The notes under the pieces are model-generated. The model had not been told where the DNA came from. It saw only the letters and a list, made by a program, of their open reading frames with translations, and searched no databases. Positions 1 to 64,000 of a DNA stretch of 64,000 nt are shown here, one piece after another. Position numbers and translations under genes: made by a program. The stretch comes from Methanobacteriota archaeon (GTDB taxonomy: Archaea; Halobacteriota; Methanomicrobia; Methanomicrobiales; Methanoculleaceae): positions 632,025 to 696,024 of the forward strand of contig JAENYE010000001.1 of assembly GCA_016841955.1 (NCBI GenBank), in the 5' to 3' direction. How positions within the stretch are numbered: position 1 is the stretch's first letter; each line of letters begins with the position of its first letter.

Positions 1-1714
1 GGCCGTTCACCTGGCCGACCTTCTCCCCCTCGGTCTCGATGAGGAAGATTCCCCGCCGGATATACTCCTCGATCTTCTCCTGGATCAGGTTCGAGCGGTA
101 GACCTTCTCCTCGATCGCCTTCGTGACGTGCTTTTTCTCGATGAGCTCCGCCCCGTCCCCCGCGGCGTAGAAGTTCGCCTCCCGGATGAGGTCCGCGACG
201 GCGGCGAACCGGGTCGAGAGTTTCTCCTTGTCCGCGGCGAGTCTCGAACCATACTCGATCACCCGGGCGATCGCCTCCCGGTCCAGGTGCCGGAGTTTCT
301 CCTCCCTGACGAGTGTGCACATGAAGTCGGCGTATTTCCCGGCGTTCTCGTCGCTCCTCTCCATCACGGTGTCGAAGTCGGCCTTGACCTTGAAGAGCTC
401 CTTGAAGTCGGTGTCCATCTGGTAGAGGAGCTGGTAGAGCATCGGGGTCCCGATGAGGGCCACCTTGATGTCGAGGGAGATGGGCTCGGGCTTGATGGTC
501 TTTGCCGTGATGAACCCCATCCGCTCTCCCGGCTCCTCGATGACGGCTTCTCCGGTCTTTAAGGCCGTCTTGAGCCCGTCCCAGGAGAGAGGGGCGCGCA
601 GGAGGTCTTCGACGCCGAGGATGAGGTAGCCGCCGTTGGCCTTGTGCAGCGAGCCCGGCCGGATCATCGTGAAGTCGGTCGTGAAGATCCCGAACTGGAC
701 CTCTTTTTCGATCTTCCCGAGGAGGTTCTGGAAGGTGGGGTTCTGCTCGAAGATTACCGGGGCGCCTGCCGTGCCGGCGTTGTCCACGATGACGTTCACC
801 TCATACTTCCGGAACGGGAGCTCCCGGATGAAGGCCTGGAACTGGGGCGGGGCGCCCGGCTGCTCGGGGACCCCGAGAAAGGCCTGGAGGTTCTCGAGGA
901 TGTCGTTCTGGACGGCGTCGATGTAGGCCGGGACCTCCGGGACGTCGGCATACTTCTCCTTGAGTTCGGCGACGAGGTTGCCTATCGCGTAGAGTGCGAT
1001 GTCGTGGTTCACGTTCTTGACCGCCTCCGCCCCCCGCCGCTCGATGTCCTGCACCTGCCGGAGCGTGCTCCGGAGTTCGGCGTTGAGGGCGTCCCGTCGC
1101 CGCTGGACCTCCGCCCGCACTTCATCGGGGAGGTTGATGAACTCCTCCTCGGGGACCGGCCTCCCGTTGATGACCGGGATGGTCAGGAGGCCGATGGGGC
1201 TCATCTGGATGACGAAGCCCGCCTCCTGGGCGCGCTGGTTGATCCGGGCAATGAGGTCGGTCCTGCTCCCCTGGAGCGACTGGAGGGTCTCGTCCCGCCG
1301 TTTGGCGTACTCCTCGCTCTCGAACGCCCGTGGGAGCGCCTGCCGGGCCTCCTCGATGAACCGCTTCACATGCTCCCTGAACCGGGGCCCCCTCCCTGCC
1401 GGGAGGGCGATGGCGTTGGGCTCGTACTGGTTCTCGAAGTTGTGGACGTAAACCCAGTCGCTCGCCCGGGATTTGGTCTTCGCGAGTTCGTCGAGGAAAC
1501 TCCGGACGGCCCTCATCCGCCCGGTGCCCTGGGCTCCCGCGGTGTAGACGTTGAACCCGGACTCCCCGATCTCGAGGCCGAACCGCAACGCCCGCAGGGC
1601 CCGCTCCTGGCCGATGATCTCTTCCAGCGGCCGCATCTCCCCGGTGCTGGCACACTCTACTTTTCCCGGCTCGTAGACGTTCCGGTACTCTCCGATATCC
1701 AAAGGCTGAACCAT
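1..1714 (-). CDS. LonB-like ATP-dependent protease, partial (C-terminus off the left edge)
   Basis: About 571 residues are visible. The N-terminal half is an AAA+ module of the Lon-related AAA_32 type. It has a variant P-loop near residues 59-67 (TAGAQGTGR, lacking the usual GKT/S), a long helical insertion at about residues 110-280, and a Walker-B-like stretch in LHKANGGYLILGVEDLL. The frame runs to base 1 and ends in VGQVNG, where the Lon Ser-Lys protease domain normally begins, so the catalytic dyad is not in the window. The start chosen is the ATG at 1714, preceded by GGTGAG. It is transcribed away from the NifX/MinD set at 1882. Family knowledge: such proteases degrade proteins in the cytoplasm; the substrate here is unknown. 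Confidence 0.85.
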   Translation of the reverse strand, partial: MVQPLDIGEYRNVYEPGKVECASTGEMRPLEEIIGQERALRALRFGLEIGESGFNVYTAGAQGTGRMRAVRSFLDELAKTKSRASDWVYVHNFENQYEPNAIALPAGRGPRFREHVKRFIEEARQALPRAFESEEYAKRRDETLQSLQGSRTDLIARINQRAQEAGFVIQMSPIGLLTIPVINGRPVPEEEFINLPDEVRAEVQRRRDALNAELRSTLRQVQDIERRGAEAVKNVNHDIALYAIGNLVAELKEKYADVPEVPAYIDAVQNDILENLQAFLGVPEQPGAPPQFQAFIRELPFRKYEVNVIVDNAGTAGAPVIFEQNPTFQNLLGKIEKEVQFGIFTTDFTMIRPGSLHKANGGYLILGVEDLLRAPLSWDGLKTALKTGEAVIEEPGERMGFITAKTIKPEPISLDIKVALIGTPMLYQLLYQMDTDFKELFKVKADFDTVMERSDENAGKYADFMCTLVREEKLRHLDREAIARVIEYGSRLAADKEKLSTRFAAVADLIREANFYAAGDGAELIEKKHVTKAIEEKVYRSNLIQEKIEEYIRRGIFLIETEGEKVGQVNG

Positions 1715-1881
1715 CAGTCTCACCACAGTTGCTGCAACTACACCGCAGGATGTCGCTCGCCCTAAAAAAGGTTCCCCGTTCCGGCACCGGATGGTACGAT
1801 AGGTGGTTTTAATTTATTTCGCGCATATGTGTAGTATGTTTGGATGCGGTTCCGCACGGGGCCGCAAGGATCGGTGAAATT

Positions 1882-2241
1882 ATGAGGATAGCGATTGCAC
1901 AGGACGGAAACCGGGTATCCGAACATTTCGGGCACTGTGAAGGGTATGCAATATTTGACGTTGAGGAGTCGATCATCTACCGGAGGGACGACCTCCCGAG
2001 TCCCGGCCACGAACCCGGGCGGCTCCCGGTCTTCCTCGCGGAGCACGGGGTCGACCTGATCATCGCCGGCGGGATGGGACCGCGGGCCGTCGAGATCTTC
2101 CACGAGAACGGCATCAATGTCCTCCTCGGCATCGGTGGAAACGTTGATTATATCGCACAGGACTACATTGCCGGCCGTCTCTCTCCCGGGAAGAGTTCCT
2201 GCCACCACGAAGACGGCGGCGAGTGCGACGGGGCACACTGA
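1882..2241 (+). CDS. NifX/NafY-type dinitrogenase iron-molybdenum cofactor biosynthesis family protein
   Basis: A 119-residue protein of the NifB/NifX/NafY fold (COG1433), with the N-terminal strand MRIAIAQDGNRVSEHFGHC and the central IIAGGMGPRAVEIF typical of the family. A short tail contains C-H-H and ECDGAH, possible metal ligands. Family members bind Fe-S or Fe-Mo cofactor precursors, but no nitrogenase genes are visible, so a general Fe-S or metal-cluster role is more likely. The start is the ATG at 1882 with GGTGA four bases upstream; an in-frame ATG at 1840 has no ribosome site. The stop lies two bases before the ferredoxin start, which suggests an operon. Confidence 0.85.
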   Translation: MRIAIAQDGNRVSEHFGHCEGYAIFDVEESIIYRRDDLPSPGHEPGRLPVFLAEHGVDLIIAGGMGPRAVEIFHENGINVLLGIGGNVDYIAQDYIAGRLSPGKSSCHHEDGGECDGAH

Positions 2242-2243
2242 GC

Positions 2244-2417
2244 ATGGCAGCGGTGGTTGACCCAGAGGTATGCACCGGGTGCGAGACGTGCGTGGCGGCC
2301 TGTCCTGCGGCCGCGGTCACCATGGAGGACGGCAGGGCGAAGGTCGACCCCGGGCTCTGCGTGGACTGCGGGACCTGCGTGGATGAGTGCCCTGCGGGCG
2401 CCATCTCGCTCGAATGA
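2244..2417 (+). CDS. 2[4Fe-4S] ferredoxin, short
   Basis: A 57-residue ferredoxin with two copies of C-x2-C-x2-C-x3-C: CTGCETCVAACP near residues 9-20 and CVDCGTCVDECP near 38-49. Both clusters are complete, so it should carry two [4Fe-4S] centres and pass electrons at low potential in the cytoplasm. It sits between two NifX-like genes and upstream of two ATPases that carry their own ferredoxin-like insertions, so it is a plausible electron partner of that set. An ATG at 2244 gives a compact N-terminus; an upstream in-frame start at 2223 would overlap the preceding gene. Confidence 0.85.
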   Translation: MAAVVDPEVCTGCETCVAACPAAAVTMEDGRAKVDPGLCVDCGTCVDECPAGAISLE

Positions 2418-2481
2418 CGCGGTAGCACCATCCATAGCATTATGCCCATATGAGTAAAAAGCACCAGAGGAGCGTATTAAC

Positions 2482-2823
2482 ATGATAGTTGGTATTACAG
2501 CACGTGCAGCAGGCACGGACGCCCCGGTCGAGCAGCGGTTCGGCCGGGCACCTTACTTCGTCTTCGTCGATACGGAGACGGGAAAATCCGAATCGATTAA
2601 GAATCCCCTCGTTGACGCTGCCGGCGGCGTCGGGCCCCGGGCGGTCCAGATGCTCGCGGAGCACGATGCGACGGTGGTCATCACCGGTCAGGTCGGCGGG
2701 AACGCCGCCCGGGCGCTCGAAGCGGGCGGGATCAAGGCGTACGCCTACCGCGGAAGCGGCAGCGTGGCCGATGCCCTCGCGGAGTATACCGCCGGGAACT
2801 TAAAGCCGCTCCCCCTCTCCTGA
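2482..2823 (+). CDS. NifX/NafY-type protein, second copy
   Basis: A 113-residue single-domain member of COG1433: MIVGITARAAG, VEQRFGRAPYFVFVD, then VGPRAVQMLAEHDATVVITG. It is shorter at the C-terminus than its neighbour at 1882 and lacks the Cys/His tail. It starts at ATG 2482 after a 64-base gap from the ferredoxin and ends 13 bases before the first MinD-type ATPase, so it is very likely co-transcribed with it. Proteins of this kind are close relatives of the orange protein (ORP) of sulfate reducers, which binds a mixed Mo-Cu-S cluster and is encoded next to COG1149 ATPases. Whether this one binds a metal cannot be read from the sequence. Confidence 0.82.
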   Translation: MIVGITARAAGTDAPVEQRFGRAPYFVFVDTETGKSESIKNPLVDAAGGVGPRAVQMLAEHDATVVITGQVGGNAARALEAGGIKAYAYRGSGSVADALAEYTAGNLKPLPLS

Positions 2824-2836
2824 AGCGGGATCCAGC

Positions 2837-3688
2837 ATGAAGATCGCGATTGCAAGCGGCAAAGGCGGTACCGGGAAGAGCACGGTGGCGGCGAACCTTG
2901 CCTTCACGCTCGCCCGCTCGCGCGAGGTGGCGCTCGTCGACTGCGATGTCGAGGAGCCGAACCTCCACCTCTTCTTCCCGGGTTCTGCCGTGGACGTGCC
3001 GGTGACGACGCCGGTCCCGGTGATCGATCTCGCCCGCTGCACCTTTTGCGGTGAGTGCGGGAAGTTCTGTCGCTTCGGGGCGCTCTCGGTCCTCAAAGAC
3101 CGCGTTATCCTCTTCCCGGAACTCTGTCATTCCTGTGGGGGATGCAGCCTCGTCTGCCCGCAGGGGGCTGTCGGGGAAGTCCCGCGTACCGTCGGCCGGG
3201 TGGCATGCTCCTGCTCGCTCCCCGCCCTCACGCTGATCAGCGGCGTCCTGAACGAAGGGGAGGTGCAGGCCCCGGCGATCATCCGGGCGGCAAAACTGCT
3301 CGCGGAAGGGCACCCGCTCACCCTCTACGACGCCTCCCCCGGGATCGCCTGCCCGGTGATCGAGACCCTCGAGGGGAGCGATGCCTGCGTTCTGGTCACG
3401 GAGTCGACGCCGTTCGGGCTGCACGACCTCCGCCTCGCGGCCGAAGTGGCGGAGAGGGTCGGCATTCCCGCCGGCGTCGTGATCAACCGGAGCGACGGAC
3501 AGGACGAGGCGACCCTCGACTTCTGCCGGGAGCGCGGGCTCCCTATTCTCATGACCGTCCCGTTCTCCCGGGAGATCGCCGCCGTCCAGAACCGGGGCGG
3601 GCTCATCTGCCGCGATCTTCCCGGGTGGGAGGAGCGGTTCGCCGGCCTCTTCGACGCGATCGTGAGGCTCGCGGGGGTGAGCCAGTGA
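2837..3688 (+). CDS. MinD-superfamily ATPase with inserted ferredoxin domain (COG1149), copy 1
   Basis: A 283-residue P-loop ATPase. The deviant Walker A is GKGGTGKST at residues 8-16 and the switch region is VDCDVEEPN. A two-cluster ferredoxin module is inserted at about residues 60-115: CTFCGECGKFC, then CHSCGGCSLVCP. An ASPGIACPVIETL segment follows, corresponding to the Walker B/switch II region of the Mrp/MinD family. These proteins couple ATP binding to Fe-S chemistry; in Desulfovibrio they are part of the ORP complex. The gene overlaps the next ATPase by four bases, GTGA, so the two are probably translated together and may form a heterodimer. Confidence 0.88.
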   Translation: MKIAIASGKGGTGKSTVAANLAFTLARSREVALVDCDVEEPNLHLFFPGSAVDVPVTTPVPVIDLARCTFCGECGKFCRFGALSVLKDRVILFPELCHSCGGCSLVCPQGAVGEVPRTVGRVACSCSLPALTLISGVLNEGEVQAPAIIRAAKLLAEGHPLTLYDASPGIACPVIETLEGSDACVLVTESTPFGLHDLRLAAEVAERVGIPAGVVINRSDGQDEATLDFCRERGLPILMTVPFSREIAAVQNRGGLICRDLPGWEERFAGLFDAIVRLAGVSQ

Positions 3689-4551
3689 TCCGGCTTGCGG
3701 TCGTGAGCGGCAAGGGCGGCACGGGAAAGACAATGGTGGCGGCGGCGCTCGCGGATATCAGTGGAGTGCCGCAGGTCCTCGTCGATTGCGACGTGGACGC
3801 CGCGAACCTGGAACTCCTCTTCGAACCCCGGCGGCTCACCACGGAAGAGTTCAGGGGGCTTGAGGCGGCCCGGATCGACCCTGAACGATGCCGCGACTGC
3901 GGGATATGCGCGGATCACTGCCGCTTCGGGGCAATCGTGCGCAACGACGCCTGGGAAGTGGAGGCCCTGCACTGCGAGGGCTGCGGTGTCTGCACCTACG
4001 TCTGCCCCACGGGAGCGGTCTCGATGGAGCAGCGCGTCTGCGGCGAGATCTACACCTCGGCGACGGACCGGGGGAACCTTGCCCATGCCCGGCTCTTCCC
4101 GGGCTCCGGGAACTCGGGGCTGCTCGTCACCGAGGTGAAGAAGCGGGCCGTGAGCCTTGCGGACGGCGCCGACCTGCTGCTCGCGGACGGCCCGCCGGGG
4201 ATAGGCTGCCCGCTGATCGCGACGATCGGCGGTATGGACGCGGTCCTCATCGTCACGGAGCCGGGAGTCTCCGCGCTCCACGATCTCGCAAGGCTGGTGA
4301 CGGTCTGCCGGCGGTTCGGCGTCCGGATCTTCGTCGCCATCAACCGGTTCGACCTCGCGGAGGATATCTGCGCCAGGATCGAGGACTACTGCAGGCAGGA
4401 GGAGATCCCGGTGGCAGGAAAGATCCCGTTCGACCCGCAGGTGATCGAAGCGGTGCGAGGCGGCCGCCCCGTGACCCGGAGCGAGTCCCCGGCGACGGAT
4501 GCTCTCCGGGCGCTCCGGGACGACCTCTTCTCTGAACTCGGGCTCCGGTGA
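3685..4551 (+). CDS. MinD-superfamily ATPase with inserted ferredoxin domain (COG1149), copy 2
   Basis: A 288-residue paralogue of the preceding ATPase, starting at a GTG inside the overlap GTGA. It keeps GKGGTGKTM as Walker A and VDCDVDAANLELLFEP. A ferredoxin insertion is present (CRDCGICADHCRFG and CEGCGVCTYVCPTG), and DGPPGIGCPLIATIGG marks the switch II region. The insertion is longer than in copy 1 because of a GEIYTSATDRGN stretch that precedes a Lys-rich segment. Paired paralogues of this kind are usual for the family. It is the last gene of the 1882-4551 unit and is followed by a 152-base gap with strong inverted repeats. Confidence 0.88.
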   Translation: MIRLAVVSGKGGTGKTMVAAALADISGVPQVLVDCDVDAANLELLFEPRRLTTEEFRGLEAARIDPERCRDCGICADHCRFGAIVRNDAWEVEALHCEGCGVCTYVCPTGAVSMEQRVCGEIYTSATDRGNLAHARLFPGSGNSGLLVTEVKKRAVSLADGADLLLADGPPGIGCPLIATIGGMDAVLIVTEPGVSALHDLARLVTVCRRFGVRIFVAINRFDLAEDICARIEDYCRQEEIPVAGKIPFDPQVIEAVRGGRPVTRSESPATDALRALRDDLFSELGLR

Positions 4552-4560
4552 GCCCGCTCT

Positions 4561-4671
4561 CCCGGGGTTGTCACGGTACCCCGGGACGCTCCGCTCCGGG
4601 GGAATTGGGTGCTGCCGGTGATCCGGCAAGAGTGTCTCGTGACTCTTCGGTCTCAACCGAAGACTCACTCT
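4561..4671. terminator. Nested inverted repeats between converging genes
   Basis: Three perfect inverted repeats fill the gap between the ATPase operon and the converging zinc-protein gene. Stems are 4561-4567/4579-4585 (7 bp), 4629-4634/4666-4671 (6 bp, outer) and 4645-4651/4656-4662 (7 bp, four-base loop). An alternative 6-bp stem, 4628-4633/4642-4647, competes with the outer pairing. No long T run follows on the plus strand. A two-way terminator is the simplest reading; a small structured RNA is possible. Confidence 0.5.
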
Positions 4672-4703
4672 AACGATTCTTGGAAAAAGAAGAATGTATT
4701 GGT

Positions 4704-4898
4704 TTAGAACCGGGGTTTTCTGTGCTTCGGGAGGCAGTCCTGGCAATACACGGGTCTGCCTTCGGTCGGCTTGAAGGGGACTTCGCACTCTTTCCCACAG
4801 TCTGAACAAACGGTCTTCGTCATTTCACGGGGCCCGCCGAAGTTCCTCGGTCCACCGAAATTTCTGTTTCCTCTGTTATAATCCATTGGATTGCTCAT
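4704..4898 (-). CDS. Small zinc-binding protein, CxxC-x17-CxxC type
   Basis: A 64-residue protein. The N-terminal third is low-complexity and Gly/Asn/Arg-rich, with a duplicated NFGGPR motif. The C-terminal part holds CSDC, exactly 17 residues, then CQDC, the signature of the CxxC-x17-CxxC zinc-domain family, and ends in a basic tail, KHRKPRF. Such small proteins are common in methanogens and are thought to bind nucleic acid or ribosomal components, but no function is established. It starts at ATG 4898 and converges on the MinD ATPase operon. Confidence 0.8.
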   Translation of the reverse strand: MSNPMDYNRGNRNFGGPRNFGGPREMTKTVCSDCGKECEVPFKPTEGRPVYCQDCLPKHRKPRF

Positions 4899-5105
4899 GC
4901 AGATAGAACACTGCCTGTAGAGTTGTGATTGGATAGTATATAAGGTACGTTACAGGCCCGGGGAGGTGCGGTGAGGGAGGCCGAGGGCGTCCCGGTTTGC
5001 TCCCCGGGCCGGGGGCTCTGCAGGGTTATCGGGCATGGGATGGCGATCGAACGGCAGCATTTCCATCGCGGACTTTTTCGGGTTTGGAATCCAACGGATG
5101 GAGAG

Positions 5106-6344
5106 ATGAAGACCCAGATCGAAGAGGCCCGGGAGGGGTCCATCACCCCCCGGATGGAAGCGGTCGCAGCGGCCGAAGGGATCGAGGCCGAAGTCCTCCG
5201 CTACTCCGTTGCCGTCGGCGAAGCAGTCATCATGACGCGAGGAGCGTGTTCGGTCGGCATCGGCCGCGGGTTGCGAACGAAGGTCAACGTCAACCTCGGG
5301 ACCTCGACCTCCCGGGTTCATCTCGAAGAGGAGGTCGAGAAGGCCAGGATTGCCGGGCTGCACGGCGCGGACACCATCACCGACCTCTCCACCGGCGGCG
5401 ATATCACAGCGATCCGGCGTGCGATCTTTGCCGCCACCACTCTCCCGGTCACCACGGTGCCGGTCTACCAAGTCGCTGCCGAGATCGGCATCGATACTAT
5501 GACCGCAGAGGATATCCTCGCCACCATCAGGCATCAGGCAGAGGAGGGGGTCTCCTCGTTCGTCCTCCACGCCGTCAGCAGGGAGATGATCGACGCCGCC
5601 TGGGACGGGGAGCGGATCATGGGGGTCGTCTCGAAGGGCGGATCGATCACCGCCGCCTACATGCTCGCTCACGACGCTGAGAATCCCTTCGTCGAGCACT
5701 TTGATGAGATCCTCGCCATCCTCAGGGAACACGACATTGTTCTCTCCCTCGGCAATGCGATGCGGAGCGGGTGCATCCACGACGAGATGGACGAGGCCCA
5801 GAAGGGAGAGATGCGCTGGAACGCGCGGCTTGCCGCCTACGCCCATGAACGCGGCGTCCAGACGATCATCGAGGGGCTCGGCGGCCATGTCAGGGCCGAC
5901 CGGATCCCTGTCTACCTCCGGCATTACCGGGAGCACTCCCGCGCGCCGCTGTTTGTTGCCGGTCCTCTCCCCACCGACATTGCCGTCGGGTACGACCACA
6001 TCGCGGGGTGCGTCGGCGCAAGCATCGCAAGCGGCGCAGGCGCCGATTACCTCTGCTATCTCACACCGGCCGAGCACCTCGGCCTCCCGACCCCCGACCA
6101 GGTGCGGGAAGGGCTCATCGCTTTTAAGATCGCCGCTCATATCGGCGACTCGATCAAGTACGGCCCGGACAGCGAGGACCTCGCCCTCGCTCGTTCCCGC
6201 TCCCGCCTCGACTGGGATGGACAGATTGCCCATGCCATCGACCCGGAAACCGCAAGGGATCTCGCCCCCGAATCAGGGCCATGCACGATGTGCGGGGACT
6301 TCTGTGCGGTCGCCCTCATGAAGCGGCTCAGGGAGCAGAGGTGA
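5106..6344 (+). CDS. thiC: Phosphomethylpyrimidine synthase (ThiC family)
   Basis: A 412-residue radical-SAM enzyme of the ThiC family, which converts aminoimidazole ribotide to the hydroxymethylpyrimidine phosphate of thiamine. Visible family features are RGACSVGIGRGLRTKVNVNLG near the N-terminus, DLSTGGDI, SRGG-like segments including VSKGGSITAAYML, EGLGGHVRADRIP, and the C-terminal cluster-binding CTMCGDFC. The cluster motif is C-x2-C-x3-C, one residue shorter than the C-x2-C-x4-C of bacterial ThiC. Length is slightly below bacterial enzymes and normal for archaeal ones. The start is the ATG at 5106 with GGAG close upstream; an in-frame start at 4971 would add a 45-residue extension with no family character. 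It stands alone. Confidence 0.88.
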   Translation: MKTQIEEAREGSITPRMEAVAAAEGIEAEVLRYSVAVGEAVIMTRGACSVGIGRGLRTKVNVNLGTSTSRVHLEEEVEKARIAGLHGADTITDLSTGGDITAIRRAIFAATTLPVTTVPVYQVAAEIGIDTMTAEDILATIRHQAEEGVSSFVLHAVSREMIDAAWDGERIMGVVSKGGSITAAYMLAHDAENPFVEHFDEILAILREHDIVLSLGNAMRSGCIHDEMDEAQKGEMRWNARLAAYAHERGVQTIIEGLGGHVRADRIPVYLRHYREHSRAPLFVAGPLPTDIAVGYDHIAGCVGASIASGAGADYLCYLTPAEHLGLPTPDQVREGLIAFKIAAHIGDSIKYGPDSEDLALARSRSRLDWDGQIAHAIDPETARDLAPESGPCTMCGDFCAVALMKRLREQR

Positions 6345-6614
6345 GGGGGTATCTCCCTCTCCCGCACCGGCCCCCTCCGGAAGGAAAACACATGGTCGCG
6401 GGCGGTGCCACCATCCTTGTTACCGGGGGTCGTCCACGCATCGTGGTCTTGTGGAAAAATACCGGAGATTGCAAAAATTTGTGCTCGCCACCGCGATCCC
6501 ATTCGCTCCGGATCGGAACGCGGCGGTAATCGTAACGGGTTCCCCTCACCCCCACCGTGCCGGTGAGGGATCCCCAAAGTTTATGGGACGGCAGGTGACT
6601 CTCTCGCCCGGTGA

Positions 6615-6875
6615 ATGATGATGAATGGTTCCCGGCTGAAGTACATGGTCGAAGTCCTCAACGATGATGACGGCATCAAGCGCTACGGCCCGTTCAACGA
6701 GCAGAAAGCGCGTGAGTTCTTCGAGGTCGAGGAGAGCCTCGGTGGGACCGCCCGGATCGCACGGCTGGAGGAGGGGATCCGGGAGACGTGGAAAGTCATC
6801 ACCGAGTGCGGGGACTGGGGCGACCGCGAGGGAGGCCCTCCCGAAGCGAAGAGCGTGGAGGCACAACCGCGATAG
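6615..6875 (+). CDS. Conserved-looking hypothetical protein, 86 aa
   Basis: A soluble, charged 86-residue protein that begins MMMNGSRLKYMVEVLNDDDG and continues with a helix-rich segment, NEQKAREFFEVEESLG. It has no signal peptide, membrane helix or Cys motif. GGTGA lies just upstream of three consecutive ATG codons at 6615, 6618 and 6621, so any could be used. Codon choice (GC at third positions) matches neighbouring real genes. No family is recognised. Confidence 0.55.
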   Translation: MMMNGSRLKYMVEVLNDDDGIKRYGPFNEQKAREFFEVEESLGGTARIARLEEGIRETWKVITECGDWGDREGGPPEAKSVEAQPR

Positions 6876-7044
6876 GCGGCCCCTGACCGCCGAGATTTCG
6901 GGGGCGGTCCCCCGGTCCGGCGAGATGGACCGCTCGCCCGGTCGTGCGTTCTCCTCAACGTAGTCGAGCAACCTTCCGGCGACCTGCCAGTCGGCTGCAC
7001 CCGGTGAGCACAAAGCGCATATACTCCAACCCCGATAGCAGGGC

Positions 7045-9054
7045 GTGGACCTCATCCTGCAGGCATACGACGTGCTTCTCTGGGCCGGGCTCCTGAAGGG
7101 GCTCCAGCTGGCCCTCTGGCCCCGCCTCCGCCCGGCACTCGGGGACCATGCCTACCCGGCGGCCTATCCGGCCTCTCTCCTCCTCTTCGCCCTCACGACC
7201 TGGTACTGCGGCCTCCTCCGCATCCCGGTCGCCCTCGCCCTCCTCGTCTTTCTGGCCCTCGGGATCTGGGGCATCCGGCGGGGCGATTACCGGCTCCGGG
7301 AGATCCGGGGCCTCCTTGCCTGGGACGCGGTCTTCCTGGTCGGGTTTTTATTTGCGCTTGCGGTCCGGTTCGTAAACCCGCCCATCGGCTACTTCAGCGA
7401 GCAGTACATGAACCACGCCTTCCTCGCGAGCGTGATCCGGGAACCCGTGGTGCCGCCGCTCGACCCCTGGTTTGCAGGCGGGCACCTCACCGTCTACTAC
7501 TACCTCGGCCACTGGCTGATGGGTTGTCTTGCCGTCGTCACCGGCAGCCCGTCGGAGGTGGCCTTCAACCTCATCCCGGCCACGGTCTACGGGACGGCGT
7601 TTGCGACGCTCTACGCCCTCGGGAATCTCCTCCTCCGGGGGTGGCGGTGGGTGGCGCTCCCGGTTCTCCTCCTCGTCCCCCCGTCGGTCCCCTGGTTCCT
7701 CGCCGCGGGCGCCGACCTCTATCAGGCGTTTCAGGCTACCAACTGGATCATCCCCGGCGCCCGGTTCGAGTTCCCGGCCTTCTCTCTCTTCCTCGGGAAC
7801 GTCCATGCCTTCGAGATAGCCGCGTTCAACCAGTGCCTCCTCATCTTCCTCCTGGGGTTTACGTGGTGCCGGTGGGGCGGGCTCGATCTCCGGGCGCGTG
7901 GCACCCTCGCCCTCCTCCTGGCCTTGAGCATCGGCTCGATGCCGCTCTTATGCTCCTGGGATGCCCTCGTCTACGGTCCCATCGTCGCCGTCTTCCTCCT
8001 CGTGCTCTGGTTCCGCGAGCGGGACCGCTCCACCCTCGCGGCCGCCGCTTCGGTCCCCGCGATCGCCTTCCTCATCTACCTTCCCTACTACCTGCAGCTC
8101 GAACCCGCGGGCGTAGGCGGGATCGGCTGGGGGTTTCCGCCCTCCGAGCCGCTCGCGTTCATCGCTGTCTGGGGCGGGTTCCTCGCGATCGTCTACGCCG
8201 CCGTCGCCCGGGATATCCGGCGGATTCCGGTCCTGCTCGCCGTCGCCATACCGGCACTCGTCACCGGCTACGTCGCCCTCGGGATCGCGCTGGTGCCGCT
8301 CGCCTACCTTCTCCTGCGGCGGCACCACTCGTTCCCGGATCTCCTCTGCATCGCCGGACTTCTGGTGCTCGTCTTCTGCGAGGTCTTCTACCTCCAGGAG
8401 ATGCTCGGCGGGGACTACAGCCGGTTCAACACCATCTTCAAGTTCTACTTCGACGCCTGGATCCTCTTCGGCACGGGCTCCCTCCTCATCGCCGCCGGCT
8501 GGCTTGCACGGCGGCGGCCGGTCCTCCCGGCGGGCCGGTGGCTTGCGATCGTAGCGGCCGCCGCTCTCATTGCCGTCCCGTTCGCCCTCGACGTCGATAT
8601 CGGCCGGGGCCTTCTCGGGATCGACTACCCCCCGGCGGGTTACACCACCCTGGACGGGCTCGCCTACCTCGACGCCACGCGCCCCGGGGAGGCCGCGGCG
8701 GTCGACTACCTCCGGACGCTCGGGGGCGATCAACGGCTTGTGGAGGCGGAGAACGGGGACTATGGGTATTACTCCCGTGCCTCGTCCTTCACCGGCGTCC
8801 CGACGGTCCTCGGGCAGATCGGCCACGAGCTGACCTGGCGGGGGAACGGTGCCTGGTACACTGAGCGTCCGGCGGATATCCGGGCGATCTACGAGGACCC
8901 CGAGAGCACCGTCATGCTCATGGAGAAGTATAACGCGACCCTCCTCTACGTCGGCGAGCCCGAGCACGAGCGTTACGATGTCCGGCTGCCGGACAGCGGA
9001 CTTCGTCTCGTCTACGATGAAGGCGGGGTCCGGATCTACGAGCGGGCCGGATAA
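7045..9054 (+). CDS. DUF2298 ('YYY' type) polytopic membrane protein
   Basis: A 669-residue membrane protein with about 12 to 14 predicted helices. The diagnostic motif HLTVYYYLGHWLMG lies near residues 149-162, and a periplasm-facing NPPIGYFSEQYMNHAF segment precedes it. The C-terminal 150 residues are soluble and face outside. The family (Chlor_Arch_YYY/DUF2298) looks like a GT-C glycosyltransferase and is found in Chloroflexi and archaea; the reaction is unknown. The only suitable start is the GTG at 7045, with a weak ribosome site. The gene ends 23 bases before a secreted beta-propeller protein, so they may be co-transcribed and act at the cell surface. Confidence 0.8.
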   Translation: MDLILQAYDVLLWAGLLKGLQLALWPRLRPALGDHAYPAAYPASLLLFALTTWYCGLLRIPVALALLVFLALGIWGIRRGDYRLREIRGLLAWDAVFLVGFLFALAVRFVNPPIGYFSEQYMNHAFLASVIREPVVPPLDPWFAGGHLTVYYYLGHWLMGCLAVVTGSPSEVAFNLIPATVYGTAFATLYALGNLLLRGWRWVALPVLLLVPPSVPWFLAAGADLYQAFQATNWIIPGARFEFPAFSLFLGNVHAFEIAAFNQCLLIFLLGFTWCRWGGLDLRARGTLALLLALSIGSMPLLCSWDALVYGPIVAVFLLVLWFRERDRSTLAAAASVPAIAFLIYLPYYLQLEPAGVGGIGWGFPPSEPLAFIAVWGGFLAIVYAAVARDIRRIPVLLAVAIPALVTGYVALGIALVPLAYLLLRRHHSFPDLLCIAGLLVLVFCEVFYLQEMLGGDYSRFNTIFKFYFDAWILFGTGSLLIAAGWLARRRPVLPAGRWLAIVAAAALIAVPFALDVDIGRGLLGIDYPPAGYTTLDGLAYLDATRPGEAAAVDYLRTLGGDQRLVEAENGDYGYYSRASSFTGVPTVLGQIGHELTWRGNGAWYTERPADIRAIYEDPESTVMLMEKYNATLLYVGEPEHERYDVRLPDSGLRLVYDEGGVRIYERAG

Positions 9055-9077
9055 CCTTTATCATTCCCGCTCACGGG

Positions 9078-10625
9078 ATGGGGCTCATGACGCGAGCAGC
9101 CGTAGTCATGGCATCCGTCCTCGTGATCTTCGCCCTGGTGGGCTTTGCCGGGGGCGAGGAGTTGCCGGGCGCCGGAAACCTGACGAACGCCGGGTCGGCG
9201 TATGCGGCGGAGTACCGGAACGGCACCTCCGCTACGAGGCTTGCCGGGGAGAACGAGACACTCAACGTGAGCCTTGAATCCGTGGCCGAAGGCTTCGTCG
9301 CGCCGCTGATGCTCACGACCGCCGGCGACGGGACGGGCAGGCTCTTTGTCGTCGACCAGGTCGGGACGGTCTCGATCGTCGACGGGAACGGCACCCTTGT
9401 AACGGAGCCGTTTCTGGACGTCCGGGACCGCATGGTCGATCTCAACCCCTCGTTCGACGAACGCGGCCTCCTCTCGATAGCCTTCCACCCCGGCTTCCGG
9501 GAGAACGGGCGGGTCTTTGCGTTCTACAGCGCACCCCTCCGCGAGGGGGCCCCCGAGGGCTGGGACTCCACGAACCGCCTCTCTGAGTTCCGGGTCGACC
9601 CTGCGGACCCTGACCGGGTGGACATGGCCTCCGAGCGGGTCCTCCTGGAGATCGACAAACCGCAGTCCACCCATAACGGCGGGAGCATCGCTTTTAGCCC
9701 CCGTGACGGCTACCTCTACGTCCCGCTCGGCGACGGCGGCGCAGCAGGCGACAGCGGCACCGGCCACACCCCGGGGACAGGGAACGCCCAGGACCTGACG
9801 ACGATCTACGGCAAGATGCTCCGGATCGACGTGGACGATATCTCTGCCGGGAACGTCTCGGAGCCGCCGGAGAACGTCACCTGGACGACGCAGGCGGGGG
9901 TCCTCTACGGGATCCCTGAGGACAACCCCTTTGTTGCAAACGCGAGTATCCCGCCCGAGATCTACGCTTACGGGTTCCGGAACCCGGCCTTCATCTCGTT
10001 CGACGCCGAAGGCAACCTGTACGTGGCCGACGCAGGCCAGGACCTCTTTGAAGAGGTCTCGCGTGTTGCGAAAGAAGGCAACTACGGCTGGCGCCTCAGG
10101 GAGGGGACCCACTGTTTCGACCTCCTGAATTTCCGAACACCCCCCGTGACCTGCGAGCCCGTCGGTCACCTCGGGGAGCCCCTGATCGATCCTGTCGTCG
10201 AGGGTGGCCATGACCTGGGCACCGTTATCATCGGCGGCCGGGTTTACAACGGCACGGCACTCCCCGACCTTTCGGGACGCTATGTCTTCGGCTACTGGAG
10301 CAATACTTTCGCCCCCGGGAACGCGACCCTGCTCGCCGCGACGCCTCCTGTGGATTGGAACGCATCGGACTTCCCCGATTCCGCCGAAAACCTCACCCCC
10401 GGGGATGTCGCGATGTGGCGGCTGCAGAGGCTCAACGTCACCGCAACGCCCGCAGGATCCGTGGACACCTTCCTCCTCGGGTTCGGTGAGGACAGCGAGA
10501 AGGAACTCTACGTGCTCACGACCGGTGTTGCCGGACCGGATGCGTCCACCGCGACCGGCAGGGTCTGGAAGATCGTCCCGGCGAACGTGACGGTGACGGC
10601 GACCCCTGCCGTCGAGGAGGACTGA
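9078..10625 (+). CDS. Secreted PQQ-type glucose/sorbosone dehydrogenase-like beta-propeller
   Basis: A 515-residue protein with an N-terminal signal segment (AAVVMASVLVIFALVGFAGG) followed by a GSDH/HHIP-type propeller. Recognisable blocks are GRLFVVDQVGTV, DERGLLSIAFHPGF, THNGGSIAFSPRDGYLYV, GDGGAAGD, YGKMLRID, AYGFRNPAFISFD and VADAGQDLFEEV. The blocks carry the catalytic His and Ca/PQQ-contacting residues expected of soluble aldose sugar dehydrogenases. Thr/Ala-rich and Asn-x-Thr/Ser-rich stretches suggest exposure and N-glycosylation. Methanogens are not known to make PQQ, so the cofactor and reaction remain open. The start is ATG 9078; 9087 is possible. Confidence 0.8.
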   Translation: MGLMTRAAVVMASVLVIFALVGFAGGEELPGAGNLTNAGSAYAAEYRNGTSATRLAGENETLNVSLESVAEGFVAPLMLTTAGDGTGRLFVVDQVGTVSIVDGNGTLVTEPFLDVRDRMVDLNPSFDERGLLSIAFHPGFRENGRVFAFYSAPLREGAPEGWDSTNRLSEFRVDPADPDRVDMASERVLLEIDKPQSTHNGGSIAFSPRDGYLYVPLGDGGAAGDSGTGHTPGTGNAQDLTTIYGKMLRIDVDDISAGNVSEPPENVTWTTQAGVLYGIPEDNPFVANASIPPEIYAYGFRNPAFISFDAEGNLYVADAGQDLFEEVSRVAKEGNYGWRLREGTHCFDLLNFRTPPVTCEPVGHLGEPLIDPVVEGGHDLGTVIIGGRVYNGTALPDLSGRYVFGYWSNTFAPGNATLLAATPPVDWNASDFPDSAENLTPGDVAMWRLQRLNVTATPAGSVDTFLLGFGEDSEKELYVLTTGVAGPDASTATGRVWKIVPANVTVTATPAVEED

Positions 10626-10698
10626 TATAGTCCGGCAATTAAACGATAGCCCGTGCAGGTGCCTCCCGCCGGGAGAGCGCCGCAGTCGGAGGTAGATC

Positions 10699-11193
10699 AT
10701 GCCGGAATACACCCTGGCTCCGGTCGGCGAGTCCGACCGGAGGGACGTCGTCGATATCTTCAACCACTATGTCGAGAACACCTTTGCCGCCTACCCGGAG
10801 GAGAAAGTGCCTTATGCTTTCTTCGACCCGATCCTCGGGGTCGCCCGGGATTACCCGGTCGTCGTGGTGCGGGACACCGACGGCGGGGTCGCCGGATTCG
10901 GGATGCTCCGCCCGCATAACCCGATGCCGGCGTTCGCCCGGACCGCCGAGATCACCTGCTTCCTGCGGCCCGAACTGACCGGGCGGGGGATCGGGACGGA
11001 GGTGCTCGGCTACCTGGAGGCTGAAGGGAGGAAGCGCGGGATCGCCTGCATCCTTGCGAGCATCTCCTCGCTGAACGAGGGGAGCATCCGGTTCCACCGG
11101 CGGCACGGATTTATCGAGTGCGGGCGCTTTGGGAACGTCGGCACCAAACGCGGGGTCCTCTTCGATACCGTCTGGATGCAGAAGGAGATCTAA
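10699..11193 (+). CDS. GNAT acetyltransferase, phosphinothricin acetyltransferase-like
   Basis: A 164-residue GNAT domain. The acetyl-CoA loop is PELTGRGIGTEVLGYLEA, with the R/Q-x-x-G-x-G/A pattern. The segment VDIFNHYVENTFAAYPEE matches the N-terminus of phosphinothricin/methionine-sulfone acetyltransferases, and SIRFHRRHGFIECGRF is the C-terminal motif of that subgroup. The likely role is acetylation of an amino acid or small amine in the cytoplasm. It overlaps the end of the converging UbiA gene by four bases. Confidence 0.82.
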   Translation: MPEYTLAPVGESDRRDVVDIFNHYVENTFAAYPEEKVPYAFFDPILGVARDYPVVVVRDTDGGVAGFGMLRPHNPMPAFARTAEITCFLRPELTGRGIGTEVLGYLEAEGRKRGIACILASISSLNEGSIRFHRRHGFIECGRFGNVGTKRGVLFDTVWMQKEI

Positions 11194-12083
11194 ATGACGG
11201 CGCCTGCAATGATCGCCGCGGCGTAAACGATCACCATTGCATGCATGAGCGGGAGCGCCCGCATGGCCGCGGCCGGGCCCTTTCCCCGGAGGATGAGGTA
11301 GTTCACAACACCGAGGAGGACGAGTCCCACGGCAAACCCGGCCATGGCGACCGGTCCAAGGGTGAGGCCGAAGACGAGCGCCATGACAGCGTGGACGGCC
11401 GAGAAGCCGAGGAGCCAGACGGCCGCGCCTTTCATCCCGTAGAGGACCGGGACCGTCGCCATGCCGCGAGCACGGTCGTTCTCGACGTCGGCGATGTCGT
11501 TCGCCGCGAGGTGCGCGAGCGTCCAGGGATAGAAGAAGAGGAAGAAGAGGAGAGCGGTCGTATCGGGGCTGCCGTGGACGAGGTAGCCGGCTACGGGGAA
11601 GAGAGCGAAGTCCGTCCGCCCGACCACCTGGGCGACGGGGATGGCCTGGTCCCGCTTCTTTGTCTGGTAGAAGTATTCGACCGCGTAGGAGTAACCCATG
11701 ATGCCGAGGACGTAGAGGTTGTGGGGGGCAGGGAGGGTTGCGGCAAGTGCGGCCGCAGACCCGGCGAGGACGAGGAAGACGGCGAAGGCCGCCCGGGGGG
11801 AGATCCTCCCCGCCGGTATCGGCCGCTCGCCGAACGGCCGCCAGTAGCGGGTGAGCGAGCCGTTGACGTCCCGCCGGTCGTACTCCCGGTCGACGTAGTC
11901 GTTCAAGACGAGCCCGGCCTCGAACCCGAGGAGGCCGATGAGCGCCGCCCGGCCGACGAGTTCCCACGAGAACCCGCCGTAGTTCTGGAACGCGAGCGCG
12001 AGCCCGGAGCAGAAGAGCAGGGGCCAGACGAAGAAGAAGTGGGCGCGGGTCAGGTCGGCAAACGCGGTAAGTGTCTCTCTCAT
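11190..12083 (-). CDS. UbiA-family prenyltransferase (digeranylgeranylglyceryl phosphate synthase-like)
   Basis: A 297-residue membrane enzyme with about eight helices. The first Asp-rich motif is NDYVDREYDRRDV near residues 61-73, followed by RPFGERPIPAGRIS. The second is NDIADVENDRARGMATVP. Both DxxxD motifs, which bind Mg-diphosphate, are intact. RPIPAG after the first motif is typical of the archaeal lipid and chlorophyll/heme branch of the family rather than MenA. Products could be archaeol lipid precursors. The start is the ATG at 12083; a longer frame to 12176 would run into the divergent rubredoxin start region. Confidence 0.82.
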   Translation of the reverse strand: MRETLTAFADLTRAHFFFVWPLLFCSGLALAFQNYGGFSWELVGRAALIGLLGFEAGLVLNDYVDREYDRRDVNGSLTRYWRPFGERPIPAGRISPRAAFAVFLVLAGSAAALAATLPAPHNLYVLGIMGYSYAVEYFYQTKKRDQAIPVAQVVGRTDFALFPVAGYLVHGSPDTTALLFFLFFYPWTLAHLAANDIADVENDRARGMATVPVLYGMKGAAVWLLGFSAVHAVMALVFGLTLGPVAMAGFAVGLVLLGVVNYLILRGKGPAAAMRALPLMHAMVIVYAAAIIAGAVI

Positions 12084-12174
12084 GATAGCAGGATCGTGTG
12101 TTCTACGCCTGCGCTCAAAAAATGTTGCAGCAGTGTTAAGTCTGCAGCCGGGCCACTCCCCACCGGTGACGACC

Positions 12175-12354
12175 ATGCAGACCTACCGTTGCTCGATATG
12201 CGGGCACATCTACGACCCGAAGACCGTTGAAGCAGGCATTCCGCCGGGAACCGCGTTTGAGGAACTCCCCGGTGACTGGCGCTGCCCGGTCTGCCTTGCC
12301 GAGAAGAGCAGGTTCTCCCCGTTCGTATCTCCTCTCGCGAGACTCGGGCTCTGA
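12175..12354 (+). CDS. Rubredoxin
   Basis: A 59-residue rubredoxin with the two iron-binding knuckles CSICG (residues 6-10) and CPVC near residue 37. GTAFEELPGDWRCP is the family-typical segment before the second knuckle. The C-terminus carries about ten extra residues (VSPLARLGL) after the usual KSRF end. It is a single-iron electron carrier, often serving oxygen- or peroxide-reducing enzymes in anaerobes. The ATG at 12175 follows CACCGGTGACGACC, a good ribosome site. Confidence 0.9.
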   Translation: MQTYRCSICGHIYDPKTVEAGIPPGTAFEELPGDWRCPVCLAEKSRFSPFVSPLARLGL

Positions 12355-12499
12355 GGGTCCGTATCGCGATTTGGCCTGTACTTTACCGGGCGCGAGGCAG
12401 AAGCACCACCGGAGAGAACCTCATAAAAAGGCGGAGAGCGTAGAGTAACTGGCTGCGGCCCCGGAACTCGGGAACCGGGGCGGGCGACGGGAGTTTTCT

Positions 12500-12796
12500 A
12501 TGGTGGATACCTTATTGCCGGGCGCTGCTCTGGCCATTTATGCTCTGGTGAACGCCGTTTCGTTCATCGTCTATTATCGCGACAAAAAGTCCGCGAAGAG
12601 AAACACACGGAGAACACCGGAGAAAAAGCTCCTCGTCCTCGCGCTGTTTGGGCCGTTCGGGGCCTTTGCCGCGATGCGTGCCTTCCGGCACAAGACGCAG
12701 AAGGCGACGTTCAGGCTCGTCCCCCTCTTCCTCTGCCTGCACCTCGTGCTCGCCGCCGCGCTCGCCCTGGGGTCCCTCCCCATCCCATTGTCCTGA
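12500..12796 (+). CDS. DUF1294 family membrane protein
   Basis: A 98-residue protein with three predicted membrane helices: ALAIYALVNAVSFIVYY, LLVLALFGPFGAFAAMRAF and VPLFLCLHLVLAAALALG. The central DKKSAKRNTRRTPEK loop and the FGPFGAFAAMRAFRHKT block are diagnostic of DUF1294. Function is unknown. GGGAG lies about seven bases before the ATG. The stop codon directly abuts the right end of the IS605-type element, so the insertion spared the gene but may have removed its native terminator. Confidence 0.82.
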   Translation: MVDTLLPGAALAIYALVNAVSFIVYYRDKKSAKRNTRRTPEKKLLVLALFGPFGAFAAMRAFRHKTQKATFRLVPLFLCLHLVLAAALALGSLPIPLS

Positions 12797-12960
12797 AGGA
12801 AAAGGTGAACTACCACGCCCTGAAGGGCGTGGCTTCCTGCTTCATGGACAATACTTGCATCACCGAGACGTGATGGAGAGGTATCGTCTCCACAGCACGG
12901 GAAATCGAAGATTTCCCTGGCTGGGAAATGCTCCGCATTTCCACAGGCTCAAAGGGCTGT
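12797..12960 (-). ncRNA. Candidate omega (reRNA) scaffold of the TnpB element
   Basis: In TnpB systems the guide RNA scaffold comes from the tnpB 3' end plus the right end of the element. Here, reading the minus strand, this stretch holds three perfect hairpins: 12924-12931/12935-12942 (8 bp), 12899-12906/12910-12917 (8 bp) and the terminal 12813-12820/12825-12832 (8 bp). It ends at the element boundary, so the guide would come from flanking DNA below about 12797. This is inferred from position and structure only. Confidence 0.45.
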
Positions 12961-14054
12961 TCCATCCTCAAGCGGTGGATATTCACCGCCGCGTTATAAT
13001 CTCGATTAGCAACAAATCCGCAGTACGGGCATTCGTGGACTCTCTCGGATAGGCTCTTTTTCACGATGTTCCCACAGTTTGAACACATCTGTGATGTATT
13101 CCGGGGATCGACTTTGATGAGTGTTGTACCAGCACTTTCAGCCTTGTACGCGAGATAAAAATAGAATCGTCCCCATGAAGCATCGTGAATGCTCCTGTGA
13201 AGTCCCGTGGAGTTGCCTTTCTCCTTCAGACCCTTGATATTCAGGTCTTCGACGCAGATCGTTGCGTACGAGTCCACATACTGCCGGGAGAGTTTATGCA
13301 GGAAATCTTTCTTCTGGTTGGTGGTATGATCATAGACCTTCTCCAGCCTGCTCGTTGCCTTCTTCCAGTTCTGCGAAAATCGTTGCTTCCGGGCAATACT
13401 CTGCTGCAACTTCCTGATCCTGTTCAGTGAACGCTCATAAAAGCGAGGATTCTCGATCACCGCACCATCGCTATCGACCGCAAACGAGTTTAGGCCAACA
13501 TCGATACCAATCGATCTACCCTCTCTCTTCGGTTCAGAAACCTCCAGTTCTGCCTGAATAATCACGTACCACTTGTCACCCGAACGGGTGATCAGGATGC
13601 CCTTCACCTTCCCGGTGTAGGGTCGGTGCATCGTGAACGGGATTGCTCCAGCCTTCGAGAACGTAATTGTGCTGTGCTCCCGGTCGATCTTGAACCCCGA
13701 CTGGTTGTAGTTGAGTGTCCGGTACCGAGAAGCGCTCTTGAACCGGAGTCTGCCGATCTTCCGTCCTTTCTTCTTCGTCTGTGAGAGAGCGCGAATGTTA
13801 CCCCAGAGGGTATAGTTCACCATCTGGAGGACTTTGGAGTAGACTTCTTTCAGTGCCGGATTCTCATCCTTCAGCGTGACGATCCGTGCCTGTGTTGCCC
13901 GCATCGTTGGAGCGATCCCGTTCTCCCGTGCAGTGTTACATTCTTCCAGAAGTTTGTTGTACAGCCACCTACAGGTATCGAGTGCAGCAATCAACCGCGT
14001 CTCGGTGATTGTGTCCGGATACGCCCGATACTTGTAGGAAATGAGCATAGACAA
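12810..14054 (-). CDS. tnpB: RNA-guided endonuclease TnpB (IS605 OrfB family)
   Basis: A 414-residue TnpB with all catalytic features present. RuvC Asp185 lies in GIDVGLNSFAVDS and Glu269 in CVEDLNIKGL. A zinc finger is formed by Cys324/Cys327 and Cys342/Cys345, and the final RuvC Asp352 lies in NRDYNAAVNI. The N-terminal wedge/HTH domain starts YKYRAYPD. Family members cut DNA guided by an RNA made from the element's own right end. The last 45 or so residues (from about 370) are translated through strong hairpins of the right end, so coding and RNA functions overlap there. The start is ATG 14054; ATG 14048 is equally plausible. No frameshift is seen, so the nuclease may be active. Confidence 0.92.
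   Translation of the reverse strand: MSMLISYKYRAYPDTITETRLIAALDTCRWLYNKLLEECNTARENGIAPTMRATQARIVTLKDENPALKEVYSKVLQMVNYTLWGNIRALSQTKKKGRKIGRLRFKSASRYRTLNYNQSGFKIDREHSTITFSKAGAIPFTMHRPYTGKVKGILITRSGDKWYVIIQAELEVSEPKREGRSIGIDVGLNSFAVDSDGAVIENPRFYERSLNRIRKLQQSIARKQRFSQNWKKATSRLEKVYDHTTNQKKDFLHKLSRQYVDSYATICVEDLNIKGLKEKGNSTGLHRSIHDASWGRFYFYLAYKAESAGTTLIKVDPRNTSQMCSNCGNIVKKSLSERVHECPYCGFVANRDYNAAVNIHRLRMEQPFEPVEMRSISQPGKSSISRAVETIPLHHVSVMQVLSMKQEATPFRAW
12813..12832. repeat. Right-end hairpin of the IS605-type element
   Basis: A perfect 8-bp inverted repeat, CCACGCCC/GGGCGTGG, with loop TGAA. It begins immediately after the tnpB stop codon (12810-12812) and encodes the last TnpB residues. This is the imperfect-palindrome type of end that the transposase recognises in the family. 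Confidence 0.75.
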
Positions 14055-14100
14055 CAGGATAGTTCATCATAGATAGAATATACTTGATCCGTGCAGGGTG

Positions 14101-14256
14101 AAAGTGAAGAAGGGCGGCTCCGCTTCACGGCAAATTGAAAATTTGCCTGTTAGAAAACTCCCTTGGGAGTTTTCGTGCACGGAAGATGCAGAGTCTCTTC
14201 CTGACAAGCACAACCCAAAGAGTTGTGCCGTGTCATCCCCGGTCTTCAGGCCGGGG
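14101..14256. repeat. Left-end hairpin cluster of the IS605-type element
   Basis: Four hairpins lie between the tnpB start and the element's outer edge: 14129-14136/14140-14147 (GGCAAATT, loop GAA), 14153-14162/14165-14174 (10 bp, loop TT), a 7-bp GCACAAC/GTTGTGC pair near 14209-14228, and the terminal 14237-14244/14249-14256 (8 bp with one G-U pair, loop TTCA). The last mirrors the right-end hairpin and marks the left end. Confidence 0.65.
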
Positions 14257-14320
14257 ACTTCCCGCTCCGCCCCCTTCACCTCCGCAAGTTAAATCCTGTC
14301 CATTATCTCACCATAACCAT

Positions 14321-14980
14321 ATGGCATACGAGTACGGGCCGCTCCCCCGTCCGCTCGAAGAGACCCTCACGGCGCTGCAGGAAGGCCTCATGCGCGAGTA
14401 CCGGGCGGAGTACCTCCCCGCCCACCGGCGGCCGCCCAAAAGATCGCGGAGGCTCCGGCGGATACGGGGATGGATCGGGGAGACCGGCCACCTGGTCGTG
14501 CAGATCGGCAGATTGGCGCAGCAGACCATCCCCCGCATCGAGCAGGACACCGGGCATACCTTCCGGGGCCCGGACGGGCTCGCCCGGATCCTGATGGACC
14601 CTTCCACGAAACGGCTTTTTTCGGGGGTACTCGCCGGGTTCCCCGAAGAAGCGCTCCCGATCCGTGCGAGGGACCTCGTTCTGCTCGGGAACTTCTCCGA
14701 CGACGTCCGGGCCGCGGCGATCATCGGCGACGTCACCCTGCGGCTGAAGGTCCCCTCCGGCATTCACGTTCTGGAAGGAGATATCGCAGCCCTCTGCGAC
14801 CGGTGGAGACTCCATGAGAGTAGGATCGGTCTTCGAGGCAGTCACCGTCCGGCCGGCGAGACTTCCGCGCGGGAGAAGGAGACCCTTGCCTGGGCTGTCC
14901 TCGGCCTCATCTACATCGAGGGGGGCACCGACGCGCTCGGGCGTGCAGTGTCGCTCCTCGCGTGCGGCCTGGAGGGGTAG
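14321..14980 (+). CDS. RNase III-fold-like protein, probably non-catalytic
   Basis: A 219-residue soluble protein. An N-terminal basic patch (RRPPKRSRRLRRIRG) could bind RNA. The second half resembles an RNase III domain in block order: AAIIGDVTLRL (compare xLGDAVLxL), LEGDIAALCDRWRLHES, then LAWAVLGLIYIEGGTDALGRAV (compare EAxIGAxYLDGG). Only the Asp of IIGD is kept. The other expected acidic residues are replaced, including the Glu of the EA pair, here Trp. This is pattern-level similarity, not a confirmed family. The start is ATG 14321, where the coding character begins; upstream in-frame codons lie in the IS left end. Confidence 0.5.
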   Translation: MAYEYGPLPRPLEETLTALQEGLMREYRAEYLPAHRRPPKRSRRLRRIRGWIGETGHLVVQIGRLAQQTIPRIEQDTGHTFRGPDGLARILMDPSTKRLFSGVLAGFPEEALPIRARDLVLLGNFSDDVRAAAIIGDVTLRLKVPSGIHVLEGDIAALCDRWRLHESRIGLRGSHRPAGETSAREKETLAWAVLGLIYIEGGTDALGRAVSLLACGLEG

Positions 14981-15042
14981 CAGCCCGGCTCTGGAAAAGT
15001 ATACATATCGGATCTCCCCATCTCACGACGGGAGACTCTTCC

Positions 15043-15966
15043 ATGGACACCAGTGCCCTACGTGAATTCATCAGGCTCGGCCGGTTCCGCTTTCTCCTCT
15101 CGGGGTTCATCCCGTTCACCGCCGGGGCGCTCCTCGCGTTCCTCCTCGGGGCACGGTTCACCCCGGCGCAGTTCCTCATCGGCTACGCGGCCATGGCGGC
15201 GGCGCACCTCTCCGTCCACTACAGCAACGACTACTTCGACGCCGACGCCGACCGGTTCGTCGAGCCGACGGCGATATCCGGGGGGAGCGGCGTCCTCGCC
15301 ACCAGCCCCGACCTGAAACCCGCCGCGTTCTGGGCGGCCGTCGCCCTGATGGCGGTCTCGGTCCTGATCGGGTACGCCTTCGTGACCGTCTACGCCTACC
15401 CGATCATCTTCCTCGTCTTCGGCATCGCGGGCAACCTGCTGGGCTGGTTCTACACGGCGCCGCCGCTCGCGCTCGCCTACCATAAACTCGGCGAGGTCGC
15501 CAACATGATCACCTTCGGCCTCCTGATGCCGGGCGCGGGCTACTTCGTCGCGATGGGGACGCTCGATGCCGCCTTCTTCGCCTTCGCCCTTCCGCTCTGC
15601 CTCTACGGGCTCGTCTTCATCACGAGCGTCGAGATCCCGGACATGGAGGGTGACTTTGCCGGGGGGAAGCGGACCCTCGTCGTCCGGAAAGGCCGCATCT
15701 TCGGCTTCGGGCTCGCCGCCCTCGCGGCGACCCTTGCGACCGCGGCGCTCACCTTCTTTGCCCTCACCGGCGTCTTTGCCCCCGTGGATTTCCGGCCGGT
15801 GGCGCTGATATCCTTCATCCCGCTCGGGATAGCTCTCTGGGGGTTCTCGAACCGATCTCCCGAACGGGCGCCCGCCCTCCGGTACGCCACCGCGAACATC
15901 ATGGGCTACTTCATCTTCCAGGGGCTCGTCGTCCTCTACTTCGTCCTCGCGGCCTCTCAGGCCTGA
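15043..15966 (+). CDS. UbiA-family prenyltransferase, MenA-like
   Basis: A 307-residue enzyme with eight to nine helices. The first Asp motif is NDYFDADADR, followed by SGGSGVLATSPDL, which matches the GGSGVL block of 1,4-dihydroxy-2-naphthoate prenyltransferases. The second motif is EIPDMEGDFAGGKRTLVVR. All metal-binding aspartates are present. Methanomicrobiales are not known to make menaquinone, so the aromatic acceptor is uncertain. GGAG lies upstream of the ATG. Its 3' end overlaps the converging LEA-type gene by ten bases. Confidence 0.82.
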   Translation: MDTSALREFIRLGRFRFLLSGFIPFTAGALLAFLLGARFTPAQFLIGYAAMAAAHLSVHYSNDYFDADADRFVEPTAISGGSGVLATSPDLKPAAFWAAVALMAVSVLIGYAFVTVYAYPIIFLVFGIAGNLLGWFYTAPPLALAYHKLGEVANMITFGLLMPGAGYFVAMGTLDAAFFAFALPLCLYGLVFITSVEIPDMEGDFAGGKRTLVVRKGRIFGFGLAALAATLATAALTFFALTGVFAPVDFRPVALISFIPLGIALWGFSNRSPERAPALRYATANIMGYFIFQGLVVLYFVLAASQA

Positions 15967-16421
15967 CCGGGTCGCACCTCCACTGTCCGGTCGAAGGGGA
16001 CCTCGAAGGTCGCGACACTGTAGTCGACGACCCCCGAGCCGCTCACCCGGAGCGTGACCGCCCCGTCCTGCAGGCCGCGGAGGAACACCTGCACGAGCCG
16101 CAGGTTATCGACGGTCACCGGGATGGTGACGGGGGTCTCGCCCCCGGGCCGGATTGCAATCCCCTCCTGCTCCCCGTGTGCGAGGAAGACCCATTGCCCG
16201 TCGTCGAAGAAGTAGACGTCGAACGAGACCCGGGCCAGGGTGGCGCCGACGGGATTGGGGTTGTCGACGACGAGCCGGAGCGAGAGGTCGATGCTCCCCG
16301 GGGTGATCTTCTCGACCGCGACCCCGCTGAGGGTGATGGTCGGTTCCTGGAGCGCGGGAACCACACAGCCGGCACTGCAGAGCAGGACGGCGACAAGGAG
16401 GATGACGGCAGGGCGCCACAT
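15957..16421 (-). CDS. Lipoprotein with LEA-type-2 (WHy) domain
   Basis: A 154-residue protein with an N-terminal lipoprotein-like signal, LLVAVLLCSAGC. A single LEA14/WHy beta-sandwich spans about residues 28-150: ITLSGVAVEKITPGSIDLSLRLVVDNPNPVGA is the recognisable N-terminal strand set, with the conserved NPNP turn. Such domains are found on extracytoplasmic proteins of archaea and on stress proteins; the molecular role is unknown. It starts at ATG 16421 on the minus strand, 54 bases after the upstream DUF2341 gene, so the two may be co-transcribed. Confidence 0.8.
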   Translation of the reverse strand: MWRPAVILLVAVLLCSAGCVVPALQEPTITLSGVAVEKITPGSIDLSLRLVVDNPNPVGATLARVSFDVYFFDDGQWVFLAHGEQEGIAIRPGGETPVTIPVTVDNLRLVQVFLRGLQDGAVTLRVSGSGVVDYSVATFEVPFDRTVEVRPGQA

Positions 16422-16475
16422 GCAGGCCCGGTATACCCTGCCGGGATATAGGTCTGCCGCAACCTCCTCTCCCTC

Positions 16476-17549
16476 CTATGCGTCGCCCACGTAGGAGAGC
16501 ACCGGCTCAACGGGGACGTAGTGCCTGACGACGACGTTGTCGGCATAGAAGTGGTGCGCATCACCGGAGTACCACGCGGAAGACCCGATCAGCGCGAAGT
16601 CGTCAAAGACCGTCTCGTTCGGGACCGGCGAGCCGTCGGCGAACCGCAGGGCCGCCTGCCCGAGGTATTCACCGTCCATCCACGCGTGTTCCGTGGCGTT
16701 CGGCGTATCCAGGACGACCTTGATGTGATACCAGGTATCGGTCTCTGCCCGGGCGTCGGCCGAGACGTTTCGGTGGGCGCCGTCGTAGTGCTGCACGGAG
16801 CCGTTCCGGAGGTGGAGGGCATACAGCCGGTCGGTCCCGTTCCAGGCCTGGATGTAGCCTGAACCGCACCACCTCCCGAACTCGCTGACCCGGAAGTCCC
16901 CCTCGATGATCATCGGGCCTGCCGAGATGTTCGCGAGGCATATCCGGTTGTTGCTGAACTCCGGGAGGTCCGGCTCGGAGACGTTGAGATCCCCGGCGTA
17001 TGCACCGTCGCGGACGACGTCGGATTGAATCCCGGCGTTCGAACCGCAGAACGACCAACGCGAGAGATCTCCCCCTTCGTAGTCCTCGAAGAAGAGGAAG
17101 ACGGCGTCGGGGTCGCCTGCGCTCCTGGCCTCCGGGTTGCCGTAGAGCATGGTGACCGCCGTCGCGTTCGCCGGGAGGGCGAGCCAGACGCGGGCGTAGG
17201 AGCCTTCACTGACGTTTGCTATCCAGTAAGGGATGGCGGTCCCGTTCCCGTCCACGAACCGGATGTCGGCGAAGTCCGGCCGCATCCCAGGGAGATGGGT
17301 GGCGTTGAAGGCGACCGCAAGACCGTCGGTGCCGGATGGGTTGCTCACCGATACTGCCTGCCGCCGGGCGAACACCTCGGCCTCCACGGCGGTATCGCCG
17401 TTGCTGGACGACCAGTACAGCGGGGTCACGTCCGCGGGCGTATCCGTAACGAGGACGGCGGCGTGCGGGATGTCTACAGCCGCCCCGGCACCGGTGGCGA
17501 GGAGCAGCGCGACGGCCCCTCCGACGAGAACGATCCAGCCGTTATCCAT
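16476..17549 (-). CDS. Secreted DUF2341 / concanavalin-like protein
   Basis: A 357-residue exported protein with an N-terminal hydrophobic signal (GWIVLVGGAVALLLATGAGA). A DUF2341-type block spans about residues 85-155: FADIRFVDGNGTAIPYWI, then ARVWLALPANATAVTMLYGNPEA. The C-terminal half has a laminin-G/concanavalin-like jelly roll, with WYHIKVVLDTPNATEHAWMDG. About ten N-x-S/T sites suggest glycosylation. Related domains occur in methanogen surface and adhesion proteins, where they may bind glycans. The start is ATG 17549, diverging from the flavoprotein gene. Confidence 0.78.
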   Translation of the reverse strand: MDNGWIVLVGGAVALLLATGAGAAVDIPHAAVLVTDTPADVTPLYWSSSNGDTAVEAEVFARRQAVSVSNPSGTDGLAVAFNATHLPGMRPDFADIRFVDGNGTAIPYWIANVSEGSYARVWLALPANATAVTMLYGNPEARSAGDPDAVFLFFEDYEGGDLSRWSFCGSNAGIQSDVVRDGAYAGDLNVSEPDLPEFSNNRICLANISAGPMIIEGDFRVSEFGRWCGSGYIQAWNGTDRLYALHLRNGSVQHYDGAHRNVSADARAETDTWYHIKVVLDTPNATEHAWMDGEYLGQAALRFADGSPVPNETVFDDFALIGSSAWYSGDAHHFYADNVVVRHYVPVEPVLSYVGDA

Positions 17550-17646
17550 GGTACGGCTCCATGCATCCCGCCCCTATATGCATGTAACGGCCCCCTCACC
17601 CCAACGCTGATGCTCCGTGGGGGAGCACGGTACACCGGTTAGTGCC

Positions 17647-18885
17647 GTGAACGACGCCATCACGATCGCGATCATCGGGGGAGGCCCCGCCGGGCTCTTC
17701 TGCGCCCTGCAGGCGGCGGGGGAGGGACGGAGCGTAATCCTCTTCGAGAGGAAGCCCGCACCGGGTCGAAAACTCCTGGTTGCGGGGTCGGGGCAGTGCA
17801 ACATCACGCACGACGGGGAGATCGCCGGTTTCCTCTCCCGTTACGGCGACCACGGAGCGTTCCTCCGGCCCGCGCTCATGAACTTCACGAACCGGGACCT
17901 CATTGCCTTCTTCACCGAGCGGGGGCTCGGGATGCAAGCCGAGCCCGGCGGGAAGATCTTCCCGGAGACCCGGAGGTCCGCCGACGTCCTCGCTATACTC
18001 CTCGCGGAGTGCGCCGCCCGCGGGGTGGACGTCCGGTGCGGCGAAGCCGTCCTGAACGTCGTCCCCGATGGGGGCGGGTTCCTCGTCCGGACGGAGAAGG
18101 CGACCGTCCGGGCCGCGTTCCTCGTCATCGCCACCGGCGGGGCATCCTACCCCGCCACCGGCTCGACCGGGGACGGCTACGCCTTCGCCCGGGCCCTTGG
18201 GCAGCCGGTCACGGAGGTTGCCCCGGCGCTTGCGCCGGTCTACGTCGAGGATTACCCGTTCGCCGACCTTGCCGGGATATCTTTCGAGAACCTCACCCTC
18301 ACCGTCTACCGGGACGGGAAGCGGGTCGGCCGGCACACCGGCGACCTCCTGCTGACGCACACCGGGCTCTCGGGTCCGGGCATACTTGATCTCTCCCGCT
18401 CCATCCTCCCGGGCGACGTGCTCCGGGTCACGTTCCTCTCCGGGGCGAACCTGGAGGCGGTGCGCAGGCTGGTCGCCGACGCGGTCGCGGTGGGCGGAGC
18501 GCGACAGGTAAAGACCGCCCTCTGCGACCTCGCCCTCCCGGAACGGTTCGTCCGGCGGCTGCTCGACCTCGCCGGGGTCCCGCCTGGGGAGACCTGTGCC
18601 CGGCTCCGGAAGAAGGCCCGGAACGCGCTCGCCGCATCCCTCGCGGAGTTCCCGTTCAAAGTGGTCCGGCTTGGCGGATTCGATGAAGCGATGGTGACGA
18701 GGGGCGGCGTGGCGCTTCGAGGGATCAACCAGAAGACAATGGCGTCAAAGACCGTCCCAGACCTCTACTGTATCGGCGAGGTGCTCGATATCGACGGCGA
18801 TACCGGGGGTTACAACCTCCAGGCCGCGTTCTCCACCGCAGCCCTTGCCGCACGGCATATCGCCGGCCTTCACGCACCCCGGTGA
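17647..18885 (+). CDS. NAD(P)/FAD-dependent oxidoreductase, HI0933/BaiN family
   Basis: A flavoprotein of about 412 residues. The FAD Rossmann motif is IAIIGGGPAGLFCALQAA at the N-terminus, followed by FERKPAPGRKLLVAGSGQCNITH, highly typical of the HI0933 family. ATGGASYPATGSTGDGYAFA marks the second FAD contact, and YCIGEVLDIDGDTGGYNLQAAFSTAALAA closes the fold. Members include bile-acid flavin reductases and uncharacterised aminoacetone-type oxidoreductases; the substrate is unknown. The GTG at 17647 gives the usual short lead before the Rossmann strand. The GTG at 17617 would add ten residues, and neither has a strong ribosome site. Confidence 0.82.
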   Translation: MNDAITIAIIGGGPAGLFCALQAAGEGRSVILFERKPAPGRKLLVAGSGQCNITHDGEIAGFLSRYGDHGAFLRPALMNFTNRDLIAFFTERGLGMQAEPGGKIFPETRRSADVLAILLAECAARGVDVRCGEAVLNVVPDGGGFLVRTEKATVRAAFLVIATGGASYPATGSTGDGYAFARALGQPVTEVAPALAPVYVEDYPFADLAGISFENLTLTVYRDGKRVGRHTGDLLLTHTGLSGPGILDLSRSILPGDVLRVTFLSGANLEAVRRLVADAVAVGGARQVKTALCDLALPERFVRRLLDLAGVPPGETCARLRKKARNALAASLAEFPFKVVRLGGFDEAMVTRGGVALRGINQKTMASKTVPDLYCIGEVLDIDGDTGGYNLQAAFSTAALAARHIAGLHAPR

Positions 18886-19083
18886 CCCCACCGTTCCCCG
18901 GAACTCTTTTTGCACCGCCCCCTTCTCGATCACCGGGGAGACCTATCTCCCTCCTGGTGCGCACCCGGATGCCCTTTCACGATATTACCCCGAAAAATCT
19001 TATATCAACGACGCACGTGGATGCTATCAAAATAGAAGTCCTAATATACCAACGCGAGCATTAAAATATATTGAGACAATAAC

Positions 19084-19641
19084 GTGTTTTGGAGCATTAT
19101 TAACGCGATTCTTCTCCTCTCTGTCCTTATCCCCCAGGGGCACCTGATCTATGACGGTGGAGGGGGCGATCCCGGGCTCAGCGCCGCCCGGAGAACTTCG
19201 GTAGACGAGATCGCCCTTCTTTCCGCATCGCCCCAGGCCCTCCGTGAATCTTCCCGCGACGCACTCATCGACCAGGTGGGCAGGACGACGTTTGCCTGCG
19301 TCGACGGTTCCCCCCGCCTCTTCCCGGTGGGCCTCAACGCGACCCTTGCCCACGGGGTGGGCGACTGCACCGACCTCGCGCTCCTTCGTGCGGAGGTCCT
19401 ACGCCGGAACGGGATCTCCGCCCGGCCGGTCCACGGCCTCATGGTCTGGGATGCGGAGGCGTTCCGCACCGACGCCCTGCACGTGGAGGTCTTCGGGAAG
19501 GGCATTGCCGTCCACGACTGGGTCGAACTCGGCGACGGTCGGACGATGGGCGCCTACGAAGAAATTCCCGGGATCCGGTGCGTCAAAACCGGGAACGGCG
19601 TCTGTTTCCAGCCGGTCTTCGAGATGCTGGGCTACCTCTAA
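19084..19641 (+). CDS. Transglutaminase-like protein with N-terminal membrane anchor
   Basis: A 185-residue protein that begins with a hydrophobic helix (WSIINAILLLSVLIP), so it is probably membrane-anchored or exported. The rest is a small transglutaminase-like papain fold. The Cys is in HGVGDCTDLALLRAEVLRRNG, the His in ALHVEVFG, and the Asp/Asn position in AVHDWVELGDG, so a complete Cys-His-Asp triad is possible. Enzymes of this class cleave or cross-link peptides at the cell surface; the substrate is unknown. The GTG at 19084 is the only start giving the anchor. An AT-rich 198-base region upstream should hold the promoter. Confidence 0.72.
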   Translation: MFWSIINAILLLSVLIPQGHLIYDGGGGDPGLSAARRTSVDEIALLSASPQALRESSRDALIDQVGRTTFACVDGSPRLFPVGLNATLAHGVGDCTDLALLRAEVLRRNGISARPVHGLMVWDAEAFRTDALHVEVFGKGIAVHDWVELGDGRTMGAYEEIPGIRCVKTGNGVCFQPVFEMLGYL

Positions 19642-19697
19642 ACGGCGCCCGGTCCCCGCGTAGGAATGTTCAATACCGGGCGCGTCAAACGAGCCCT

Positions 19698-19973
19698 ATG
19701 AGCTTACTCACAGGGCTCCTCGCTCTGATCCTGGTGGTCATCATTGCGTTTGTCCTCTATAAGGTCGTCAAGAGCGTGACAGGCCTTATCATCAACGCCG
19801 TCGTGGGCGTGATCCTGCTCTGGCTCATCAACCTCCTCGACCTGATGCAACTCGTCGGCCGTCCCGACATCCCGATCAACCTGATCACCGTCCTGATCTG
19901 CGCTATCGGCGGGATCTTCGGCGTCCTGATCACGGTGGTGCTCCACCTCCTCGGAATACCGCTGACGCTCTGA
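19698..19973 (+). CDS. BofA-family membrane protein
   Basis: A 91-residue protein with three hydrophobic segments: LLTGLLALILVVIIAFVLYKVV, GLIINAVVGVILLWLINLL and INLITVLICAIGGIFGVLITVVLHLLGI. The pattern GLxINAVxGxIxLxLxN and the central Gly-rich helix match the archaeal branch of the pro-sigma-K processing inhibitor BofA family. Archaea lack sigma-K, so the role differs from the bacterial namesake. The start is the ATG at 19698. It converges with the flavodoxin gene, separated by seven bases. Confidence 0.82.
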   Translation: MSLLTGLLALILVVIIAFVLYKVVKSVTGLIINAVVGVILLWLINLLDLMQLVGRPDIPINLITVLICAIGGIFGVLITVVLHLLGIPLTL

Positions 19974-19980
19974 GGAGGAC

Positions 19981-20466
19981 CTACGCGGCCGGAGCAGCAA
20001 CCTTCACGATCGTCCGGGCAAACTCATCGATCGCCGGGCCGAACTGCCCGGCATCGACCTCGCTTTCCAGTGTCGTGGCCGACGAGACGAACCGCATCCC
20101 TTTTGCCTCGAGGCTTTTTTTCACGATCGCAACGGCGTTCTCCGCCCCGGAACCTCCCATCTCTACAAGCACCGAGAAGGGTTTTCCCGTGGCATTCGTG
20201 ACCTTCGAGAGATACTCGTTGATGTAGGGCGGGACCTTCTGCGACCAGACGGGGGTTGCGACGACCAGGAAGTCGACGTCGGAAAGATCCGTCTGCACCG
20301 GGCGAATCGCCGCCCGCATCCCGAACATCGCCATCATGCCCTTCCTGAGCATCCCCACCTCGGATACCGGTTCGATCGTTGCAAGCCTGCCGCCGACCTT
20401 TTTCGCGAGCGCCGTCGCCACCTTCTCCGTATGCCCCTGCCAGGAGTAGTACACGATGAGGATCAT
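19981..20466 (-). CDS. Flavodoxin family protein
   Basis: A 161-residue flavodoxin-like domain. The FMN phosphate loop is YYSWQGHTEKVATALAKK, with S-x-x-G-x-T; FLVVATPVWSQKVPPYINEYL and VEMGGSGAENAV are the other FMN-contacting loops. It probably carries one- or two-electron reducing equivalents in the cytoplasm. Among several closely spaced start codons, the ATG at 20466 is preferred because GGAG lies eight bases before it; GTG 20475 would overlap that ribosome site. Confidence 0.85.
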   Translation of the reverse strand: MILIVYYSWQGHTEKVATALAKKVGGRLATIEPVSEVGMLRKGMMAMFGMRAAIRPVQTDLSDVDFLVVATPVWSQKVPPYINEYLSKVTNATGKPFSVLVEMGGSGAENAVAIVKKSLEAKGMRFVSSATTLESEVDAGQFGPAIDEFARTIVKVAAPAA

Positions 20467-20558
20467 CACCATCACTCCGGCGGGTCATACACGCTCCTCC
20501 CATATAGAGACAGCAGGGTGCGGAACCATCATATCCTTCGCGCCGCTACGATCAGGGC

Positions 20559-20738
20559 ATGCATGAGTACGGCCCCGAAATCGTCGGAGAGGTCCGGTTC
20601 GCCCGCCAGGACGGCGGTTACTACGTACAGCTCTACGACCGGGAAGGGACCCCTGTCGGCAGGACCGGGCTCTGGAGGACCGAGGCGAAGGCGAAAGAGG
20701 CGGCCCGGCGGCTCGTGGAGAAGATAGGCGGCGGATGA
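20559..20738 (+). CDS. Small hypothetical protein, 59 aa
   Basis: A compact frame encoding MHEYGPEIVGEVRF, then DGGYYVQLYDREGTPVG and a terminal amphipathic helix, TEAKAKEAARRLVEK. The beta-beta-beta-alpha pattern resembles single-domain YegP/DUF1508-like proteins, but the match is weak. Codon use fits the local high-GC third-position bias, and the frame stops three bases before the end of the converging panE gene. No strong ribosome site is seen. Confidence 0.5.
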   Translation: MHEYGPEIVGEVRFARQDGGYYVQLYDREGTPVGRTGLWRTEAKAKEAARRLVEKIGGG

Positions 20739-20741
20739 GCG

Positions 20742-21689
20742 TCACGGTCTGTCCGGGTGCGCCTCCGCGTAGCGGACGAGGCCGGCGATGCACCGGTTGT
20801 GAGGCGTCGCGATGCCGTGGCGCTCCCCGAGGCGCGCGATATACCCGTTGAGAAGGTCGATCTCCGTCCGGCGGCCCCGCCGGAGGTCGTAGTACATGGA
20901 GGGGTAGACCGCGGCGAAGTCGGGCACCTGCACCGTAAAGAGGTGGGCAAGGTAGTCGTCGGCGGTCGCCCAGGGGAGCCGCACCCCTTCGGCGCCGGCG
21001 ACGGCGAAGGTCTCGCGGATGAGGGCGGCGACGGTCTCCCGGATCTCTCCGTCGGCGGCGACCCCGACCGGGGCCCGGAGGAGGGCGCAGATCGGGTTCA
21101 CCGCGATGTTGAGGAGGGCTTTCGCCCACTTCCCGGAGCGGATATCGCTGTCGGCCTCGACCGGGATGCCGGCGGACCGGATGACGCCGATCAATCGGTC
21201 GAGTGCCGCGGCGCTACCGTCGCCGGACCAGACCCCGAGGTGCATCGGGGCGCTCTCGCTCAGGACCCGGACGTGTCCCGGGCCCACGACCGAGAAGTTC
21301 GTCGTCACGGTCCCGCCGATGACGATATCGGTGTAGCGGGCGATGACCTCCTCGTTCCCGATGCCGTTCTGGAGGCTTGCCACCGGCCGGCCCTGGATCA
21401 CTCCGGCGTACTCCTCGCAGATTGCCCGGGTATCGGTGCCCTTTGCAGTGACGATGACGAAGTCGACCGCAGGCGGGACCTCTCCCGATCCTGTGACGCA
21501 ACCAATCCCGTCGACGGTGCCGGTTCCCCAGACCCCTTCCATTACGAGGCCCCGCTCCCGGATCGCGCCGGCATGCACCGGGCGGCAGGCCGCATAGACC
21601 GTTGCGACGCTGCGAAGCTTCCCGGCGAGCGAGAGGCCGACCGCCCCTGCGCCGAGGATCAGGATGACCGGACGTTGCAGTGATTCCAT
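20742..21689 (-). CDS. panE: 2-dehydropantoate 2-reductase (ketopantoate reductase)
   Basis: A 315-residue NAD(P)-dependent reductase that makes pantoate for coenzyme A. The N-terminal Rossmann motif is ILILGAGAVGLSLAGKL. SLQNGIGNEEVI is the family block with the conserved Asn, and SGKWAKALLNIAVNPICALL carries the catalytic Lys and Asn. The C-terminal helical domain ends with the usual TEIDLLNGYIARLGERHG segment, which contacts substrate and cofactor. Length matches ApbA/PanE. It starts at ATG 21689 and is divergent from the ATP-cone gene. Confidence 0.88.
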   Translation of the reverse strand: MESLQRPVILILGAGAVGLSLAGKLRSVATVYAACRPVHAGAIRERGLVMEGVWGTGTVDGIGCVTGSGEVPPAVDFVIVTAKGTDTRAICEEYAGVIQGRPVASLQNGIGNEEVIARYTDIVIGGTVTTNFSVVGPGHVRVLSESAPMHLGVWSGDGSAAALDRLIGVIRSAGIPVEADSDIRSGKWAKALLNIAVNPICALLRAPVGVAADGEIRETVAALIRETFAVAGAEGVRLPWATADDYLAHLFTVQVPDFAAVYPSMYYDLRRGRRTEIDLLNGYIARLGERHGIATPHNRCIAGLVRYAEAHPDRP

Positions 21690-21825
21690 CTGCTCGTAGC
21701 CCCTGTTGGGGCTGGAAGGTGATAACGATGTAGCATCACGGTGGACGTTGCAAGCCCGGGGCCCGGAGCGCCCGGGAACCCGATGGCGAACGCTTTTCGT
21801 CCCGGGTGCCGAGCTACCCTACCGG

Positions 21826-22656
21826 ATGAAATACGTCACGAAGGCCGACGGCACCCGGCAACCGTTCGACCGGGGGAAGGTGCGGCGGACGCTCCGGAAC
21901 ATGGGCCTCGGTGCGGAGGATGCCGACCGGATCGCCGGCGAGATCGAGGATTCGGTGCCGGACGGGGTGAAGACCGTAGCGGTCCTCCGGATGATCCGCA
22001 CCCGGGCCCGGGCAGTCCGCCCCGCCGTTGCGCACCGGACCAACCTGAGGAGAGCGCTCGCCCTCCTCCGCTCCAAACCGGATTTCGAGGAGTTCGTGCG
22101 GGTCCTCCTCCGGGAGCACGGCTACCGGGTGGAGACCGGATGCGTCCTCGCCGGGCGGTGCGGGGAGCACGAGGTGGACGCCATCGCGCAAAAAGACGGC
22201 ACCACCGTCTTTGTTGAGGTGAAGCACCACGCGACACACCACCGGGTGACCGGCCTCGACGAAGGGCGGATCGCAAGGGCGATCGTCGAGGACCTCCAGG
22301 AGGGGTTCCGGTCCGGGAGGTGCACCGTCTCGATCGACGGGGCCCTGATCGTCTGCAACACCAAACTCTCGGAACACGCGAAACGCTACGCGACCTGCAG
22401 GGGGATCGGGCATATCGGGTGGGACTACCCGGAGGGACAGAACCTCCGGACGATGATCGAGGGGACGCAGTCCTACCCGGTCACCATCGTTACCGGGGTG
22501 AGCCCGTCGGTCTCGGCCCGGCTGGCCGCTGCCGGGGTCGTCACGGCAAAGCAGGTCGCCTACGGCGACGCCGCGGCCATCGCCCGGGACGCAGGCATCC
22601 CCCTTCGTGAGGTGCTGCTGATCGCCGGCCGGGCGCGTGCGGTCCTGGAACCGTGA
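21826..22656 (+). CDS. ATP-cone domain fused to Mrr-like restriction endonuclease domain
   Basis: A 276-residue three-part protein. Residues 1-80 form an ATP-cone nucleotide-sensing domain (MKYVTKADGTRQPFDRGKVRR). Residues 85-200 form a PD-(D/E)xK nuclease of the Mrr_cat type: HEVDAIAQKDGTTVFVEVKHH, with likely catalytic Asp118, Glu131 and Lys133. Residues 225-276 hold two helix-hairpin-helix-like repeats (LAAAGVVTAKQVA, DAGIPLREVLLIAG) suited to DNA binding. This layout suggests a nucleotide-gated DNA nuclease; the target and role are unknown, and no methylase is nearby. The start is ATG 21826, where the ATP cone begins; there may be almost no leader. Confidence 0.82.
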   Translation: MKYVTKADGTRQPFDRGKVRRTLRNMGLGAEDADRIAGEIEDSVPDGVKTVAVLRMIRTRARAVRPAVAHRTNLRRALALLRSKPDFEEFVRVLLREHGYRVETGCVLAGRCGEHEVDAIAQKDGTTVFVEVKHHATHHRVTGLDEGRIARAIVEDLQEGFRSGRCTVSIDGALIVCNTKLSEHAKRYATCRGIGHIGWDYPEGQNLRTMIEGTQSYPVTIVTGVSPSVSARLAAAGVVTAKQVAYGDAAAIARDAGIPLREVLLIAGRARAVLEP

Positions 22657-22663
22657 GCGATCT

Positions 22664-23584
22664 TCAGGCAGACCCGCCGATGGTCCGGAGCTGTTCTTCG
22701 GTCGGGTTGATGAGGACGATCTCGGGCCGGCAGTTGAACCGGAGGTCCAATCCTGCAACGCTCGCGCTGCAGACCCCGCGGGAGATGTAGGTCGGTGTCC
22801 CGTTCGTCTCGAACATACCCGCAAGCTCGACGACGCCGAGGCTGTTTAACTGCGCAATAACCGGGAAGAGGAACTGGCCGCCGTGGGTATGGCCGGCGAG
22901 GATCAGGTCGGCGTCCCAGTCGGCCCTGCAGGAGGGTTCGTGGATGAGGTAGACGGTGAATGCGTCCGTCGCCGGCACGTCGGGCGGGTCCGCCATCCCG
23001 GCCCACCCATCGTCGACGCCGACGATGACGATCTCTTCGTTCCCGACGGGGACCCGGGCAGGGTCGTTGCGGAGGACGTGCACCCCGTTCTCCTCCAGCG
23101 CCGCGGTGAGATCGTCGGCAAATGCGGTATCGGCGGAACCGTCGTTTAAGGCGGAGACGTCGTATCCGGCGGCGGTGACGTCGGTTGAGGTCTGGACGGC
23201 AAGCGTCCTCTCGATACCCGTCCGGCCGTCGGTCCCCACCCGGTAATCGTGGTTCCCGAGCACGGCGTAAGCCGGTGCGTCGAGTGACCGCCACACCTCC
23301 TGGGAGGCGAAGTCCGGCTCCTCGCCGGTGACGAAGTCGCCGCCTATCAGGACGAGCGAGGGGTTTAAGCGGTTGACTTCGGAGATCACCTCCCGGACGT
23401 GGTCGATGTTGGATGCCCTGACATGGGGGTCGGTGATATAGACGACACCTTCGGGTGCCCCGTCGATCTCGAGGACGGTCACCTCGACGGCCCGTCCCTC
23501 CCAGGCCATGTAGCCGGTCATGGAAGGGAGCAGGATGAGCATGAATAACGCCAGATGCCGTGTGCTTGGAGCCTTCAGGTTCAC
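22664..23584 (-). CDS. Membrane-anchored metallophosphoesterase
   Basis: A 306-residue protein with an N-terminal helix (HLALFMLILLPSMTGYMAW). A calcineurin-like phosphoesterase domain follows, with motifs TDPHV, GGDFV, GNHDYR and AGHTHGGQ. The first motif is TDPHV rather than the usual SDxH; all other metal ligands are present. Members of the YkuE/YaeI subgroup are extracytoplasmic and may act on lipids such as UDP-diacylglucosamine analogues; the archaeal substrate is unknown. The GTG at 23584 is chosen: the TATA-like tract at 23603-23615 puts the transcript start almost exactly there, so the mRNA may be leaderless. Confidence 0.82.
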   Translation of the reverse strand: MNLKAPSTRHLALFMLILLPSMTGYMAWEGRAVEVTVLEIDGAPEGVVYITDPHVRASNIDHVREVISEVNRLNPSLVLIGGDFVTGEEPDFASQEVWRSLDAPAYAVLGNHDYRVGTDGRTGIERTLAVQTSTDVTAAGYDVSALNDGSADTAFADDLTAALEENGVHVLRNDPARVPVGNEEIVIVGVDDGWAGMADPPDVPATDAFTVYLIHEPSCRADWDADLILAGHTHGGQFLFPVIAQLNSLGVVELAGMFETNGTPTYISRGVCSASVAGLDLRFNCRPEIVLINPTEEQLRTIGGSA

Positions 23585-23642
23585 TGCATTTTATTCGATC
23601 TTCAAAATATAAATACGATCCGCAGGATCGGGGCCGGGCGAG

Positions 23643-24308
23643 TCAGCGACTGCGAGCCAGATCGACCGGGTCGGCCACGATATCGGCGGGTTCCTTTCCA
23701 GAGGACGGGTCGGCGAAGAACCGGATAAATCGATCGCCCTCGCCCCTCGCGAGGGCGATAGCGGCGAGGACAGCGACGATAGCCGCCCCGACGAGGTCCA
23801 CGATGAGGTCCATCATGGTGTCGGCGTTCCCGTGCTGGAGGCCCACATCGAAGACCTGGTCGACCACGAACTCGTAGATCTCCCATACTGTCCCTGCCGA
23901 GAGCGTCGAGACCAGGATGAACACGACGATCGCCGATCTCGTCAGCCGGACGTTCCCCTGGTGTTCGGCGAGGACCGCGAGAAAGAAGGCGATGACCGCG
24001 ACGGTGATCGAGGAGACGAGGTGGGTCAGTTTGTCGTAGTAGGGTGCGAAGAGGACGTAGTACTCCCCGACGTGGCCCATGACGTGGAGGTACAGGGAGA
24101 CGGCGACGAGGAGGTTGACCTCCCAGGGCAGGCAGAGATGCATGTTCCTCGTCATGAGGGACGGCGTCATCGTCAGGAGGAAGGCGACGCTTGCCGAGAA
24201 CCCGAGGAGGTACTCGCCCGCCGTGATGCTGGAGGCTGCGCTCAGGAGGATGAGTCCCTGGATGAAGTAGGTGAGGTAGATCCCGCGCGATGGGTCCGGG
24301 CATGCCAT
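23643..24308 (-). CDS. DUF2238/YjdF-like polytopic membrane protein
   Basis: A protein of about 221 residues with six predicted helices. The combination YYDKLTH in one loop, VWEIYEFVVDQ in a helix, and DTMMDLIVDLVGA later gives the Asp/His/Glu pattern of the DUF2238 (YjdF) family, where these acidic and His residues may bind a metal or lipid. Function is unknown. The start is uncertain: ATG 24308 gives MACPDPSRG just before the first helix; ATG 24344 adds 12 residues. No good ribosome site precedes either. Confidence 0.65.
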   Translation of the reverse strand: MACPDPSRGIYLTYFIQGLILLSAASSITAGEYLLGFSASVAFLLTMTPSLMTRNMHLCLPWEVNLLVAVSLYLHVMGHVGEYYVLFAPYYDKLTHLVSSITVAVIAFFLAVLAEHQGNVRLTRSAIVVFILVSTLSAGTVWEIYEFVVDQVFDVGLQHGNADTMMDLIVDLVGAAIVAVLAAIALARGEGDRFIRFFADPSSGKEPADIVADPVDLARSR

Positions 24309-24455
24309 GGGATACACTGAGTAGGTAGTCCCGGCAACATACATAACCGTCCCGGTGGTGGTCTCCGGGTGACGTCCCGGCCCGCCGGGACAGGACCGCC
24401 GCCCGTTGCGGTCGCCATCAAGCCTCCGGGAGAATATTTGATAAGCTAGCAGTTG

Positions 24456-24462
24456 TATAAAT
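24456..24462 (+). promoter_or_regulatory. TATA box of the aIF1A gene
   Basis: TATAAAT lies at 24456-24462, predicting a transcript start near 24484. This matters because it rules out any translation start further upstream, leaving only a 20-25 base leader before the conserved aIF1A sequence. Confidence 0.55.
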
Positions 24463-24507
24463 TGGACACACAAAAGACCAAATACGCTGGAGCATGGGGT
24501 TGATGAA

Positions 24508-24834
24508 CTGACAGATCCTACGAAGCGCAAACCCGAGTCCAAAGGAGGGGAAGCGGGGGAGGAGATTATCCGCGTACGCCTGCCGAACAAGAAGAACCGG
24601 GAGATGTTCGCAAGCGCCGAACTGATGCTGGGCGCAAACCATATCAAAATCCGCTGCTTCGACGGGGTGACGCGTACCGGGCGGATCAAGGGTAAGATCA
24701 AGAAGAAGGTCTGGATACGGGAAGGCGACGTTCTGGTTGTCGTTCCCTGGAGTTTCCAGGACGAAAAGTGCGATATCGTCTACCGCTACACGAGACCCCA
24801 GGTGGAGTGGCTCCGGAAGAACCGGTATCTCTGA
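24508..24834 (+). CDS. eif1A: Translation initiation factor aIF1A, apparently with a CTG start
   Basis: An OB-fold initiation factor that helps place initiator tRNA on the small ribosomal subunit. The conserved core is EEIIRVRLPNKKNREMF, LGANHIKIRCFDGVTRTGRI, KKKVWIREGDVLVVVPW, then IVYRYTRPQVEWLRKNRYL. The first in-frame ATG, at 24604, lies inside the OB fold and would remove the conserved RVRLPN strand. Upstream in this frame there is no ATG, GTG or TTG back to stops at 24439-24444. The best candidate is CTG at 24508, giving a normal 108-residue protein with a basic TDPTKRKPESKGG tail. A mini-frame ATG-GGG-TTG-ATG-AAC-TGA (24494-24511) overlaps it in the -1 relation. Confidence 0.8.
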   Translation: MTDPTKRKPESKGGEAGEEIIRVRLPNKKNREMFASAELMLGANHIKIRCFDGVTRTGRIKGKIKKKVWIREGDVLVVVPWSFQDEKCDIVYRYTRPQVEWLRKNRYL

Positions 24835-24930
24835 TCCCCTCTTTTATTACCGCATCTTTCTGTAAGGCAGAAGCAGGACGAAGAGCGGGCGTGCATCCTC
24901 TCCTGCGTGAATGCCGGACTCGAAAAAAGA

Positions 24931-25677
24931 TTAGATATCGTAGATTTTGATCTTGTACTCTTTTATGACGAGTTTGTTGACGTTATCCCGTTCATATTCA
25001 CCTGGAGCGGTTTTATGCATCCCGACCGAGCTGCCGGTCAGGTAGTTCTCCCACGCCACGGAAAGGTCGTTATCGCTATCCGGGGTATACGTCACCGTGA
25101 CGTCGCCGGGAGAGGTGTAAAACTGTGTGTCGACGTTCTCCAGGCTCATCCTCACCGCTCCCATCCCCGACTTCGCCATCAGGTCGTCGGTACTGATGTT
25201 CATGATGTAGATGACGAACGTTCCCGTGGCCCCGTCGTAGAACCATCGGGGCTCGGCAAGCATCGCCGACCCCGCCGACCCCTCCTGGCGTGTCATCACC
25301 GCTCCGTTCTCGAGGGTGATCACCTCGGTGCTGCGGTCGGAGCGGTAGATCAGGGCGCCAAGTGAGTAGTCCGGGTCCCAGGTGCCGTTTGAGACACGGA
25401 TGTTACTCCCATAACTGCTGGAGTTGACCACCTCGAGCGTCCCCCCGCTCACCTGGAGCGACGTCTCCTTGTAGGGCACGTTCTTGTAGCAGAGGCTCTT
25501 CATGTCGTTCTGAATGACGATCATCGCCCGCTCCATGTTCTTCACGTCGGTGTTGCTCTGCTCCTTAAGGAGCACCGGGTAGCCGTAGAGCGTGACCAGA
25601 CTGATGCCGCTGATGACGATCCCGAGGATCAGGACAAACCCAACCGCCTCGGAGACCGCCCGTTCATTCACCTTCAC
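24931..25677 (-). CDS. Pilin-like protein (DUF7289-type)
   Basis: A 248-residue protein with a short charged start, then ERAVSEAVGFVLILGIVISGISLVTLYGYPVLLKE, broken here as ERAVSEAVGF plus a hydrophobic helix. This is an archaeal type-IV-pilin/flagellin-like N-terminus with the Glu five residues into the motif. The rest is a long extracellular beta-rich domain with N-x-S/T sites. The start is the GTG at 25677, seven bases after AGGAGGG; a longer frame from 25710 would overlap the upstream gene and put the ribosome site inside the coding sequence. It is the last gene of the operon from 28628 and resembles haloarchaeal DUF7289 proteins. Confidence 0.78.
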   Translation of the reverse strand: MKVNERAVSEAVGFVLILGIVISGISLVTLYGYPVLLKEQSNTDVKNMERAMIVIQNDMKSLCYKNVPYKETSLQVSGGTLEVVNSSSYGSNIRVSNGTWDPDYSLGALIYRSDRSTEVITLENGAVMTRQEGSAGSAMLAEPRWFYDGATGTFVIYIMNISTDDLMAKSGMGAVRMSLENVDTQFYTSPGDVTVTYTPDSDNDLSVAWENYLTGSSVGMHKTAPGEYERDNVNKLVIKEYKIKIYDI

Positions 25678-25690
25678 GGATCTTTCCCTC

Positions 25691-26137
25691 CTAAAACCCT
25701 CTTGAGTCATACTGGATCATGTTCCATCCCGCGCCGGTGGTGTTGCCGGAAACACCCTTCGTCGCCCCGATACCGGCGATGGCGATCCTGCTCTGGATGT
25801 CGCCGCCCTGCACCAGGATTGCCTGGCTCGCTCCCGTCATCCCCACGTCCACGAAGTAGCCTTTCCCGGCCACGTCGTCGGGGATATCGAACTTCGTGGC
25901 GATCGTCCCGTTGCCGGGCGCGATCACGTAGAGGTCAACGATACGGGTGCTCACACCGTTCCCGATATCCACGAAGGCGTGGTAGCGGAGCGTGTCCGCC
26001 GGTCCCTCCATGAAAACGGCGTTGACAGTGAACATCATGACGACCATCAGCAGGAGCAGCACGCCGCTGACGATGACGTATTCCATCAGCCTCGTGACGC
26101 CCTCCTCGTTTACCGGTTCAGTAATACACGGTCTCAT
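25691..26137 (-). CDS. Pilin-like protein (DUF7266-like)
   Basis: A 148-residue protein with the N-terminal pattern VNEEGVTRLMEYVIVSG followed by a hydrophobic helix (VLLLLMVVMMFTVNAVF) and a compact beta domain, which includes GKGYFVDVGMTGASQAIL and ends SRGF. The single N-terminal helix after an E-x-G-V/T motif is pilin- or pseudopilin-like. The start at 26137 overlaps the preceding gene by 20 bases; ATG 26086 within MEYVIVSG is an alternative that would shorten the leader. It is co-transcribed with its neighbours. Confidence 0.68.
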   Translation of the reverse strand: MRPCITEPVNEEGVTRLMEYVIVSGVLLLLMVVMMFTVNAVFMEGPADTLRYHAFVDIGNGVSTRIVDLYVIAPGNGTIATKFDIPDDVAGKGYFVDVGMTGASQAILVQGGDIQSRIAIAGIGATKGVSGNTTGAGWNMIQYDSRGF

Positions 26138-26504
26138 CGTACTCCGTCACCCCGTTATAGTAGTGGATGGTCACCGGGCGGAGCAGGCGCCCGGAGACGT
26201 CCTGTGGCGGACCGTCCCAGAAGTACACCACGGCGTTCTTTCGTTCGAGCGATATCCTGACGATATCCTCCTCCACATCGTCCAGATATCCCAAAGTCTG
26301 GAGGGGCCCGTAATCGTCATAGTAGTCAAATATCTCCGACCGCAGGTCCCGGATATCGTTCTTCGGGAACTCGAGCACCCCTTCGGCCGTCGTCTGCCCG
26401 ACGAGCGCCGACTGGTTGATGATCAGCGCGAGGAAGAACAGTCCCAGGGCGGCCAGAAGACCCATCAGGACGATCCACTGGCCGTCTTCGTTCATGCACG
26501 CCAT
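26118..26504 (-). CDS. Pilin-like protein (DUF7261-like)
   Basis: A 128-residue protein that begins MACMNEDGQWIVLMGLLAALG. DGQ precedes a single long hydrophobic helix (LFFLALIINQSALVGQ), and the rest is a small extracellular domain rich in Asp, Glu and Tyr. The pattern matches minor-pilin-like DUF7261 proteins of haloarchaeal secretion clusters. The ATG at 26504 is chosen because GGAGGTG sits a few bases upstream, inside the end of the previous gene, with a 13-base overlap that suggests translational coupling. Confidence 0.72.
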   Translation of the reverse strand: MACMNEDGQWIVLMGLLAALGLFFLALIINQSALVGQTTAEGVLEFPKNDIRDLRSEIFDYYDDYGPLQTLGYLDDVEEDIVRISLERKNAVVYFWDGPPQDVSGRLLRPVTIHYYNGVTEYDETVYY

Positions 26505-26995
26505 AGCAGCACCTCCACGAGGACGGCCTGTGCTCTTGCTCCGGCGTAGGTGGTACGACCGGGCTGGGAATCCAGCTGCACCCACCGCGTCACCCGCACG
26601 GCAGATTCTCTTCCCGTCCAGGTGTTATCAGGTGCAAGGAATTGATGTTCTTTAATCAAATTCCCATCACGGTAAGTGACGTTTGCACTCATGTGCAGGT
26701 CATCGGCAGCACCGCTCGCCTTTGCGTTGCAGTAGCTCAGGAACATACTCTCAAAACCGGCATCGTCATCTGCGTTGACGAACGTCTCCAGAGCGCTCTT
26801 CGTGCCGTTAGTATCCGGCGTATCCATCATCGCGAGCACGTCGCTCCCGAGCTGTTCGAGCTGCATGTCCGGGATGTGCGTATCCCCCGGGGTGTAGATG
26901 CTCGTCGTGCTGATGACGATGTATACGGTGAGGAGCATGATGACCCCGGCCGCGACCCCCTCCATCGTGTAGAGCTGCCCCGCATCGTTCACCAT
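26492..26995 (-). CDS. Pilin-like protein (DUF7288-type)
   Basis: A 167-residue protein. The N-terminus is MVNDAGQLYTMEGVAAGVIM plus LLTVYIVIST: a GQ-x-x-TMEG motif immediately before a hydrophobic helix, the hallmark of DUF7288-type haloarchaeal proteins. The extracellular part is mixed alpha/beta and ends in a second hydrophobic patch, AQAVLVEVLLW. It starts at ATG 26995, overlapping the upstream DUF7287-like gene by seven bases. Role by context: a subunit of an archaeal pilus- or pseudopilus-type surface structure. Confidence 0.75.
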   Translation of the reverse strand: MVNDAGQLYTMEGVAAGVIMLLTVYIVISTTSIYTPGDTHIPDMQLEQLGSDVLAMMDTPDTNGTKSALETFVNADDDAGFESMFLSYCNAKASGAADDLHMSANVTYRDGNLIKEHQFLAPDNTWTGRESAVRVTRWVQLDSQPGRTTYAGARAQAVLVEVLLWRA

Positions 26996-28026
26996 ACCGC
27001 CACCTCCAGGACGCCGGTCTGAAGGTCGGGGAGGGTGACGTTCGTCGAGTTGTAGTCGTAGTGGTGGATGCCGGTGATGTTGGTCTGTGAAGGGGTGTCC
27101 CCGAAGTTAAACCGGATGTCCAGGATGCTGTTCTGGTCCAGGGTGAAGAGCGAGGTGGCCGCCGGCTTCAGCACGAGAGAGATGTTGTCGTTGTCGAATA
27201 CCTTTGTGTCGGGCGTGAGGTCGTACGGGTTCCCGTCGATGGTGAGGGTGTAGAGGCTCGAATCTGTCGTGCCGTACGCAAACGGAATCCTGGTAAACTG
27301 CGGGATCGGCCTCGTCGGATCCTTCTTCCAGAACGTCACGGTCCGGAGCGTCGCGTTCGTGGACGGTTCGGTCATGTTAAGGTACGCACCAAAGTTCGTG
27401 ATCGTCACGTTCACCGGCTCGGTCCTCGGGTCGATCCGGTAGGCCGCCCCGACGGACGGGTCGAGCAGCTGGCCGAAATCGAGTCGGACGATGAACTCCT
27501 GGTTCGAAGAGAGTGACGTGTACTGCGGCGCGAAAGTTGTTCCGTTGATCACCGCCACCCCCGGCTCCTTGATCTTCACCACCCGGCGGATGTAGCCGTA
27601 GCCGGGAGGCAGGGGGTCGCCGGTTTCTTCGTTGTATGTCACCCCATCCAGGCTCCGAAGCGAAAAATGGTAGGAGTAGGGAATGTCGCCGAAGATGGCC
27701 AGGTTGCGGTAATCATCCGGGGTAAAGAACGAGTCGTTGAAGAATGTCTCGACCTTCGTCGAGAGGAGGATGTTCGGGGTGTCCTTCGAGACCGCGAGGC
27801 CGATGCGTTCGATCTCGTCCTTATGGACCTCGTCGTTCATCTCCCAGGGCGGGTAGACCGGCCAGCCGGGATCCTCGACCAGGATCACCCCCGTCCGGTA
27901 GGCGACCGCGTCGTAGTCGATGCCGCTGCTCTCGAGGCCCGCGAGGAGCCCCGGCACCATGCTCACCACCATGATCAGGGCGAGCATGAAGATCGTGAAC
28001 CCCGCGAGGAAGTCGAGCGACATCAC
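26989..28026 (-). CDS. Pilin-like protein with large extracellular domain (DUF7287-like)
   Basis: A 345-residue protein. SLDFLAGFTIFMLALIMVVS at the N-terminus is a DUF7287-like signal/anchor helix, and the DDG codons just upstream are in frame but lack a start codon. A large beta-rich extracellular domain follows, with many N-x-S/T sites, for example NDSFFT, NMTEPS, NATLRT and NTSQMC-free tail segments such as NSTNVT. Start choices are GTG 28026 or ATG 28023, with GACGGGG upstream. It is the largest member of the cluster and could be the tip or a scaffold component. Confidence 0.72.
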   Translation of the reverse strand: MMSLDFLAGFTIFMLALIMVVSMVPGLLAGLESSGIDYDAVAYRTGVILVEDPGWPVYPPWEMNDEVHKDEIERIGLAVSKDTPNILLSTKVETFFNDSFFTPDDYRNLAIFGDIPYSYHFSLRSLDGVTYNEETGDPLPPGYGYIRRVVKIKEPGVAVINGTTFAPQYTSLSSNQEFIVRLDFGQLLDPSVGAAYRIDPRTEPVNVTITNFGAYLNMTEPSTNATLRTVTFWKKDPTRPIPQFTRIPFAYGTTDSSLYTLTIDGNPYDLTPDTKVFDNDNISLVLKPAATSLFTLDQNSILDIRFNFGDTPSQTNITGIHHYDYNSTNVTLPDLQTGVLEVAVW

Positions 28027-28046
28027 CCCGTCGTCGGCAGCCGGTC

Positions 28047-28628
28047 TTATACGATCACCTCCCCTGTATCGGCCCGGAACGCGAGGGTCTCCATCCCGGC
28101 ATTCGAACGGACGGTGACGGTGTAGACTCCCTCAGCGAGCGCGATATCAACCGTATCCGCATCGAGGCGCACCATCACCGGCCGGAGCACCCCCTCCTGC
28201 GTCGCGAGGAGATCCTCCGGGGAGAGGACGCCGGTGATATTCACCTCCTCCGTGGGCAGGGGGGCACGGAGCGAGATCTCCCTCCAGCCCATAGCACCGA
28301 ATGTAAGCCAGCGCACCTCCTCACCGTCCGCAAGACCGAGGGCCCAGGTGGCGGCCCGGCCGTCCAGATCCATGCCGGCCCCGAGCACCTGGTGCACCGA
28401 TGTGCCGGTGACGTTCAGGCCGCCTTCGGCCCCGAGCAGGTCAAGTTCCGCGAGAGCCTCGGTGAGGGTGCAGGCCTCCGACGGCTCCGGCAGATCGATG
28501 GGGGTGATGCCGCCGCCCGGGGTGGTGCCGCCGCTCGATGGCGGCGAGGACGCACCGAGACAACCACACGCGGTGCAGAGGATGCAGACTGCGGCAAGCA
28601 GGGCTAGGACTCCCCCGGGAACTCTCAT
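28047..28628 (-). CDS. Lipoprotein of unknown function leading the pilin-like operon
   Basis: A 193-residue protein with a lipoprotein signal (LALLAAVCILCTACGCLG, several possible lipobox Cys). A Ser/Gly/Pro-rich linker (SSPPSSGGTTPGGGITP) leads to a soluble domain of about 140 residues with no Cys. No family is recognised. It lies 20 bases upstream of the pilin-like genes in the same direction, so it is probably the first gene of that operon and may anchor or assemble the structure at the membrane. Confidence 0.7.
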   Translation of the reverse strand: MRVPGGVLALLAAVCILCTACGCLGASSPPSSGGTTPGGGITPIDLPEPSEACTLTEALAELDLLGAEGGLNVTGTSVHQVLGAGMDLDGRAATWALGLADGEEVRWLTFGAMGWREISLRAPLPTEEVNITGVLSPEDLLATQEGVLRPVMVRLDADTVDIALAEGVYTVTVRSNAGMETLAFRADTGEVIV

Positions 28629-28830
28629 GTAAAGCAGTCATTATACACGAGGGCATATAAATAACCACCTCTCTTGTATCTTCAAAGATCTGCCGTTATA
28701 ATCGGATATTGGAAACGTGCAGGCCACATGCGGCAAAAATATTTCTTATGGCGTGCGGGATCGCCGGCCGGAATGGTTCGGCCCTTATATGCCGGTGGAG
28801 CAGGCCCGCGGGCTCCGGCATGCCATCGTA

Positions 28831-28840
28831 ACATATATCC
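28831..28840 (+). promoter_or_regulatory. TATA box of the FmdE gene
   Basis: ACATATATCC at 28831-28840 predicts a transcript start close to 28861, which makes the ATG at 28862 effectively leaderless. A bulged palindrome, 28789-28793/28817-28821 plus 28797-28801/28812-28816, lies just upstream and could be an operator. Confidence 0.5.
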
Positions 28841-28861
28841 ACCAGTTCGTAACAACATCTG

Positions 28862-29518
28862 ATGCAAGGTAAGCGTATGTGTAACATCACACCACCCGGC
28901 ACGCCGGGAGAAGCACACGACCGGTTCGCCGAAGCGGCCGCCTTCCACGGCCACGTCTGTCCCGGTCTCGCGACGGGCTACCGGGCGGCAGAGATCGCTC
29001 TCTCACGGCTCTGCTCCGGCCGGTCGGAGGATGAGGAACTCGTCACCATCGCCGAGACCGACGCCTGCGGCGTCGATGCCATTCAGGTCCTGACGGGCTG
29101 CACCGCCGGAAAAGGGAACCTCCTCTTCAAGGACTACGGCAAGCACGCATTTACGTTCATCAACCGCCGGACCGGGACCGCGGTCCGCGTGGCGGCAAAC
29201 CCGTCGTTCGACATCGACTCACTCGACCCCGATCTCGCGCCGTTGCGGGCACGGGTGATGCAGGGGCGAGCCTCCGATGCGGAGCAGGCCGAGTTCCACG
29301 AGCGGATTCATCGGATCGTCGAGATCATCATGGAGATGCCCGCCGAGAAACTTTTCACCATCCGGGAGGTCGATATCGAGATCCCGGAGCGGGCCCGGAT
29401 CTTCCGGTCGGTGCCGTGCTCGAAGTGCGGCGAGCTGGCCGCAGAGTCCCGAGTCCGGGTCGAGGACGGGAAGTTCGTCTGCTACGCCTGCTCGGAGGAG
29501 TACTCCCGGCGCTGGTGA
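28862..29518 (+). CDS. FmdE-family protein (formylmethanofuran dehydrogenase subunit E-like)
   Basis: A 218-residue protein. The FmdE domain has FHGHVCPGLATGYRAAEIAL and ETDACGVDAIQVLTGCTAGKGNL, with Cys/His residues that bind metal in the family. A C-terminal zinc ribbon is formed by CSKCG (near 188) and CYAC. FmdE proteins are associated with formylmethanofuran and formate or molybdenum/tungsten enzymes, but the exact role is not established. The start is ATG 28862 (leaderless by the TATA position) or ATG 28877, which has AAGGTAAG upstream. No fwd genes adjoin it. Confidence 0.85.
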   Translation: MQGKRMCNITPPGTPGEAHDRFAEAAAFHGHVCPGLATGYRAAEIALSRLCSGRSEDEELVTIAETDACGVDAIQVLTGCTAGKGNLLFKDYGKHAFTFINRRTGTAVRVAANPSFDIDSLDPDLAPLRARVMQGRASDAEQAEFHERIHRIVEIIMEMPAEKLFTIREVDIEIPERARIFRSVPCSKCGELAAESRVRVEDGKFVCYACSEEYSRRW

Positions 29519-29531
29519 GGACAGCCCTCCT

Positions 29532-30404
29532 TCACCGCACTATTTTCGCTATCGGGATCTCAAGGATATCCTCGGCACCCGCGGCCTTGAGCGGCGGAAT
29601 GAGGCCGTTGACGAGTCCCTTCTGCACCACCGTCTGGATACTGAAGTAGTCTATGCCGTGCAGCCTGCCGACGGTGGGTTTCTTCATCGCAGGGAGGACC
29701 TCGATGACGCGGTCGAGTGCCGCCGACGGCACGTTCATCGTCAGGAGCACCTGGTGACGCGCCTCGATCACCCCGAGGAGAAGGGTTATGATCTCCTCGA
29801 TCTCCCGGTGCTTCTCCGGATCCCGGAGGGACTCCTGGTTTGCGAGGAGCGCCGTGTGCGACTCCATAATCTGCCCGACGATCTTCAACCCGTTCTTCTT
29901 GAGCGTGCTCCCGGTCTCGGTGAGGTCGACGACGACATCCATGAGGTCGGGGACCTTCGCCTCCGAGGCCCCGTAGGAGGGAAAGAGCCTGACCGGAACC
30001 CCGAGGTCCGCAAAGAACTGCTCCGTGATCCGGGGGTACTCGGTCGTCACCCGGCTGCCCGGGCGGATGGCGGTGACGTTCTCGATTGGCTCGTCGCGGT
30101 GGACCGCAACCACGATCTTCACGTTACCGTCGCCTGTCTTGCTGTAGGAGAGGTTTGCGACCTCCACGACGTCGGCGCCGCTCTCCTGCACCCAGTCGAG
30201 CCCCGATATCCCGAGGTCGAAGTAGCCCATCTGGACGTAGAGCGGGATCTCCTGCGGCCGGAGGATCTTCACCTTCCCGATCCGGGGATCGTTGATACGG
30301 GGGTTGTAGTCGCGGTCGGTCCGCCTGACCTCGAGGTCCGCCTCCTTGAAGAGCTGGAGCGTCTGCGCTTCAAGGCTTCCCTTGGGGAGGGCAATCGTGA
30401 TCAT
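29532..30404 (-). CDS. hisG: ATP phosphoribosyltransferase, long form
   Basis: A 290-residue enzyme for the first step of histidine synthesis, joining ATP and PRPP. ITIALPKGSLEAQTLQLF is the N-terminal block, and DLGISGLDWVQESGADV and VVDLTETGSTLKKNGLK (PRPP loop) follow. The C-terminal domain of about 75 residues (from ARHQVLLTMNVPSAALDRV) is the ACT-like regulatory part of the long, hexameric form that binds histidine. The other his genes are not in the window. It converges on FmdE with a 13-base gap. Confidence 0.93.
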   Translation of the reverse strand: MITIALPKGSLEAQTLQLFKEADLEVRRTDRDYNPRINDPRIGKVKILRPQEIPLYVQMGYFDLGISGLDWVQESGADVVEVANLSYSKTGDGNVKIVVAVHRDEPIENVTAIRPGSRVTTEYPRITEQFFADLGVPVRLFPSYGASEAKVPDLMDVVVDLTETGSTLKKNGLKIVGQIMESHTALLANQESLRDPEKHREIEEIITLLLGVIEARHQVLLTMNVPSAALDRVIEVLPAMKKPTVGRLHGIDYFSIQTVVQKGLVNGLIPPLKAAGAEDILEIPIAKIVR

Positions 30405-30452
30405 GAAGAGGTAATCGGGCAGAAAAAGAGTTAAAGGTGGTGATCCGGATTT

Positions 30453-31718
30453 TCAGTCGATGGTGTGGACGACAAGCCCCGAGAGGAGTTTCGGCTCGAA
30501 CCAGGTGGACTTCGGGGGCATGACGCCGTCCATATCGGCGATCGCGAGCACCGTCTCGACCCGAACCGGCTGCATCGCTACTGCGAGAGCGTATTTGCCG
30601 GAGTCCACGAGTCGCTCGAGTTCGGAGAGGGGTTTTGCCCCGCCCATGTAGTGGAGCCTAGGATCGCCCCGGGGGTCGGAGATGCCGAGCATCCCTTCGA
30701 GGACGTCCTTCTGAAGGACCGAGACGTCCAGGGACCCGATCAGGTCGGCGGGGTCTGCGACCGGCCGGGAGGCCTCGTACCATGTCCCCTCCAGGTAGAA
30801 GTGCATGACGTGAATCGTTCCCGCTCCGGTCGCGAGCGGCGGAATCTGGTAACCGGCAGCGTCGACCCCCCCGTAGGGCCGGACGCTCCAGCCTGATTCC
30901 GGGAGTGCCTCGATGAACTCGCGGGGGTTTTTGTAGCCGCCGAGGTCCGTGACAAGCCTGCTGTAGCCGTGGATGCGGACCCGATCGTGGGCGAAGAGGA
31001 CCGCCATGAACTTCCCTGCCTCTTCGGTGAACCTGCCAACGCTGCGCCGCCGTTCTGCCACGTTCACTGCCGACTTGGCCCGGTGGTGCCCGTCCGCGAT
31101 GTAGGTCTCCGGGACCGCCGCAAAAAGGCTCTCGAGGCGGGAGAGAGCAGCCTCATCGGCGACCCGGTAGACCTGGTGGAGTACTCCCGGGCCGGTCGTG
31201 GTGCTCCCGTCGGGCCCCGCTTCATTGATGAGGGAGTGGACGTAGGAAAAGATCTCGCCGGGGTCGCGGTAGAGGAGGAAGACGAGGCCGGTGTTGGCGC
31301 CGACCACGTCGATGTGCCGGGTCCGGTCCTCCTCCTTGTCGTACCGGGTGAGCTCGTGCCGCCGGATCCGCCGGCTCTCGTAGTCCTCCGTCGCCACGCA
31401 GCAGACCAGCCCGATGAACTCTTCGCCGTCCTGGACGGCCCGGTAGACGTACATCCCGGGTTCCGGGTCCTGCTGCATCAGGCCGTCCGCAAGCATGCCG
31501 AGAAAGACCTCCCGCGACCGCTGGTAGACCCGGTCGTCGTGCGGGGGGAGGTCGGGGAGTTCGGCGTCGGGCCGGCTGACCCGCAGGAAACTCAGGGGAT
31601 TCTTCTCGATGCACTCCCGGGCCTCTTCTGCCGTCACCACATCGTAGGGCACGGAGGGAATTTCTTCGGAGTACCGCCGCCCCGGACGGACCGCCGCGAA
31701 ACGATAGATTTGAACCAT
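30453..31718 (-). CDS. DUF1015 family protein
   Basis: A 421-residue cytoplasmic protein. The N-terminal block is VQIYRFAAVRPGRRYSEEIPSVPYDVV, shown here as IYRFAAVRPG and VPYDVV. A central ADGHHRAKSA motif (family D-G-H-H-R) and TRYDKEEDRTRHID are typical of DUF1015. Relatives include the free-serine kinase SbnI, whose active-site region contains the same DGHHR motif, so a kinase or phosphate-transfer role is possible. The start is ATG 31718 (MVQIYRF); a GTG at 31730 would add four residues. It diverges from rimI. Confidence 0.85.
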   Translation of the reverse strand: MVQIYRFAAVRPGRRYSEEIPSVPYDVVTAEEARECIEKNPLSFLRVSRPDAELPDLPPHDDRVYQRSREVFLGMLADGLMQQDPEPGMYVYRAVQDGEEFIGLVCCVATEDYESRRIRRHELTRYDKEEDRTRHIDVVGANTGLVFLLYRDPGEIFSYVHSLINEAGPDGSTTTGPGVLHQVYRVADEAALSRLESLFAAVPETYIADGHHRAKSAVNVAERRRSVGRFTEEAGKFMAVLFAHDRVRIHGYSRLVTDLGGYKNPREFIEALPESGWSVRPYGGVDAAGYQIPPLATGAGTIHVMHFYLEGTWYEASRPVADPADLIGSLDVSVLQKDVLEGMLGISDPRGDPRLHYMGGAKPLSELERLVDSGKYALAVAMQPVRVETVLAIADMDGVMPPKSTWFEPKLLSGLVVHTID

Positions 31719-31803
31719 AGATACCGCCACTCGTATGTGCCTACTATTTTGTTCACTGACACTATATTAGGTAAGGCACTCCACGAGGGAGAGGCCGGTA
31801 CCT

Positions 31804-32268
31804 ATGATGCCGCTTCAACTCACCATTCGCCGGGCACAGCCTGCAGACATTCCGGAGATAGTTGCCATCGAGAGGACAGCGTTCGCCGACCCCTGGGACG
31901 AGAGGACGCTCCAGGAATCGCTCGCCTACTACCCGGAGACGTTCTTCGTGGCAAAAAACAACGGGAACCTGGCCGGGTTCGTCGCAGGGGGCATTGAGGA
32001 CACCGGGGAAGAGGTTTACGGGCATATCATGAACCTCGCGGTCGCCCCCGGGCACCGGCGCCGGGGAATCGGGCAGCACCTCATTCGCCGCCTGGAGCAG
32101 GAGTATGCCGTTTTAGGTGCGAGCGCTGTCCAGCTCGAGGTCCGGGTCGGCAATACCGGGGCGCAGGAGTTCTATCGCCGTCTTGGCTACCGGGAGGTCT
32201 TTCAGGTCGCCTGCTACTACGCGAACGAGGAGGATGCCCTGGTCATGATGAAGTGGTTCCGGTTCTAA
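31804..32268 (+). CDS. rimI: Ribosomal-protein/N-terminal alanine acetyltransferase (RimI family)
   Basis: A 154-residue GNAT enzyme. The CoA loop is VAPGHRRRGIGQHLIRRL and the C-terminal block is NTGAQEFYRRLGYREVFQVACYY, the RimI/Ard1 pattern with a conserved Tyr pair. In archaea this family acetylates N-termini of many proteins. The start ATG at 31804 follows GAGGGAGAGG. The stop lies two bases before the first repeat module at 32271. Confidence 0.87.
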   Translation: MMPLQLTIRRAQPADIPEIVAIERTAFADPWDERTLQESLAYYPETFFVAKNNGNLAGFVAGGIEDTGEEVYGHIMNLAVAPGHRRRGIGQHLIRRLEQEYAVLGASAVQLEVRVGNTGAQEFYRRLGYREVFQVACYYANEEDALVMMKWFRF

Positions 32269-32270
32269 AT

Positions 32271-32390
32271 GCGACGGGCCGAAGGGCCAGAGCACGAGAA
32301 AACGCGAAGCGTTTTCGAGTGGCGAAGTTCCGCAGAACGACGTCCCGAAGGGACGGAGTTCGAGAAACCCGATGGGTTTCGAGGAACCGA
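32271..32390 (+). repeat. Two covarying double-hairpin repeat modules
   Basis: Module one runs from 32271 to about 32324 and module two from about 32338 to 32390. Each begins (C/A)GACG, has a first hairpin with loop GAA (GGCC/GGCC; 32341-32346/32350-32355), a linker ending in CGAG, and a second hairpin (32298-32305/32309-32316, 8 bp, loop GAA; 32364-32370/32374-32380, 7 bp, loop GAT), followed by CGAG. The same plan recurs at 34694-34745 and 58999-59115 with different stem sequences. Nothing in the stretch appears to be coding. Confidence 0.75.
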
Positions 32391-32412
32391 GTCTGAGCAC
32401 CGCAGGCGTGAC

Positions 32413-32445
32413 TACTCCCCGGCACCACGGCAGCGCCGGGGAGTA
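32413..32445. terminator. Strong hairpin between rimI and hmgA
   Basis: A perfect 11-bp stem, 32413-32423/32435-32445, with an 11-base loop, lies just before the stop of the converging hmgA gene. No T run follows on either strand. It is likely a shared transcription stop or an mRNA 3' stabiliser. Confidence 0.5.
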
Positions 32446-32453
32446 TCGGGCCG

Positions 32454-33662
32454 TTATCCCCGCCCGAGGTCCTGGTGGGCCCGGGCAAGGTGCTGCGCCG
32501 CGAGGGCGCCGAGGAGGGAGAGCTCGCCGGCGAGCACCCCAGCGGCGACGATCTCCGCAAGCGCTTTGGCGTGGGTTCCCGGCGGGTCGCCGCCCCCGGC
32601 GACGCCGAGCATCGCGAGGCACTCGTGCTGGGTATCGACCCCCGTGCCGCCGCCGACCGTCCCCACCGGGAGCGAAGGGAGGGTGACCGAGACGTAGACA
32701 CCGCCGTCCACCCGGTCGACGGTGGTGATGGCGGTGCTCCCCTCCACGACGTGGGCGGGGTCCTGCCCGCAGGCGATGAAGACGGCGGCGACGACGTTTG
32801 CCGCATGGGCGTTGAACCCGAACGAGGCCGCCCGCGCCGAGCCCACCAGGTTCTTCCGGTAGTTTACCTCGATGAGCGTCTCCGCATCGGTCTTTAAGAG
32901 GTCGGCGATCATCGCGTCGGTGAGCCGCACACCCGCAACCACGGTCTTTCCGCGGCCCCGTACCAGGTTGATCGCCGCCGGCTTCTTGTCGGTGCACATA
33001 TTCCCGGATGTGGCGACGAGGCGGGCTCCGGTCTCACGTTCGATGAGTTCGCCCACCTTCTGGCTTGCAATCGTCACCATGTTCATGCCCATGGCGTCCT
33101 TGGTGTCGAACTCGAGGCGGACGAAGACGCTCGTCCCCGCGACGTAGGAGACGGCTTCGAGGAACTGCCCGTGTTTCGTGGTGCTCTGTGCGACCTCCCG
33201 TATCTCGGCGGTGTGCCCCTCGACCCAGGCAACCACGTCCCGGGCATGGACGACGTCGCGTGCGGCGAAGACCGGCGCCCGGGTCATCCCGTCCCGCGTG
33301 ATCCGCACGTCCGCGCCCCCCGCCCTGGTGATCAGGGAGCAGCCGCGGTTCACCGAGGCCACGAGCGCCCCTTCGGTCGTCGCGAGAGGGAGGTAGTACG
33401 ACCCGGCGGCGTACTCGCCGCTCACCCGGATAGGCCCCGCGACACCGAGCGGCACCTGCACCGTGCCGATCATGTTCTCGATGTTGCGCTTCACGACCCG
33501 GTCGAGCCCGATGGAGAACGACCCCACCGCGGGAAGGGGGGTGCCGGTCTCGCCCTCGATGAACGCCCGCCGCACCCGGACGGCCTCCTCGGGCGGGAGT
33601 TCCTTCTCGAGCGCGTAAAGTTTGAGGGAGCCTTCTTTCAGCCTCCCGATGTAATCATCCAT
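32454..33662 (-). CDS. hmgA: 3-hydroxy-3-methylglutaryl-CoA reductase
   Basis: A 402-residue class I HMG-CoA reductase that makes mevalonate with NADPH. The catalytic Glu region is LATTEGALVASVNRG, the Lys/Asp region is ATSGNMCTDKKPAAIN, and the C-terminal GTVGGGTGVDTQHECLAMLGV carries the catalytic His context and NADPH loop. It lacks a membrane domain, as in other archaea. It feeds isoprenoid lipid synthesis together with the HMG-CoA synthase operon at 35011-37615, but is separately transcribed. The start is ATG 33662, divergent from trm5. Confidence 0.95.
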   Translation of the reverse strand: MDDYIGRLKEGSLKLYALEKELPPEEAVRVRRAFIEGETGTPLPAVGSFSIGLDRVVKRNIENMIGTVQVPLGVAGPIRVSGEYAAGSYYLPLATTEGALVASVNRGCSLITRAGGADVRITRDGMTRAPVFAARDVVHARDVVAWVEGHTAEIREVAQSTTKHGQFLEAVSYVAGTSVFVRLEFDTKDAMGMNMVTIASQKVGELIERETGARLVATSGNMCTDKKPAAINLVRGRGKTVVAGVRLTDAMIADLLKTDAETLIEVNYRKNLVGSARAASFGFNAHAANVVAAVFIACGQDPAHVVEGSTAITTVDRVDGGVYVSVTLPSLPVGTVGGGTGVDTQHECLAMLGVAGGGDPPGTHAKALAEIVAAGVLAGELSLLGALAAQHLARAHQDLGRG

Positions 33663-33696
33663 GAATAGTATGAGTACTTATACCTAAAGATGGCTG

Positions 33697-34629
33697 GTGG
33701 TCGACGTGGGAAAGGAACAGTGGTGCCTTGCGGTACCGAAGCGAGAGGCCGAGCAGACACGGCGCCGGCTGCTTGAAGAGGGGCTCCTCGACCGGAACTT
33801 CAGGCCGCGCCCCGAAGGGGACACCGTCCTCTTCCCGTTGACAGAAGAGGTCGCGGGCGCCACGCGGTGCGAGTTCGAGGCCTTGCCGGAACGCGCCGAG
33901 CTCCCCCGCCACGAGCTCGTGGGCGGGATCGCCATCATGCAGGAAGACGACCCGGAGGGCGCAGAGCGGCTGCTCTCCTCCCGTCCGTCCCTGCAGACGG
34001 TGCTCTTCCCGGAGACCGCGGTCGAGGGGGAGTACCGCACCCGCCGGTTCGCCGTCCTCGCCGGGGTTCCCTCCACTCGCACCCGGGTGACGGAGTACGG
34101 GCTTTCCTTCGACGTGGACCTCTCCCTCGCCTACTTCTCGGCCCGGCTCGCGACCGAGCGGCAGCGGGTCCTCGGGGTGATGGAGGAGGGGGAGCGGGTG
34201 CTCGATATGTTCGCGGGCGTCGGGCCGTTCGCGATCACCCTCGCCCGGCGGGCCGGGCTCGTCATCGCGGCGGACCTCAATCCCGCCGCGGTCCACCTCC
34301 TGGTCCACAACATCGCGCTCAACCGGGCGACTAACGTCGTTCCGATGCTCGCGGACGCCGCCCACCTCCCCCGGCTCGGGTTCGCTCCCTTCGACCGGGT
34401 CGTCATGAACCTGCCGCTCGCCGCGCCGCAGTTCATCCCGGCGGCCGCGGCGCTCTGCCGGGAAGGCGGGACGCTCCACCTCTACGCCTTAGAGGGGCAG
34501 GAGGGCGAGTTCCTCCCCCTGATCCGGGCGGTCACGCAAGGGGAGGTCGCCGAGCGGCATGTCAGGACCTACTCGCCGGGGAAGTGGCACGCGGTGTATG
34601 ATATCGTTGTGGAGAAAGGGGGCTGCTGA
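33697..34629 (+). CDS. trm5: tRNA (guanine37-N1)-methyltransferase Trm5
   Basis: A 310-residue SAM-dependent methyltransferase of the Trm5/TYW2 family. An N-terminal tRNA-binding part leads to ATRCEFEALPERAELPRHELVGGIAIM. The Rossmann motif I is VLDMFAGVGPFAITLARRAG, ADLNPAAVHLLVHNI follows, and the active-site block is VVMNLPLAAPQFI (N-L-P). It methylates G37 next to the anticodon, preventing frameshifts. The start is the GTG at 33697, 34 bases from the divergent hmgA start; a GTG at 33706 is possible. Confidence 0.88.
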   Translation: MVDVGKEQWCLAVPKREAEQTRRRLLEEGLLDRNFRPRPEGDTVLFPLTEEVAGATRCEFEALPERAELPRHELVGGIAIMQEDDPEGAERLLSSRPSLQTVLFPETAVEGEYRTRRFAVLAGVPSTRTRVTEYGLSFDVDLSLAYFSARLATERQRVLGVMEEGERVLDMFAGVGPFAITLARRAGLVIAADLNPAAVHLLVHNIALNRATNVVPMLADAAHLPRLGFAPFDRVVMNLPLAAPQFIPAAAALCREGGTLHLYALEGQEGEFLPLIRAVTQGEVAERHVRTYSPGKWHAVYDIVVEKGGC

Positions 34630-35010
34630 AAGGTTCCGGTTCGGGATTGGAAGGGACCTGAATCAGGAGCCGTCAACGATCCTGCAGGCTTCGCGCTCTC
34701 GAAGAACTTCGTTCTTCTCAAGCTCCGGACGGGGCGTCCGTCGCTCTTCGCGTGAAATGGTGGTGGGGGTAGTAGCGAAACCTCACGCGAAGCCGCGAAG
34801 AACGCGAAGTCCAGCAGATAGCTGTTGGGCGATCCCCTTCGCGGCTTCGCGCTCTTCGCGTGAGATACAGTGTGGGTTGGCAGCATGATATCGCGCGCTG
34901 CGAAGAGGGGTTGCCGACAGCCGCACCGTTCCCGCGTGAATCGACAATGGAGGGATAGTAGCGGAGTCCCTTTCGTGTGAGACCCCGAACGACCCCAAAA
35001 GAGTAAGGGG
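34630..35010. repeat. Gene-free repeat tract between trm5 and the DUF35 gene
   Basis: This 381-base stretch has no convincing gene. It holds a minus-strand copy of the double-hairpin module at 34694-34745 (hairpins 34701-34707/34711-34717 and 34726-34731/34735-34740). It also has a 14-bp inverted repeat, 34787-34800/34837-34850, built of GCGAAG units, and a 13-base direct repeat (GCTCTTCGCGTGA) at 34743-34755 and 34851-34863. The words TAGTAGCG and CGTGWGA recur, which suggests decayed tandem material. Confidence 0.65.
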
Positions 35011-35403
35011 TTATTCCGCCGGCACAAACTTGGTGCCGTAGTGGATGGTACCGCTCTCGCCGTCCGCCGCCACCCGGCGGAAGACGCTGTGCACCCGCAT
35101 CCCGATCTTCGCCTCTTCGGGGGGGCAGGCGATCTGGGTGGTGAGCCTCGGGCCCTCGTCGAGCTCTACGACCGCAAGGACGTAGGGGGTGGTGTTCTCG
35201 AACTGGTCGCTTGCCGACCGGATCACCGTGTAGGTGACGACCGTTCCCTCGCCGTTGAACTTATGGTCGACGATCTTGCCGCTCCGCCGGCAGTCGGGGC
35301 AGAGCGACCGGGGCGGGAAGAAGTACCGCCCGCAGGTCGTGCACCGCGTCCCGATGAGGTTGTACCGCTGCGGGATCTTTCTCCAGAACCGTGAAACCGA
35401 CAT
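35011..35403 (-). CDS. DUF35 OB-fold/zinc-ribbon protein of the HMG-CoA synthase complex
   Basis: A 130-residue protein. A rubredoxin-like zinc ribbon (CTTCGRYFFPPRSLCPDC, near 21-38) is followed by an OB fold: GTVVTYTVIRSASDQFENTTPY, VAVVELDEGPRLTTQ. In methanogens the DUF35 protein binds thiolase and HMG-CoA synthase in one complex and bridges their CoA pantetheine site (established for Methanothermococcus). It is encoded two bases downstream of the thiolase, which fits that complex. Confidence 0.9.
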   Translation of the reverse strand: MSVSRFWRKIPQRYNLIGTRCTTCGRYFFPPRSLCPDCRRSGKIVDHKFNGEGTVVTYTVIRSASDQFENTTPYVLAVVELDEGPRLTTQIACPPEEAKIGMRVHSVFRRVAADGESGTIHYGTKFVPAE

Positions 35404-35405
35404 TG

Positions 35406-36566
35406 TTAGGCCCCCAGGATGTGCACGACGACCGTCGCGCCGGTGCCGCCTACGTTGTGGGCCATACCGATCTCCGCGTCCACCTGCCGGCCTGTGGCCT
35501 CGCCGCGGAGCTGGCTGACGATCTCGTAGATCTGCTTGATCCCGGTCGCACCGACCGGGTGGCCGCAGGCTTTCAGGCCGCCGCTCGTGTTCACCGGGAT
35601 CGCCCCGCCGAGGGCGGTCGCCCCTTCCGCGGTGAGTCTCCCCGCCTCGCCCTTCTTGCAGAACCCGAGGTCCTCGATCGCGCAGATCTCGGCGATCGTG
35701 AAGCAGTCGTGGACCTCCAGCATGTCGATATCCCTGTGGGCGAGGCCCGCCTGCGCAAACGCCCGCTTCCCCGCCGCCACGGAGGCGTCCAGGGTGGAGA
35801 TGTCCCGCCGGTCGTGGAGCGCGATGGTGTCGCTCGCCTGGGCGCTTGCGAGCACCCGCACCGGCGAGTCGGTGAACTCGCGGGCGCGTTCGAGCGGCAC
35901 CACCACGACCGCCGCAGCCCCGTCGGTGATCGGCGAGCAGTCGAAGAGCCGCAGGGGGTCGGCGACCAGCGAGGAGTTCAGGACCGTATCGACTGTGATC
36001 CGGTTCCGGAACTGGGCGATCGGGTTCTTTGCGCCGTTCTCGTGGTTCTTCACCGCGACCTCTGCAAGCTGCTCCCGGGTAAGGGGGTAGCGGTGCATGT
36101 AATCGGTTGCGATCATGGCGTAGAGCCCGGGGAAGGTCGCCCCGGCAAACCCTTCCCACTCGCGGTCCGCGGCGCTCGCGAGCATGTCCACGCTCGCCCC
36201 GGTCCCGACGTCGGTCATCTTCTCGACGCCCGCGGCGACGACGATATCCTCCATGCCGCTTGCGACCGCGATCACCGCCTGCCGGAAGGCAAGTCCGCCT
36301 GAGGCGCAGGCGGCCTCCACCCGGGTCGAGGGGACGTGGTTCGTCGCGAGGCCGGCGTAATCCGCAATCAGGGCACCGATGTGCTCCTGCTCGACGAACC
36401 TGCCCGCGCTCATGTTCCCCACGTAGAGGGCGTCGAGATTCTCGCCGGTGACCCCGGCATCCTCGAGTGCCAGCGCCCCCGCTTTGACGAAGAGGTCGCG
36501 GAACGAGGTGCCCCAGTGCTCCCCGAACTCCGTGCACCCGACTCCGATTACTGCTACGTCTCTCAT
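35406..36566 (-). CDS. Thiolase (acetyl-CoA C-acetyltransferase, archaeal mevalonate type)
   Basis: A 386-residue thiolase. The nucleophilic Cys is in [17 protein letters not shown] near residue 87, the HDCF(T) motif is in [14 protein letters not shown], and the C-terminal [20 protein letters not shown] has the GHP loop. It condenses two acetyl-CoA molecules and hands acetoacetyl-CoA to HMG-CoA synthase. It overlaps the end of the synthase gene by four bases (ATGA), so translation is coupled and the products are likely made in equal amounts. Confidence 0.92.
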
Positions 36567-37615
36567 TTCTGCATCACGATCTTTCCCTTGTGTTTGGCAT
36601 ACAGTGCATAGTCGAGGTAGGTTGGGTTTGCGAGCAGTTTCTCCACGGTCGGCGCCGCCGCCCGGTCGAACTCCTCCGATTCGATGGCATCGGTGACCGT
36701 GATGTCGAAGGCATCGCTCCCCGCTCCTGACCCGAACGAGGTGACGAAGATCCGGTCGCCCGGCTTTGCCACGTCGAGCGTTGCGGCAAGCCCGATCATC
36801 GATGCCCCCGAGTAGGTGTTGCCGAGCCTCGGGACGACGAGGCCGGGCCGGATCTGCTCGTCGGCAAACCCGAGCATCTTTGCCACCCGCTGCGGGAACT
36901 TCGCGTTGGGCTGGTGGAAGACGGCGTAATCGTAGTCCTTCGGGCTCGTCCCCACCGCATCAAACATCAGCCGGGCGGCGCCCTGGACGTGCTTGAAGTA
37001 GCCCGGGTCGCCGGTGAACCGCCCGCCGTGGCGGGGGTAGTTCTGGCCTTCGCGCCGCCAGAAGTCGGGCGTGTCGGTGGTGTAGGAGCAGGTCCGGTTG
37101 ATATCGGCGATGGTGTTCCCATCACCTATGACGAACGCCGCCCCGCCGGCCGCCGCCGTGTACTCGAGCGCGTCCCCTGGGGCGCCCTGGGCCACATCCG
37201 CACCGATGGCGATCCCGAACGGGATCATCCCGCTCTTGACCATGCCCATGCAGGTCTGGATGCCCGCCGTTCCGGCCTTGCACGCGAACTCGTAGTCGGC
37301 GGCGGTCATGTTGGGGGTCGCCCCGATCGCTTCGCCGACCGTGCAGGCGGTGGGCTTGACCGCGTAGGGGTGGGACTCGCTTCCCACGTAGATGGCCCCG
37401 ATCCCCTCGAGGTCGACGTTTCTGCGCCTGAGGGCGGCACGGGCCGCCTCGACAGCGATGGTCGCGGTATCCTCATCGAGATCGGGGACGGACTTCTCAA
37501 AGACGCCGAGGCCCCGGGTGATGTCGTCTGCGTTGGCGCCCCATACCCGGGCGATCTCCGGGACTCTTATCCGGTATCGCGGGATGTAGACGCCGTACGA
37601 ATAAATGCCTACCAT
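36563..37615 (-). CDS. hmgcs: Hydroxymethylglutaryl-CoA synthase
   Basis: A 350-residue archaeal HMG-CoA synthase. It starts [16 protein letters not shown]; the Glu of the active site is in [16 protein letters not shown], the Cys in [16 protein letters not shown], and the His in [18 protein letters not shown]. It joins acetoacetyl-CoA and acetyl-CoA to HMG-CoA. The ATG at 37615 overlaps the end of the HTH regulator gene by seven bases and matches the family N-terminus; longer frames have no support. It is the central gene of the operon 38319-35011. Confidence 0.94.
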
Positions 37616-38319
37616 GACTTTCCTCGTAGTGAACTGATGATCGTCTCGACATCCATCTGCGTGCAGAGCACGCTGATCCGGTCGCGTTCCGCAAGGCTCG
37701 GGATGAGCGGGTGTACCTGCTCCGGGCTGATACCCTGCAGAACCACGCAACGGGGCTTGAACGGCGTGACCCGGATTGCCACCATGGGGGATTTCCCGGT
37801 TGAGACTTCGGTGAAGATGAGGGCACGCTCCGTGCTCCAGCCGTAGATGCGGTTGAACTCGCTCGAAGAGAGCTGGAGGATCGCATTGAGGCTATTGATC
37901 ACCGTATACCCATAGATGGCCTGGTCCGTCGGACCGCAGAGCGTGACGGCGTCGATGGCCGCTGCGAAGTCCGACAGGCTCACGGGGGATGCATACTCGT
38001 GGATGTCATAGATGACGTCTTCGTCGAACTCACTATACAGAATTTTAGCAAATTTGTTGATGAACTGACCGCCGTTGTCCTCGTCGATCGAGAGGATCGT
38101 ATCGACAATCTTGCCGACGATGGCGGTTCCTGGACTTTTTCGTCGTCCGCTTTCGTAATCGCTGATAACTGAGGGAGAGACCTCGAGGCGCTCGGCGAGT
38201 AGTCCCTGGGGGATGTTGAAACTCTGCCGCCACTTCTTGAGGGCCTGTCCCGGTGAGTCCGAGAGTGTGATTTCTCCTGCCATTTTCTCGGCAAGCTGAT
38301 GCCGCACTCCGGATTTCAT
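37609..38319 (-). CDS. HTH transcriptional regulator (COG1709) heading the mevalonate operon
   Basis: A 236-residue protein. An XRE-type helix-turn-helix lies at about residues 28-60 ([25 protein letters not shown]). A long C-terminal domain includes [14 protein letters not shown] and [19 protein letters not shown], conserved in COG1709 and perhaps a ligand sensor. Its stop overlaps the HMG-CoA synthase start, so it very probably controls, or is co-controlled with, that operon. ATG 38319 ([15 protein letters not shown]) matches the family N-terminus. It diverges from ribK. Confidence 0.85.
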
Positions 38320-38441
38320 GCAGGTACTGTTAACACTCCGACTTAAAAAATTAGCGTATGCCACTTCGACATTTCACGAAGACCTCTCTATCCGGGATCG
38401 TTGCGCAACCCGTATATAGTATGCATCTCAATTCTGATACG

Positions 38442-39110
38442 ATGGTTGAAGCGGAAGACCTGCAGTCCTTGAAGACGATCGCCCTGCTCGGCGGATGCCG
38501 GGGCCCGATCTGGCTCTCGTCGCAGTCGCTCGGCAACGTTCTGGGCATCAGCCCCCAGACCGCCTCACGGCGGCTGATCGCGCTTGAGCGGCAGCAGTTC
38601 GTCGTCCGGTCGATGAAGCCCGAAGGCCAGTACGTCGCTGTCACCCGTGAGGGCGAGCAGGCGCTGAAGCGGGAGTATGCGGATTACGTCAGGATATTCA
38701 ACCCGGAACGCAGGCAGTATACCCTGACCGGGACCGTGATCAGCGGGCTCGGGGAAGGGCGCTACTACATGAGCATCCCGCATTACAAGGAGCAGTTCGG
38801 CGCGTTTCTCGGGTTCGAACCCTTCCCCGGGACCCTGAACATCAGGCTTGATGCGGCGAGCATCCAGGTCCGCAAGCAGCTCGACCACGCCGGGTGGATC
38901 GATGTTCCCGGGTTTACTGCCGACGACCGAACGTTCGGCGGCGCCCGGGTGCTCCCCTGCAGGATCGGGGGCCATAAGTGTGCGATAGTCGTGCCCTCCC
39001 GCACCCACTACCCGGAGGATATCGTCGAGGTCATCGCCGGATGCGAACTCCGCAATGCCCTGGGCCTGAACGATAGCGATACGATTGAGGTGGAGATTAC
39101 CCATGATTGA
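38442..39110 (+). CDS. ribK: CTP-dependent riboflavin kinase with N-terminal winged helix
   Basis: A 222-residue two-domain protein. Residues 1-85 form a winged-helix DNA-binding domain (LGISPQTASRRLIALERQQFVVR). Residues 90-222 form the archaeal RibK (DUF120) fold: GEGRYYMSIPHYKEQFGAFLG, FPGTLNIRL and GHKCAIVVPSRTHYPEDIVE. The kinase makes FMN using CTP rather than ATP. The fusion suggests the protein may also regulate its own or other flavin genes. GTATATAG at about 38409-38416 puts the transcript start near 38440, so ATG 38442 is effectively leaderless. Confidence 0.9.
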   Translation: MVEAEDLQSLKTIALLGGCRGPIWLSSQSLGNVLGISPQTASRRLIALERQQFVVRSMKPEGQYVAVTREGEQALKREYADYVRIFNPERRQYTLTGTVISGLGEGRYYMSIPHYKEQFGAFLGFEPFPGTLNIRLDAASIQVRKQLDHAGWIDVPGFTADDRTFGGARVLPCRIGGHKCAIVVPSRTHYPEDIVEVIAGCELRNALGLNDSDTIEVEITHD

Positions 39111-39780
39111 TGCAGCCATACAGGCCCTCGCGAGGGGCGAATTCGTTCTGTTGTACGACTTTGACAACCGGGAACGCGAGACCGATTTTGCGATCCGCTC
39201 AGACGCCGTCACGCCCGCCCATATCCGGCAGATGCGGAAAGACGGCGGCGGGCTGATCTGCACGGCGGTGCACCCCGAGGCTGCAAAGCGGCTCGGTCTG
39301 CCGTTTGCGCACGACGTCCTGCGTGCCTGCCGCCTCGTCGAGAAGGACGGCGAGGTTCCCTACGACCCAAAGAACCATTCGTCGTTCTCTCTCTGGGTGA
39401 ACCACCGGGAGACTTATACCGGGGTCACGGACCGGGACCGCGCTCTGACGGTCACCGCCGTCGCAGAGGAGGTGCAGCGCTCGCTCAACGGCGGCGGGCA
39501 TGACTTTGCCGCACACTTCCGGACACCGGGCCATATGGCGCTCCTGCGGGCCGCCGACCGGCTGCTCGATGAGCGGCGCGGGCAGACCGAACTCTCGATC
39601 GCACTTGCCGCCATGGCCGGGATCACCCCGGCGGTCACGATCTGCGAAATGCTGGACGACGAGACGGGGCTTGCCCTCCAAAAAGAGGACGCAATGGAGT
39701 ATGCGAGAAAGCACGGGCTCGTCTTCATCGAGGGGAAGGATGTTCTGGACCGGTGGGAGTCCCGGAGACCGGAAAAATAA
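39103..39780 (+). CDS. ribB: 3,4-dihydroxy-2-butanone-4-phosphate synthase
   Basis: A 225-residue monofunctional RibB, with no GTP cyclohydrolase II domain. The acidic catalytic loop is DFDNRERETDFAI near residues 20-32. The substrate-binding block is TGVTDRDRALTV, FRTPGHMALLRAA carries the G-H motif, and GLALQKEDAMEYARKHGL closes the C-terminus. It converts ribulose 5-phosphate to the four-carbon unit of riboflavin. It overlaps ribK by eight bases, so synthesis and phosphorylation of riboflavin are co-expressed. Confidence 0.93.
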   Translation: MIDAAIQALARGEFVLLYDFDNRERETDFAIRSDAVTPAHIRQMRKDGGGLICTAVHPEAAKRLGLPFAHDVLRACRLVEKDGEVPYDPKNHSSFSLWVNHRETYTGVTDRDRALTVTAVAEEVQRSLNGGGHDFAAHFRTPGHMALLRAADRLLDERRGQTELSIALAAMAGITPAVTICEMLDDETGLALQKEDAMEYARKHGLVFIEGKDVLDRWESRRPEK

Positions 39781-39954
39781 TATTTACCGCTTTTTAGCCC
39801 CGCAGGATCCCCCCCTGAAAATATGTCAGGAGGCCTTTTTGCACATTGTCGGCAGAGAGCAGGAATCTGCATGGGATCTCCCATTGTGCCGCAAAAAGGC
39901 GTTGGCCATGCTTTTTCAAAAGCAATATATACGATTATACGGCATCATAAACGG

Positions 39955-40617
39955 ATGAAAAGAGATGCTGTGGCATACTTGAATACGAGAAAGAAGGGAG
40001 ATTTCGCAGCACAAAAGAGTGAAGTCGAGAATTATTGCAAATATCGGTTTCAGATCGTCGAAATCTTCCACGACCACAGGGCGAACGCAACACCTCCGGA
40101 GAAGCGGAAGGGCTTTGCGGAGATGCTGGATTACTGTGCCGCTAATAACTGCCCCGACATCGTCATCTACGATCTCGCCGGTCTTGCCAGGGACATGGAT
40201 GCCGGGCTTGCAACCCTCAAACTCCTGAACGACAAATACATGGTTTACTGCGTGAATAACGACTTCTTAGGGTTCCGTGACGACCCGGAACAGAGGAGAG
40301 AGGCGATCGGCAACTTCGTCGCATACATGGACCAGTACCGGGAGAGCGCCCGGAAGACCGCCCCCCTCGTCTCGAAGAAGGCGAAAAAAGAGGACGGGCG
40401 GCCCATCGGGAGGCCGAAAGCGCTCAACGAGGGTCAGGTCGAGGCCCTCCTCACGATACGGCAGGCCGGTACGAGCATCAGCCAGATCTGCAGGATGTTC
40501 GACGTCAGCAGGAGCACGGTCAGCAAGATCCTCGCGGACTACCCCGAACTGAAGGGAGAGTGGAAGGGGGCCCGGCAGGAGCCTGCCGGGGAGATGCCGG
40601 GGGAGCCGGGTGAGTAG
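39955..40617 (+). CDS. Serine-recombinase-like DNA-binding protein lacking the catalytic serine
   Basis: A 220-residue protein. Residues 3-130 follow the resolvase N-terminal fold: AVAYLNTRKKGDFAAQKSEVENYCK, shown here as AVAYLNTRKKG and QKSEVENYCK, then DIVIYDLAGLARDMDAGL. The expected Y-x-R-V-S is Y-L-N-T-R and the D-R-L-x-R is A-G-L-A-R, so the nucleophilic Ser and one catalytic Arg are missing. Residues 150-196 hold a Hin-like helix-turn-helix (GRPKALNEGQVEALL, SISQICRMFDVSRSTVSKIL). This predicts DNA binding without strand exchange. The start is ATG 39955; an upstream frame to 39823 lacks family character. Confidence 0.75.
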   Translation: MKRDAVAYLNTRKKGDFAAQKSEVENYCKYRFQIVEIFHDHRANATPPEKRKGFAEMLDYCAANNCPDIVIYDLAGLARDMDAGLATLKLLNDKYMVYCVNNDFLGFRDDPEQRREAIGNFVAYMDQYRESARKTAPLVSKKAKKEDGRPIGRPKALNEGQVEALLTIRQAGTSISQICRMFDVSRSTVSKILADYPELKGEWKGARQEPAGEMPGEPGE

Positions 40618-41045
40618 TCGCCCGATCTTATCCTCTCTCCTGAAAGCGTCTTTCGTGCCTGCTGCAGTATCTCCACTCCCTGTTCTTATTTTTCCCTCGA
40701 TTGGCGAGACTGCCGGATCGTCGGTGAGTTTAACTGCTCGGAGTTAGCGTCCGGCTGTTGCTGCGGCGGGTCGGGAAGCCTGCGGTTGCCGAATCTAAAA
40801 GCCCCTCCCTTCTATACGTCGAAGTGAGCCGCGCTAAACCTGTCCAGCGTGTTCTGAAGAGTGATGACAGGACCCCAACCCAAAAACCATTCCGAAACAC
40901 ATAAGGGGTTGAGGGAATCGTTTGCGGATAGAACATTTTTGAACGATTACGATGATTTTCATCCAGAAAAAGCAATGAATGCGGGGATTTATATTCAGGC
41001 CATTTCAACCAATTTAAATAATACAAAGGATGAAAATCGAATGAA
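40618..41045. other. Gene-poor, AT-richer stretch before the serine hydrolase
   Basis: This 428-base gap has no convincing gene. The part from about 40860 is clearly richer in A+T than the window. A short frame (40861-41115) overlaps the next gene and has neither a ribosome site nor family features. ATTTATATTC near 40986-40995 is a plausible TATA box for the downstream hydrolase. Confidence 0.5.
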
Positions 41046-43031
41046 ATGTATCCTGCGAGCCGATATTTTCACAGATCCAGGAAATTACGGATCTTCCACA
41101 GATCTACGATTCTAATTCTTGCAGTACTCCTGGTCGCATGCTCACCGGTGCTTGCCGGCGATGCCGGACCTGCCCTCGAGAATGAGATTGCCAATCGCAC
41201 GGAAGCGGAAGCATTTTTTGATGAAGCCGTGCCGGCGGGACTGGCGCAGTACAACATTCCGGGTGCCACGGTTTCCGTCGTACAGGACGGGGAACTGATT
41301 TTTTCCAAAGGCTACGGGTACTCCGATATTGCAAACAAAACACCCATCGATCCCGAAACGACGCTCTTTCACATCGGGTCGATCACCAAACTCTTCACCT
41401 GGACATGTGTCATGCAGCTCGTCGAGGAAGGGAAGATCGACCTGAATGCGGATATCAATACCTATCTGACTGATTTCTCAATCCCGGACACATATCCCGG
41501 GCATCCGGTGACAGTGCGGCACCTGATGACGCACTCGGCGGGTTTCGAAGAGCAGGAGGTCCATATGGCCGTTGCAGGGGTAGAGGAACTCTACTCATTC
41601 AGGACATACTGCAAGGAGAACATTCCCGCCAGGGTATACTCCCCCGGGACCGTCACCTCATATTCGAATTACGGTACAACACTCGCTGCGGTCATCGTCG
41701 AGGACGTTACCGGCATGCCTTATGAGCAGTATCTCAAAGAGCATATACTCTCCCCGCTCTCCATGACGAGAACAAGCATTTCATATACGCTTCCTCCGGA
41801 GACGGCCCGGAACCTCTCCTCCGGCTACCATTATGCGGGAATGGCAAACGAGGCGGTGCCGGATACGGTCTTTATCATCGGCCCTGCCGGAACCATCAGC
41901 TCTACCGCAAACGACATGGCAGCATTCCTCGCCGTCCATATGGAGAACGGTTCCTGGCACGGTGCGGAGATCCTCTCGGAAGAAACCGCCGTCCTCATGC
42001 ACGCACCGGCATTCTCCAACGATCCGCGTGTGAGCAGCATGTGCCTCGGATTTTACGAGACACGCCTGAACAACGAGAGAATTATTACTCATGGCGGTGA
42101 CACGGATACCTTCCATTCCCTTCTTGCAATTATTCCGGAAAGAGAGGCAGGATTTTTTGTCTCTTACAACAGTCCCGGGGGGAATGAAGCGAGAAACGAT
42201 CTCCTGATGGAGTTTGTCGATCATTTTTATCCCGTTTCCGCATCCACCGCGCCCGCCGGGGATTCCGGAACGTCCGCCGGAAACTACATCGGGACGTACC
42301 AGTCGACGCGTCACAATTACAGGACATTCGAATTCTATCTCTCACGGCCCGATCAGGTGAGTGTCGAACAGGGAGAAGAGGGGACGCTGTTGCTTATAAG
42401 GAGCGGAAAGCCTCCTTCCGAATATGGCGAGGTCGCTCCCGGTGTCTTTGCGCAATCGAACGGTCAGCCGATGTTTGCCGGGAATCTGGTCTTTCACGAG
42501 GATGAACAGGGCACTGTAGACTTCCTCTGTCTCGAAAACGTACCTGTCTTCGCGTTCGAGCGAGTACCATGGTATGCTACCGATCCGTTTACCGGGGCCG
42601 TGAAGAATGCAGGCATCGCGATTCTCCTGACCGTTCTCGTATGGCCGATCATGGCCGTATCCCGGCGGGTCTACGGTGTCGGGGATGAACGCGATACGGC
42701 ATTGTCCGTCTATGCCCGTCTGGTGGCCGGAGTGGCCTCCCTGCTCTTTGTCGTCTTCGTGCTCTTTCTCCTCCCGGCGGTGACGGGCGATGCGGCGCTC
42801 ATCCAGTCGTACATGTGGGACCTGACGGTTCCTCTCACCTTGAGCGCAGTCATGACCGTCCCGGTCATTGCCGTGCTCTTATCGGCTGTGGCCGCCGCCT
42901 TTGTTATTCCGGTCTGGAGGCGACGCTACTGGTCTGTGTGGCACCGGGTGCACTACACTCTCGTCGTTATCGGACTTTTCATGCTGGTATGGTGGGTCAA
43001 CTTCTGGAACCTCTTCGTCTTCAGGCTGTAG
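41046..43031 (+). CDS. Beta-lactamase-family serine hydrolase with C-terminal membrane domain
   Basis: A 661-residue exported protein. The signal is RKLRIFHRSTILILAVLLVAC, in effect a charged start plus ILILAVLLVAC with an LVAC lipobox-like end. A class C/PBP-like serine hydrolase domain follows at about residues 50-400: nucleophile S-x-x-K in HIGSITKLFTW, Y-x-N in TSYSNYGTTL, and HGG in ITHGGDTDTF. The C-terminal 150 residues hold about four helices. Such proteins act on D-amino-acid peptides or esters; the substrate here is unknown. Codon use is less GC-rich than in the neighbours. ATG 41046 gives the intact signal. Confidence 0.85.
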   Translation: MYPASRYFHRSRKLRIFHRSTILILAVLLVACSPVLAGDAGPALENEIANRTEAEAFFDEAVPAGLAQYNIPGATVSVVQDGELIFSKGYGYSDIANKTPIDPETTLFHIGSITKLFTWTCVMQLVEEGKIDLNADINTYLTDFSIPDTYPGHPVTVRHLMTHSAGFEEQEVHMAVAGVEELYSFRTYCKENIPARVYSPGTVTSYSNYGTTLAAVIVEDVTGMPYEQYLKEHILSPLSMTRTSISYTLPPETARNLSSGYHYAGMANEAVPDTVFIIGPAGTISSTANDMAAFLAVHMENGSWHGAEILSEETAVLMHAPAFSNDPRVSSMCLGFYETRLNNERIITHGGDTDTFHSLLAIIPEREAGFFVSYNSPGGNEARNDLLMEFVDHFYPVSASTAPAGDSGTSAGNYIGTYQSTRHNYRTFEFYLSRPDQVSVEQGEEGTLLLIRSGKPPSEYGEVAPGVFAQSNGQPMFAGNLVFHEDEQGTVDFLCLENVPVFAFERVPWYATDPFTGAVKNAGIAILLTVLVWPIMAVSRRVYGVGDERDTALSVYARLVAGVASLLFVVFVLFLLPAVTGDAALIQSYMWDLTVPLTLSAVMTVPVIAVLLSAVAAAFVIPVWRRRYWSVWHRVHYTLVVIGLFMLVWWVNFWNLFVFRL

Positions 43032-43277
43032 AGGGACGATACCCGCCATTTTTGTATTTCAGGACCCTCCCGTTCCTCGTCAGGCATTTTCCCTTAAGTC
43101 AGGGCTAAAAATAGCGTTATACGCTTCTCTGGCCCCGGTGCAGGATGGTCACACCTGCGTTAATACAATAGGGGAGACGGTGATATTAAATGCGATATCG
43201 CGCCGTGAAGGTTACTCCCCGGGAAAGAAACGCGGTGTTTCAGCCAAAAAAAGGGTGTTAGGCGGTAGAGCGCGGCC

Positions 43278-43844
43278 CTACAACTGCACCTGGGTGAGTG
43301 CGTCGTAGACGATCTTTTTATAGACATCCGGCTGGGTCCCGTACTCCTCCTGGGCCTTCCTGGAGTCGTCGGTGGTCCCGAACGCGTCCAGCCGGTCCAG
43401 TGTCTCGCGGGCGGCATCAAGCACCCAGAGGTCGCGGGTATCGCGGTCGACGACCGCGATCGACTCCACGCGGACCGAGACCAGGCAGGTCCCGTCCGGG
43501 GTCGTGTAGAGGCTCGGCTTGCCGACGACGGCAACGAACGCGGGCGGCTCGATCCGGGCAAGCTGCTGCATCGCCTCGGGCTGGTAGGACCCGGCCATAA
43601 TGAAGAAGGTGCCCGTGGGATCGACCACCCGTCCGCGGTAGAAGATGTTCTGGTCGCCCTGCCGCTGCTTCTCCGTGAGGGTCCCGACGATGAAGATCCG
43701 GTTGCTCCGGATGCCGCTCGGGAGGAGGACGTAGGTCGGGCTCTTCTCGTCCTCGCCCTCCTTGAACTGGTAGCGGGTCTCCCGGAGTTCGGATGCGAAG
43801 ACCCTGCGTGCCGGTTCGCGCTCGAATGCGCTCTGGGGTTTCAT
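43278..43844 (-). CDS. RPA-associated protein (COG3390, single OB fold)
   Basis: A 188-residue protein with the COG3390 start FEREPARRVFASELRETRY and an OB fold (FIVGTLTEKQRQGDQNIFYRG, RVVDPTGTFFIMAGSYQP). The family is encoded beside RPA in euryarchaea and copurifies with it in haloarchaea, acting in replication and repair. Its ATG overlaps the stop of the RPA gene by four bases, so the two are translated together, which supports a stoichiometric complex. Confidence 0.87.
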   Translation of the reverse strand: MKPQSAFEREPARRVFASELRETRYQFKEGEDEKSPTYVLLPSGIRSNRIFIVGTLTEKQRQGDQNIFYRGRVVDPTGTFFIMAGSYQPEAMQQLARIEPPAFVAVVGKPSLYTTPDGTCLVSVRVESIAVVDRDTRDLWVLDAARETLDRLDAFGTTDDSRKAQEEYGTQPDVYKKIVYDALTQVQL

Positions 43845-45067
43845 GCCGGCTCACCCCCGGCACGATTCAGCAGTGCAGCCAGTTCCTCGGGCTTGAACGT
43901 GATCGGGGTGCAGGAGTTGACGAGCAGCCTGCCGCCGAACTCGCTCCCGCTGCAGGTGTAGTAGCGCCCGAGCACCGTGTTCCTGATGCGGTAGAAGATC
44001 TCGTCCATGCCGAGCGGGTTCGTCTCCGCGATCCCGACGGCCTCATCGAGGGTGATCCCCGCGAGGGCTTCGACGATCTCGCGCTGCATCAGGACGTTCC
44101 TGGCACGTATGCCGTCGTCCAGGACCGCCTTCAGGCGGAGGTCGTACCGGAACTCTGGCTGGATCTCGTGCACCGGGCAGTAGTTCTGCCGGGAGAGGGT
44201 CCGGTTGCAGCCCTCGACGGGGCAGCGCTTGATCAGGCCCGAGCCGGGAGCGACGTGGACGAGAGCCCCCTGGATCTCGGTCTCGTTTCGCCCGACCTCG
44301 ATATCGCCCTCGTCGGTGATGTACATCGCGGTGTTCAGGGCGAGGGAGAGCCTGCCGTTGTACTCGTCGACGGTGGCGTAGAAGATGTTGTAGACGGCAT
44401 CGAGGTCTAACTTATCTTTACCCTCCTCTTTCCAGATGACGAACTTGATGGTGCCGGTCTCGTCGCCGAGGAGCCCCGTCTGGAGCATCCGGTCGTGGGA
44501 GACTTCCCAGTCCTGGATGACCTTGGCCCGTACGCTCCCCACGCCCGGCTTCAGTTCTTCGATAGGTGTGATCGAGGGGAGGAGCGGAACATCCTTCTCC
44601 ATCCGGGAGATGGTGGTGCCCGAATGGATCTTCAGGTTCGGCGCGCCTTTATACTCGTCGACGACCGCGGACTCGATGCGGTACCAGTGGCCGTATTCCA
44701 TCGCGGGGGCGTTCGCCCGGGTCCAGGTCACGAAACGTATGGCGCCGCTCGAGTCGGCGACGATCCCGGTCTGCGCGATCGAGGGTGAGACCGGCGGGGT
44801 CAGAGCAACGATCTTTCCCTCGATCGTCACCCATTCGCCGGGAACAATCTCGTTTATCGGGCGGAGTTCCGTGGAGGTGTTCCCGACACCGGTGAGGTTA
44901 TACTCGCGAGCGAGATCGGCCGTCACCGTTCGCTCGGCCTCGTCGATGTTGACGCCGAACTCCTCGGCAAGACGGCGGAGGCGTGATTCGATCTTCTGCC
45001 GATCGGGCTGTGCGCCTTTTGCTTCAAGTTTCCGGGAGATTCTCTCTGTTACCTCTGATAGGTTCAT
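43841..45067 (-). CDS. rpa: Replication protein A (single-stranded DNA-binding), OB folds plus zinc finger
   Basis: A 408-residue RPA41-type protein. At least two clear OB folds are visible, at about residues 70-155 (PGEWVTIEGKIVALTPPVSP, GAIRFVTWTRANAPA) and 170-265 (SVRAKVIQDWEVSHDRML, GTIKFVIWKEEGKD). A third, partly divergent OB domain carries a zinc finger, CPVEGCNRTLSRQNYCPVH, near residues 293-311. It coats single-stranded DNA during replication and repair. The start is ATG 45067; a structured 333-base gap lies upstream. Confidence 0.9.
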   Translation of the reverse strand: MNLSEVTERISRKLEAKGAQPDRQKIESRLRRLAEEFGVNIDEAERTVTADLAREYNLTGVGNTSTELRPINEIVPGEWVTIEGKIVALTPPVSPSIAQTGIVADSSGAIRFVTWTRANAPAMEYGHWYRIESAVVDEYKGAPNLKIHSGTTISRMEKDVPLLPSITPIEELKPGVGSVRAKVIQDWEVSHDRMLQTGLLGDETGTIKFVIWKEEGKDKLDLDAVYNIFYATVDEYNGRLSLALNTAMYITDEGDIEVGRNETEIQGALVHVAPGSGLIKRCPVEGCNRTLSRQNYCPVHEIQPEFRYDLRLKAVLDDGIRARNVLMQREIVEALAGITLDEAVGIAETNPLGMDEIFYRIRNTVLGRYYTCSGSEFGGRLLVNSCTPITFKPEELAALLNRAGGEPA

Positions 45068-45400
45068 ACTTACATCTCCAGTCTGTACTTCACCTCATCA
45101 GGGTATTAAGACTCGGCCCGCGATGTGAAAGTGAACCCGACCCCCCCCGTGGAAGCCCCCCGGTGCGGCCGACCCGGGGAGAGCGCGTCAACAGCGGTCC
45201 ATCTCCGTTATCACGCCATGCGTTTGCCCCCACTGGCCGTAAGGATCCCCCTGGCCGGGGATGGGGTCTGTGGGCCCGGCGGGGTTGCCCGCACCTGCGG
45301 GTGCGGGCGGATGCGTCGTTTTAGAGTCCGCGGTCGAATCAGCGTATCTCTGCACCCGATCCTTGAATGTATATATAGGGGCAGGGACAACATCAGCTGT
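45068..45400. other. GC-rich non-coding gap with one strong hairpin and a TATA box
   Basis: Divergent promoter region between rpa and the DUF1858 gene. It holds a perfect 9-bp hairpin, 45287-45295/45300-45308 (loop TGCG), several C and G runs, and the TATA element GTATATATAG near 45369-45378, which serves the plus-strand gene. No reading frame has family character. The central 200 bases are much more GC-rich than a simple promoter needs. Confidence 0.5.
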
Positions 45401-45595
45401 ATGGCATTGAATGCGGACAGTACAATCGCGGACCTCCTTCGGGAGAAGCCCGAATCGGCACAGGTACTCTTCCGGTTCGGAATGGGTTGCCTTGGCTGCG
45501 CCATCGCAAATAACGAGACGATCCGGGAAGCCGCCCAGGCGCACGGCATCCCTCTCGAAGAGATGCTCTCCGCCCTCGGCGTCGCCGAGGCGTAA
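45401..45595 (+). CDS. DUF1858 domain protein
   Basis: A 64-residue single-domain protein: DSTIADLLREKPESAQVLFRFGMGCLGC, seen as a helix then GMGCLGCAIANNETI and AQAHGIPLEEMLSALG. The C-x-x-C in GCLGC is the family's conserved pair and may bind a metal or act in redox. DUF1858 occurs alone or fused to hydroxylamine-type and Fe-S proteins. The start is ATG 45401; the TATA box about 25-30 bases upstream suggests a very short leader. Confidence 0.85.
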   Translation: MALNADSTIADLLREKPESAQVLFRFGMGCLGCAIANNETIREAAQAHGIPLEEMLSALGVAEA

Positions 45596-45602
45596 AACTC
45601 GA

Positions 45603-46493
45603 TTATAACCGGTCCCGGAGACGCTTGAGCTCGGCGAGAGTGGCCTCCGGATTTCTTTTCATGTAGTCCGCGATCTTGGGGATGTGCAGGAGCGTACAGC
45701 CGGCGCACCCCCAGACCCTGCCGCCGCCCGAACTCTCGACCCATTCCCCGAGTTCCTCGTCTGCGCAGGGGTAACAGGGACAGTAGCAGTAGTCGCACCG
45801 CTGTCCCGGGAAGTGGCAGGGGTAGTAGGGGCAGCCCTCCTTCTGCCACTCCACCCAGTGCTCCCCGCCATAGCGGCTGTAGATGAAGAACGACGGCTCG
45901 TTCCGCCGGACTTCGCCCTGCTGCCGTGCGAGAGCCTCCGGGACCCCGTAGAGGACGGCCGCATGGACCCGCCGGCCGACCTCGGTCAGGGTTCCGGCGT
46001 AGGTGTGGGCCCGCGGGGCGTCGCGCTCGCAGGCGACTGCGACCGCATCCGTGGTGGTCCCGGGAAAATCGTATCCGAGGTTGTGGAGCGCCTGGGCCTT
46101 TGCCCCCGTCACGGTGACGATCGCTTCAAGGAGCGCCGCGTCAGCCATCCCTTCCCTGCTGTAGGCGATGATGTTGATGGTGTGCGGAGCGTCGACCCTC
46201 GCGGCCCCCGTCGGGTTGGTCACCCCGGCGGTGATGAAGACCGTGATGAAGTCGTACTGGAGCACGCAGAGGTGCCGCATATTAACGGCCGTCATGAGAC
46301 CGAAGTAATCCCGGAAGAGGCCGTGCCGGGCGGCAAGAAGTTCGAGGCGGCGTGGCGGGTTTTCCTCGAAGTCGTGCGGCACCGTGTGGTTCAAGACCGT
46401 CGTGACGTCGGCGATACCGCCGTTGATGCCGGTGCTGGCTGCCCTGAACCGGCCACGAAGGAAAAGAGTATCGTCCCTGACAAAATATCTCAT
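45603..46493 (-). CDS. cbiZ: Adenosylcobinamide amidohydrolase CbiZ with C-terminal Cys-rich domain
   Basis: A 296-residue protein. Residues 1-215 are CbiZ-like: STGINGGIADVTTVLNHTVP and MTAVNMRHLCVLQYDFITVFITAGVTNP, seen here as AVNMRHLCV and FITAGVTNPTGAA. CbiZ cleaves the aminopropanol arm of salvaged cobinamide so it can re-enter archaeal B12 synthesis. Residues 225-285 add a domain with eleven Cys (CPYYPCHFPGQRCDYCYCP, CAGC) matching the cysteine-rich small domain family, probably metal-binding. It overlaps the upstream NrdD-tail gene by four bases. Confidence 0.87.
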   Translation of the reverse strand: MRYFVRDDTLFLRGRFRAASTGINGGIADVTTVLNHTVPHDFEENPPRRLELLAARHGLFRDYFGLMTAVNMRHLCVLQYDFITVFITAGVTNPTGAARVDAPHTINIIAYSREGMADAALLEAIVTVTGAKAQALHNLGYDFPGTTTDAVAVACERDAPRAHTYAGTLTEVGRRVHAAVLYGVPEALARQQGEVRRNEPSFFIYSRYGGEHWVEWQKEGCPYYPCHFPGQRCDYCYCPCYPCADEELGEWVESSGGGRVWGCAGCTLLHIPKIADYMKRNPEATLAELKRLRDRL

Positions 46494-46852
46494 GCGACGG
46501 AGTAGCGGACCCGGTCTTTCAATTCCTGCTGTTTGCCTGCGTTCCAGCCTGCAACGTCCTGGAGGTATCCGGTGACCCTGCTGATCTGCACGACGTCATG
46601 GCTCCCGCACTCCGGACAGACGGCATGGCCGCAGAGCGGACAATACTCGATGCTCTCGACGATCGAGTGGTGGCAGTCGCAGTGGTCGAGCGGGCACATG
46701 ACCTCAAGCGACGCTTCACCGCAGTGAGGGCAGGGGGTCTCGTCCACGACGAAGTGGCAGGTGTGGCACTTGTACCGCCGCTCCTCTACGGGGACTTCGT
46801 TGAGGCTCCGGTATTTTTCCGCCAGTTTCTGCTGCTCAGGGCTCCAGTTCAT
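46490..46852 (-). CDS. Stand-alone protein resembling the glycyl-radical tail of anaerobic ribonucleotide reductase
   Basis: A 120-residue protein. Residues 29-82 hold four zinc-ribbon-like Cys pairs (CHTC, CPHC, CPLDHCDC, CPLC and CPEC). The C-terminus, SRVTGYLQDVAGWNAGKQQE then LKDRVRY, matches the end of class III ribonucleotide reductase NrdD, where the Gly in R-V-x-G-Y carries the radical; here it is Gly95. No NrdD catalytic barrel is attached or nearby. It could be a separate radical-bearing subunit, a spare part like YfiD/GrcA, or a non-radical relative. It starts at ATG 46852 and overlaps cbiZ by four bases. Confidence 0.75.
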   Translation of the reverse strand: MNWSPEQQKLAEKYRSLNEVPVEERRYKCHTCHFVVDETPCPHCGEASLEVMCPLDHCDCHHSIVESIEYCPLCGHAVCPECGSHDVVQISRVTGYLQDVAGWNAGKQQELKDRVRYSVA

Positions 46853-46967
46853 GATACCAGTATCTGCAGGAGAATATATAACCCTTCAGATGCGGGATGG
46901 GCCGCATCCGCCTCAGAACACTCATAGGGTTCGTCATCTCCCCGGAGGGATCGGAACGGAGAACTCA

Positions 46968-47603
46968 TCACCGGCGGATGCGGGAGAAGCGTTCGGCTTC
47001 TGCCGCCGGGTCCTCTGCTGCGTAGATGCTCCTGCCCACGATGACCCCGTCGACCAGCCGGGCCACCGTATCGAGGTCGCCCCCCTGTGCTCCCACGCCC
47101 GGCGAGTAGATCGCCTTCCCGCCGACGATCTCGCGGAGCCGGGCGATCCGCTCCGGGCGGGTGGCAGGAGCGATGATGCCGTCGGCCCGGCAGGCGACGG
47201 CGAGCGTCGCGAGGCGTTCGGCCACACCGTCGTGGAAGAACTCGGTCGCCCCCGGATGGCTCATCTCGGCGACGATGTACGCAGCCCCGCTGTGGCCGTG
47301 CGCCACCTCGACGCAGGTCCTCGCGGCATCGGCTCCCACGAACCCGTGGGCGATCACGGCGTCGAACCCGGCCGAGAAGACCGCTTCGCAGATGAGGCGG
47401 TTGGTGTTGGGGATATCCGCGACCTTGAAGTCGGCGATGAGCGGGAGGCCGAGGCTGGCGAGATCCTCAACGATACCAAGGCCGGTCGAGAGGACGAGAG
47501 GGTAGCCGACCTTGATCGCGTCGATGAAGGGTGCACAGGACTCCGCGATTCTCGCCGCCCGCTTCCGGTCGAGCACGTCCAGGGAGAGGATGAGTTCGGT
47601 CAT
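46968..47603 (-). CDS. pyrF: Orotidine 5'-phosphate decarboxylase
   Basis: A 211-residue TIM barrel for the last step of UMP synthesis. It starts ILSLDVLDRKRAARI, and the catalytic charged tetrad is in LIADFKVADIPNTN (D-x-K-x-x-D). The phosphate-gripping loop is YSPGVGAQGGD, and DGVIVGRSIYAAEDP closes the active site. Length is typical for archaea. Its ATG overlaps the stop of the deoxyhypusine synthase gene by four bases, so the two are co-translated. Confidence 0.95.
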   Translation of the reverse strand: MTELILSLDVLDRKRAARIAESCAPFIDAIKVGYPLVLSTGLGIVEDLASLGLPLIADFKVADIPNTNRLICEAVFSAGFDAVIAHGFVGADAARTCVEVAHGHSGAAYIVAEMSHPGATEFFHDGVAERLATLAVACRADGIIAPATRPERIARLREIVGGKAIYSPGVGAQGGDLDTVARLVDGVIVGRSIYAAEDPAAEAERFSRIRR

Positions 47604-48535
47604 GCTTCCAGCCTCTCGAGGGTTGCAGCCACGAGGAGCGGCAGGTTGATGGTCGCGTCGCCGTAGACCGTCGCGGCGGTGGCCTCTCCGGTGAGCTTGC
47701 CCCACGACCGGGCCTCATCGAGCGTCGCGCCCGAGAGGCCGCCGAGGTCCGGCCGGTCCCCGGTGAGCTGCACCGCGTAGTCAAACCCGCTCTCGGTCAT
47801 CAGTTTGCTCTGCAGGATGTAGTTCTTCGGGACGCCGCCGCCCACGAGGAGGGTCCCGGCCCGTTGGGCCTCAAAGCACCTCTCAAGAAGCCCGGGCATA
47901 TCGTCGAACGCGCTGACCACGACCTTGTGCGTCTGGGCAAAAAGCCAGTACTGCAGCCCGATCATGGAATCCTGGATGGCGGGGCAGTAGACCGGCACCC
48001 CGGCCTTTGCCGCCGCTGCAAGGATCCCGGTATCGAGCCGGCTGCCGATCCGGTTGAGGAGGCCGGAGATCGAGACCGTCGAGCCTTCCGGGAGGGACGA
48101 GTAGACGTCCTGCATGAACTCTTCAAACCTGATGAACGCTTCATTCGGAAGGAAGATGTCGTAGATCCGGTTGACCCCTTCCTCGCAGAGTTCGGCATCG
48201 GAGGCCCGGGAGGTCCCGTGGTAGTGGTGGCAGCCGATCGCCTCGATGACGTCGTGGGTGAGGTTCGCCCCCGTCGAGACCAGCACGTCGATGTGTCGGC
48301 GCCCGATGAGGTCGGCGACGATACCGCCCATCCCGCCGGGAACCATGGCGCCCGAGAGGCCGAAGAACTTCAGCGCCTTCTCGTCGCGGAGCATCCGCTC
48401 GTAGATGTTGACAGCCTGCCACAGGGACCCCCCGTTGTAGGCTCCGGCTTTCCCGAGTTCGTCGACGAGTTCGCCGACCGTCATCCCGGGGCGCACCCGT
48501 GCCTGTTGTACTGCATCCCCATACTTGAAGGTCAT
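47600..48535 (-). CDS. dys: Deoxyhypusine synthase
   Basis: A 311-residue NAD-dependent enzyme that transfers the aminobutyl group of spermidine to a lysine of aIF5A. FFGLSGAMVPGGMGGIVADL and STGANLTHDVIEAIG are the NAD-site blocks, GGGVPKNYILQSKLM the spermidine region, and SGATLDEARSWGKL carries the catalytic Lys. ATG 48535 (MTFKYGD) is preferred; a frame to 48574 spans the TATA-like CGTATAGAAG near 48559. It leads the dys-pyrF operon. Confidence 0.9.
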   Translation of the reverse strand: MTFKYGDAVQQARVRPGMTVGELVDELGKAGAYNGGSLWQAVNIYERMLRDEKALKFFGLSGAMVPGGMGGIVADLIGRRHIDVLVSTGANLTHDVIEAIGCHHYHGTSRASDAELCEEGVNRIYDIFLPNEAFIRFEEFMQDVYSSLPEGSTVSISGLLNRIGSRLDTGILAAAAKAGVPVYCPAIQDSMIGLQYWLFAQTHKVVVSAFDDMPGLLERCFEAQRAGTLLVGGGVPKNYILQSKLMTESGFDYAVQLTGDRPDLGGLSGATLDEARSWGKLTGEATAATVYGDATINLPLLVAATLERLEA

Positions 48536-48667
48536 GATAGTGTTACACCAGCTTCTATACGAGGGGTATGGCATTCATGCACGATAATGGATTGTCTTTT
48601 CGCGAGGCCCGTCCCCGGCGCGGTTCCCCGCAGGATCGCAACCAGAAAACCTGACCGGGGAAGGTAC

Positions 48668-48997
48668 CTGATAAAAATTGAAATGTTGCGGGCACCCTGG
48701 TGTTGGGTGCCCGCTGCCAGACAGGGGATGACTGGTTATTCGACACGGGATGATCCCACTCGTCCCGCCGTGTCGGGGGTCCGGATCTACCGGACCTTCT
48801 CTCTTAAGAGCGGACTTTCGGGCCGGAAACGGAAGAGTACCCGGAGGGCTACCTTCGTCTTCGTTCCGTGCATACTCGGCCGCGAACCCGTACAGCCTGC
48901 CGTTGGACCCTGTTTGCCCGGGGTGGCACCGTCGTGGGCGGACAGGTCAGGGCACGCGTATACCTTCGCCGCTGGTAATCGGCACGGGATCACCAGG
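48668..48997 (-). ncRNA. Candidate structured non-coding RNA
   Basis: On the minus strand a BRE-like A run (49027-49032) and ATTTATAAT (49017-49025) predict a transcript starting near 48997. The 330 bases that follow hold hairpins at 48778-48784/48790-48796, 48740-48747/48768-48775 and a CTGGT/ACCAG pair near 48971-48996. It ends with a perfect 10-bp stem, 48688-48697/48705-48714, followed on this strand by an A/T-rich tail with TTTTT, as in a terminator. Length suits an SRP or RNase P RNA, but their conserved motifs were not found. A plus-strand transcript ending at the T7 run near 49027 is also possible. Confidence 0.4.
48688..48714 (-). terminator. Strong hairpin with T-rich tail
   Basis: GCGGGCACCC and its complement GGGTGCCCGC form a perfect 10-bp stem with a seven-base loop. 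On the minus strand it is followed by a tail containing TTTTT (48674-48678), the form of an intrinsic terminator. Confidence 0.55.
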
Positions 48998-49090
48998 GAT
49001 AAGTTAACGCACAAACATTATAAATCTTTTTTTGTAAAGTTCATTTAATTGACGCAGTGGGAGGGCTCCCTGCTCCGCTACCCGTGGAGG

Positions 49091-50371
49091 TCACGGCTGC
49101 TTGTGGGGGCTACAGCCACACTCCCGGCCCGATTGAAGCATGGCCTGCTCCCACGGGGGGACACCACGCACCAGCGGCCGTGCAAGGTGCCGGCGGGCGG
49201 TGGGAGGGACCTCGTACCACCCGGGCCGGAGCGCCCGCTCCGCTCTCTCGATCTCGGGCTCGCGGCTGCGCTCGCCGCAGGCCCTGCACTTGTAGCCCTT
49301 TTCGGTCCCGGCGCTCGTCATCCTTTTTGCGCAGGCAGGGCAGATTGGCGGGCGGATGCGGACGGCGTCTGCGAGGCGAGAGACCCCGATCTTCTCGAGG
49401 TTGAGGCTCCCGCCTTTGTAACTCCCGGCCGCGACCACCTCATCGCCCGGGACGAGCCTTCTCACAACGTCCCGGAACCCTTTGGTCGGCTCGTAGGCCA
49501 TGCCGCGGACCTCCCTGCCTCCGTCCTCGAGGAGAAACGAGACGTGACCGCCGGGTCCGGTGGCAGGGGTTCCCGCGACCGTGCCCCGTACCAGGTACGA
49601 CCGCCCTTCCCGGAGCGTCCCGACCGATCCTGCGACCAGATGAGCGTCCGTCCCCTGGTTGGTGGTATAGACTTGCTCGCAGGCCGGTTCCTCCGAGCGG
49701 ACAGAGGATCGGGCTTTCCTGACCCAGGCGGGGCTCTCCCCCCTGATGCCGAAGAGGACCGGGTCGGGCGTATGGGGCACCCCGACCACCACGTCGTTCT
49801 CCCGGTCCACCGTATCCCAGGTATGGGGGTAGGTCGTCTCCTCGGCGCAGAAGAGGCTCGAGCGGTCCACCTGCCGGGGAGTGCCCCACATCTCCCGCTT
49901 CCGGTAGGCAAGCAGTTCATAGGTCCGGTCGGGGAAGTCGCTCGCAACCGCCGCTGTTGCACCGATAAGCCCGCGCCGGTTCTTGTATCCCCGGTACCGG
50001 GCCCCGGCCGACTCGAGCACCCCGACCGCCTCGTCCACGGTGCAGAAGTCCCGGAGCGCCGCGTAGTAGAAGTCCGGCGACGGCCGGACGCTGGAGACCG
50101 CCACCCCCGGGTTGGTCCTCGGGTCGTCGAACTCCGCGAGCGCCTCGACGCACGCGCAGGTGAGCGCGAACACCGTCTCCGTATCCCCCTCGGCCTCGAT
50201 GCAGACCGCCGCATTCCCCCGGGTCTTGTGGATGACGTTCGGGTTCAGCCTGACCAGGCGGGCGTCGACGACACGTACCCCGCATCGCTGCAGCCGCCGC
50301 ACCAGAACCGCCCCGATATAGGTGGTGCACATCCCTGCGGGGGAATCCGTATCATCGATCCCGATCCACAT
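49091..50371 (-). CDS. tiaS: tRNA(Ile2) 2-agmatinylcytidine synthetase
   Basis: A 426-residue enzyme that attaches agmatine to C34 of tRNA-Ile(CAU) so that it reads AUA. The N-terminal ATP-binding block is MWIGIDDTDSPAGMCTTYIG. RLVRLNPNVIHKTRGNAAVCI is the family core, an OB fold lies at about residues 270-350 (RSYLVRGTVAGTPATGPGG), and a C-terminal zinc ribbon (CPACAKRMTSAGTEKGYKC, with CRACG) completes the standard layout. It is archaea-specific and essential. The start is ATG 50371 in an AT-rich divergent promoter. Confidence 0.95.
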   Translation of the reverse strand: MWIGIDDTDSPAGMCTTYIGAVLVRRLQRCGVRVVDARLVRLNPNVIHKTRGNAAVCIEAEGDTETVFALTCACVEALAEFDDPRTNPGVAVSSVRPSPDFYYAALRDFCTVDEAVGVLESAGARYRGYKNRRGLIGATAAVASDFPDRTYELLAYRKREMWGTPRQVDRSSLFCAEETTYPHTWDTVDRENDVVVGVPHTPDPVLFGIRGESPAWVRKARSSVRSEEPACEQVYTTNQGTDAHLVAGSVGTLREGRSYLVRGTVAGTPATGPGGHVSFLLEDGGREVRGMAYEPTKGFRDVVRRLVPGDEVVAAGSYKGGSLNLEKIGVSRLADAVRIRPPICPACAKRMTSAGTEKGYKCRACGERSREPEIERAERALRPGWYEVPPTARRHLARPLVRGVPPWEQAMLQSGRECGCSPHKQP

Positions 50372-50418
50372 ACCCTATAGTTTATATTATTCTCCGGCTA
50401 TATCGATTCTTACGGGTT

Positions 50419-51333
50419 ATGTCGCAGGATCGCCTCCCTCAGATGGTCATCAGCATCATGCTCCTTAGCGACTTCGATGTCTCGGAGCGGTGCAACATCC
50501 GTCCGCGGAGTTTCGACCTTATCGCGAAGAAAGGCGACAACCTCGTCATCATCAAAGTCGCCTCTCACATCGACAGCGTGAGCGCCGACATCGCCTGGGA
50601 TCTCAACCTGATCGCCCGGTACCTGGAAGCAACTCCTCTCATCGTCGGAGAGCGGGCGCGCGATACGGATCTCGAGCGCGGCGTCGTCTACATCCGCTAC
50701 GGACTCTTTGCCCTCAGCCCCGAGACGCTCTACGACTACTTCGTGGAAGGGCTCTCGCCGATGGTCTACGCCTCCCCCGGCGGCCTTTACGTGAAGATCA
50801 AGGGGGACCTCCTGCGGGAGGTGCGTGAGCGCTCCCGGATGTCGCTCGGGGATCTAGCGTCGCACCTCGGGGTCTCCCGCCGGACCATCAGCAAGTACGA
50901 GAGCGGGATGGGTACCACGCTCGATGTCGCCATCAGGCTTGAGGAATTCTTCAATGCCCCGCTCGTCGAGACGATCGAGCTCGTCGGCTACCGCTCCCCG
51001 GAGCCCGAGAACCCTCCGGAATCCACGACCGGCGACGTTCTCGTCGATCTCGAACGCATGGGGATGGAGATCCACGCGATGCGGCAGGCCCCGTTTCAGG
51101 CGCTGGCGCTCTTCGACCGGCATACGATTCTGACGGCATACGGCACCTCCCAGAAGATCGTAAAGCGCGCTTCGCTCATCGGCAACATATCCCAGATCAC
51201 GAAGACGTTTGCAGTGTGCGTCCTCACGGATTACAAAAAGCAGAAAAAAATCGGCAAAACCCTCCTTATCGGCGAAGAGCATCTCCACACCCTCGAAGAC
51301 GGCTCGGAACTCATAGATATGATAAATGAGTGA
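50419..51333 (+). CDS. HTH-type transcriptional regulator (COG1395)
   Basis: A 304-residue regulator. The N-terminal 110 residues resemble a nuclease-like or sensor domain (FDLIAKKGDNLVIIKVASHID, seen as FDLIAKKGDNLVIIKV). An XRE-type HTH follows at about residues 130-165 (MSLGDLASHLGVSRRTISKYESG), and the C-terminal half is a second domain conserved in COG1395 (YGTSQKIVKRASLIGNISQI). GTTTATATTA near 50383 puts the transcript start close to the ATG at 50419. It lies just upstream of the thermosome, which has its own promoter. Confidence 0.85.
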   Translation: MSQDRLPQMVISIMLLSDFDVSERCNIRPRSFDLIAKKGDNLVIIKVASHIDSVSADIAWDLNLIARYLEATPLIVGERARDTDLERGVVYIRYGLFALSPETLYDYFVEGLSPMVYASPGGLYVKIKGDLLREVRERSRMSLGDLASHLGVSRRTISKYESGMGTTLDVAIRLEEFFNAPLVETIELVGYRSPEPENPPESTTGDVLVDLERMGMEIHAMRQAPFQALALFDRHTILTAYGTSQKIVKRASLIGNISQITKTFAVCVLTDYKKQKKIGKTLLIGEEHLHTLEDGSELIDMINE

Positions 51334-51338
51334 ATAAC

Positions 51339-51346
51339 TTTATATA
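51339..51346 (+). promoter_or_regulatory. TATA box of the thermosome gene
   Basis: A consensus TTTATATA at 51339-51346, within six bases of the upstream gene's stop. It predicts a transcript start near 51368 and a leader of about 23 bases that contains the perfect ribosome site GGTGAT before ATG 51391. Confidence 0.7.
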
Positions 51347-51390
51347 GAACTACAAACCTACCTTTCTATCGCTTAACAACGGTGATACCT

Positions 51391-53049
51391 ATGTCAAGTC
51401 TTGGAGGACAACCAATCTTTATTCTGAAAGAGGGTAGCCAGCGTACCCGTGGTCGTGACGCACAGTCGGGCAACATCGCTGCCGCAAAGGCCGTCGCAAG
51501 CGCTGTAAGGACAACGCTCGGGCCCAAGGGCATGGACAAGATGCTCGTCGACACCATCGGCGACGTCGTCATCACGAACGACGGCGTGACTATCTTAAAA
51601 GAGATGGACATCGAGCACCCTGCCGCGAAGATGATGGTCGAGATAGCGAAGACCCAGGACGACGAGGTCGGCGACGGCACCACGACCGCAGTGGTGATCG
51701 CAGGCGAACTCCTGAAGCGTGCCGAGGACCTTCTCGACCAGGACGTGCACCCCACGGTCATCGCCCACGGCTACCGCATGGCCGCCGATAAGGCGCAGGA
51801 GATCCTCAACGAGATCGCCGTCGACGTCAAGCCCGACGATATAACGATGCTCCGGAAGCTTGCCGACACCGCCATGACCGGCAAGGGCGCCGAGGCTGCA
51901 AAGGAGAAGCTCACCGAGCTCGTCGTCAGGGCGATCACGATGGTCGCCGACGCCGACGGCAGCGTCGACATCGAATTCGTAAAGGTCGAGAAGAAGGTCG
52001 GCGGGTCCACCGATGACTCCGAGATCGTCGAAGGCATGATCATCGACAAGGAGCGCGTACACCCCGCCATGCCCCGTGCCGTCAAGGACGCGAAGATCCT
52101 GCTCCTGAACGCCGCCGTCGAGTTCAAGAAGACCGAGGTCGACGCCGAGATCAGCATCACGAGCCCCGACCAGCTCCAGATGTTCCTCGACGAAGAGGAG
52201 CGGATGATCAAGGGCATCGTCGACAAGATCGTCGGAAGCGGCGCAAATGTCCTCTTCTGCCAGAAGGGCATCGACGACATCGCCCAGCACTACCTGGCGA
52301 AGGCCGGCATCTTTTCCGTGCGGCGCGTCAAGAAGAGCGACATGGAGAAACTCGCCCGCGCCACCAGTGCGGCAATCGTCAGCTCCATAGACGCCATCGC
52401 CCCCGAGGAACTCGGAAAGGCGGGCAGTGTCGAGGAGAAGAAGGTCTCCGGCGAAGAGATGATCTTCGTCACCGAGTGCGAGAACCCCAAGGCAGTCTCG
52501 ATCATCATCCGCGGCGGCACCGAGCACGTCGTCGATGAACTCGACCGCGCTATCGAGGACGCGCTCCGGGTCGTCAGCGTTGCCGTCGAGGACAAGAAGT
52601 TCGTCGCCGGCGGCGGTGCGCCCGAGATCGAGCTCTCGCTCCGGCTCCGCGACTACGCCGCAAGTGTCGGCGGACGTGCCCAGCTCGCCATCGAGGCGTT
52701 TGCAAACGCGCTTGAGATCATCCCGAGGACGCTTGCCGAGAACGCAGGCCTCGACCCGATCGACATGCTCGTCGCCCTCCGCGCCTCCCACGAGAAGGGC
52801 GGCAAGAACGCAAAGTACATGGGCCTTGACGTCTTCAACGCCGTATCCGGCGATATGCTCAAGACCGGCGTCGTCGAGCCCCTGCGGGTAAAGACCCAGG
52901 CAATTGCAAGCGCCGCCGAGGCAGCCGTCATGATCCTCCGGATCGACGATGTTATCGCCTCATCCAAGTCCGCCGCACCTCCGGCGGGCATGGAAGAGAT
53001 GGGCGGCATGGGCGGCATGGGTGGCATGGGCATGCCCCCGATGATGTAA
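51391..53049 (+). CDS. thsA: Thermosome subunit (group II chaperonin)
   Basis: A 552-residue group II chaperonin. The equatorial ATP site has [22 protein letters not shown] and [18 protein letters not shown]; the apical and second equatorial parts include [16 protein letters not shown]-like text and [12 protein letters not shown]. The C-terminus is the Gly-Met repeat [17 protein letters not shown] that projects into the central cavity. It folds proteins in an ATP-driven ring with a built-in lid. GGTGAT precedes ATG 51391; the GTG at 51382 lies within this ribosome site and is rejected. A hairpin terminator follows. Confidence 0.96.
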
Positions 53050-53079
53050 GATCACCGTACCGTCCCACGATACGATCCT

Positions 53080-53111
53080 GGGCCGCGATCCGGCCCCGGC
53101 ATTCTCTTTTT
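53080..53111 (+). terminator. Terminator of the thermosome gene
   Basis: A 6-bp stem, GGGCCG/CGGCCC (53080-53085/53091-53096), is followed by a pyrimidine tract with five T residues at 53107-53111, 31-62 bases after the thermosome stop. Confidence 0.6.
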
Positions 53112-53305
53112 CCGTCCCGTGCCCGCCGTCGCGCAACTCTTCTCCCCAATGCGGTTTTACAGCGAGAGCGTGCTGCTGCTCTTTCTGGAGTCTCCGGGCG
53201 AAATGCGTTGTTCAAATCTGCCCTTTCACGTCAAAATCGGTCATGCTATATAGTTACAAATATATCCCTCATTGAGGAACCGTTCCATCCCCGGGAAGGT
53301 AACGC

Positions 53306-55222
53306 ATGAAGAGCGGAGAGGATACCCGAATGACGGTAAAGAGACCGGTACGGCCGTCTTTCCCGCTCATGGTATACCTCCTGGTTGCCATCCTGCTCGC
53401 GATGGCTCCTGTCGTCTGCCTGCTCTCGTTCGTCGATTCTGTGGATGTCAGGCAGGAACTGGAGGAGAACGCCATAGAATCCCGGAACCAGACCGAGTCC
53501 GGGATCGCCCTCTCGATGAACCTGGTGGACACCGGGTTGAAACTTTTCGACAACACCTTAAACCACGAGATGCAGGAGGGGTTCGGCCTGTTTATCGCGG
53601 AGTACGAGCGAGCGGGGAGGGACCCGGGTGAGATGGACCTCTTCCGGGTCAAAGAGCAGCTCGGGGGCAGGATGGACCTTTACGTCATCAACGAGAGCGG
53701 TGTCATCGTGTACACCACCTATCCTCCCGATCTGGGGTACGACTTCAGGGAGATCCCTTCCTTTTACGACCGTATAGCGGAGATCCGGCTCAATGATGCC
53801 TTTTCGGCCGACAGGGTCGTCGCAGAGATCTCCACCGGTGAGCTCCGGAAGTATGCCTATCTGCCCTCTCCCGACCACCATTACCTCTTCGAGCTCGGCC
53901 TTGCGGAGTCTGAGTTTCAGCAATACCGCACGGCGCTGAAGTACCGGGATATGGTCCGGGGGCTGGTGGACCTGGACCCGGACGTCAAGGAGCTCCGGAT
54001 CTTCGACTGCCTGGGCACCCTGATCACCGGCAAGAAGCATCCCGACGATGACCGCCGGCTGGCCATGGTCCGGCAGGCATACCGGGAGAGGACCACGCTT
54101 GAAGTGGAGAACGCCGCTGCAGGCGAACTGACCCGGTACCTCTTCATCGATATGACGGACAGCAATTACGCATCGGATATGAGCCTGGTCGTTGAACTGA
54201 CCTACAACACAAAGGCCGCAGAGACAAAGCTTGCCGGAATACTCGGCGGGCATACGACCGTCCTGCTCATCGCGATCCTCTGCATCGGCTGCCTCTCGGT
54301 CCTCGCCGCGCACCACCTGACGCGGCCGATACGCACCCTCGTCGAGGACGTCGATGCCGTCGCCCGCGGCGACCTGGACCACCACATACGGGTGGGCGGG
54401 GACGAGGAGTTCGTGCACCTCGCCGAGAGCGTATCGGCGATGGTCGCATCCTTAAAGGAGACCATGCGGAGGCTCCGGGATTCGGAGGAGGAGATCGTCC
54501 GGTACAGCCACACTCTCGAAGAACAGGTCCGGGAACGGACGGCCGACCTCGAGGAGTCCAACCAGATGGCAACACTCTACCTGGACATCATGGGGCACGA
54601 CATCAACAACGCCAACAACGTCGCAAGCCTCTACGCGGACCTCCTCCTCGCCGACCTTGAGGGAGAGCCCGACGCTGAGTTGCTCAGGAAGGCGAAGATG
54701 GGGCTCACAAAGAGTATGGAGATCGTCCGGAACGTCAACACTATCCAGCATATCCAGGGGGGCGGACGGCACCTTGAGCCGATCGACCTTGACCCGCTCG
54801 TGAGGCGCGAGATAGAGCGTTCTTCCATCTCCGGGATAACCTACGCCGGTACGACGGTTACCGTCCTCGCCGACGACCTCCTCTCCGAGGTCTTTGCAAA
54901 CCTGTTCGGGAACGCAGTGAAGTTCGGCGGCCCGGCGGTCGGGATCGACGTCCGGGTCGAAGAGCACGGGGAGGAGGTAATCGTCTCGGTCGAGGATACC
55001 GGGCCGGGAATCCCGGGTGCTATAAAGCCGCGGCTCTTCGACCGGATGGTTAAGGGAACCCACACGATGGCCGGGACCGGGCTTGGGCTCTACATCTGCC
55101 GGATGCTTATTACGCGCTACGGTGGGAGGATCCGGGCGGAAGACCGGGTAGAGGGGCGGCCTGATTGCGGCACGGCCATCCGGTTTACGCTCAGGAAGGC
55201 CGGAGAGGGAGGCAGCCCATGA
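53306..55222 (+). CDS. Membrane sensor histidine kinase, first of a tandem pair
   Basis: A 638-residue kinase. TM1 is at about residues 20-43 and an extracellular Cache-like sensor domain of about 260 residues follows (VYTTYPPDLGYDFREIPSFYDRI, seen as VYTTYPPDLGYDF). TM2 lies near 310-332, then come a HAMP domain (RPIRTLVEDVDAVARGDLDHH), a coiled coil, the phosphoacceptor region GHDINNANNVASLY near residue 430, and an ATPase domain with N-box (NLFGNAVKFGG), DTGPGIP and GTGLGLYIC. The H-box is H-D-I-N-N, not H-E-x-x-T/S-P, a variant common in methanogen kinases. No response regulator is adjacent. It overlaps the next kinase by four bases. Confidence 0.87.
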   Translation: MKSGEDTRMTVKRPVRPSFPLMVYLLVAILLAMAPVVCLLSFVDSVDVRQELEENAIESRNQTESGIALSMNLVDTGLKLFDNTLNHEMQEGFGLFIAEYERAGRDPGEMDLFRVKEQLGGRMDLYVINESGVIVYTTYPPDLGYDFREIPSFYDRIAEIRLNDAFSADRVVAEISTGELRKYAYLPSPDHHYLFELGLAESEFQQYRTALKYRDMVRGLVDLDPDVKELRIFDCLGTLITGKKHPDDDRRLAMVRQAYRERTTLEVENAAAGELTRYLFIDMTDSNYASDMSLVVELTYNTKAAETKLAGILGGHTTVLLIAILCIGCLSVLAAHHLTRPIRTLVEDVDAVARGDLDHHIRVGGDEEFVHLAESVSAMVASLKETMRRLRDSEEEIVRYSHTLEEQVRERTADLEESNQMATLYLDIMGHDINNANNVASLYADLLLADLEGEPDAELLRKAKMGLTKSMEIVRNVNTIQHIQGGGRHLEPIDLDPLVRREIERSSISGITYAGTTVTVLADDLLSEVFANLFGNAVKFGGPAVGIDVRVEEHGEEVIVSVEDTGPGIPGAIKPRLFDRMVKGTHTMAGTGLGLYICRMLITRYGGRIRAEDRVEGRPDCGTAIRFTLRKAGEGGSP

Positions 55223-57105
55223 CGGCGACGGGCGATAGCGGTAAAAAGCCTCGCCGCTTCGGCACGCACCTGGTGCTTGTCATGATCCTGATCACGCTCC
55301 CGGTGATCGGGCTGATCTCGGCCATGGACTACCGGCAGGTCGAGGGGGCTCTGATCGCCGAGGAGGACCTGCTCCGGGAACAGACGGGGAAGGGCGTCAT
55401 CGAGTCGATACGTCTTGTGGATGTGGGCCTGAACCTCTTCGACAGTACGCTGGACCGCCGGATGCAGGAGGGATTCGACCCGGTCCTCGCCGAGTACGAG
55501 CGGTCGTCGAGGGATCCGGGTATCATGGACCTTTCCCGCGTCAAAAGGGAGCTCGGGGAAGAGATGGACATCTACATCATCAACGCGTCAGGCGTCATCG
55601 AGTACACCACCTACCCGCCGGACCTCGGCCTCGATTTCAGGGGGACACCCTATTTTTACGACCGGATAACGGAGATCCGGCTCGGCGATGCATTCGCGGC
55701 GGATCGGGTCGTGGCTGAGCAGGCGAGTGGAAGGTTGCGGAAATACGCTTACATGCCCTCCCCCGATCACCGTTACCTCTTCGAGTTCGGGCTCTTCTGC
55801 GGTGCGGTCGAGACCGACCGGTTTGATCCGAAATACCAGACCCTCAAAGAGGATTTGATGCGGTTGAACCCGACGCTCGAAGGGATCCGAATCTTTGACT
55901 GTTACGGGAGGCTCATCAACGCGACCGATTCGAAGAGCCCGACCAATCCCGTTGTTATCAATCCCATTGCCCGGGCGGTTTTTGAGGAGAAACGGGACCG
56001 GACGATAACGGATCCGGCCGCGGGACGATTCACGCGGTACATCCTTGTCGACCTCTCCGCTTCCGACTACCCCTCGGATACGAGCAGGGTCGTCGAGCTG
56101 ACCTACAGTACTGCCCTTCTCGATGCCCGGCTCTCGGAGATGCGGTTTAGCCACGCTCTCCTCGCGGTCTTTGCGGGCCTGATTGCCTGCTGCATCGCGG
56201 TCCCGGTTTCGTGGCAGATTACCCGCCCGATACGGGATATCGTCGACGATGTCAACCGGATCGCCCGGGGGGATCTCGACCACCGGATCCGGGTATCCAC
56301 AGGAACGGAGTTTACCCGTCTCGAGGAGAGCATCGGTACCATGATCGACTCCCTCAAGGAGAACATCCGACGCCTCCGCGCCTCAGAGGAGGCGACACGA
56401 GAGTACAGCACCCGGCTTCGAGACCTGGTCCGGGAACGGACGGCCGATCTCGAGGAGTCCAACCGGACGGCAACGCTCTTCCTGGACATCATGGTCCACG
56501 ACATCAACAACGCAAACACCATCGCTATCGGATACACCCAGTTCCTCGTCGATGCTCTCGAAGGAGAACGGCGGGAGATGGCCCAGAAGATGCTCTCTCA
56601 GCTCGAGCAGAGTTCCGAGATCATCGGCTGCGTCGCCACCCTCCGCGAGGCCCGGGAGAACGGAGCAGCATTGACGCAGGTGGACCTCGACCGGGTGATC
56701 CGGGTGCAGGTGGCGAACCATCCCGCGATCCGGATCCGGTACGAGGGGCGAGAGGTCGCAGTCCTCGCCGATGACCTCCTCTCCGAGGTCTTTGCGAACC
56801 TCGTCGGCAACGCGATCAAGTTCGGCGGGCCGGCGGTCGAGATCGCCATCCGGGTCGAGGAGCACGACGAGGAGGTACTCGTCTCGGTCGAGGATACCGG
56901 GCCGGGCATCCCTGACGCGGTGAAGACCTCGCTCTTCCGCCGCTTCCGGAGGGGGGAAGGTGAGCTCGCCGGGGCGGGGCTCGGGCTCTACATCTGCCGG
57001 ATGCTTATTACGCGCTACGGCGGGAGGATCCGGGCGGAAGACCGGGTAGAGGGGCGGCCGGAGTGCGGCGCGGCTATCCGGTTTACGCTCCGGAAGGCCG
57101 GGTGA
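55219..57105 (+). CDS. Membrane sensor histidine kinase, second of a tandem pair
   Basis: A 628-residue paralogue of the preceding kinase with the same order: TM1 (HLVLVMILITLPVIGLISAM), Cache-like sensor with VIEYTTYPPDLGLDFRGTP, TM2, HAMP (DIVDDVNRIARGDLDHRIRV), coiled coil with RERTADLEESNRTATLFLDI, H-box VHDINNANTIAIGY, and an ATPase end with DTGPGIPDAVK and GAGLGLYICRMLI. The final 25 codons are almost identical at DNA level to those of the first kinase. It starts at ATG 55219 within the ATGA overlap. Confidence 0.87.
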   Translation: MTATGDSGKKPRRFGTHLVLVMILITLPVIGLISAMDYRQVEGALIAEEDLLREQTGKGVIESIRLVDVGLNLFDSTLDRRMQEGFDPVLAEYERSSRDPGIMDLSRVKRELGEEMDIYIINASGVIEYTTYPPDLGLDFRGTPYFYDRITEIRLGDAFAADRVVAEQASGRLRKYAYMPSPDHRYLFEFGLFCGAVETDRFDPKYQTLKEDLMRLNPTLEGIRIFDCYGRLINATDSKSPTNPVVINPIARAVFEEKRDRTITDPAAGRFTRYILVDLSASDYPSDTSRVVELTYSTALLDARLSEMRFSHALLAVFAGLIACCIAVPVSWQITRPIRDIVDDVNRIARGDLDHRIRVSTGTEFTRLEESIGTMIDSLKENIRRLRASEEATREYSTRLRDLVRERTADLEESNRTATLFLDIMVHDINNANTIAIGYTQFLVDALEGERREMAQKMLSQLEQSSEIIGCVATLREARENGAALTQVDLDRVIRVQVANHPAIRIRYEGREVAVLADDLLSEVFANLVGNAIKFGGPAVEIAIRVEEHDEEVLVSVEDTGPGIPDAVKTSLFRRFRRGEGELAGAGLGLYICRMLITRYGGRIRAEDRVEGRPECGAAIRFTLRKAG

Positions 57106-57117
57106 AGCCGGCGGACC

Positions 57118-57312
57118 TCACTCGATGATCTCCTGCACCCGCCCGACCTGACCGTCCCGGAGCCGGACCTTGATCCCGTGGGGGTGGAAGGACGAGTTCG
57201 TCAGGATCTCGGCGACAATGCCCCGGGTGCGCTTTCCGGTTCGCTGGTCGCGTTTGAGCACGATATCCACCGTCATGCCGGGACGGATGGCGGCCCGGTT
57301 CTGCCCGTTCAT
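57118..57312 (-). CDS. YwbE family protein
   Basis: A 64-residue protein: MNGQNRAAIRPGMTVDIVLK, then DQRTGKRTRGIVAEILTNSS, FHPHGIKVRLRDGQVGRV. This is the full-length YwbE signature, a small beta-barrel found in bacteria and methanogens with no assigned function; its fold suggests RNA or translation-related binding. The start is ATG 57312, matching the family N-terminus. It lies 19 bases downstream of lysS in the same direction, so it is probably in its operon. Confidence 0.9.
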   Translation of the reverse strand: MNGQNRAAIRPGMTVDIVLKRDQRTGKRTRGIVAEILTNSSFHPHGIKVRLRDGQVGRVQEIIE

Positions 57313-57331
57313 GGCCAAAAATTGTGGGAGG

Positions 57332-58858
57332 TCACTCTTCACCGTCGTTCTGCTCAGTTTCGGCCCCGTTCGGCCCCGGGACGGCGGTCTTCATCTGTGG
57401 GAAGAGGAGCACCTCTTTTATGGAGTCCTTGCCGGTGAGGAGCATCACCAGACGGTCTATGCCGATGCCGACGCCCCCGGTGGGGGGCATCCCGTAGCCG
57501 AGCGCGTTGATGAAATCGTAGTCGATCATCTGCGCTTCGAGGTCGCCCCGGCGGCGTTTGGCATCCTGCTGTTCGAGCCGGGCCTTCTGGTCGAGCGGGT
57601 CGTTCAACTCCGAGAAGCCGTTCGCCATCTCCATACCGGCGATGAAGAGTTCGAACCGCTCCGTCAGCCCCTCTTTCTCCCGGTGCTTCTTTGCAAGCGG
57701 CGAGTTCTCGATAGGGAAGTCGTAGACGAACGTCGGCTGGATGAGGTGCTTTTCGCCGAAGTGCTCGAAAAAGAGCACCAGGAACTCGCCCCGGGTCACG
57801 GCGCTCTCGCAGCCCTCGACGCAGTGCTCCAGGCCGAACGCACGAAGTTCTTCCATGCTAAGGGCCTGGATAGCGATGCCGGCGTACTCCTGCACCGCCT
57901 CTTCCATGGAGAGGCGGCGCCAGGGGCGGGTGAAGTCCAGTTCGTGCCCCGCAAACGAGAGCGTGGTTCTCCCGTGTACCCTCTCTACGAGATGCGAGAG
58001 GATCTCCTCGGTGAGGTCCATCATGTCGTTGTAGTCCCGGTAGGCCTCGTAGACCTCCACCATCGAGAACTCGGGGTTGTGGTTGGTGTCGATATCCTCG
58101 TTCCTGAAGTTCTTCGCAATCTCAAAGACTTTGTCGAAACCGCCGACAACCAGGCGCTTGAGGTAGAGTTCCGGCGCGATCCGGAGATAGAGTTTCTGCT
58201 CGAGGAAGTTGTGGTAGGTGGTGAACGGCCGGGCGTTCGCGCCGCCGTAGATCGGCTGCAGGGTGGGGGTCTCGAACTCCAGGTAGCCGCGCTCGAAGAG
58301 GAACTGGCGCAGGAGCGATATGATCCTGCTCCGGGTCCGGAAGGTCTCGCGGCTCTCCTCGTTCATGATCAGGTCGAGGTAGCGCTGCCGGTACCGGGTC
58401 TCGACGTTCTTGAGCCCGTGGAACTTCTCCGGGAGGGGGCAGACCGATTTGGTGAGGAGTTCGAACCGGTCGACCCAGATCGTGATCTCCCCCATCTTCG
58501 TCCGGAAGACGTGACCGACGACGCCGATGATGTCGCCGGCATCGACATATTGCTTGAAGAGGTCGAACTGCTCCTCACCGAGGTCGTTCTTCCGGAGGTA
58601 GAGCTGTATCCTGCCGCCCGAGTCCCCGATGTCCGCGAATATCGTCTTGCCGTGCTGGCGGACGACGTAGACGCGGCCCGCGGTGCTGACCTCCTCGTCG
58701 CTCTTCTCGTGCCCGATTGCGGAGAACCGTTCCTTGATCTCCTCGACGGTATCCTTGCGCTCAAAGGTATAGGGGTATACCGTCACCCCGCGCTCGCGCA
58801 GATCCTGTATCTTATCGATCTTTGTCGCGTCAAAACAGAAGTGATCCATATCGCTCAT
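57332..58858 (-). CDS. lysS: Lysyl-tRNA synthetase, class II
   Basis: A 508-residue enzyme. The N-terminal anticodon-binding OB fold spans about residues 55-160 (VSTAGRVYVVRQHGKTIFADI). Class II motif 1 is GYLEFETPTLQP, motif 2 is FEIAKNFRNEDIDTNHNPEF, and motif 3 is PTGGVGIGIDRLVMLLTG. It charges tRNA-Lys. Many methanogens use class I LysRS, so the class II form is a useful taxon marker. A C-terminal acidic tail (NGAETEQNDGEE) follows motif 3. The start is ATG 58858; 58849 is possible. The leader carries a strong hairpin. Confidence 0.95.
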   Translation of the reverse strand: MSDMDHFCFDATKIDKIQDLRERGVTVYPYTFERKDTVEEIKERFSAIGHEKSDEEVSTAGRVYVVRQHGKTIFADIGDSGGRIQLYLRKNDLGEEQFDLFKQYVDAGDIIGVVGHVFRTKMGEITIWVDRFELLTKSVCPLPEKFHGLKNVETRYRQRYLDLIMNEESRETFRTRSRIISLLRQFLFERGYLEFETPTLQPIYGGANARPFTTYHNFLEQKLYLRIAPELYLKRLVVGGFDKVFEIAKNFRNEDIDTNHNPEFSMVEVYEAYRDYNDMMDLTEEILSHLVERVHGRTTLSFAGHELDFTRPWRRLSMEEAVQEYAGIAIQALSMEELRAFGLEHCVEGCESAVTRGEFLVLFFEHFGEKHLIQPTFVYDFPIENSPLAKKHREKEGLTERFELFIAGMEMANGFSELNDPLDQKARLEQQDAKRRRGDLEAQMIDYDFINALGYGMPPTGGVGIGIDRLVMLLTGKDSIKEVLLFPQMKTAVPGPNGAETEQNDGEE

Positions 58859-58905
58859 GGTGTAAACAGCTCCATTCGTCCTGCAGCCCGAAACCTGGCC
58901 CTAAA

Positions 58906-58937
58906 CCCGGGTTCGCCGCTGTTCCGGCGAACCCGGG
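58906..58937 (-). promoter_or_regulatory. Hairpin at the predicted 5' end of the lysS mRNA
   Basis: A perfect 13-bp stem, 58906-58918/58925-58937, with a six-base loop. The minus-strand TATA (CTATATAG, about 58959-58966) predicts transcription starting near 58936, so the mRNA would begin with this hairpin, followed by a 47-base leader. Confidence 0.5.
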
Positions 58938-58998
58938 CTGCACGCTCACGGATAAATCCTATATAGAATTCCCCTCCGGTGCTATTAATGTTTGAGTA

Positions 58999-59115
58999 GC
59001 GACGTTCCGAAGGAACGGAGCTCGAGAAGACCGAAGGTCTTCGCTGTGCGACGTTCCGTAAGGGCCGGAGCTCGAGCACCGGCAGGTGCGAGTGGCGACG
59101 GACGGAACGTCCGGA
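58999..59115 (+). repeat. Three tandem double-hairpin repeat modules
   Basis: Three copies each begin GCGACG: at 58999, 59048 and 59095. Copy one has stems 59003-59008/59012-59017 and 59026-59032/59036-59042, both with loop GAA. Copy two has linker CGGAGCTCGAG and stem 59076-59080/59085-59089. Copy three keeps only the first hairpin (59099-59104/59108-59113, loop GAA). The linker CGGAGCTCGAG is identical in copies one and two. Confidence 0.75.
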
Positions 59116-59280
59116 CCCGTGCCGTCACGGGTAGTGCCGTGTAAGGCCACCTGGTGACGGGCCGCCGAGCGCAAGACTGCGGAGAGCCCTCGGAGGCGGG
59201 CGCTCTCCGGAGTCCGCCGGTGGCGGCGGCAAAACGCAATGCATAAGAAGGTTATACGAGTTATCGTCAATATTGTGGGC

Positions 59281-59898
59281 ATGGTGCAGGAGACGGGGAG
59301 AGAGGTAGCGATAGAAAGGCTTGCCGCGGTCATCGGCGAATGCCGGAAGTGCCCTCTCTGGGAGAATACCAACCATGCGGTTCCGGGAGAGGGGGCCGCC
59401 GGGGCCGACCTCATGCTCATCGGCGAAGCGCCGGGGAAGCAGGAAGACCTCACCGGGAGGCCGTTCGTGGGACGGGCGGGGAAACTCCTCGAGGGCCTCC
59501 TCGCAGGGATAGGTCTTTCGCGGGACGACGTCTTCATCGCGAACATCGTCAAGCACCGGCCGCCCGGAAACCGCGACCCCCGGGACGAGGAGATCCGGGC
59601 CTGCACTCCGTACCTCGAGGAGCAGATCCGGATCGTCGGCCCGAAGGTGATCGTGATGCTGGGCCGGCACTCGAGCAGGTACATCCTCTCCTTCCTGCCG
59701 GTCGAGTTCGACCGTATCACGGAGATCCGGGGGACTGTCTACCCGGGCCTCCTCTTCGGCCACCCGGTCCGCCTCATCCCCACCCTCCACCCGGCCGCCG
59801 CGCTCTACAACCCGGCGTACCGGGAGGCACTTGAAGAGGATTTCCGGGCCATCGGGCGCGAACTCACAGAGATAGGAGGATCTGAGATACAGAACTGA
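59281..59898 (+). CDS. Type-4 uracil-DNA glycosylase
   Basis: A 205-residue Fe-S uracil-DNA glycosylase that removes uracil from deaminated DNA. Motif A is LIGEAPGKQEDLTGRPFVGR, the uracil-binding loop is IPTLHPAAALYNP, and the cluster ligands are Cys21 and Cys24 (CRKC) and Cys108 (RACTPYLEEQ). The third ligand position, usually Cys in V-K-C-R-P-P, is His92 here (NIVKHRPPGNRDP). ATG 59281 matches the usual family N-terminus; an ATG at 59239 would add 14 residues but overlaps the likely promoter. Confidence 0.87.
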   Translation: MVQETGREVAIERLAAVIGECRKCPLWENTNHAVPGEGAAGADLMLIGEAPGKQEDLTGRPFVGRAGKLLEGLLAGIGLSRDDVFIANIVKHRPPGNRDPRDEEIRACTPYLEEQIRIVGPKVIVMLGRHSSRYILSFLPVEFDRITEIRGTVYPGLLFGHPVRLIPTLHPAAALYNPAYREALEEDFRAIGRELTEIGGSEIQN

Positions 59899-59904
59899 AG
59901 GGCC

Positions 59905-60336
59905 ATGGCAAAAGAGCGATCATACGGTGCGGTCGTCGTCCGGCAGGATACGGATCCCCAGTATCTCATCCTGCAGTACGGGGCCGGGCACTGGGACCTG
60001 GTGAAGGGGCACGGCATGCGCGGCGAGAGCGAGGAGGAGACGGTGCTCCGCGAACTGAAGGAGGAGACCGGGATCACCCGGGTCACATTCGTCCCCGGAT
60101 TTCGGGAAGAGGTCCACTACTTCTTCCAGCGCCGGGCACACACGGTCTACAAGGAGGTCGTCTACTACCTGATCGAGACCCCGGAGGAGGAGGTGACGCT
60201 CTCGGACGAGCATATCGCCTACCAGTGGCTCCCGCACGACAAGGCGCTGCAGGCGATCACCTTCGCGAACTCCAGAAGGGTCGTCGACGGGGCGCACGAG
60301 CACTTAACGGCACTCTCGAACCGGAGGGGCAAGTGA
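59905..60336 (+). CDS. Nudix hydrolase, diadenosine tetraphosphatase type
   Basis: A 143-residue Nudix enzyme. The Nudix box is GHGMRGESEEETVLRELKEE followed by TGI, with all Glu and Arg residues present. RSYGAVVVRQ and WDLVKGHG are typical of the Ap4A (asymmetrical) hydrolase subgroup, which clears signalling dinucleotides. It starts six bases after the glycosylase stop, so both are probably co-transcribed in a genome-maintenance unit. Confidence 0.88.
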   Translation: MAKERSYGAVVVRQDTDPQYLILQYGAGHWDLVKGHGMRGESEEETVLRELKEETGITRVTFVPGFREEVHYFFQRRAHTVYKEVVYYLIETPEEEVTLSDEHIAYQWLPHDKALQAITFANSRRVVDGAHEHLTALSNRRGK

Positions 60337-60355
60337 CCGCGAAACCCCGGTCCCC

Positions 60356-60688
60356 TCACATTTTTCTGTCCTCCGGGAGTTCGCTCACCTCCTTCCCGAG
60401 GAAGTAGCTCACGACGGTCCTGATGGCGACGAGCGACCCGAGGATGATCAGGTCCTGAAACGTCGGTTCGAGGATCGTCTTCAAGACATCGGCGGCGACG
60501 AAGAACTCGAGGCCGATCAGGATGCGCGTGGTGAACGCCCACCGGATGTCGTGGTAACTCCGCTTCCTGATGCGCGTCTCCCGCGCCAGGAGTTCGATGA
60601 TCGCGATCGCCGCTCCGTAGACGATGAAGAGCGCCCCGAATGTCCCGAGGACTGTCTCGGTGATCCCGATAAACGTCTCCAGTAACAT
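60356..60688 (-). CDS. DUF1622 membrane protein
   Basis: A 110-residue protein with three helices. The start MLLETFIGITETVLGTFGAL and the block WAFTTRILIGLEFFVAADVLK then TILEPTFQDLIILGSLVAIRTVVSYFLGKE (in pieces) match DUF1622, a small conserved membrane family of unknown role. Charged RETRIRKRSYHDIR lies in the first loop. The start is ATG 60688, and it converges on the Nudix gene. Confidence 0.85.
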   Translation of the reverse strand: MLLETFIGITETVLGTFGALFIVYGAAIAIIELLARETRIRKRSYHDIRWAFTTRILIGLEFFVAADVLKTILEPTFQDLIILGSLVAIRTVVSYFLGKEVSELPEDRKM

Positions 60689-60771
60689 GCCCGGCGGGCA
60701 TATCGGCGACGGATGGTTTATACGTTATCCCGACCGCGGTTCTTCAGGGGCCCGGGCGGCATCCCGGGCTC

Positions 60772-61539
60772 TCAGGCGCTCTCCGGCTCCAGGGGGACGA
60801 CGAAGCGGAACCCGTTGTACCGCTCGACCGTCACTGGAACGCCGTAAACCGCTTCGATGGTCTCCGGCGTCACCACGTCGGGGCTCCCCGCGGCATGAAT
60901 GACGCCGTTTTTCAGGAGGATGAACCGATCGGCGTAGCGGAGCGCCATGTTCAGGTCGTGCATCGTCATCACCGCGGCAACGTTGTGGCCCGTCGTCACG
61001 CGCCGGACGATCCCGAGGATCTCGAGCTGGTTTTTGAGATCGAGGCTGCTCGTCGGTTCGTCCAGGAGAAGCACCCGGGGCTCCTGCACCAGCGCCCGCG
61101 CGATGCTTACCTTCTGGAGTTCCCCGCCGCTCATTTCGTCGATGTACCGCAGCGTTAGGTTCTCAAGGCGAAGCATCCGGATCGCCGCCTCGACGATCCG
61201 CATATCCGCATCCGTTACGTCCCAGCGGATATGCGGCCTGCGGCCGAGAAGGATCGCGTCGAAGACGGTCATCCGGCCGGCCTCGCACCGTTGCGGGACG
61301 TAGCCGACTTTCCGGGCGATCTCCATCCGGTCTGATGTGAGGAGGTCCGCCCCCTCGACGAGGACGGACCCGGACTTCGGTTGCAGGATGGCGTTCATGC
61401 ACTTCAAGAGCGTCGTCTTTCCGACGCCGTTTGGCCCCAGGATCGCGAGAATCTGGTGCGGCTGCAGGTCGAACGTGATATCCCGGATGACCGGGGCGCT
61501 CCGGTAGTTGAACACCACGCCGTCGACGTCAAGGATCAT
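60772..61539 (-). CDS. ABC transporter ATP-binding protein, iron-siderophore/cobalamin type
   Basis: A 255-residue ATPase of the FecE/BtuD class. Walker A is GPNGVGKTTLLK, the Q-loop region is GYVPQRCEAG, the signature is MSGGELQKVSIARAL, Walker B is VLLLDEPTSSLD, and the H-loop is VMTMHDLNMALRYAD. It powers import of a metal chelate across the membrane. Its start overlaps the permease stop by four bases. The partners are the permease at 61536 and the binding protein at 62679. Confidence 0.93.
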   Translation of the reverse strand: MILDVDGVVFNYRSAPVIRDITFDLQPHQILAILGPNGVGKTTLLKCMNAILQPKSGSVLVEGADLLTSDRMEIARKVGYVPQRCEAGRMTVFDAILLGRRPHIRWDVTDADMRIVEAAIRMLRLENLTLRYIDEMSGGELQKVSIARALVQEPRVLLLDEPTSSLDLKNQLEILGIVRRVTTGHNVAAVMTMHDLNMALRYADRFILLKNGVIHAAGSPDVVTPETIEAVYGVPVTVERYNGFRFVVPLEPESA

Positions 61540-62648
61540 CGCCGGTACCCCGCGAGGAGCAGGTAGATGAAGACCGGTGCGCCCAGAAATGCCGTGAGCA
61601 CGGCAACCGGAAGGATATACGGCGCCACGATAACCCGGGCGACGGTGTCCGAGGCGAGGAGGAGAACCCCGCCCATCACGCAGGACCCGGGGATCAGGTA
61701 GCGCTGGTCGTCGCCGATGAGTCTCCTCACCATATGCGGACAGACCAGGCCCACGAAGCCGATGACCCCGAGGAACGAGACGATCACGGCGGATACGAGC
61801 GCCGCGACGACCATCCCGATATCCCGGACTCGTTCGACGCTGACGCCGAGCCCTTTTGCTGTCTCGTCGCCGGCGTCGATCGCGTTGTAGTTCCAGCGGT
61901 TTGCGATGAAGAAGAGACAGGCCGCTATCGTGACGAGGGCCATGATCCCGAGTTCCTGCCAGTTGGCCCGGCCGACGTCGCCGAACGTCCAGAAGACGAC
62001 CGCGGCGAGCTGGGTGTCGTCGGCGAAGTACTGGAGGAACATCGTCCCCGCCGTGAAGAGGGAGGAGAGGGCGACGCCGGCGAGCACCATCACCTCGGGA
62101 GACGCTCCGCGTATCCGGGAGATGAGCAGGATCACCGCGGTGGCGAGGAGACAGAAGACGAACGCCACCATCGTCGTCAGGTAGGGGTTGTTCAGGGTGA
62201 CGGCGTCGGCAACCGTCGAATGCATCTCTCCCGCGCCGAGGAGGATGACCGAGACGGCCGCCCCGAAGGCGCCGGCGTTCGAGATGCCGAGCGTAAACGG
62301 CGATCCGAGCGGGTTTCGGAGGATCGACTGCATGGCGACGCCCGCCACCGAGAGCCCTATCCCGGCGACGATCGCGGCAAGCGCCTGCGGGAGGCGGATG
62401 TTCCAGACGATCCGGTCGGTGCTGGAAACGCTTGCTACGGTGCCGGGGTGGATAAACGCGTCGATCCGATCGATAATACCGTTCACGATGGAGAGAAAGA
62501 CCTCGGACGGGGGGATGCCGACCGCGCCGACCGATATGGATACGATCAGGAGGAGGAAGAGGAGGACTATCCCCCCGAGTATCCAGAGGTGCTTCTTCCG
62601 CACGTAGCCCAGGTAGTCTTTTGGGATGACCCCGTCTGCAAAGTGCAT
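61536..62648 (-). CDS. ABC transporter permease, FecCD family
   Basis: A 370-residue permease with about ten helices. WNIRLPQALAAIVAGIGLSVAGVAMQSILRNPLGSPFTLG, in pieces RLPQALAAIVAGIGLSVAG and RNPLGSPFTLGISNAGAFG, is the FecCD signature. FVGLVCPHMVRRLIGDDQRYLIPGS is the cytoplasmic coupling helix. The N-terminus has about 25 extra hydrophilic residues. It forms the channel of the metal-chelate importer with the ATPase and the lipoprotein encoded on either side. Confidence 0.92.
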   Translation of the reverse strand: MHFADGVIPKDYLGYVRKKHLWILGGIVLLFLLLIVSISVGAVGIPPSEVFLSIVNGIIDRIDAFIHPGTVASVSSTDRIVWNIRLPQALAAIVAGIGLSVAGVAMQSILRNPLGSPFTLGISNAGAFGAAVSVILLGAGEMHSTVADAVTLNNPYLTTMVAFVFCLLATAVILLISRIRGASPEVMVLAGVALSSLFTAGTMFLQYFADDTQLAAVVFWTFGDVGRANWQELGIMALVTIAACLFFIANRWNYNAIDAGDETAKGLGVSVERVRDIGMVVAALVSAVIVSFLGVIGFVGLVCPHMVRRLIGDDQRYLIPGSCVMGGVLLLASDTVARVIVAPYILPVAVLTAFLGAPVFIYLLLAGYRR

Positions 62649-62678
62649 CTCTTCATACCCTCCTGTTCGAGCCCGACG

Positions 62679-63845
62679 CTACAGCTGGATCTCCGCGAAC
62701 CCAAGGTTCCTGTACTGGCTGTTGTGGTCCTCAAAGACCGGTTTCCCGACGAAGAACGTGTAGATCTCGTTCGCTTTTTCCTCCGGGTCGACGTCGGCGA
62801 ACCGGTCGGGGTACAGGGTCTTGCCGATGAAGTAGGCGTCGGCAAGTATGGTCTCGTAGTTCACGCTGTAGTAGTTGTACGGGAGGACGCCGTAGACCCT
62901 GCCTTCCTTCGCGGCAGAGAGGCCCTGGAGTGCGGGATCGGTCTTGAGCTCGCCGATCGCCCCGTCATTCTCCATCTGGGTCGTGCCGGTATCGATGAAG
63001 ATGTACCCGGGGTCCCAGTCGACGAGGGCCTCTTTCGCGACGTCGGCGTGGGCCGTGCCGAGTCCTGCGGCGACGTTGTTTGCGTTGACCCAGAGGAACG
63101 GCGGGTAGGCTGGTTCGGTGGAGATGATGCCGTGGGCGCCTGCCGAGGAGACGCCGCCGATATAGACCGTCTTCTGGTCCGCTTCGGGGATGTCCGCGGT
63201 CCGGTTTTCAAGGTCGGCTATCGTCGCCTCGACGTAGGCGATCACCTCTTCCGCCCGGTCCTGCTTACCGAGGACCTGACCCATCGTGCGGAGGCCGCCG
63301 TACAACTCGGCCTTCTCGACGTCGTTCCTGAGCGACCCGTAGGGGAACGCCACGACCGGGATGCCCGTCCTCTCCTGGAGTTCGTCGGCCTCGGCGGCAC
63401 TGGTTGCGTATGCCGTTCCGGACGACCCCGTCTTGAAGATGACCGAGGGATCGATACCGAGGATCTTCTCGGGATCGTCCTTACCCCGGAACTCGCCGAT
63501 CAGGGGGAGGTCCCTGAACTGTGCTCCGTAGGCAAGGGTATAGGGCCGCCCTTCTATCGTCTGTTCCTCTTTCTCGATGCTGTCGACGCCGACAGTGAGG
63601 TCCTGGCTCTGCAGGTAGACGAGGTAGCGGAGGCACCCGGCACCCGAGCAGACGGCGCTTTGTGGGGGCGACGAGACGGTGACCGTCCGGTTGAACCCGT
63701 CGACAATCGAGGCTGTCGTGTCGGTGTCCCCCTGGGGGACGGTCGAACCGGTATCGGTGCCGGTGCATCCGGCGGCGAACATAGCGAGAACGAGGGCCGC
63801 AAGCACCGCGGCCGCGAGAAGACCTGTGTATCGAAACGGTGACAT
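62679..63845 (-). CDS. ABC transporter substrate-binding lipoprotein, iron-complex type
   Basis: A 388-residue lipoprotein. The signal is AAAVLAALVLAMFAAGC, with lipobox AAGC near residue 27 and a Thr-rich linker. The PF01497-type fold follows: NRTVTVSSPP, LGIDPSVIF, ERTGIPVVAFPYGS (family ELQxRxGIPVV), and a C-terminal lobe ending in DVDPEEKANEIYTFFVG. The Cys pair in SGAGCLRYLVYL is unusual. It captures an iron or cobalt chelate outside the cell and delivers it to the permease. The transcript start predicted from TATA at 63871-63879 makes it nearly leaderless. Confidence 0.9.
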   Translation of the reverse strand: MSPFRYTGLLAAAVLAALVLAMFAAGCTGTDTGSTVPQGDTDTTASIVDGFNRTVTVSSPPQSAVCSGAGCLRYLVYLQSQDLTVGVDSIEKEEQTIEGRPYTLAYGAQFRDLPLIGEFRGKDDPEKILGIDPSVIFKTGSSGTAYATSAAEADELQERTGIPVVAFPYGSLRNDVEKAELYGGLRTMGQVLGKQDRAEEVIAYVEATIADLENRTADIPEADQKTVYIGGVSSAGAHGIISTEPAYPPFLWVNANNVAAGLGTAHADVAKEALVDWDPGYIFIDTGTTQMENDGAIGELKTDPALQGLSAAKEGRVYGVLPYNYYSVNYETILADAYFIGKTLYPDRFADVDPEEKANEIYTFFVGKPVFEDHNSQYRNLGFAEIQL

Positions 63846-63886
63846 ACTAATACCAATAGTCGTAACACTGTTTATTATAGTTATCG

Positions 63887-63923
63887 AATTAGCACCTATC
63901 TGGTGTGACTAATTGAAAATTAG
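63887..63923. promoter_or_regulatory. Candidate operator upstream of the iron-type ABC operon
   Basis: Three half-sites alternate in direction: AATTAG at 63887-63892, CTAATT at 63909-63914 and AATTAG at 63918-63923. They form two overlapping palindromes (one with inner CACC/GGTG, one with loop GAA). They lie directly upstream of the operon's TATA box. The form suits a DtxR/Fur-like metal regulator site, which is inferred only from position. Confidence 0.4.
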
Positions 63924-64000
63924 TATTACCTGCGCCGGTGGTCGGCCGTGCCGGTTCATGAGCCCAAACCGTGTATGCCGCATCTGCCGCGCTCTCCGGC

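Follow-up and report, generated by a model that had tools for sequence, protein, structure and literature searches.

The window (the whole 64,000-nt stretch of DNA analysed) holds an array of three short units, a lone unit and a tandem array of the same kind (Table 1). Copies aligned in register are usually 43-50 nt long and follow the plan N-R-CGAC-(stem A, loop, stem A')-GGAG-Y-N-Y-GAG-(stem B, loop, stem B')-CGAG. Hairpin A precedes hairpin B. In both, the stem varies in sequence but is paired, the loop is GNA or GNNA, and the base of the stem carries a tandem G.A/A.G mismatch; around these mismatches CGAC lies opposite GGAG, and CGAG opposite CGAG. The original prediction placed modules of one shared design at 32271-32390, 34694-34745 and 58999-59115. 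All are present as described, and the exact pattern occurs 12 times in the genome from which the window comes (own genome), as against 0 for the reversed pattern. At finer scale, the first site proves to be a longer array with one of its three units nested, the second module lies on the minus strand, and the third site, starting at 58998, comprises two complete units followed by a truncated hairpin. GCGACG and CGGAGCTCGAG, previously taken for constant linkers, are instead parts of the hairpins, paired around the tandem G.A.

Table 1. Hairpin units in the window (positions count from its first letter; CM, covariance model)
Feature	Position	Strand	Description	Basis
Array	32270-32412		three units, the third nested within the second	
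Unit 1	32270-32319	+	base N and two hairpins; A = GCGAC GGGCC GAA GGGCC AGAGC; B = CGAG AAAACGC GAA GCGTTTT CGAG	CM match, 45.1 bits
Unit 2, 5' half of hairpin A (GCGAAGTTCCGCAG)	32322-32335	+	split by unit 3	sequence
Unit 3	32336-32383	+	in loop/3' side of unit 2 hairpin A; AACGAC GTCCC GAA GGGAC GGAGTT CGAG AAACCC GAT GGGTTT CGAG	CM match, 72.2 bits
Unit 2, 3' half of hairpin A (GAAC CGAG) and hairpin B	32384-32412	+	B = CACC GCA GGCG, ending GTGAC	sequence
Single unit	34698-34745	-	follows GAAG, a target-like tetramer, within another repeat of the CGCGAAG type	CM match, 68.2 bits
First unit of tandem array	58998-59045	+		CM match, 73.9 bits
Second unit of tandem array	59047-59092	+		CM match, 30.4 bits
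Truncated unit	59095-59115	+	hairpin A only, model positions 3-21	CM match, 18.4 bits

Once unit 3 is taken out, GTTCC-GCA-GGAAC is restored in unit 2; the junction is of the type found in 19 distinct nested cases (see below). The relative G010 displays the same nesting and an orthologue of unit 1, a site that is empty in six relatives. The first unit of the tandem array occupies the gap between divergent genes that, as named by eye, resemble those for an aminoacyl-tRNA synthetase and a uracil-DNA glycosylase. Another kind of repeat, CTCACGCGAAGCCGCGAAGAACGCGAAG and its inverted partner (CTTCGCGGCTTCGCGCTCTTCGCGTGAG), lies at 34780-34870 of the window; it is found again in many of the fetched stretches and is a frequent landing site of hairpin units, which join directly after GAAG.

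A covariance model built from four copies matches the window strongly at three places and more weakly at several others. The search for further copies proposed with the original prediction returned neither an empty genome nor a set of disrupted stems: the own genome, 2.4 Mb in size, contains at least 156 matches at E<=1, and the stretches read around its matches yield 200 at E<=0.05. The spread of the family is lineage-specific. Copy number ranges from 0 to at least 88 among 34 relatives of the same genus, with many copies in most Methanoculleus genomes, only 0-2 in some nearly complete ones, and almost none outside the genus; the zero-copy genomes are G014, G018, G019, G021, G023 and G034. 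In a phylum sample of 247 genomes, matches are confined to the genus apart from 3 weak ones, which fall in two genomes of a different family. These two (G045 and G218; best E 1.4e-6 per genome) belong to the same order, and their matches may be distant relatives or chance. Named matches are to Methanoculleus or to unclassified Methanomicrobiales/Euryarchaeota bins. Two genome papers on Methanoculleus/Methanomicrobiales do not mention such repeats, and the coverage of RepRanger excludes the genus Methanoculleus.

The statistics given here come from three sources: the window itself, some 0.33 Mb of sequence selected because units are present in it, and loci in relatives. Among hairpins collected by the constant motifs (anchors) only, with no stem requirement, stems have at most one mismatch in 190/215 A hairpins and 239/341 B hairpins, and the commonest A stem (GGGCC..GGGCC) contains a G.G mismatch; pairing is mostly, rather than always, kept. 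The covariation noted earlier is genuine. Across 81 distinct 25-nt A hairpins, two-sided changes are seen in 8 of the 9 pairs, and the covariation score is 0.493, compared with 0.182 for shuffled hairpins and at most 0.115 with partners slid. The outer dinucleotides of the anchor-only collection also covary (AA:TT 39, TG:CA 35, CG:CG 24 and AG:CT 23). Furthermore, an anchor-free census, in which hairpins with any tandem mismatch are sought without family sequence, finds 157 of the GA/GA type and 43 of the next, TC/TC being the GA/GA set read from the opposite strand. Stems of at least 5 bp number 199 in this census versus 3 in the reversed control, and their loops are mostly GNA or GNNA.

In the collected hairpins, triloops are GNA in 137/156 (A) and 145/167 (B) cases, and tetraloops are GNNA in 21/26 (A) and 61/67 (B). 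DNA minihairpins in which a C-G pair closes a GNA or GNNA loop are unusually stable, d(GCGAAGC) being an example. Extraordinarily stable hairpins like d(GCGAAGC) have also been described without a GNA rule (PMC10527192). Hairpin A also has a palindromic sub-type, GCGAGCG(T/C)AGCGAGC, which keeps the tandem G.A and the GNA loop (L086 1317-1331, L089 1306-1320 and L090 16845-16859).

Units are inserted and lost at orthologous sites, where arrays vary in number, nesting and stems between relatives whose flanks are mostly 87-94% identical. For example, the gap between an acetyltransferase-like and an HMG-CoA-reductase-like gene (the GNAT-HMGR gap, named by eye) measures 10-26 bp in six relatives and holds arrays in the own genome (G000), G008, G010 and G017. 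Similarly, the gap at 58998 contains different units in seven genomes, including G005, G008, G010, G013, G017 and G025, and none in G007, G019, G022 and others. Reading frames hold units too, in either orientation. In MoeA, an orthologous 48-nt in-frame unit is present in 13 genomes, 11 are empty, and 6 retain a 12- or 15-nt remnant. This remnant (L073 1395-1440, orthologues L211-L240) is a 12-nt in-frame footprint in five genomes and 15 nt in one, and apparently reflects a 36-nt deletion from the 48-nt unit. Of the genomes read at OsmC, four carry arrays in frame within the gene and the rest have none; in-frame units are also found in MoaD and in an ACT-domain-like protein.

Clean empty sites, together with nested and in-frame insertions, fix the ends of the element and suggest a target rule. 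In each of the 19 nested cases, a second unit becomes complete once the inserted one is taken out. The insertions all lie in hairpin A of the host unit, in the loop or on its 3' side and before the GGAG of that hairpin, mostly following a purine-rich tetramer, and the orientation is that of the host unit in 19 and the opposite in 0. The junctions are precise: one or two bases at most are ambiguous, and a constant target duplication is lacking. Outside arrays, sites after a purine-rich tetramer are preferred: left flanks are all-purine tetramers in 62/142 cases, typically AGGG, GGGG or GGAG, against a 9.4% background, the remaining 80/142 not being pure purine. A gap of exactly 2 nt is commonest among close same-strand pairs (18/35), and both strands are represented within 17 intergenic clusters. 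Precise ends, a single orientation and the lack of duplication point to an enzyme with strand specificity and speak against transposition of the DDE type.

No mobilising enzyme was found for the units. A RAYT/Y1 partner is rejected as absent or anti-correlated: neither the own genome nor other high-copy genomes have Y1 transposase (PF01797), and Y1-rich genomes have no or few units. The Methanoculleus relative G021 has 19 Y1 matches, many of them fragmentary, and no hairpin unit at E<=1e-6. Four Y1 loci that were inspected, two of them in Methanoculleus, have no such hairpins nearby. Reverse transcriptase is also rejected as the mobiliser, RVT_1 being found in only 3/35 genomes. The own genome itself carries a reverse-transcriptase domain (G000:C9:10365-10934), which is rare in the genus. 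A search for Y2 (IS91) transposase gave no match, and none in any control either. When 2,411 ORFs near units were clustered, no gene recurred beside the units and no transposase was recognised by eye.

Our preferred reading, to which we give a probability of roughly two in three, is that the units are REP-like, very small non-autonomous mobile DNA, moved as a folded single strand by an enzyme acting in trans. Mobile units of this kind were among the options raised by the original prediction, and presence and absence at orthologous sites, nested insertions and the range of copy number per genome bear that option out. The orientation, the lack of duplication and the loop type point to single-strand chemistry, and mobilisation would occur in trans. 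In the proposed mechanism, both hairpins would form in the same single strand of DNA, a replication fork being one place where this could happen. A putative endonuclease/strand-transferase, supplied in trans, would recognise the shape of the hairpins rather than the sequence of their stems, cut at CGAG and join the strand 3' of a purine tetramer, often one in the exposed loop of another copy. Stems would then be free to vary if paired, because shape alone would be needed. Recombination among copies may also exchange stems, and the insertions that survive would be mainly intergenic and away from promoters, or in frame within genes. A bolder and more doubtful proposal is that the units may be the substrate of a novel archaeal strand-transfer enzyme, neither Y1 nor DDE. 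Such an enzyme would recognise the shape of a ssDNA hairpin (sheared tandem G.A plus GNA loop) independently of stem sequence and prefer the exposed loops of these same hairpins, giving rise to nested arrays and in-frame protein additions.

The way in which stems change bears on a rival explanation that dispenses with a dedicated enzyme, whereby template switching and gene conversion generate, spread and "correct" hairpins. Between L080 and L286, GGTCC/GGACC is replaced as a block by GGGCC/GGGCC in units that are otherwise near-identical. At another locus, unit 2 differs between G000 and G010 in two pairs changed on both sides, across the nested insertion, in an array that was already established. 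Both observations favour hairpin copying, and gene conversion in methanogens is the subject of work cited in PMC6749651. Stem diversity probably comes partly from gene conversion between copies, and the two-sided changes in unit 2, which count against the preferred reading, may be a sign of in-place maintenance or correction of structure as well. However, the tandem G.A mismatches and the common G.G mismatches persist, whereas templated correction should remove both, and random template switching predicts neither precise ends nor a single orientation at new sites. As a full account, we consider hairpin copying improbable. The MoeA copy, in turn, has lost pairing in several species with no compensation. 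Given this decay and the block replacement of stems, structure is better read as a need of the element than as a need of the host gene; at some orthologous sites the covariation stems from such block replacement and not from point compensation.

A still less likely explanation is that the units are structured RNA elements acting in transcripts, through 3' end protection, termination or processing, or as small RNAs, with covariation arising from RNA selection. The strong covariation and the stability of the RNA folds are in keeping with this, as is part of the gene context. With genes predicted by a home-made caller, 88/101 clusters lie outside predicted genes, and these intergenic clusters over-use convergent gaps (44/88) and under-use divergent ones (9). 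However, orientation relative to the 3' ends of neighbouring (upstream) genes is the same in 61 cases and opposite in 61, and Rfam 15 gives 0 matches above the gathering score in the window, so an RNA element is unlikely. Further evidence against it includes units within reading frames in either orientation, the 0-2 copies found in certain near-complete Methanoculleus genomes, and the uncompensated loss of pairing in MoeA. GNRA is the stable RNA loop class, and it makes up a minority of the GNNA tetraloops (5/21 in A and 6/61 in B). The suggestion of RNA elements at mRNA 3' ends in the original prediction is accordingly not supported. Gene context and MoeA decay fit instead the mobile-DNA reading, with a structure needed for moving and hosts tolerating units away from promoters. 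Least probable of all, remnants (MITEs) of a DDE-type insertion sequence moved by its transposase would likewise be small, non-autonomous, high-copy and mostly intergenic, but the units have no terminal inverted repeat across them, nest in a single orientation without constant target duplication, and have no transposase gene recurring next to them.

As mobile DNA, the units give archaea a REP-like family with a design legible from covariation. Their in-frame insertion is a route by which the methanogen proteins MoeA, OsmC and MoaD could acquire inserts of ~15-60 residues. Because high-copy genomes lack the Y1 that explains bacterial REPs, the movement of transposase-less REPs becomes testable in a culturable genus.

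The family resembles the bacterial REP/BIME/REPIN elements (GTAG and CGTC super-families), which are also short, palindromic, high-copy, mostly extragenic, clustered and non-autonomous (PMC3733652, PMC3116915), and shares with them a placement downstream of or between convergent genes. The CGTC REPs of bacteria have no known transposase either (PMC3733652). Unlike REPs, the units consist of two different hairpins that combine tandem G.A mismatches with GNA/GNNA loops, and they insert into one another and reside in an archaeal host. Close same-strand copies often form head-to-tail arrays with a 2-nt gap, whereas REPs are mostly head-to-head dimers; such dimers may also be present in the 17 intergenic clusters with both strands. 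They also lack an unpaired GTAG or CGTC tag, their ends N-RCGAC and CGAG taking part in pairing, and, unlike the GTAG type, they have no RAYT/Y1 transposase in their own or other high-copy genomes; in archaea, only the IS200 subclass is reported (PMC6006769). These findings on tag and transposase are why the family is filed as REP-like and not as REP.

Rickettsia palindromic elements (RPE), of ~150 bp, offer a second likeness, being palindromic and in frame within protein genes (PMC10969869, PMC3733652), as the units are in MoeA, MoaD and OsmC. Unlike RPEs as described, the units measure 43-50 nt, occur in methanogens and are intergenic in most copies.

IS200/IS605 elements have subterminal hairpins and insert into a single-strand target 3' of a short motif, in a fixed orientation and with no target duplication. 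The fixed orientation of the units in 19/19 nested cases and their lack of target duplication are like those of IS200/IS605 and its derivatives (Y1 HUH; PMC6006769). In contrast to that family, the units share no ends with Y1-encoding elements at the four Y1 loci. Integron attC sites are folded-strand recombination substrates that are recognised by shape and have variable stems. By analogy, the units may likewise be a folded strand that is read by its shape, with stems that vary.
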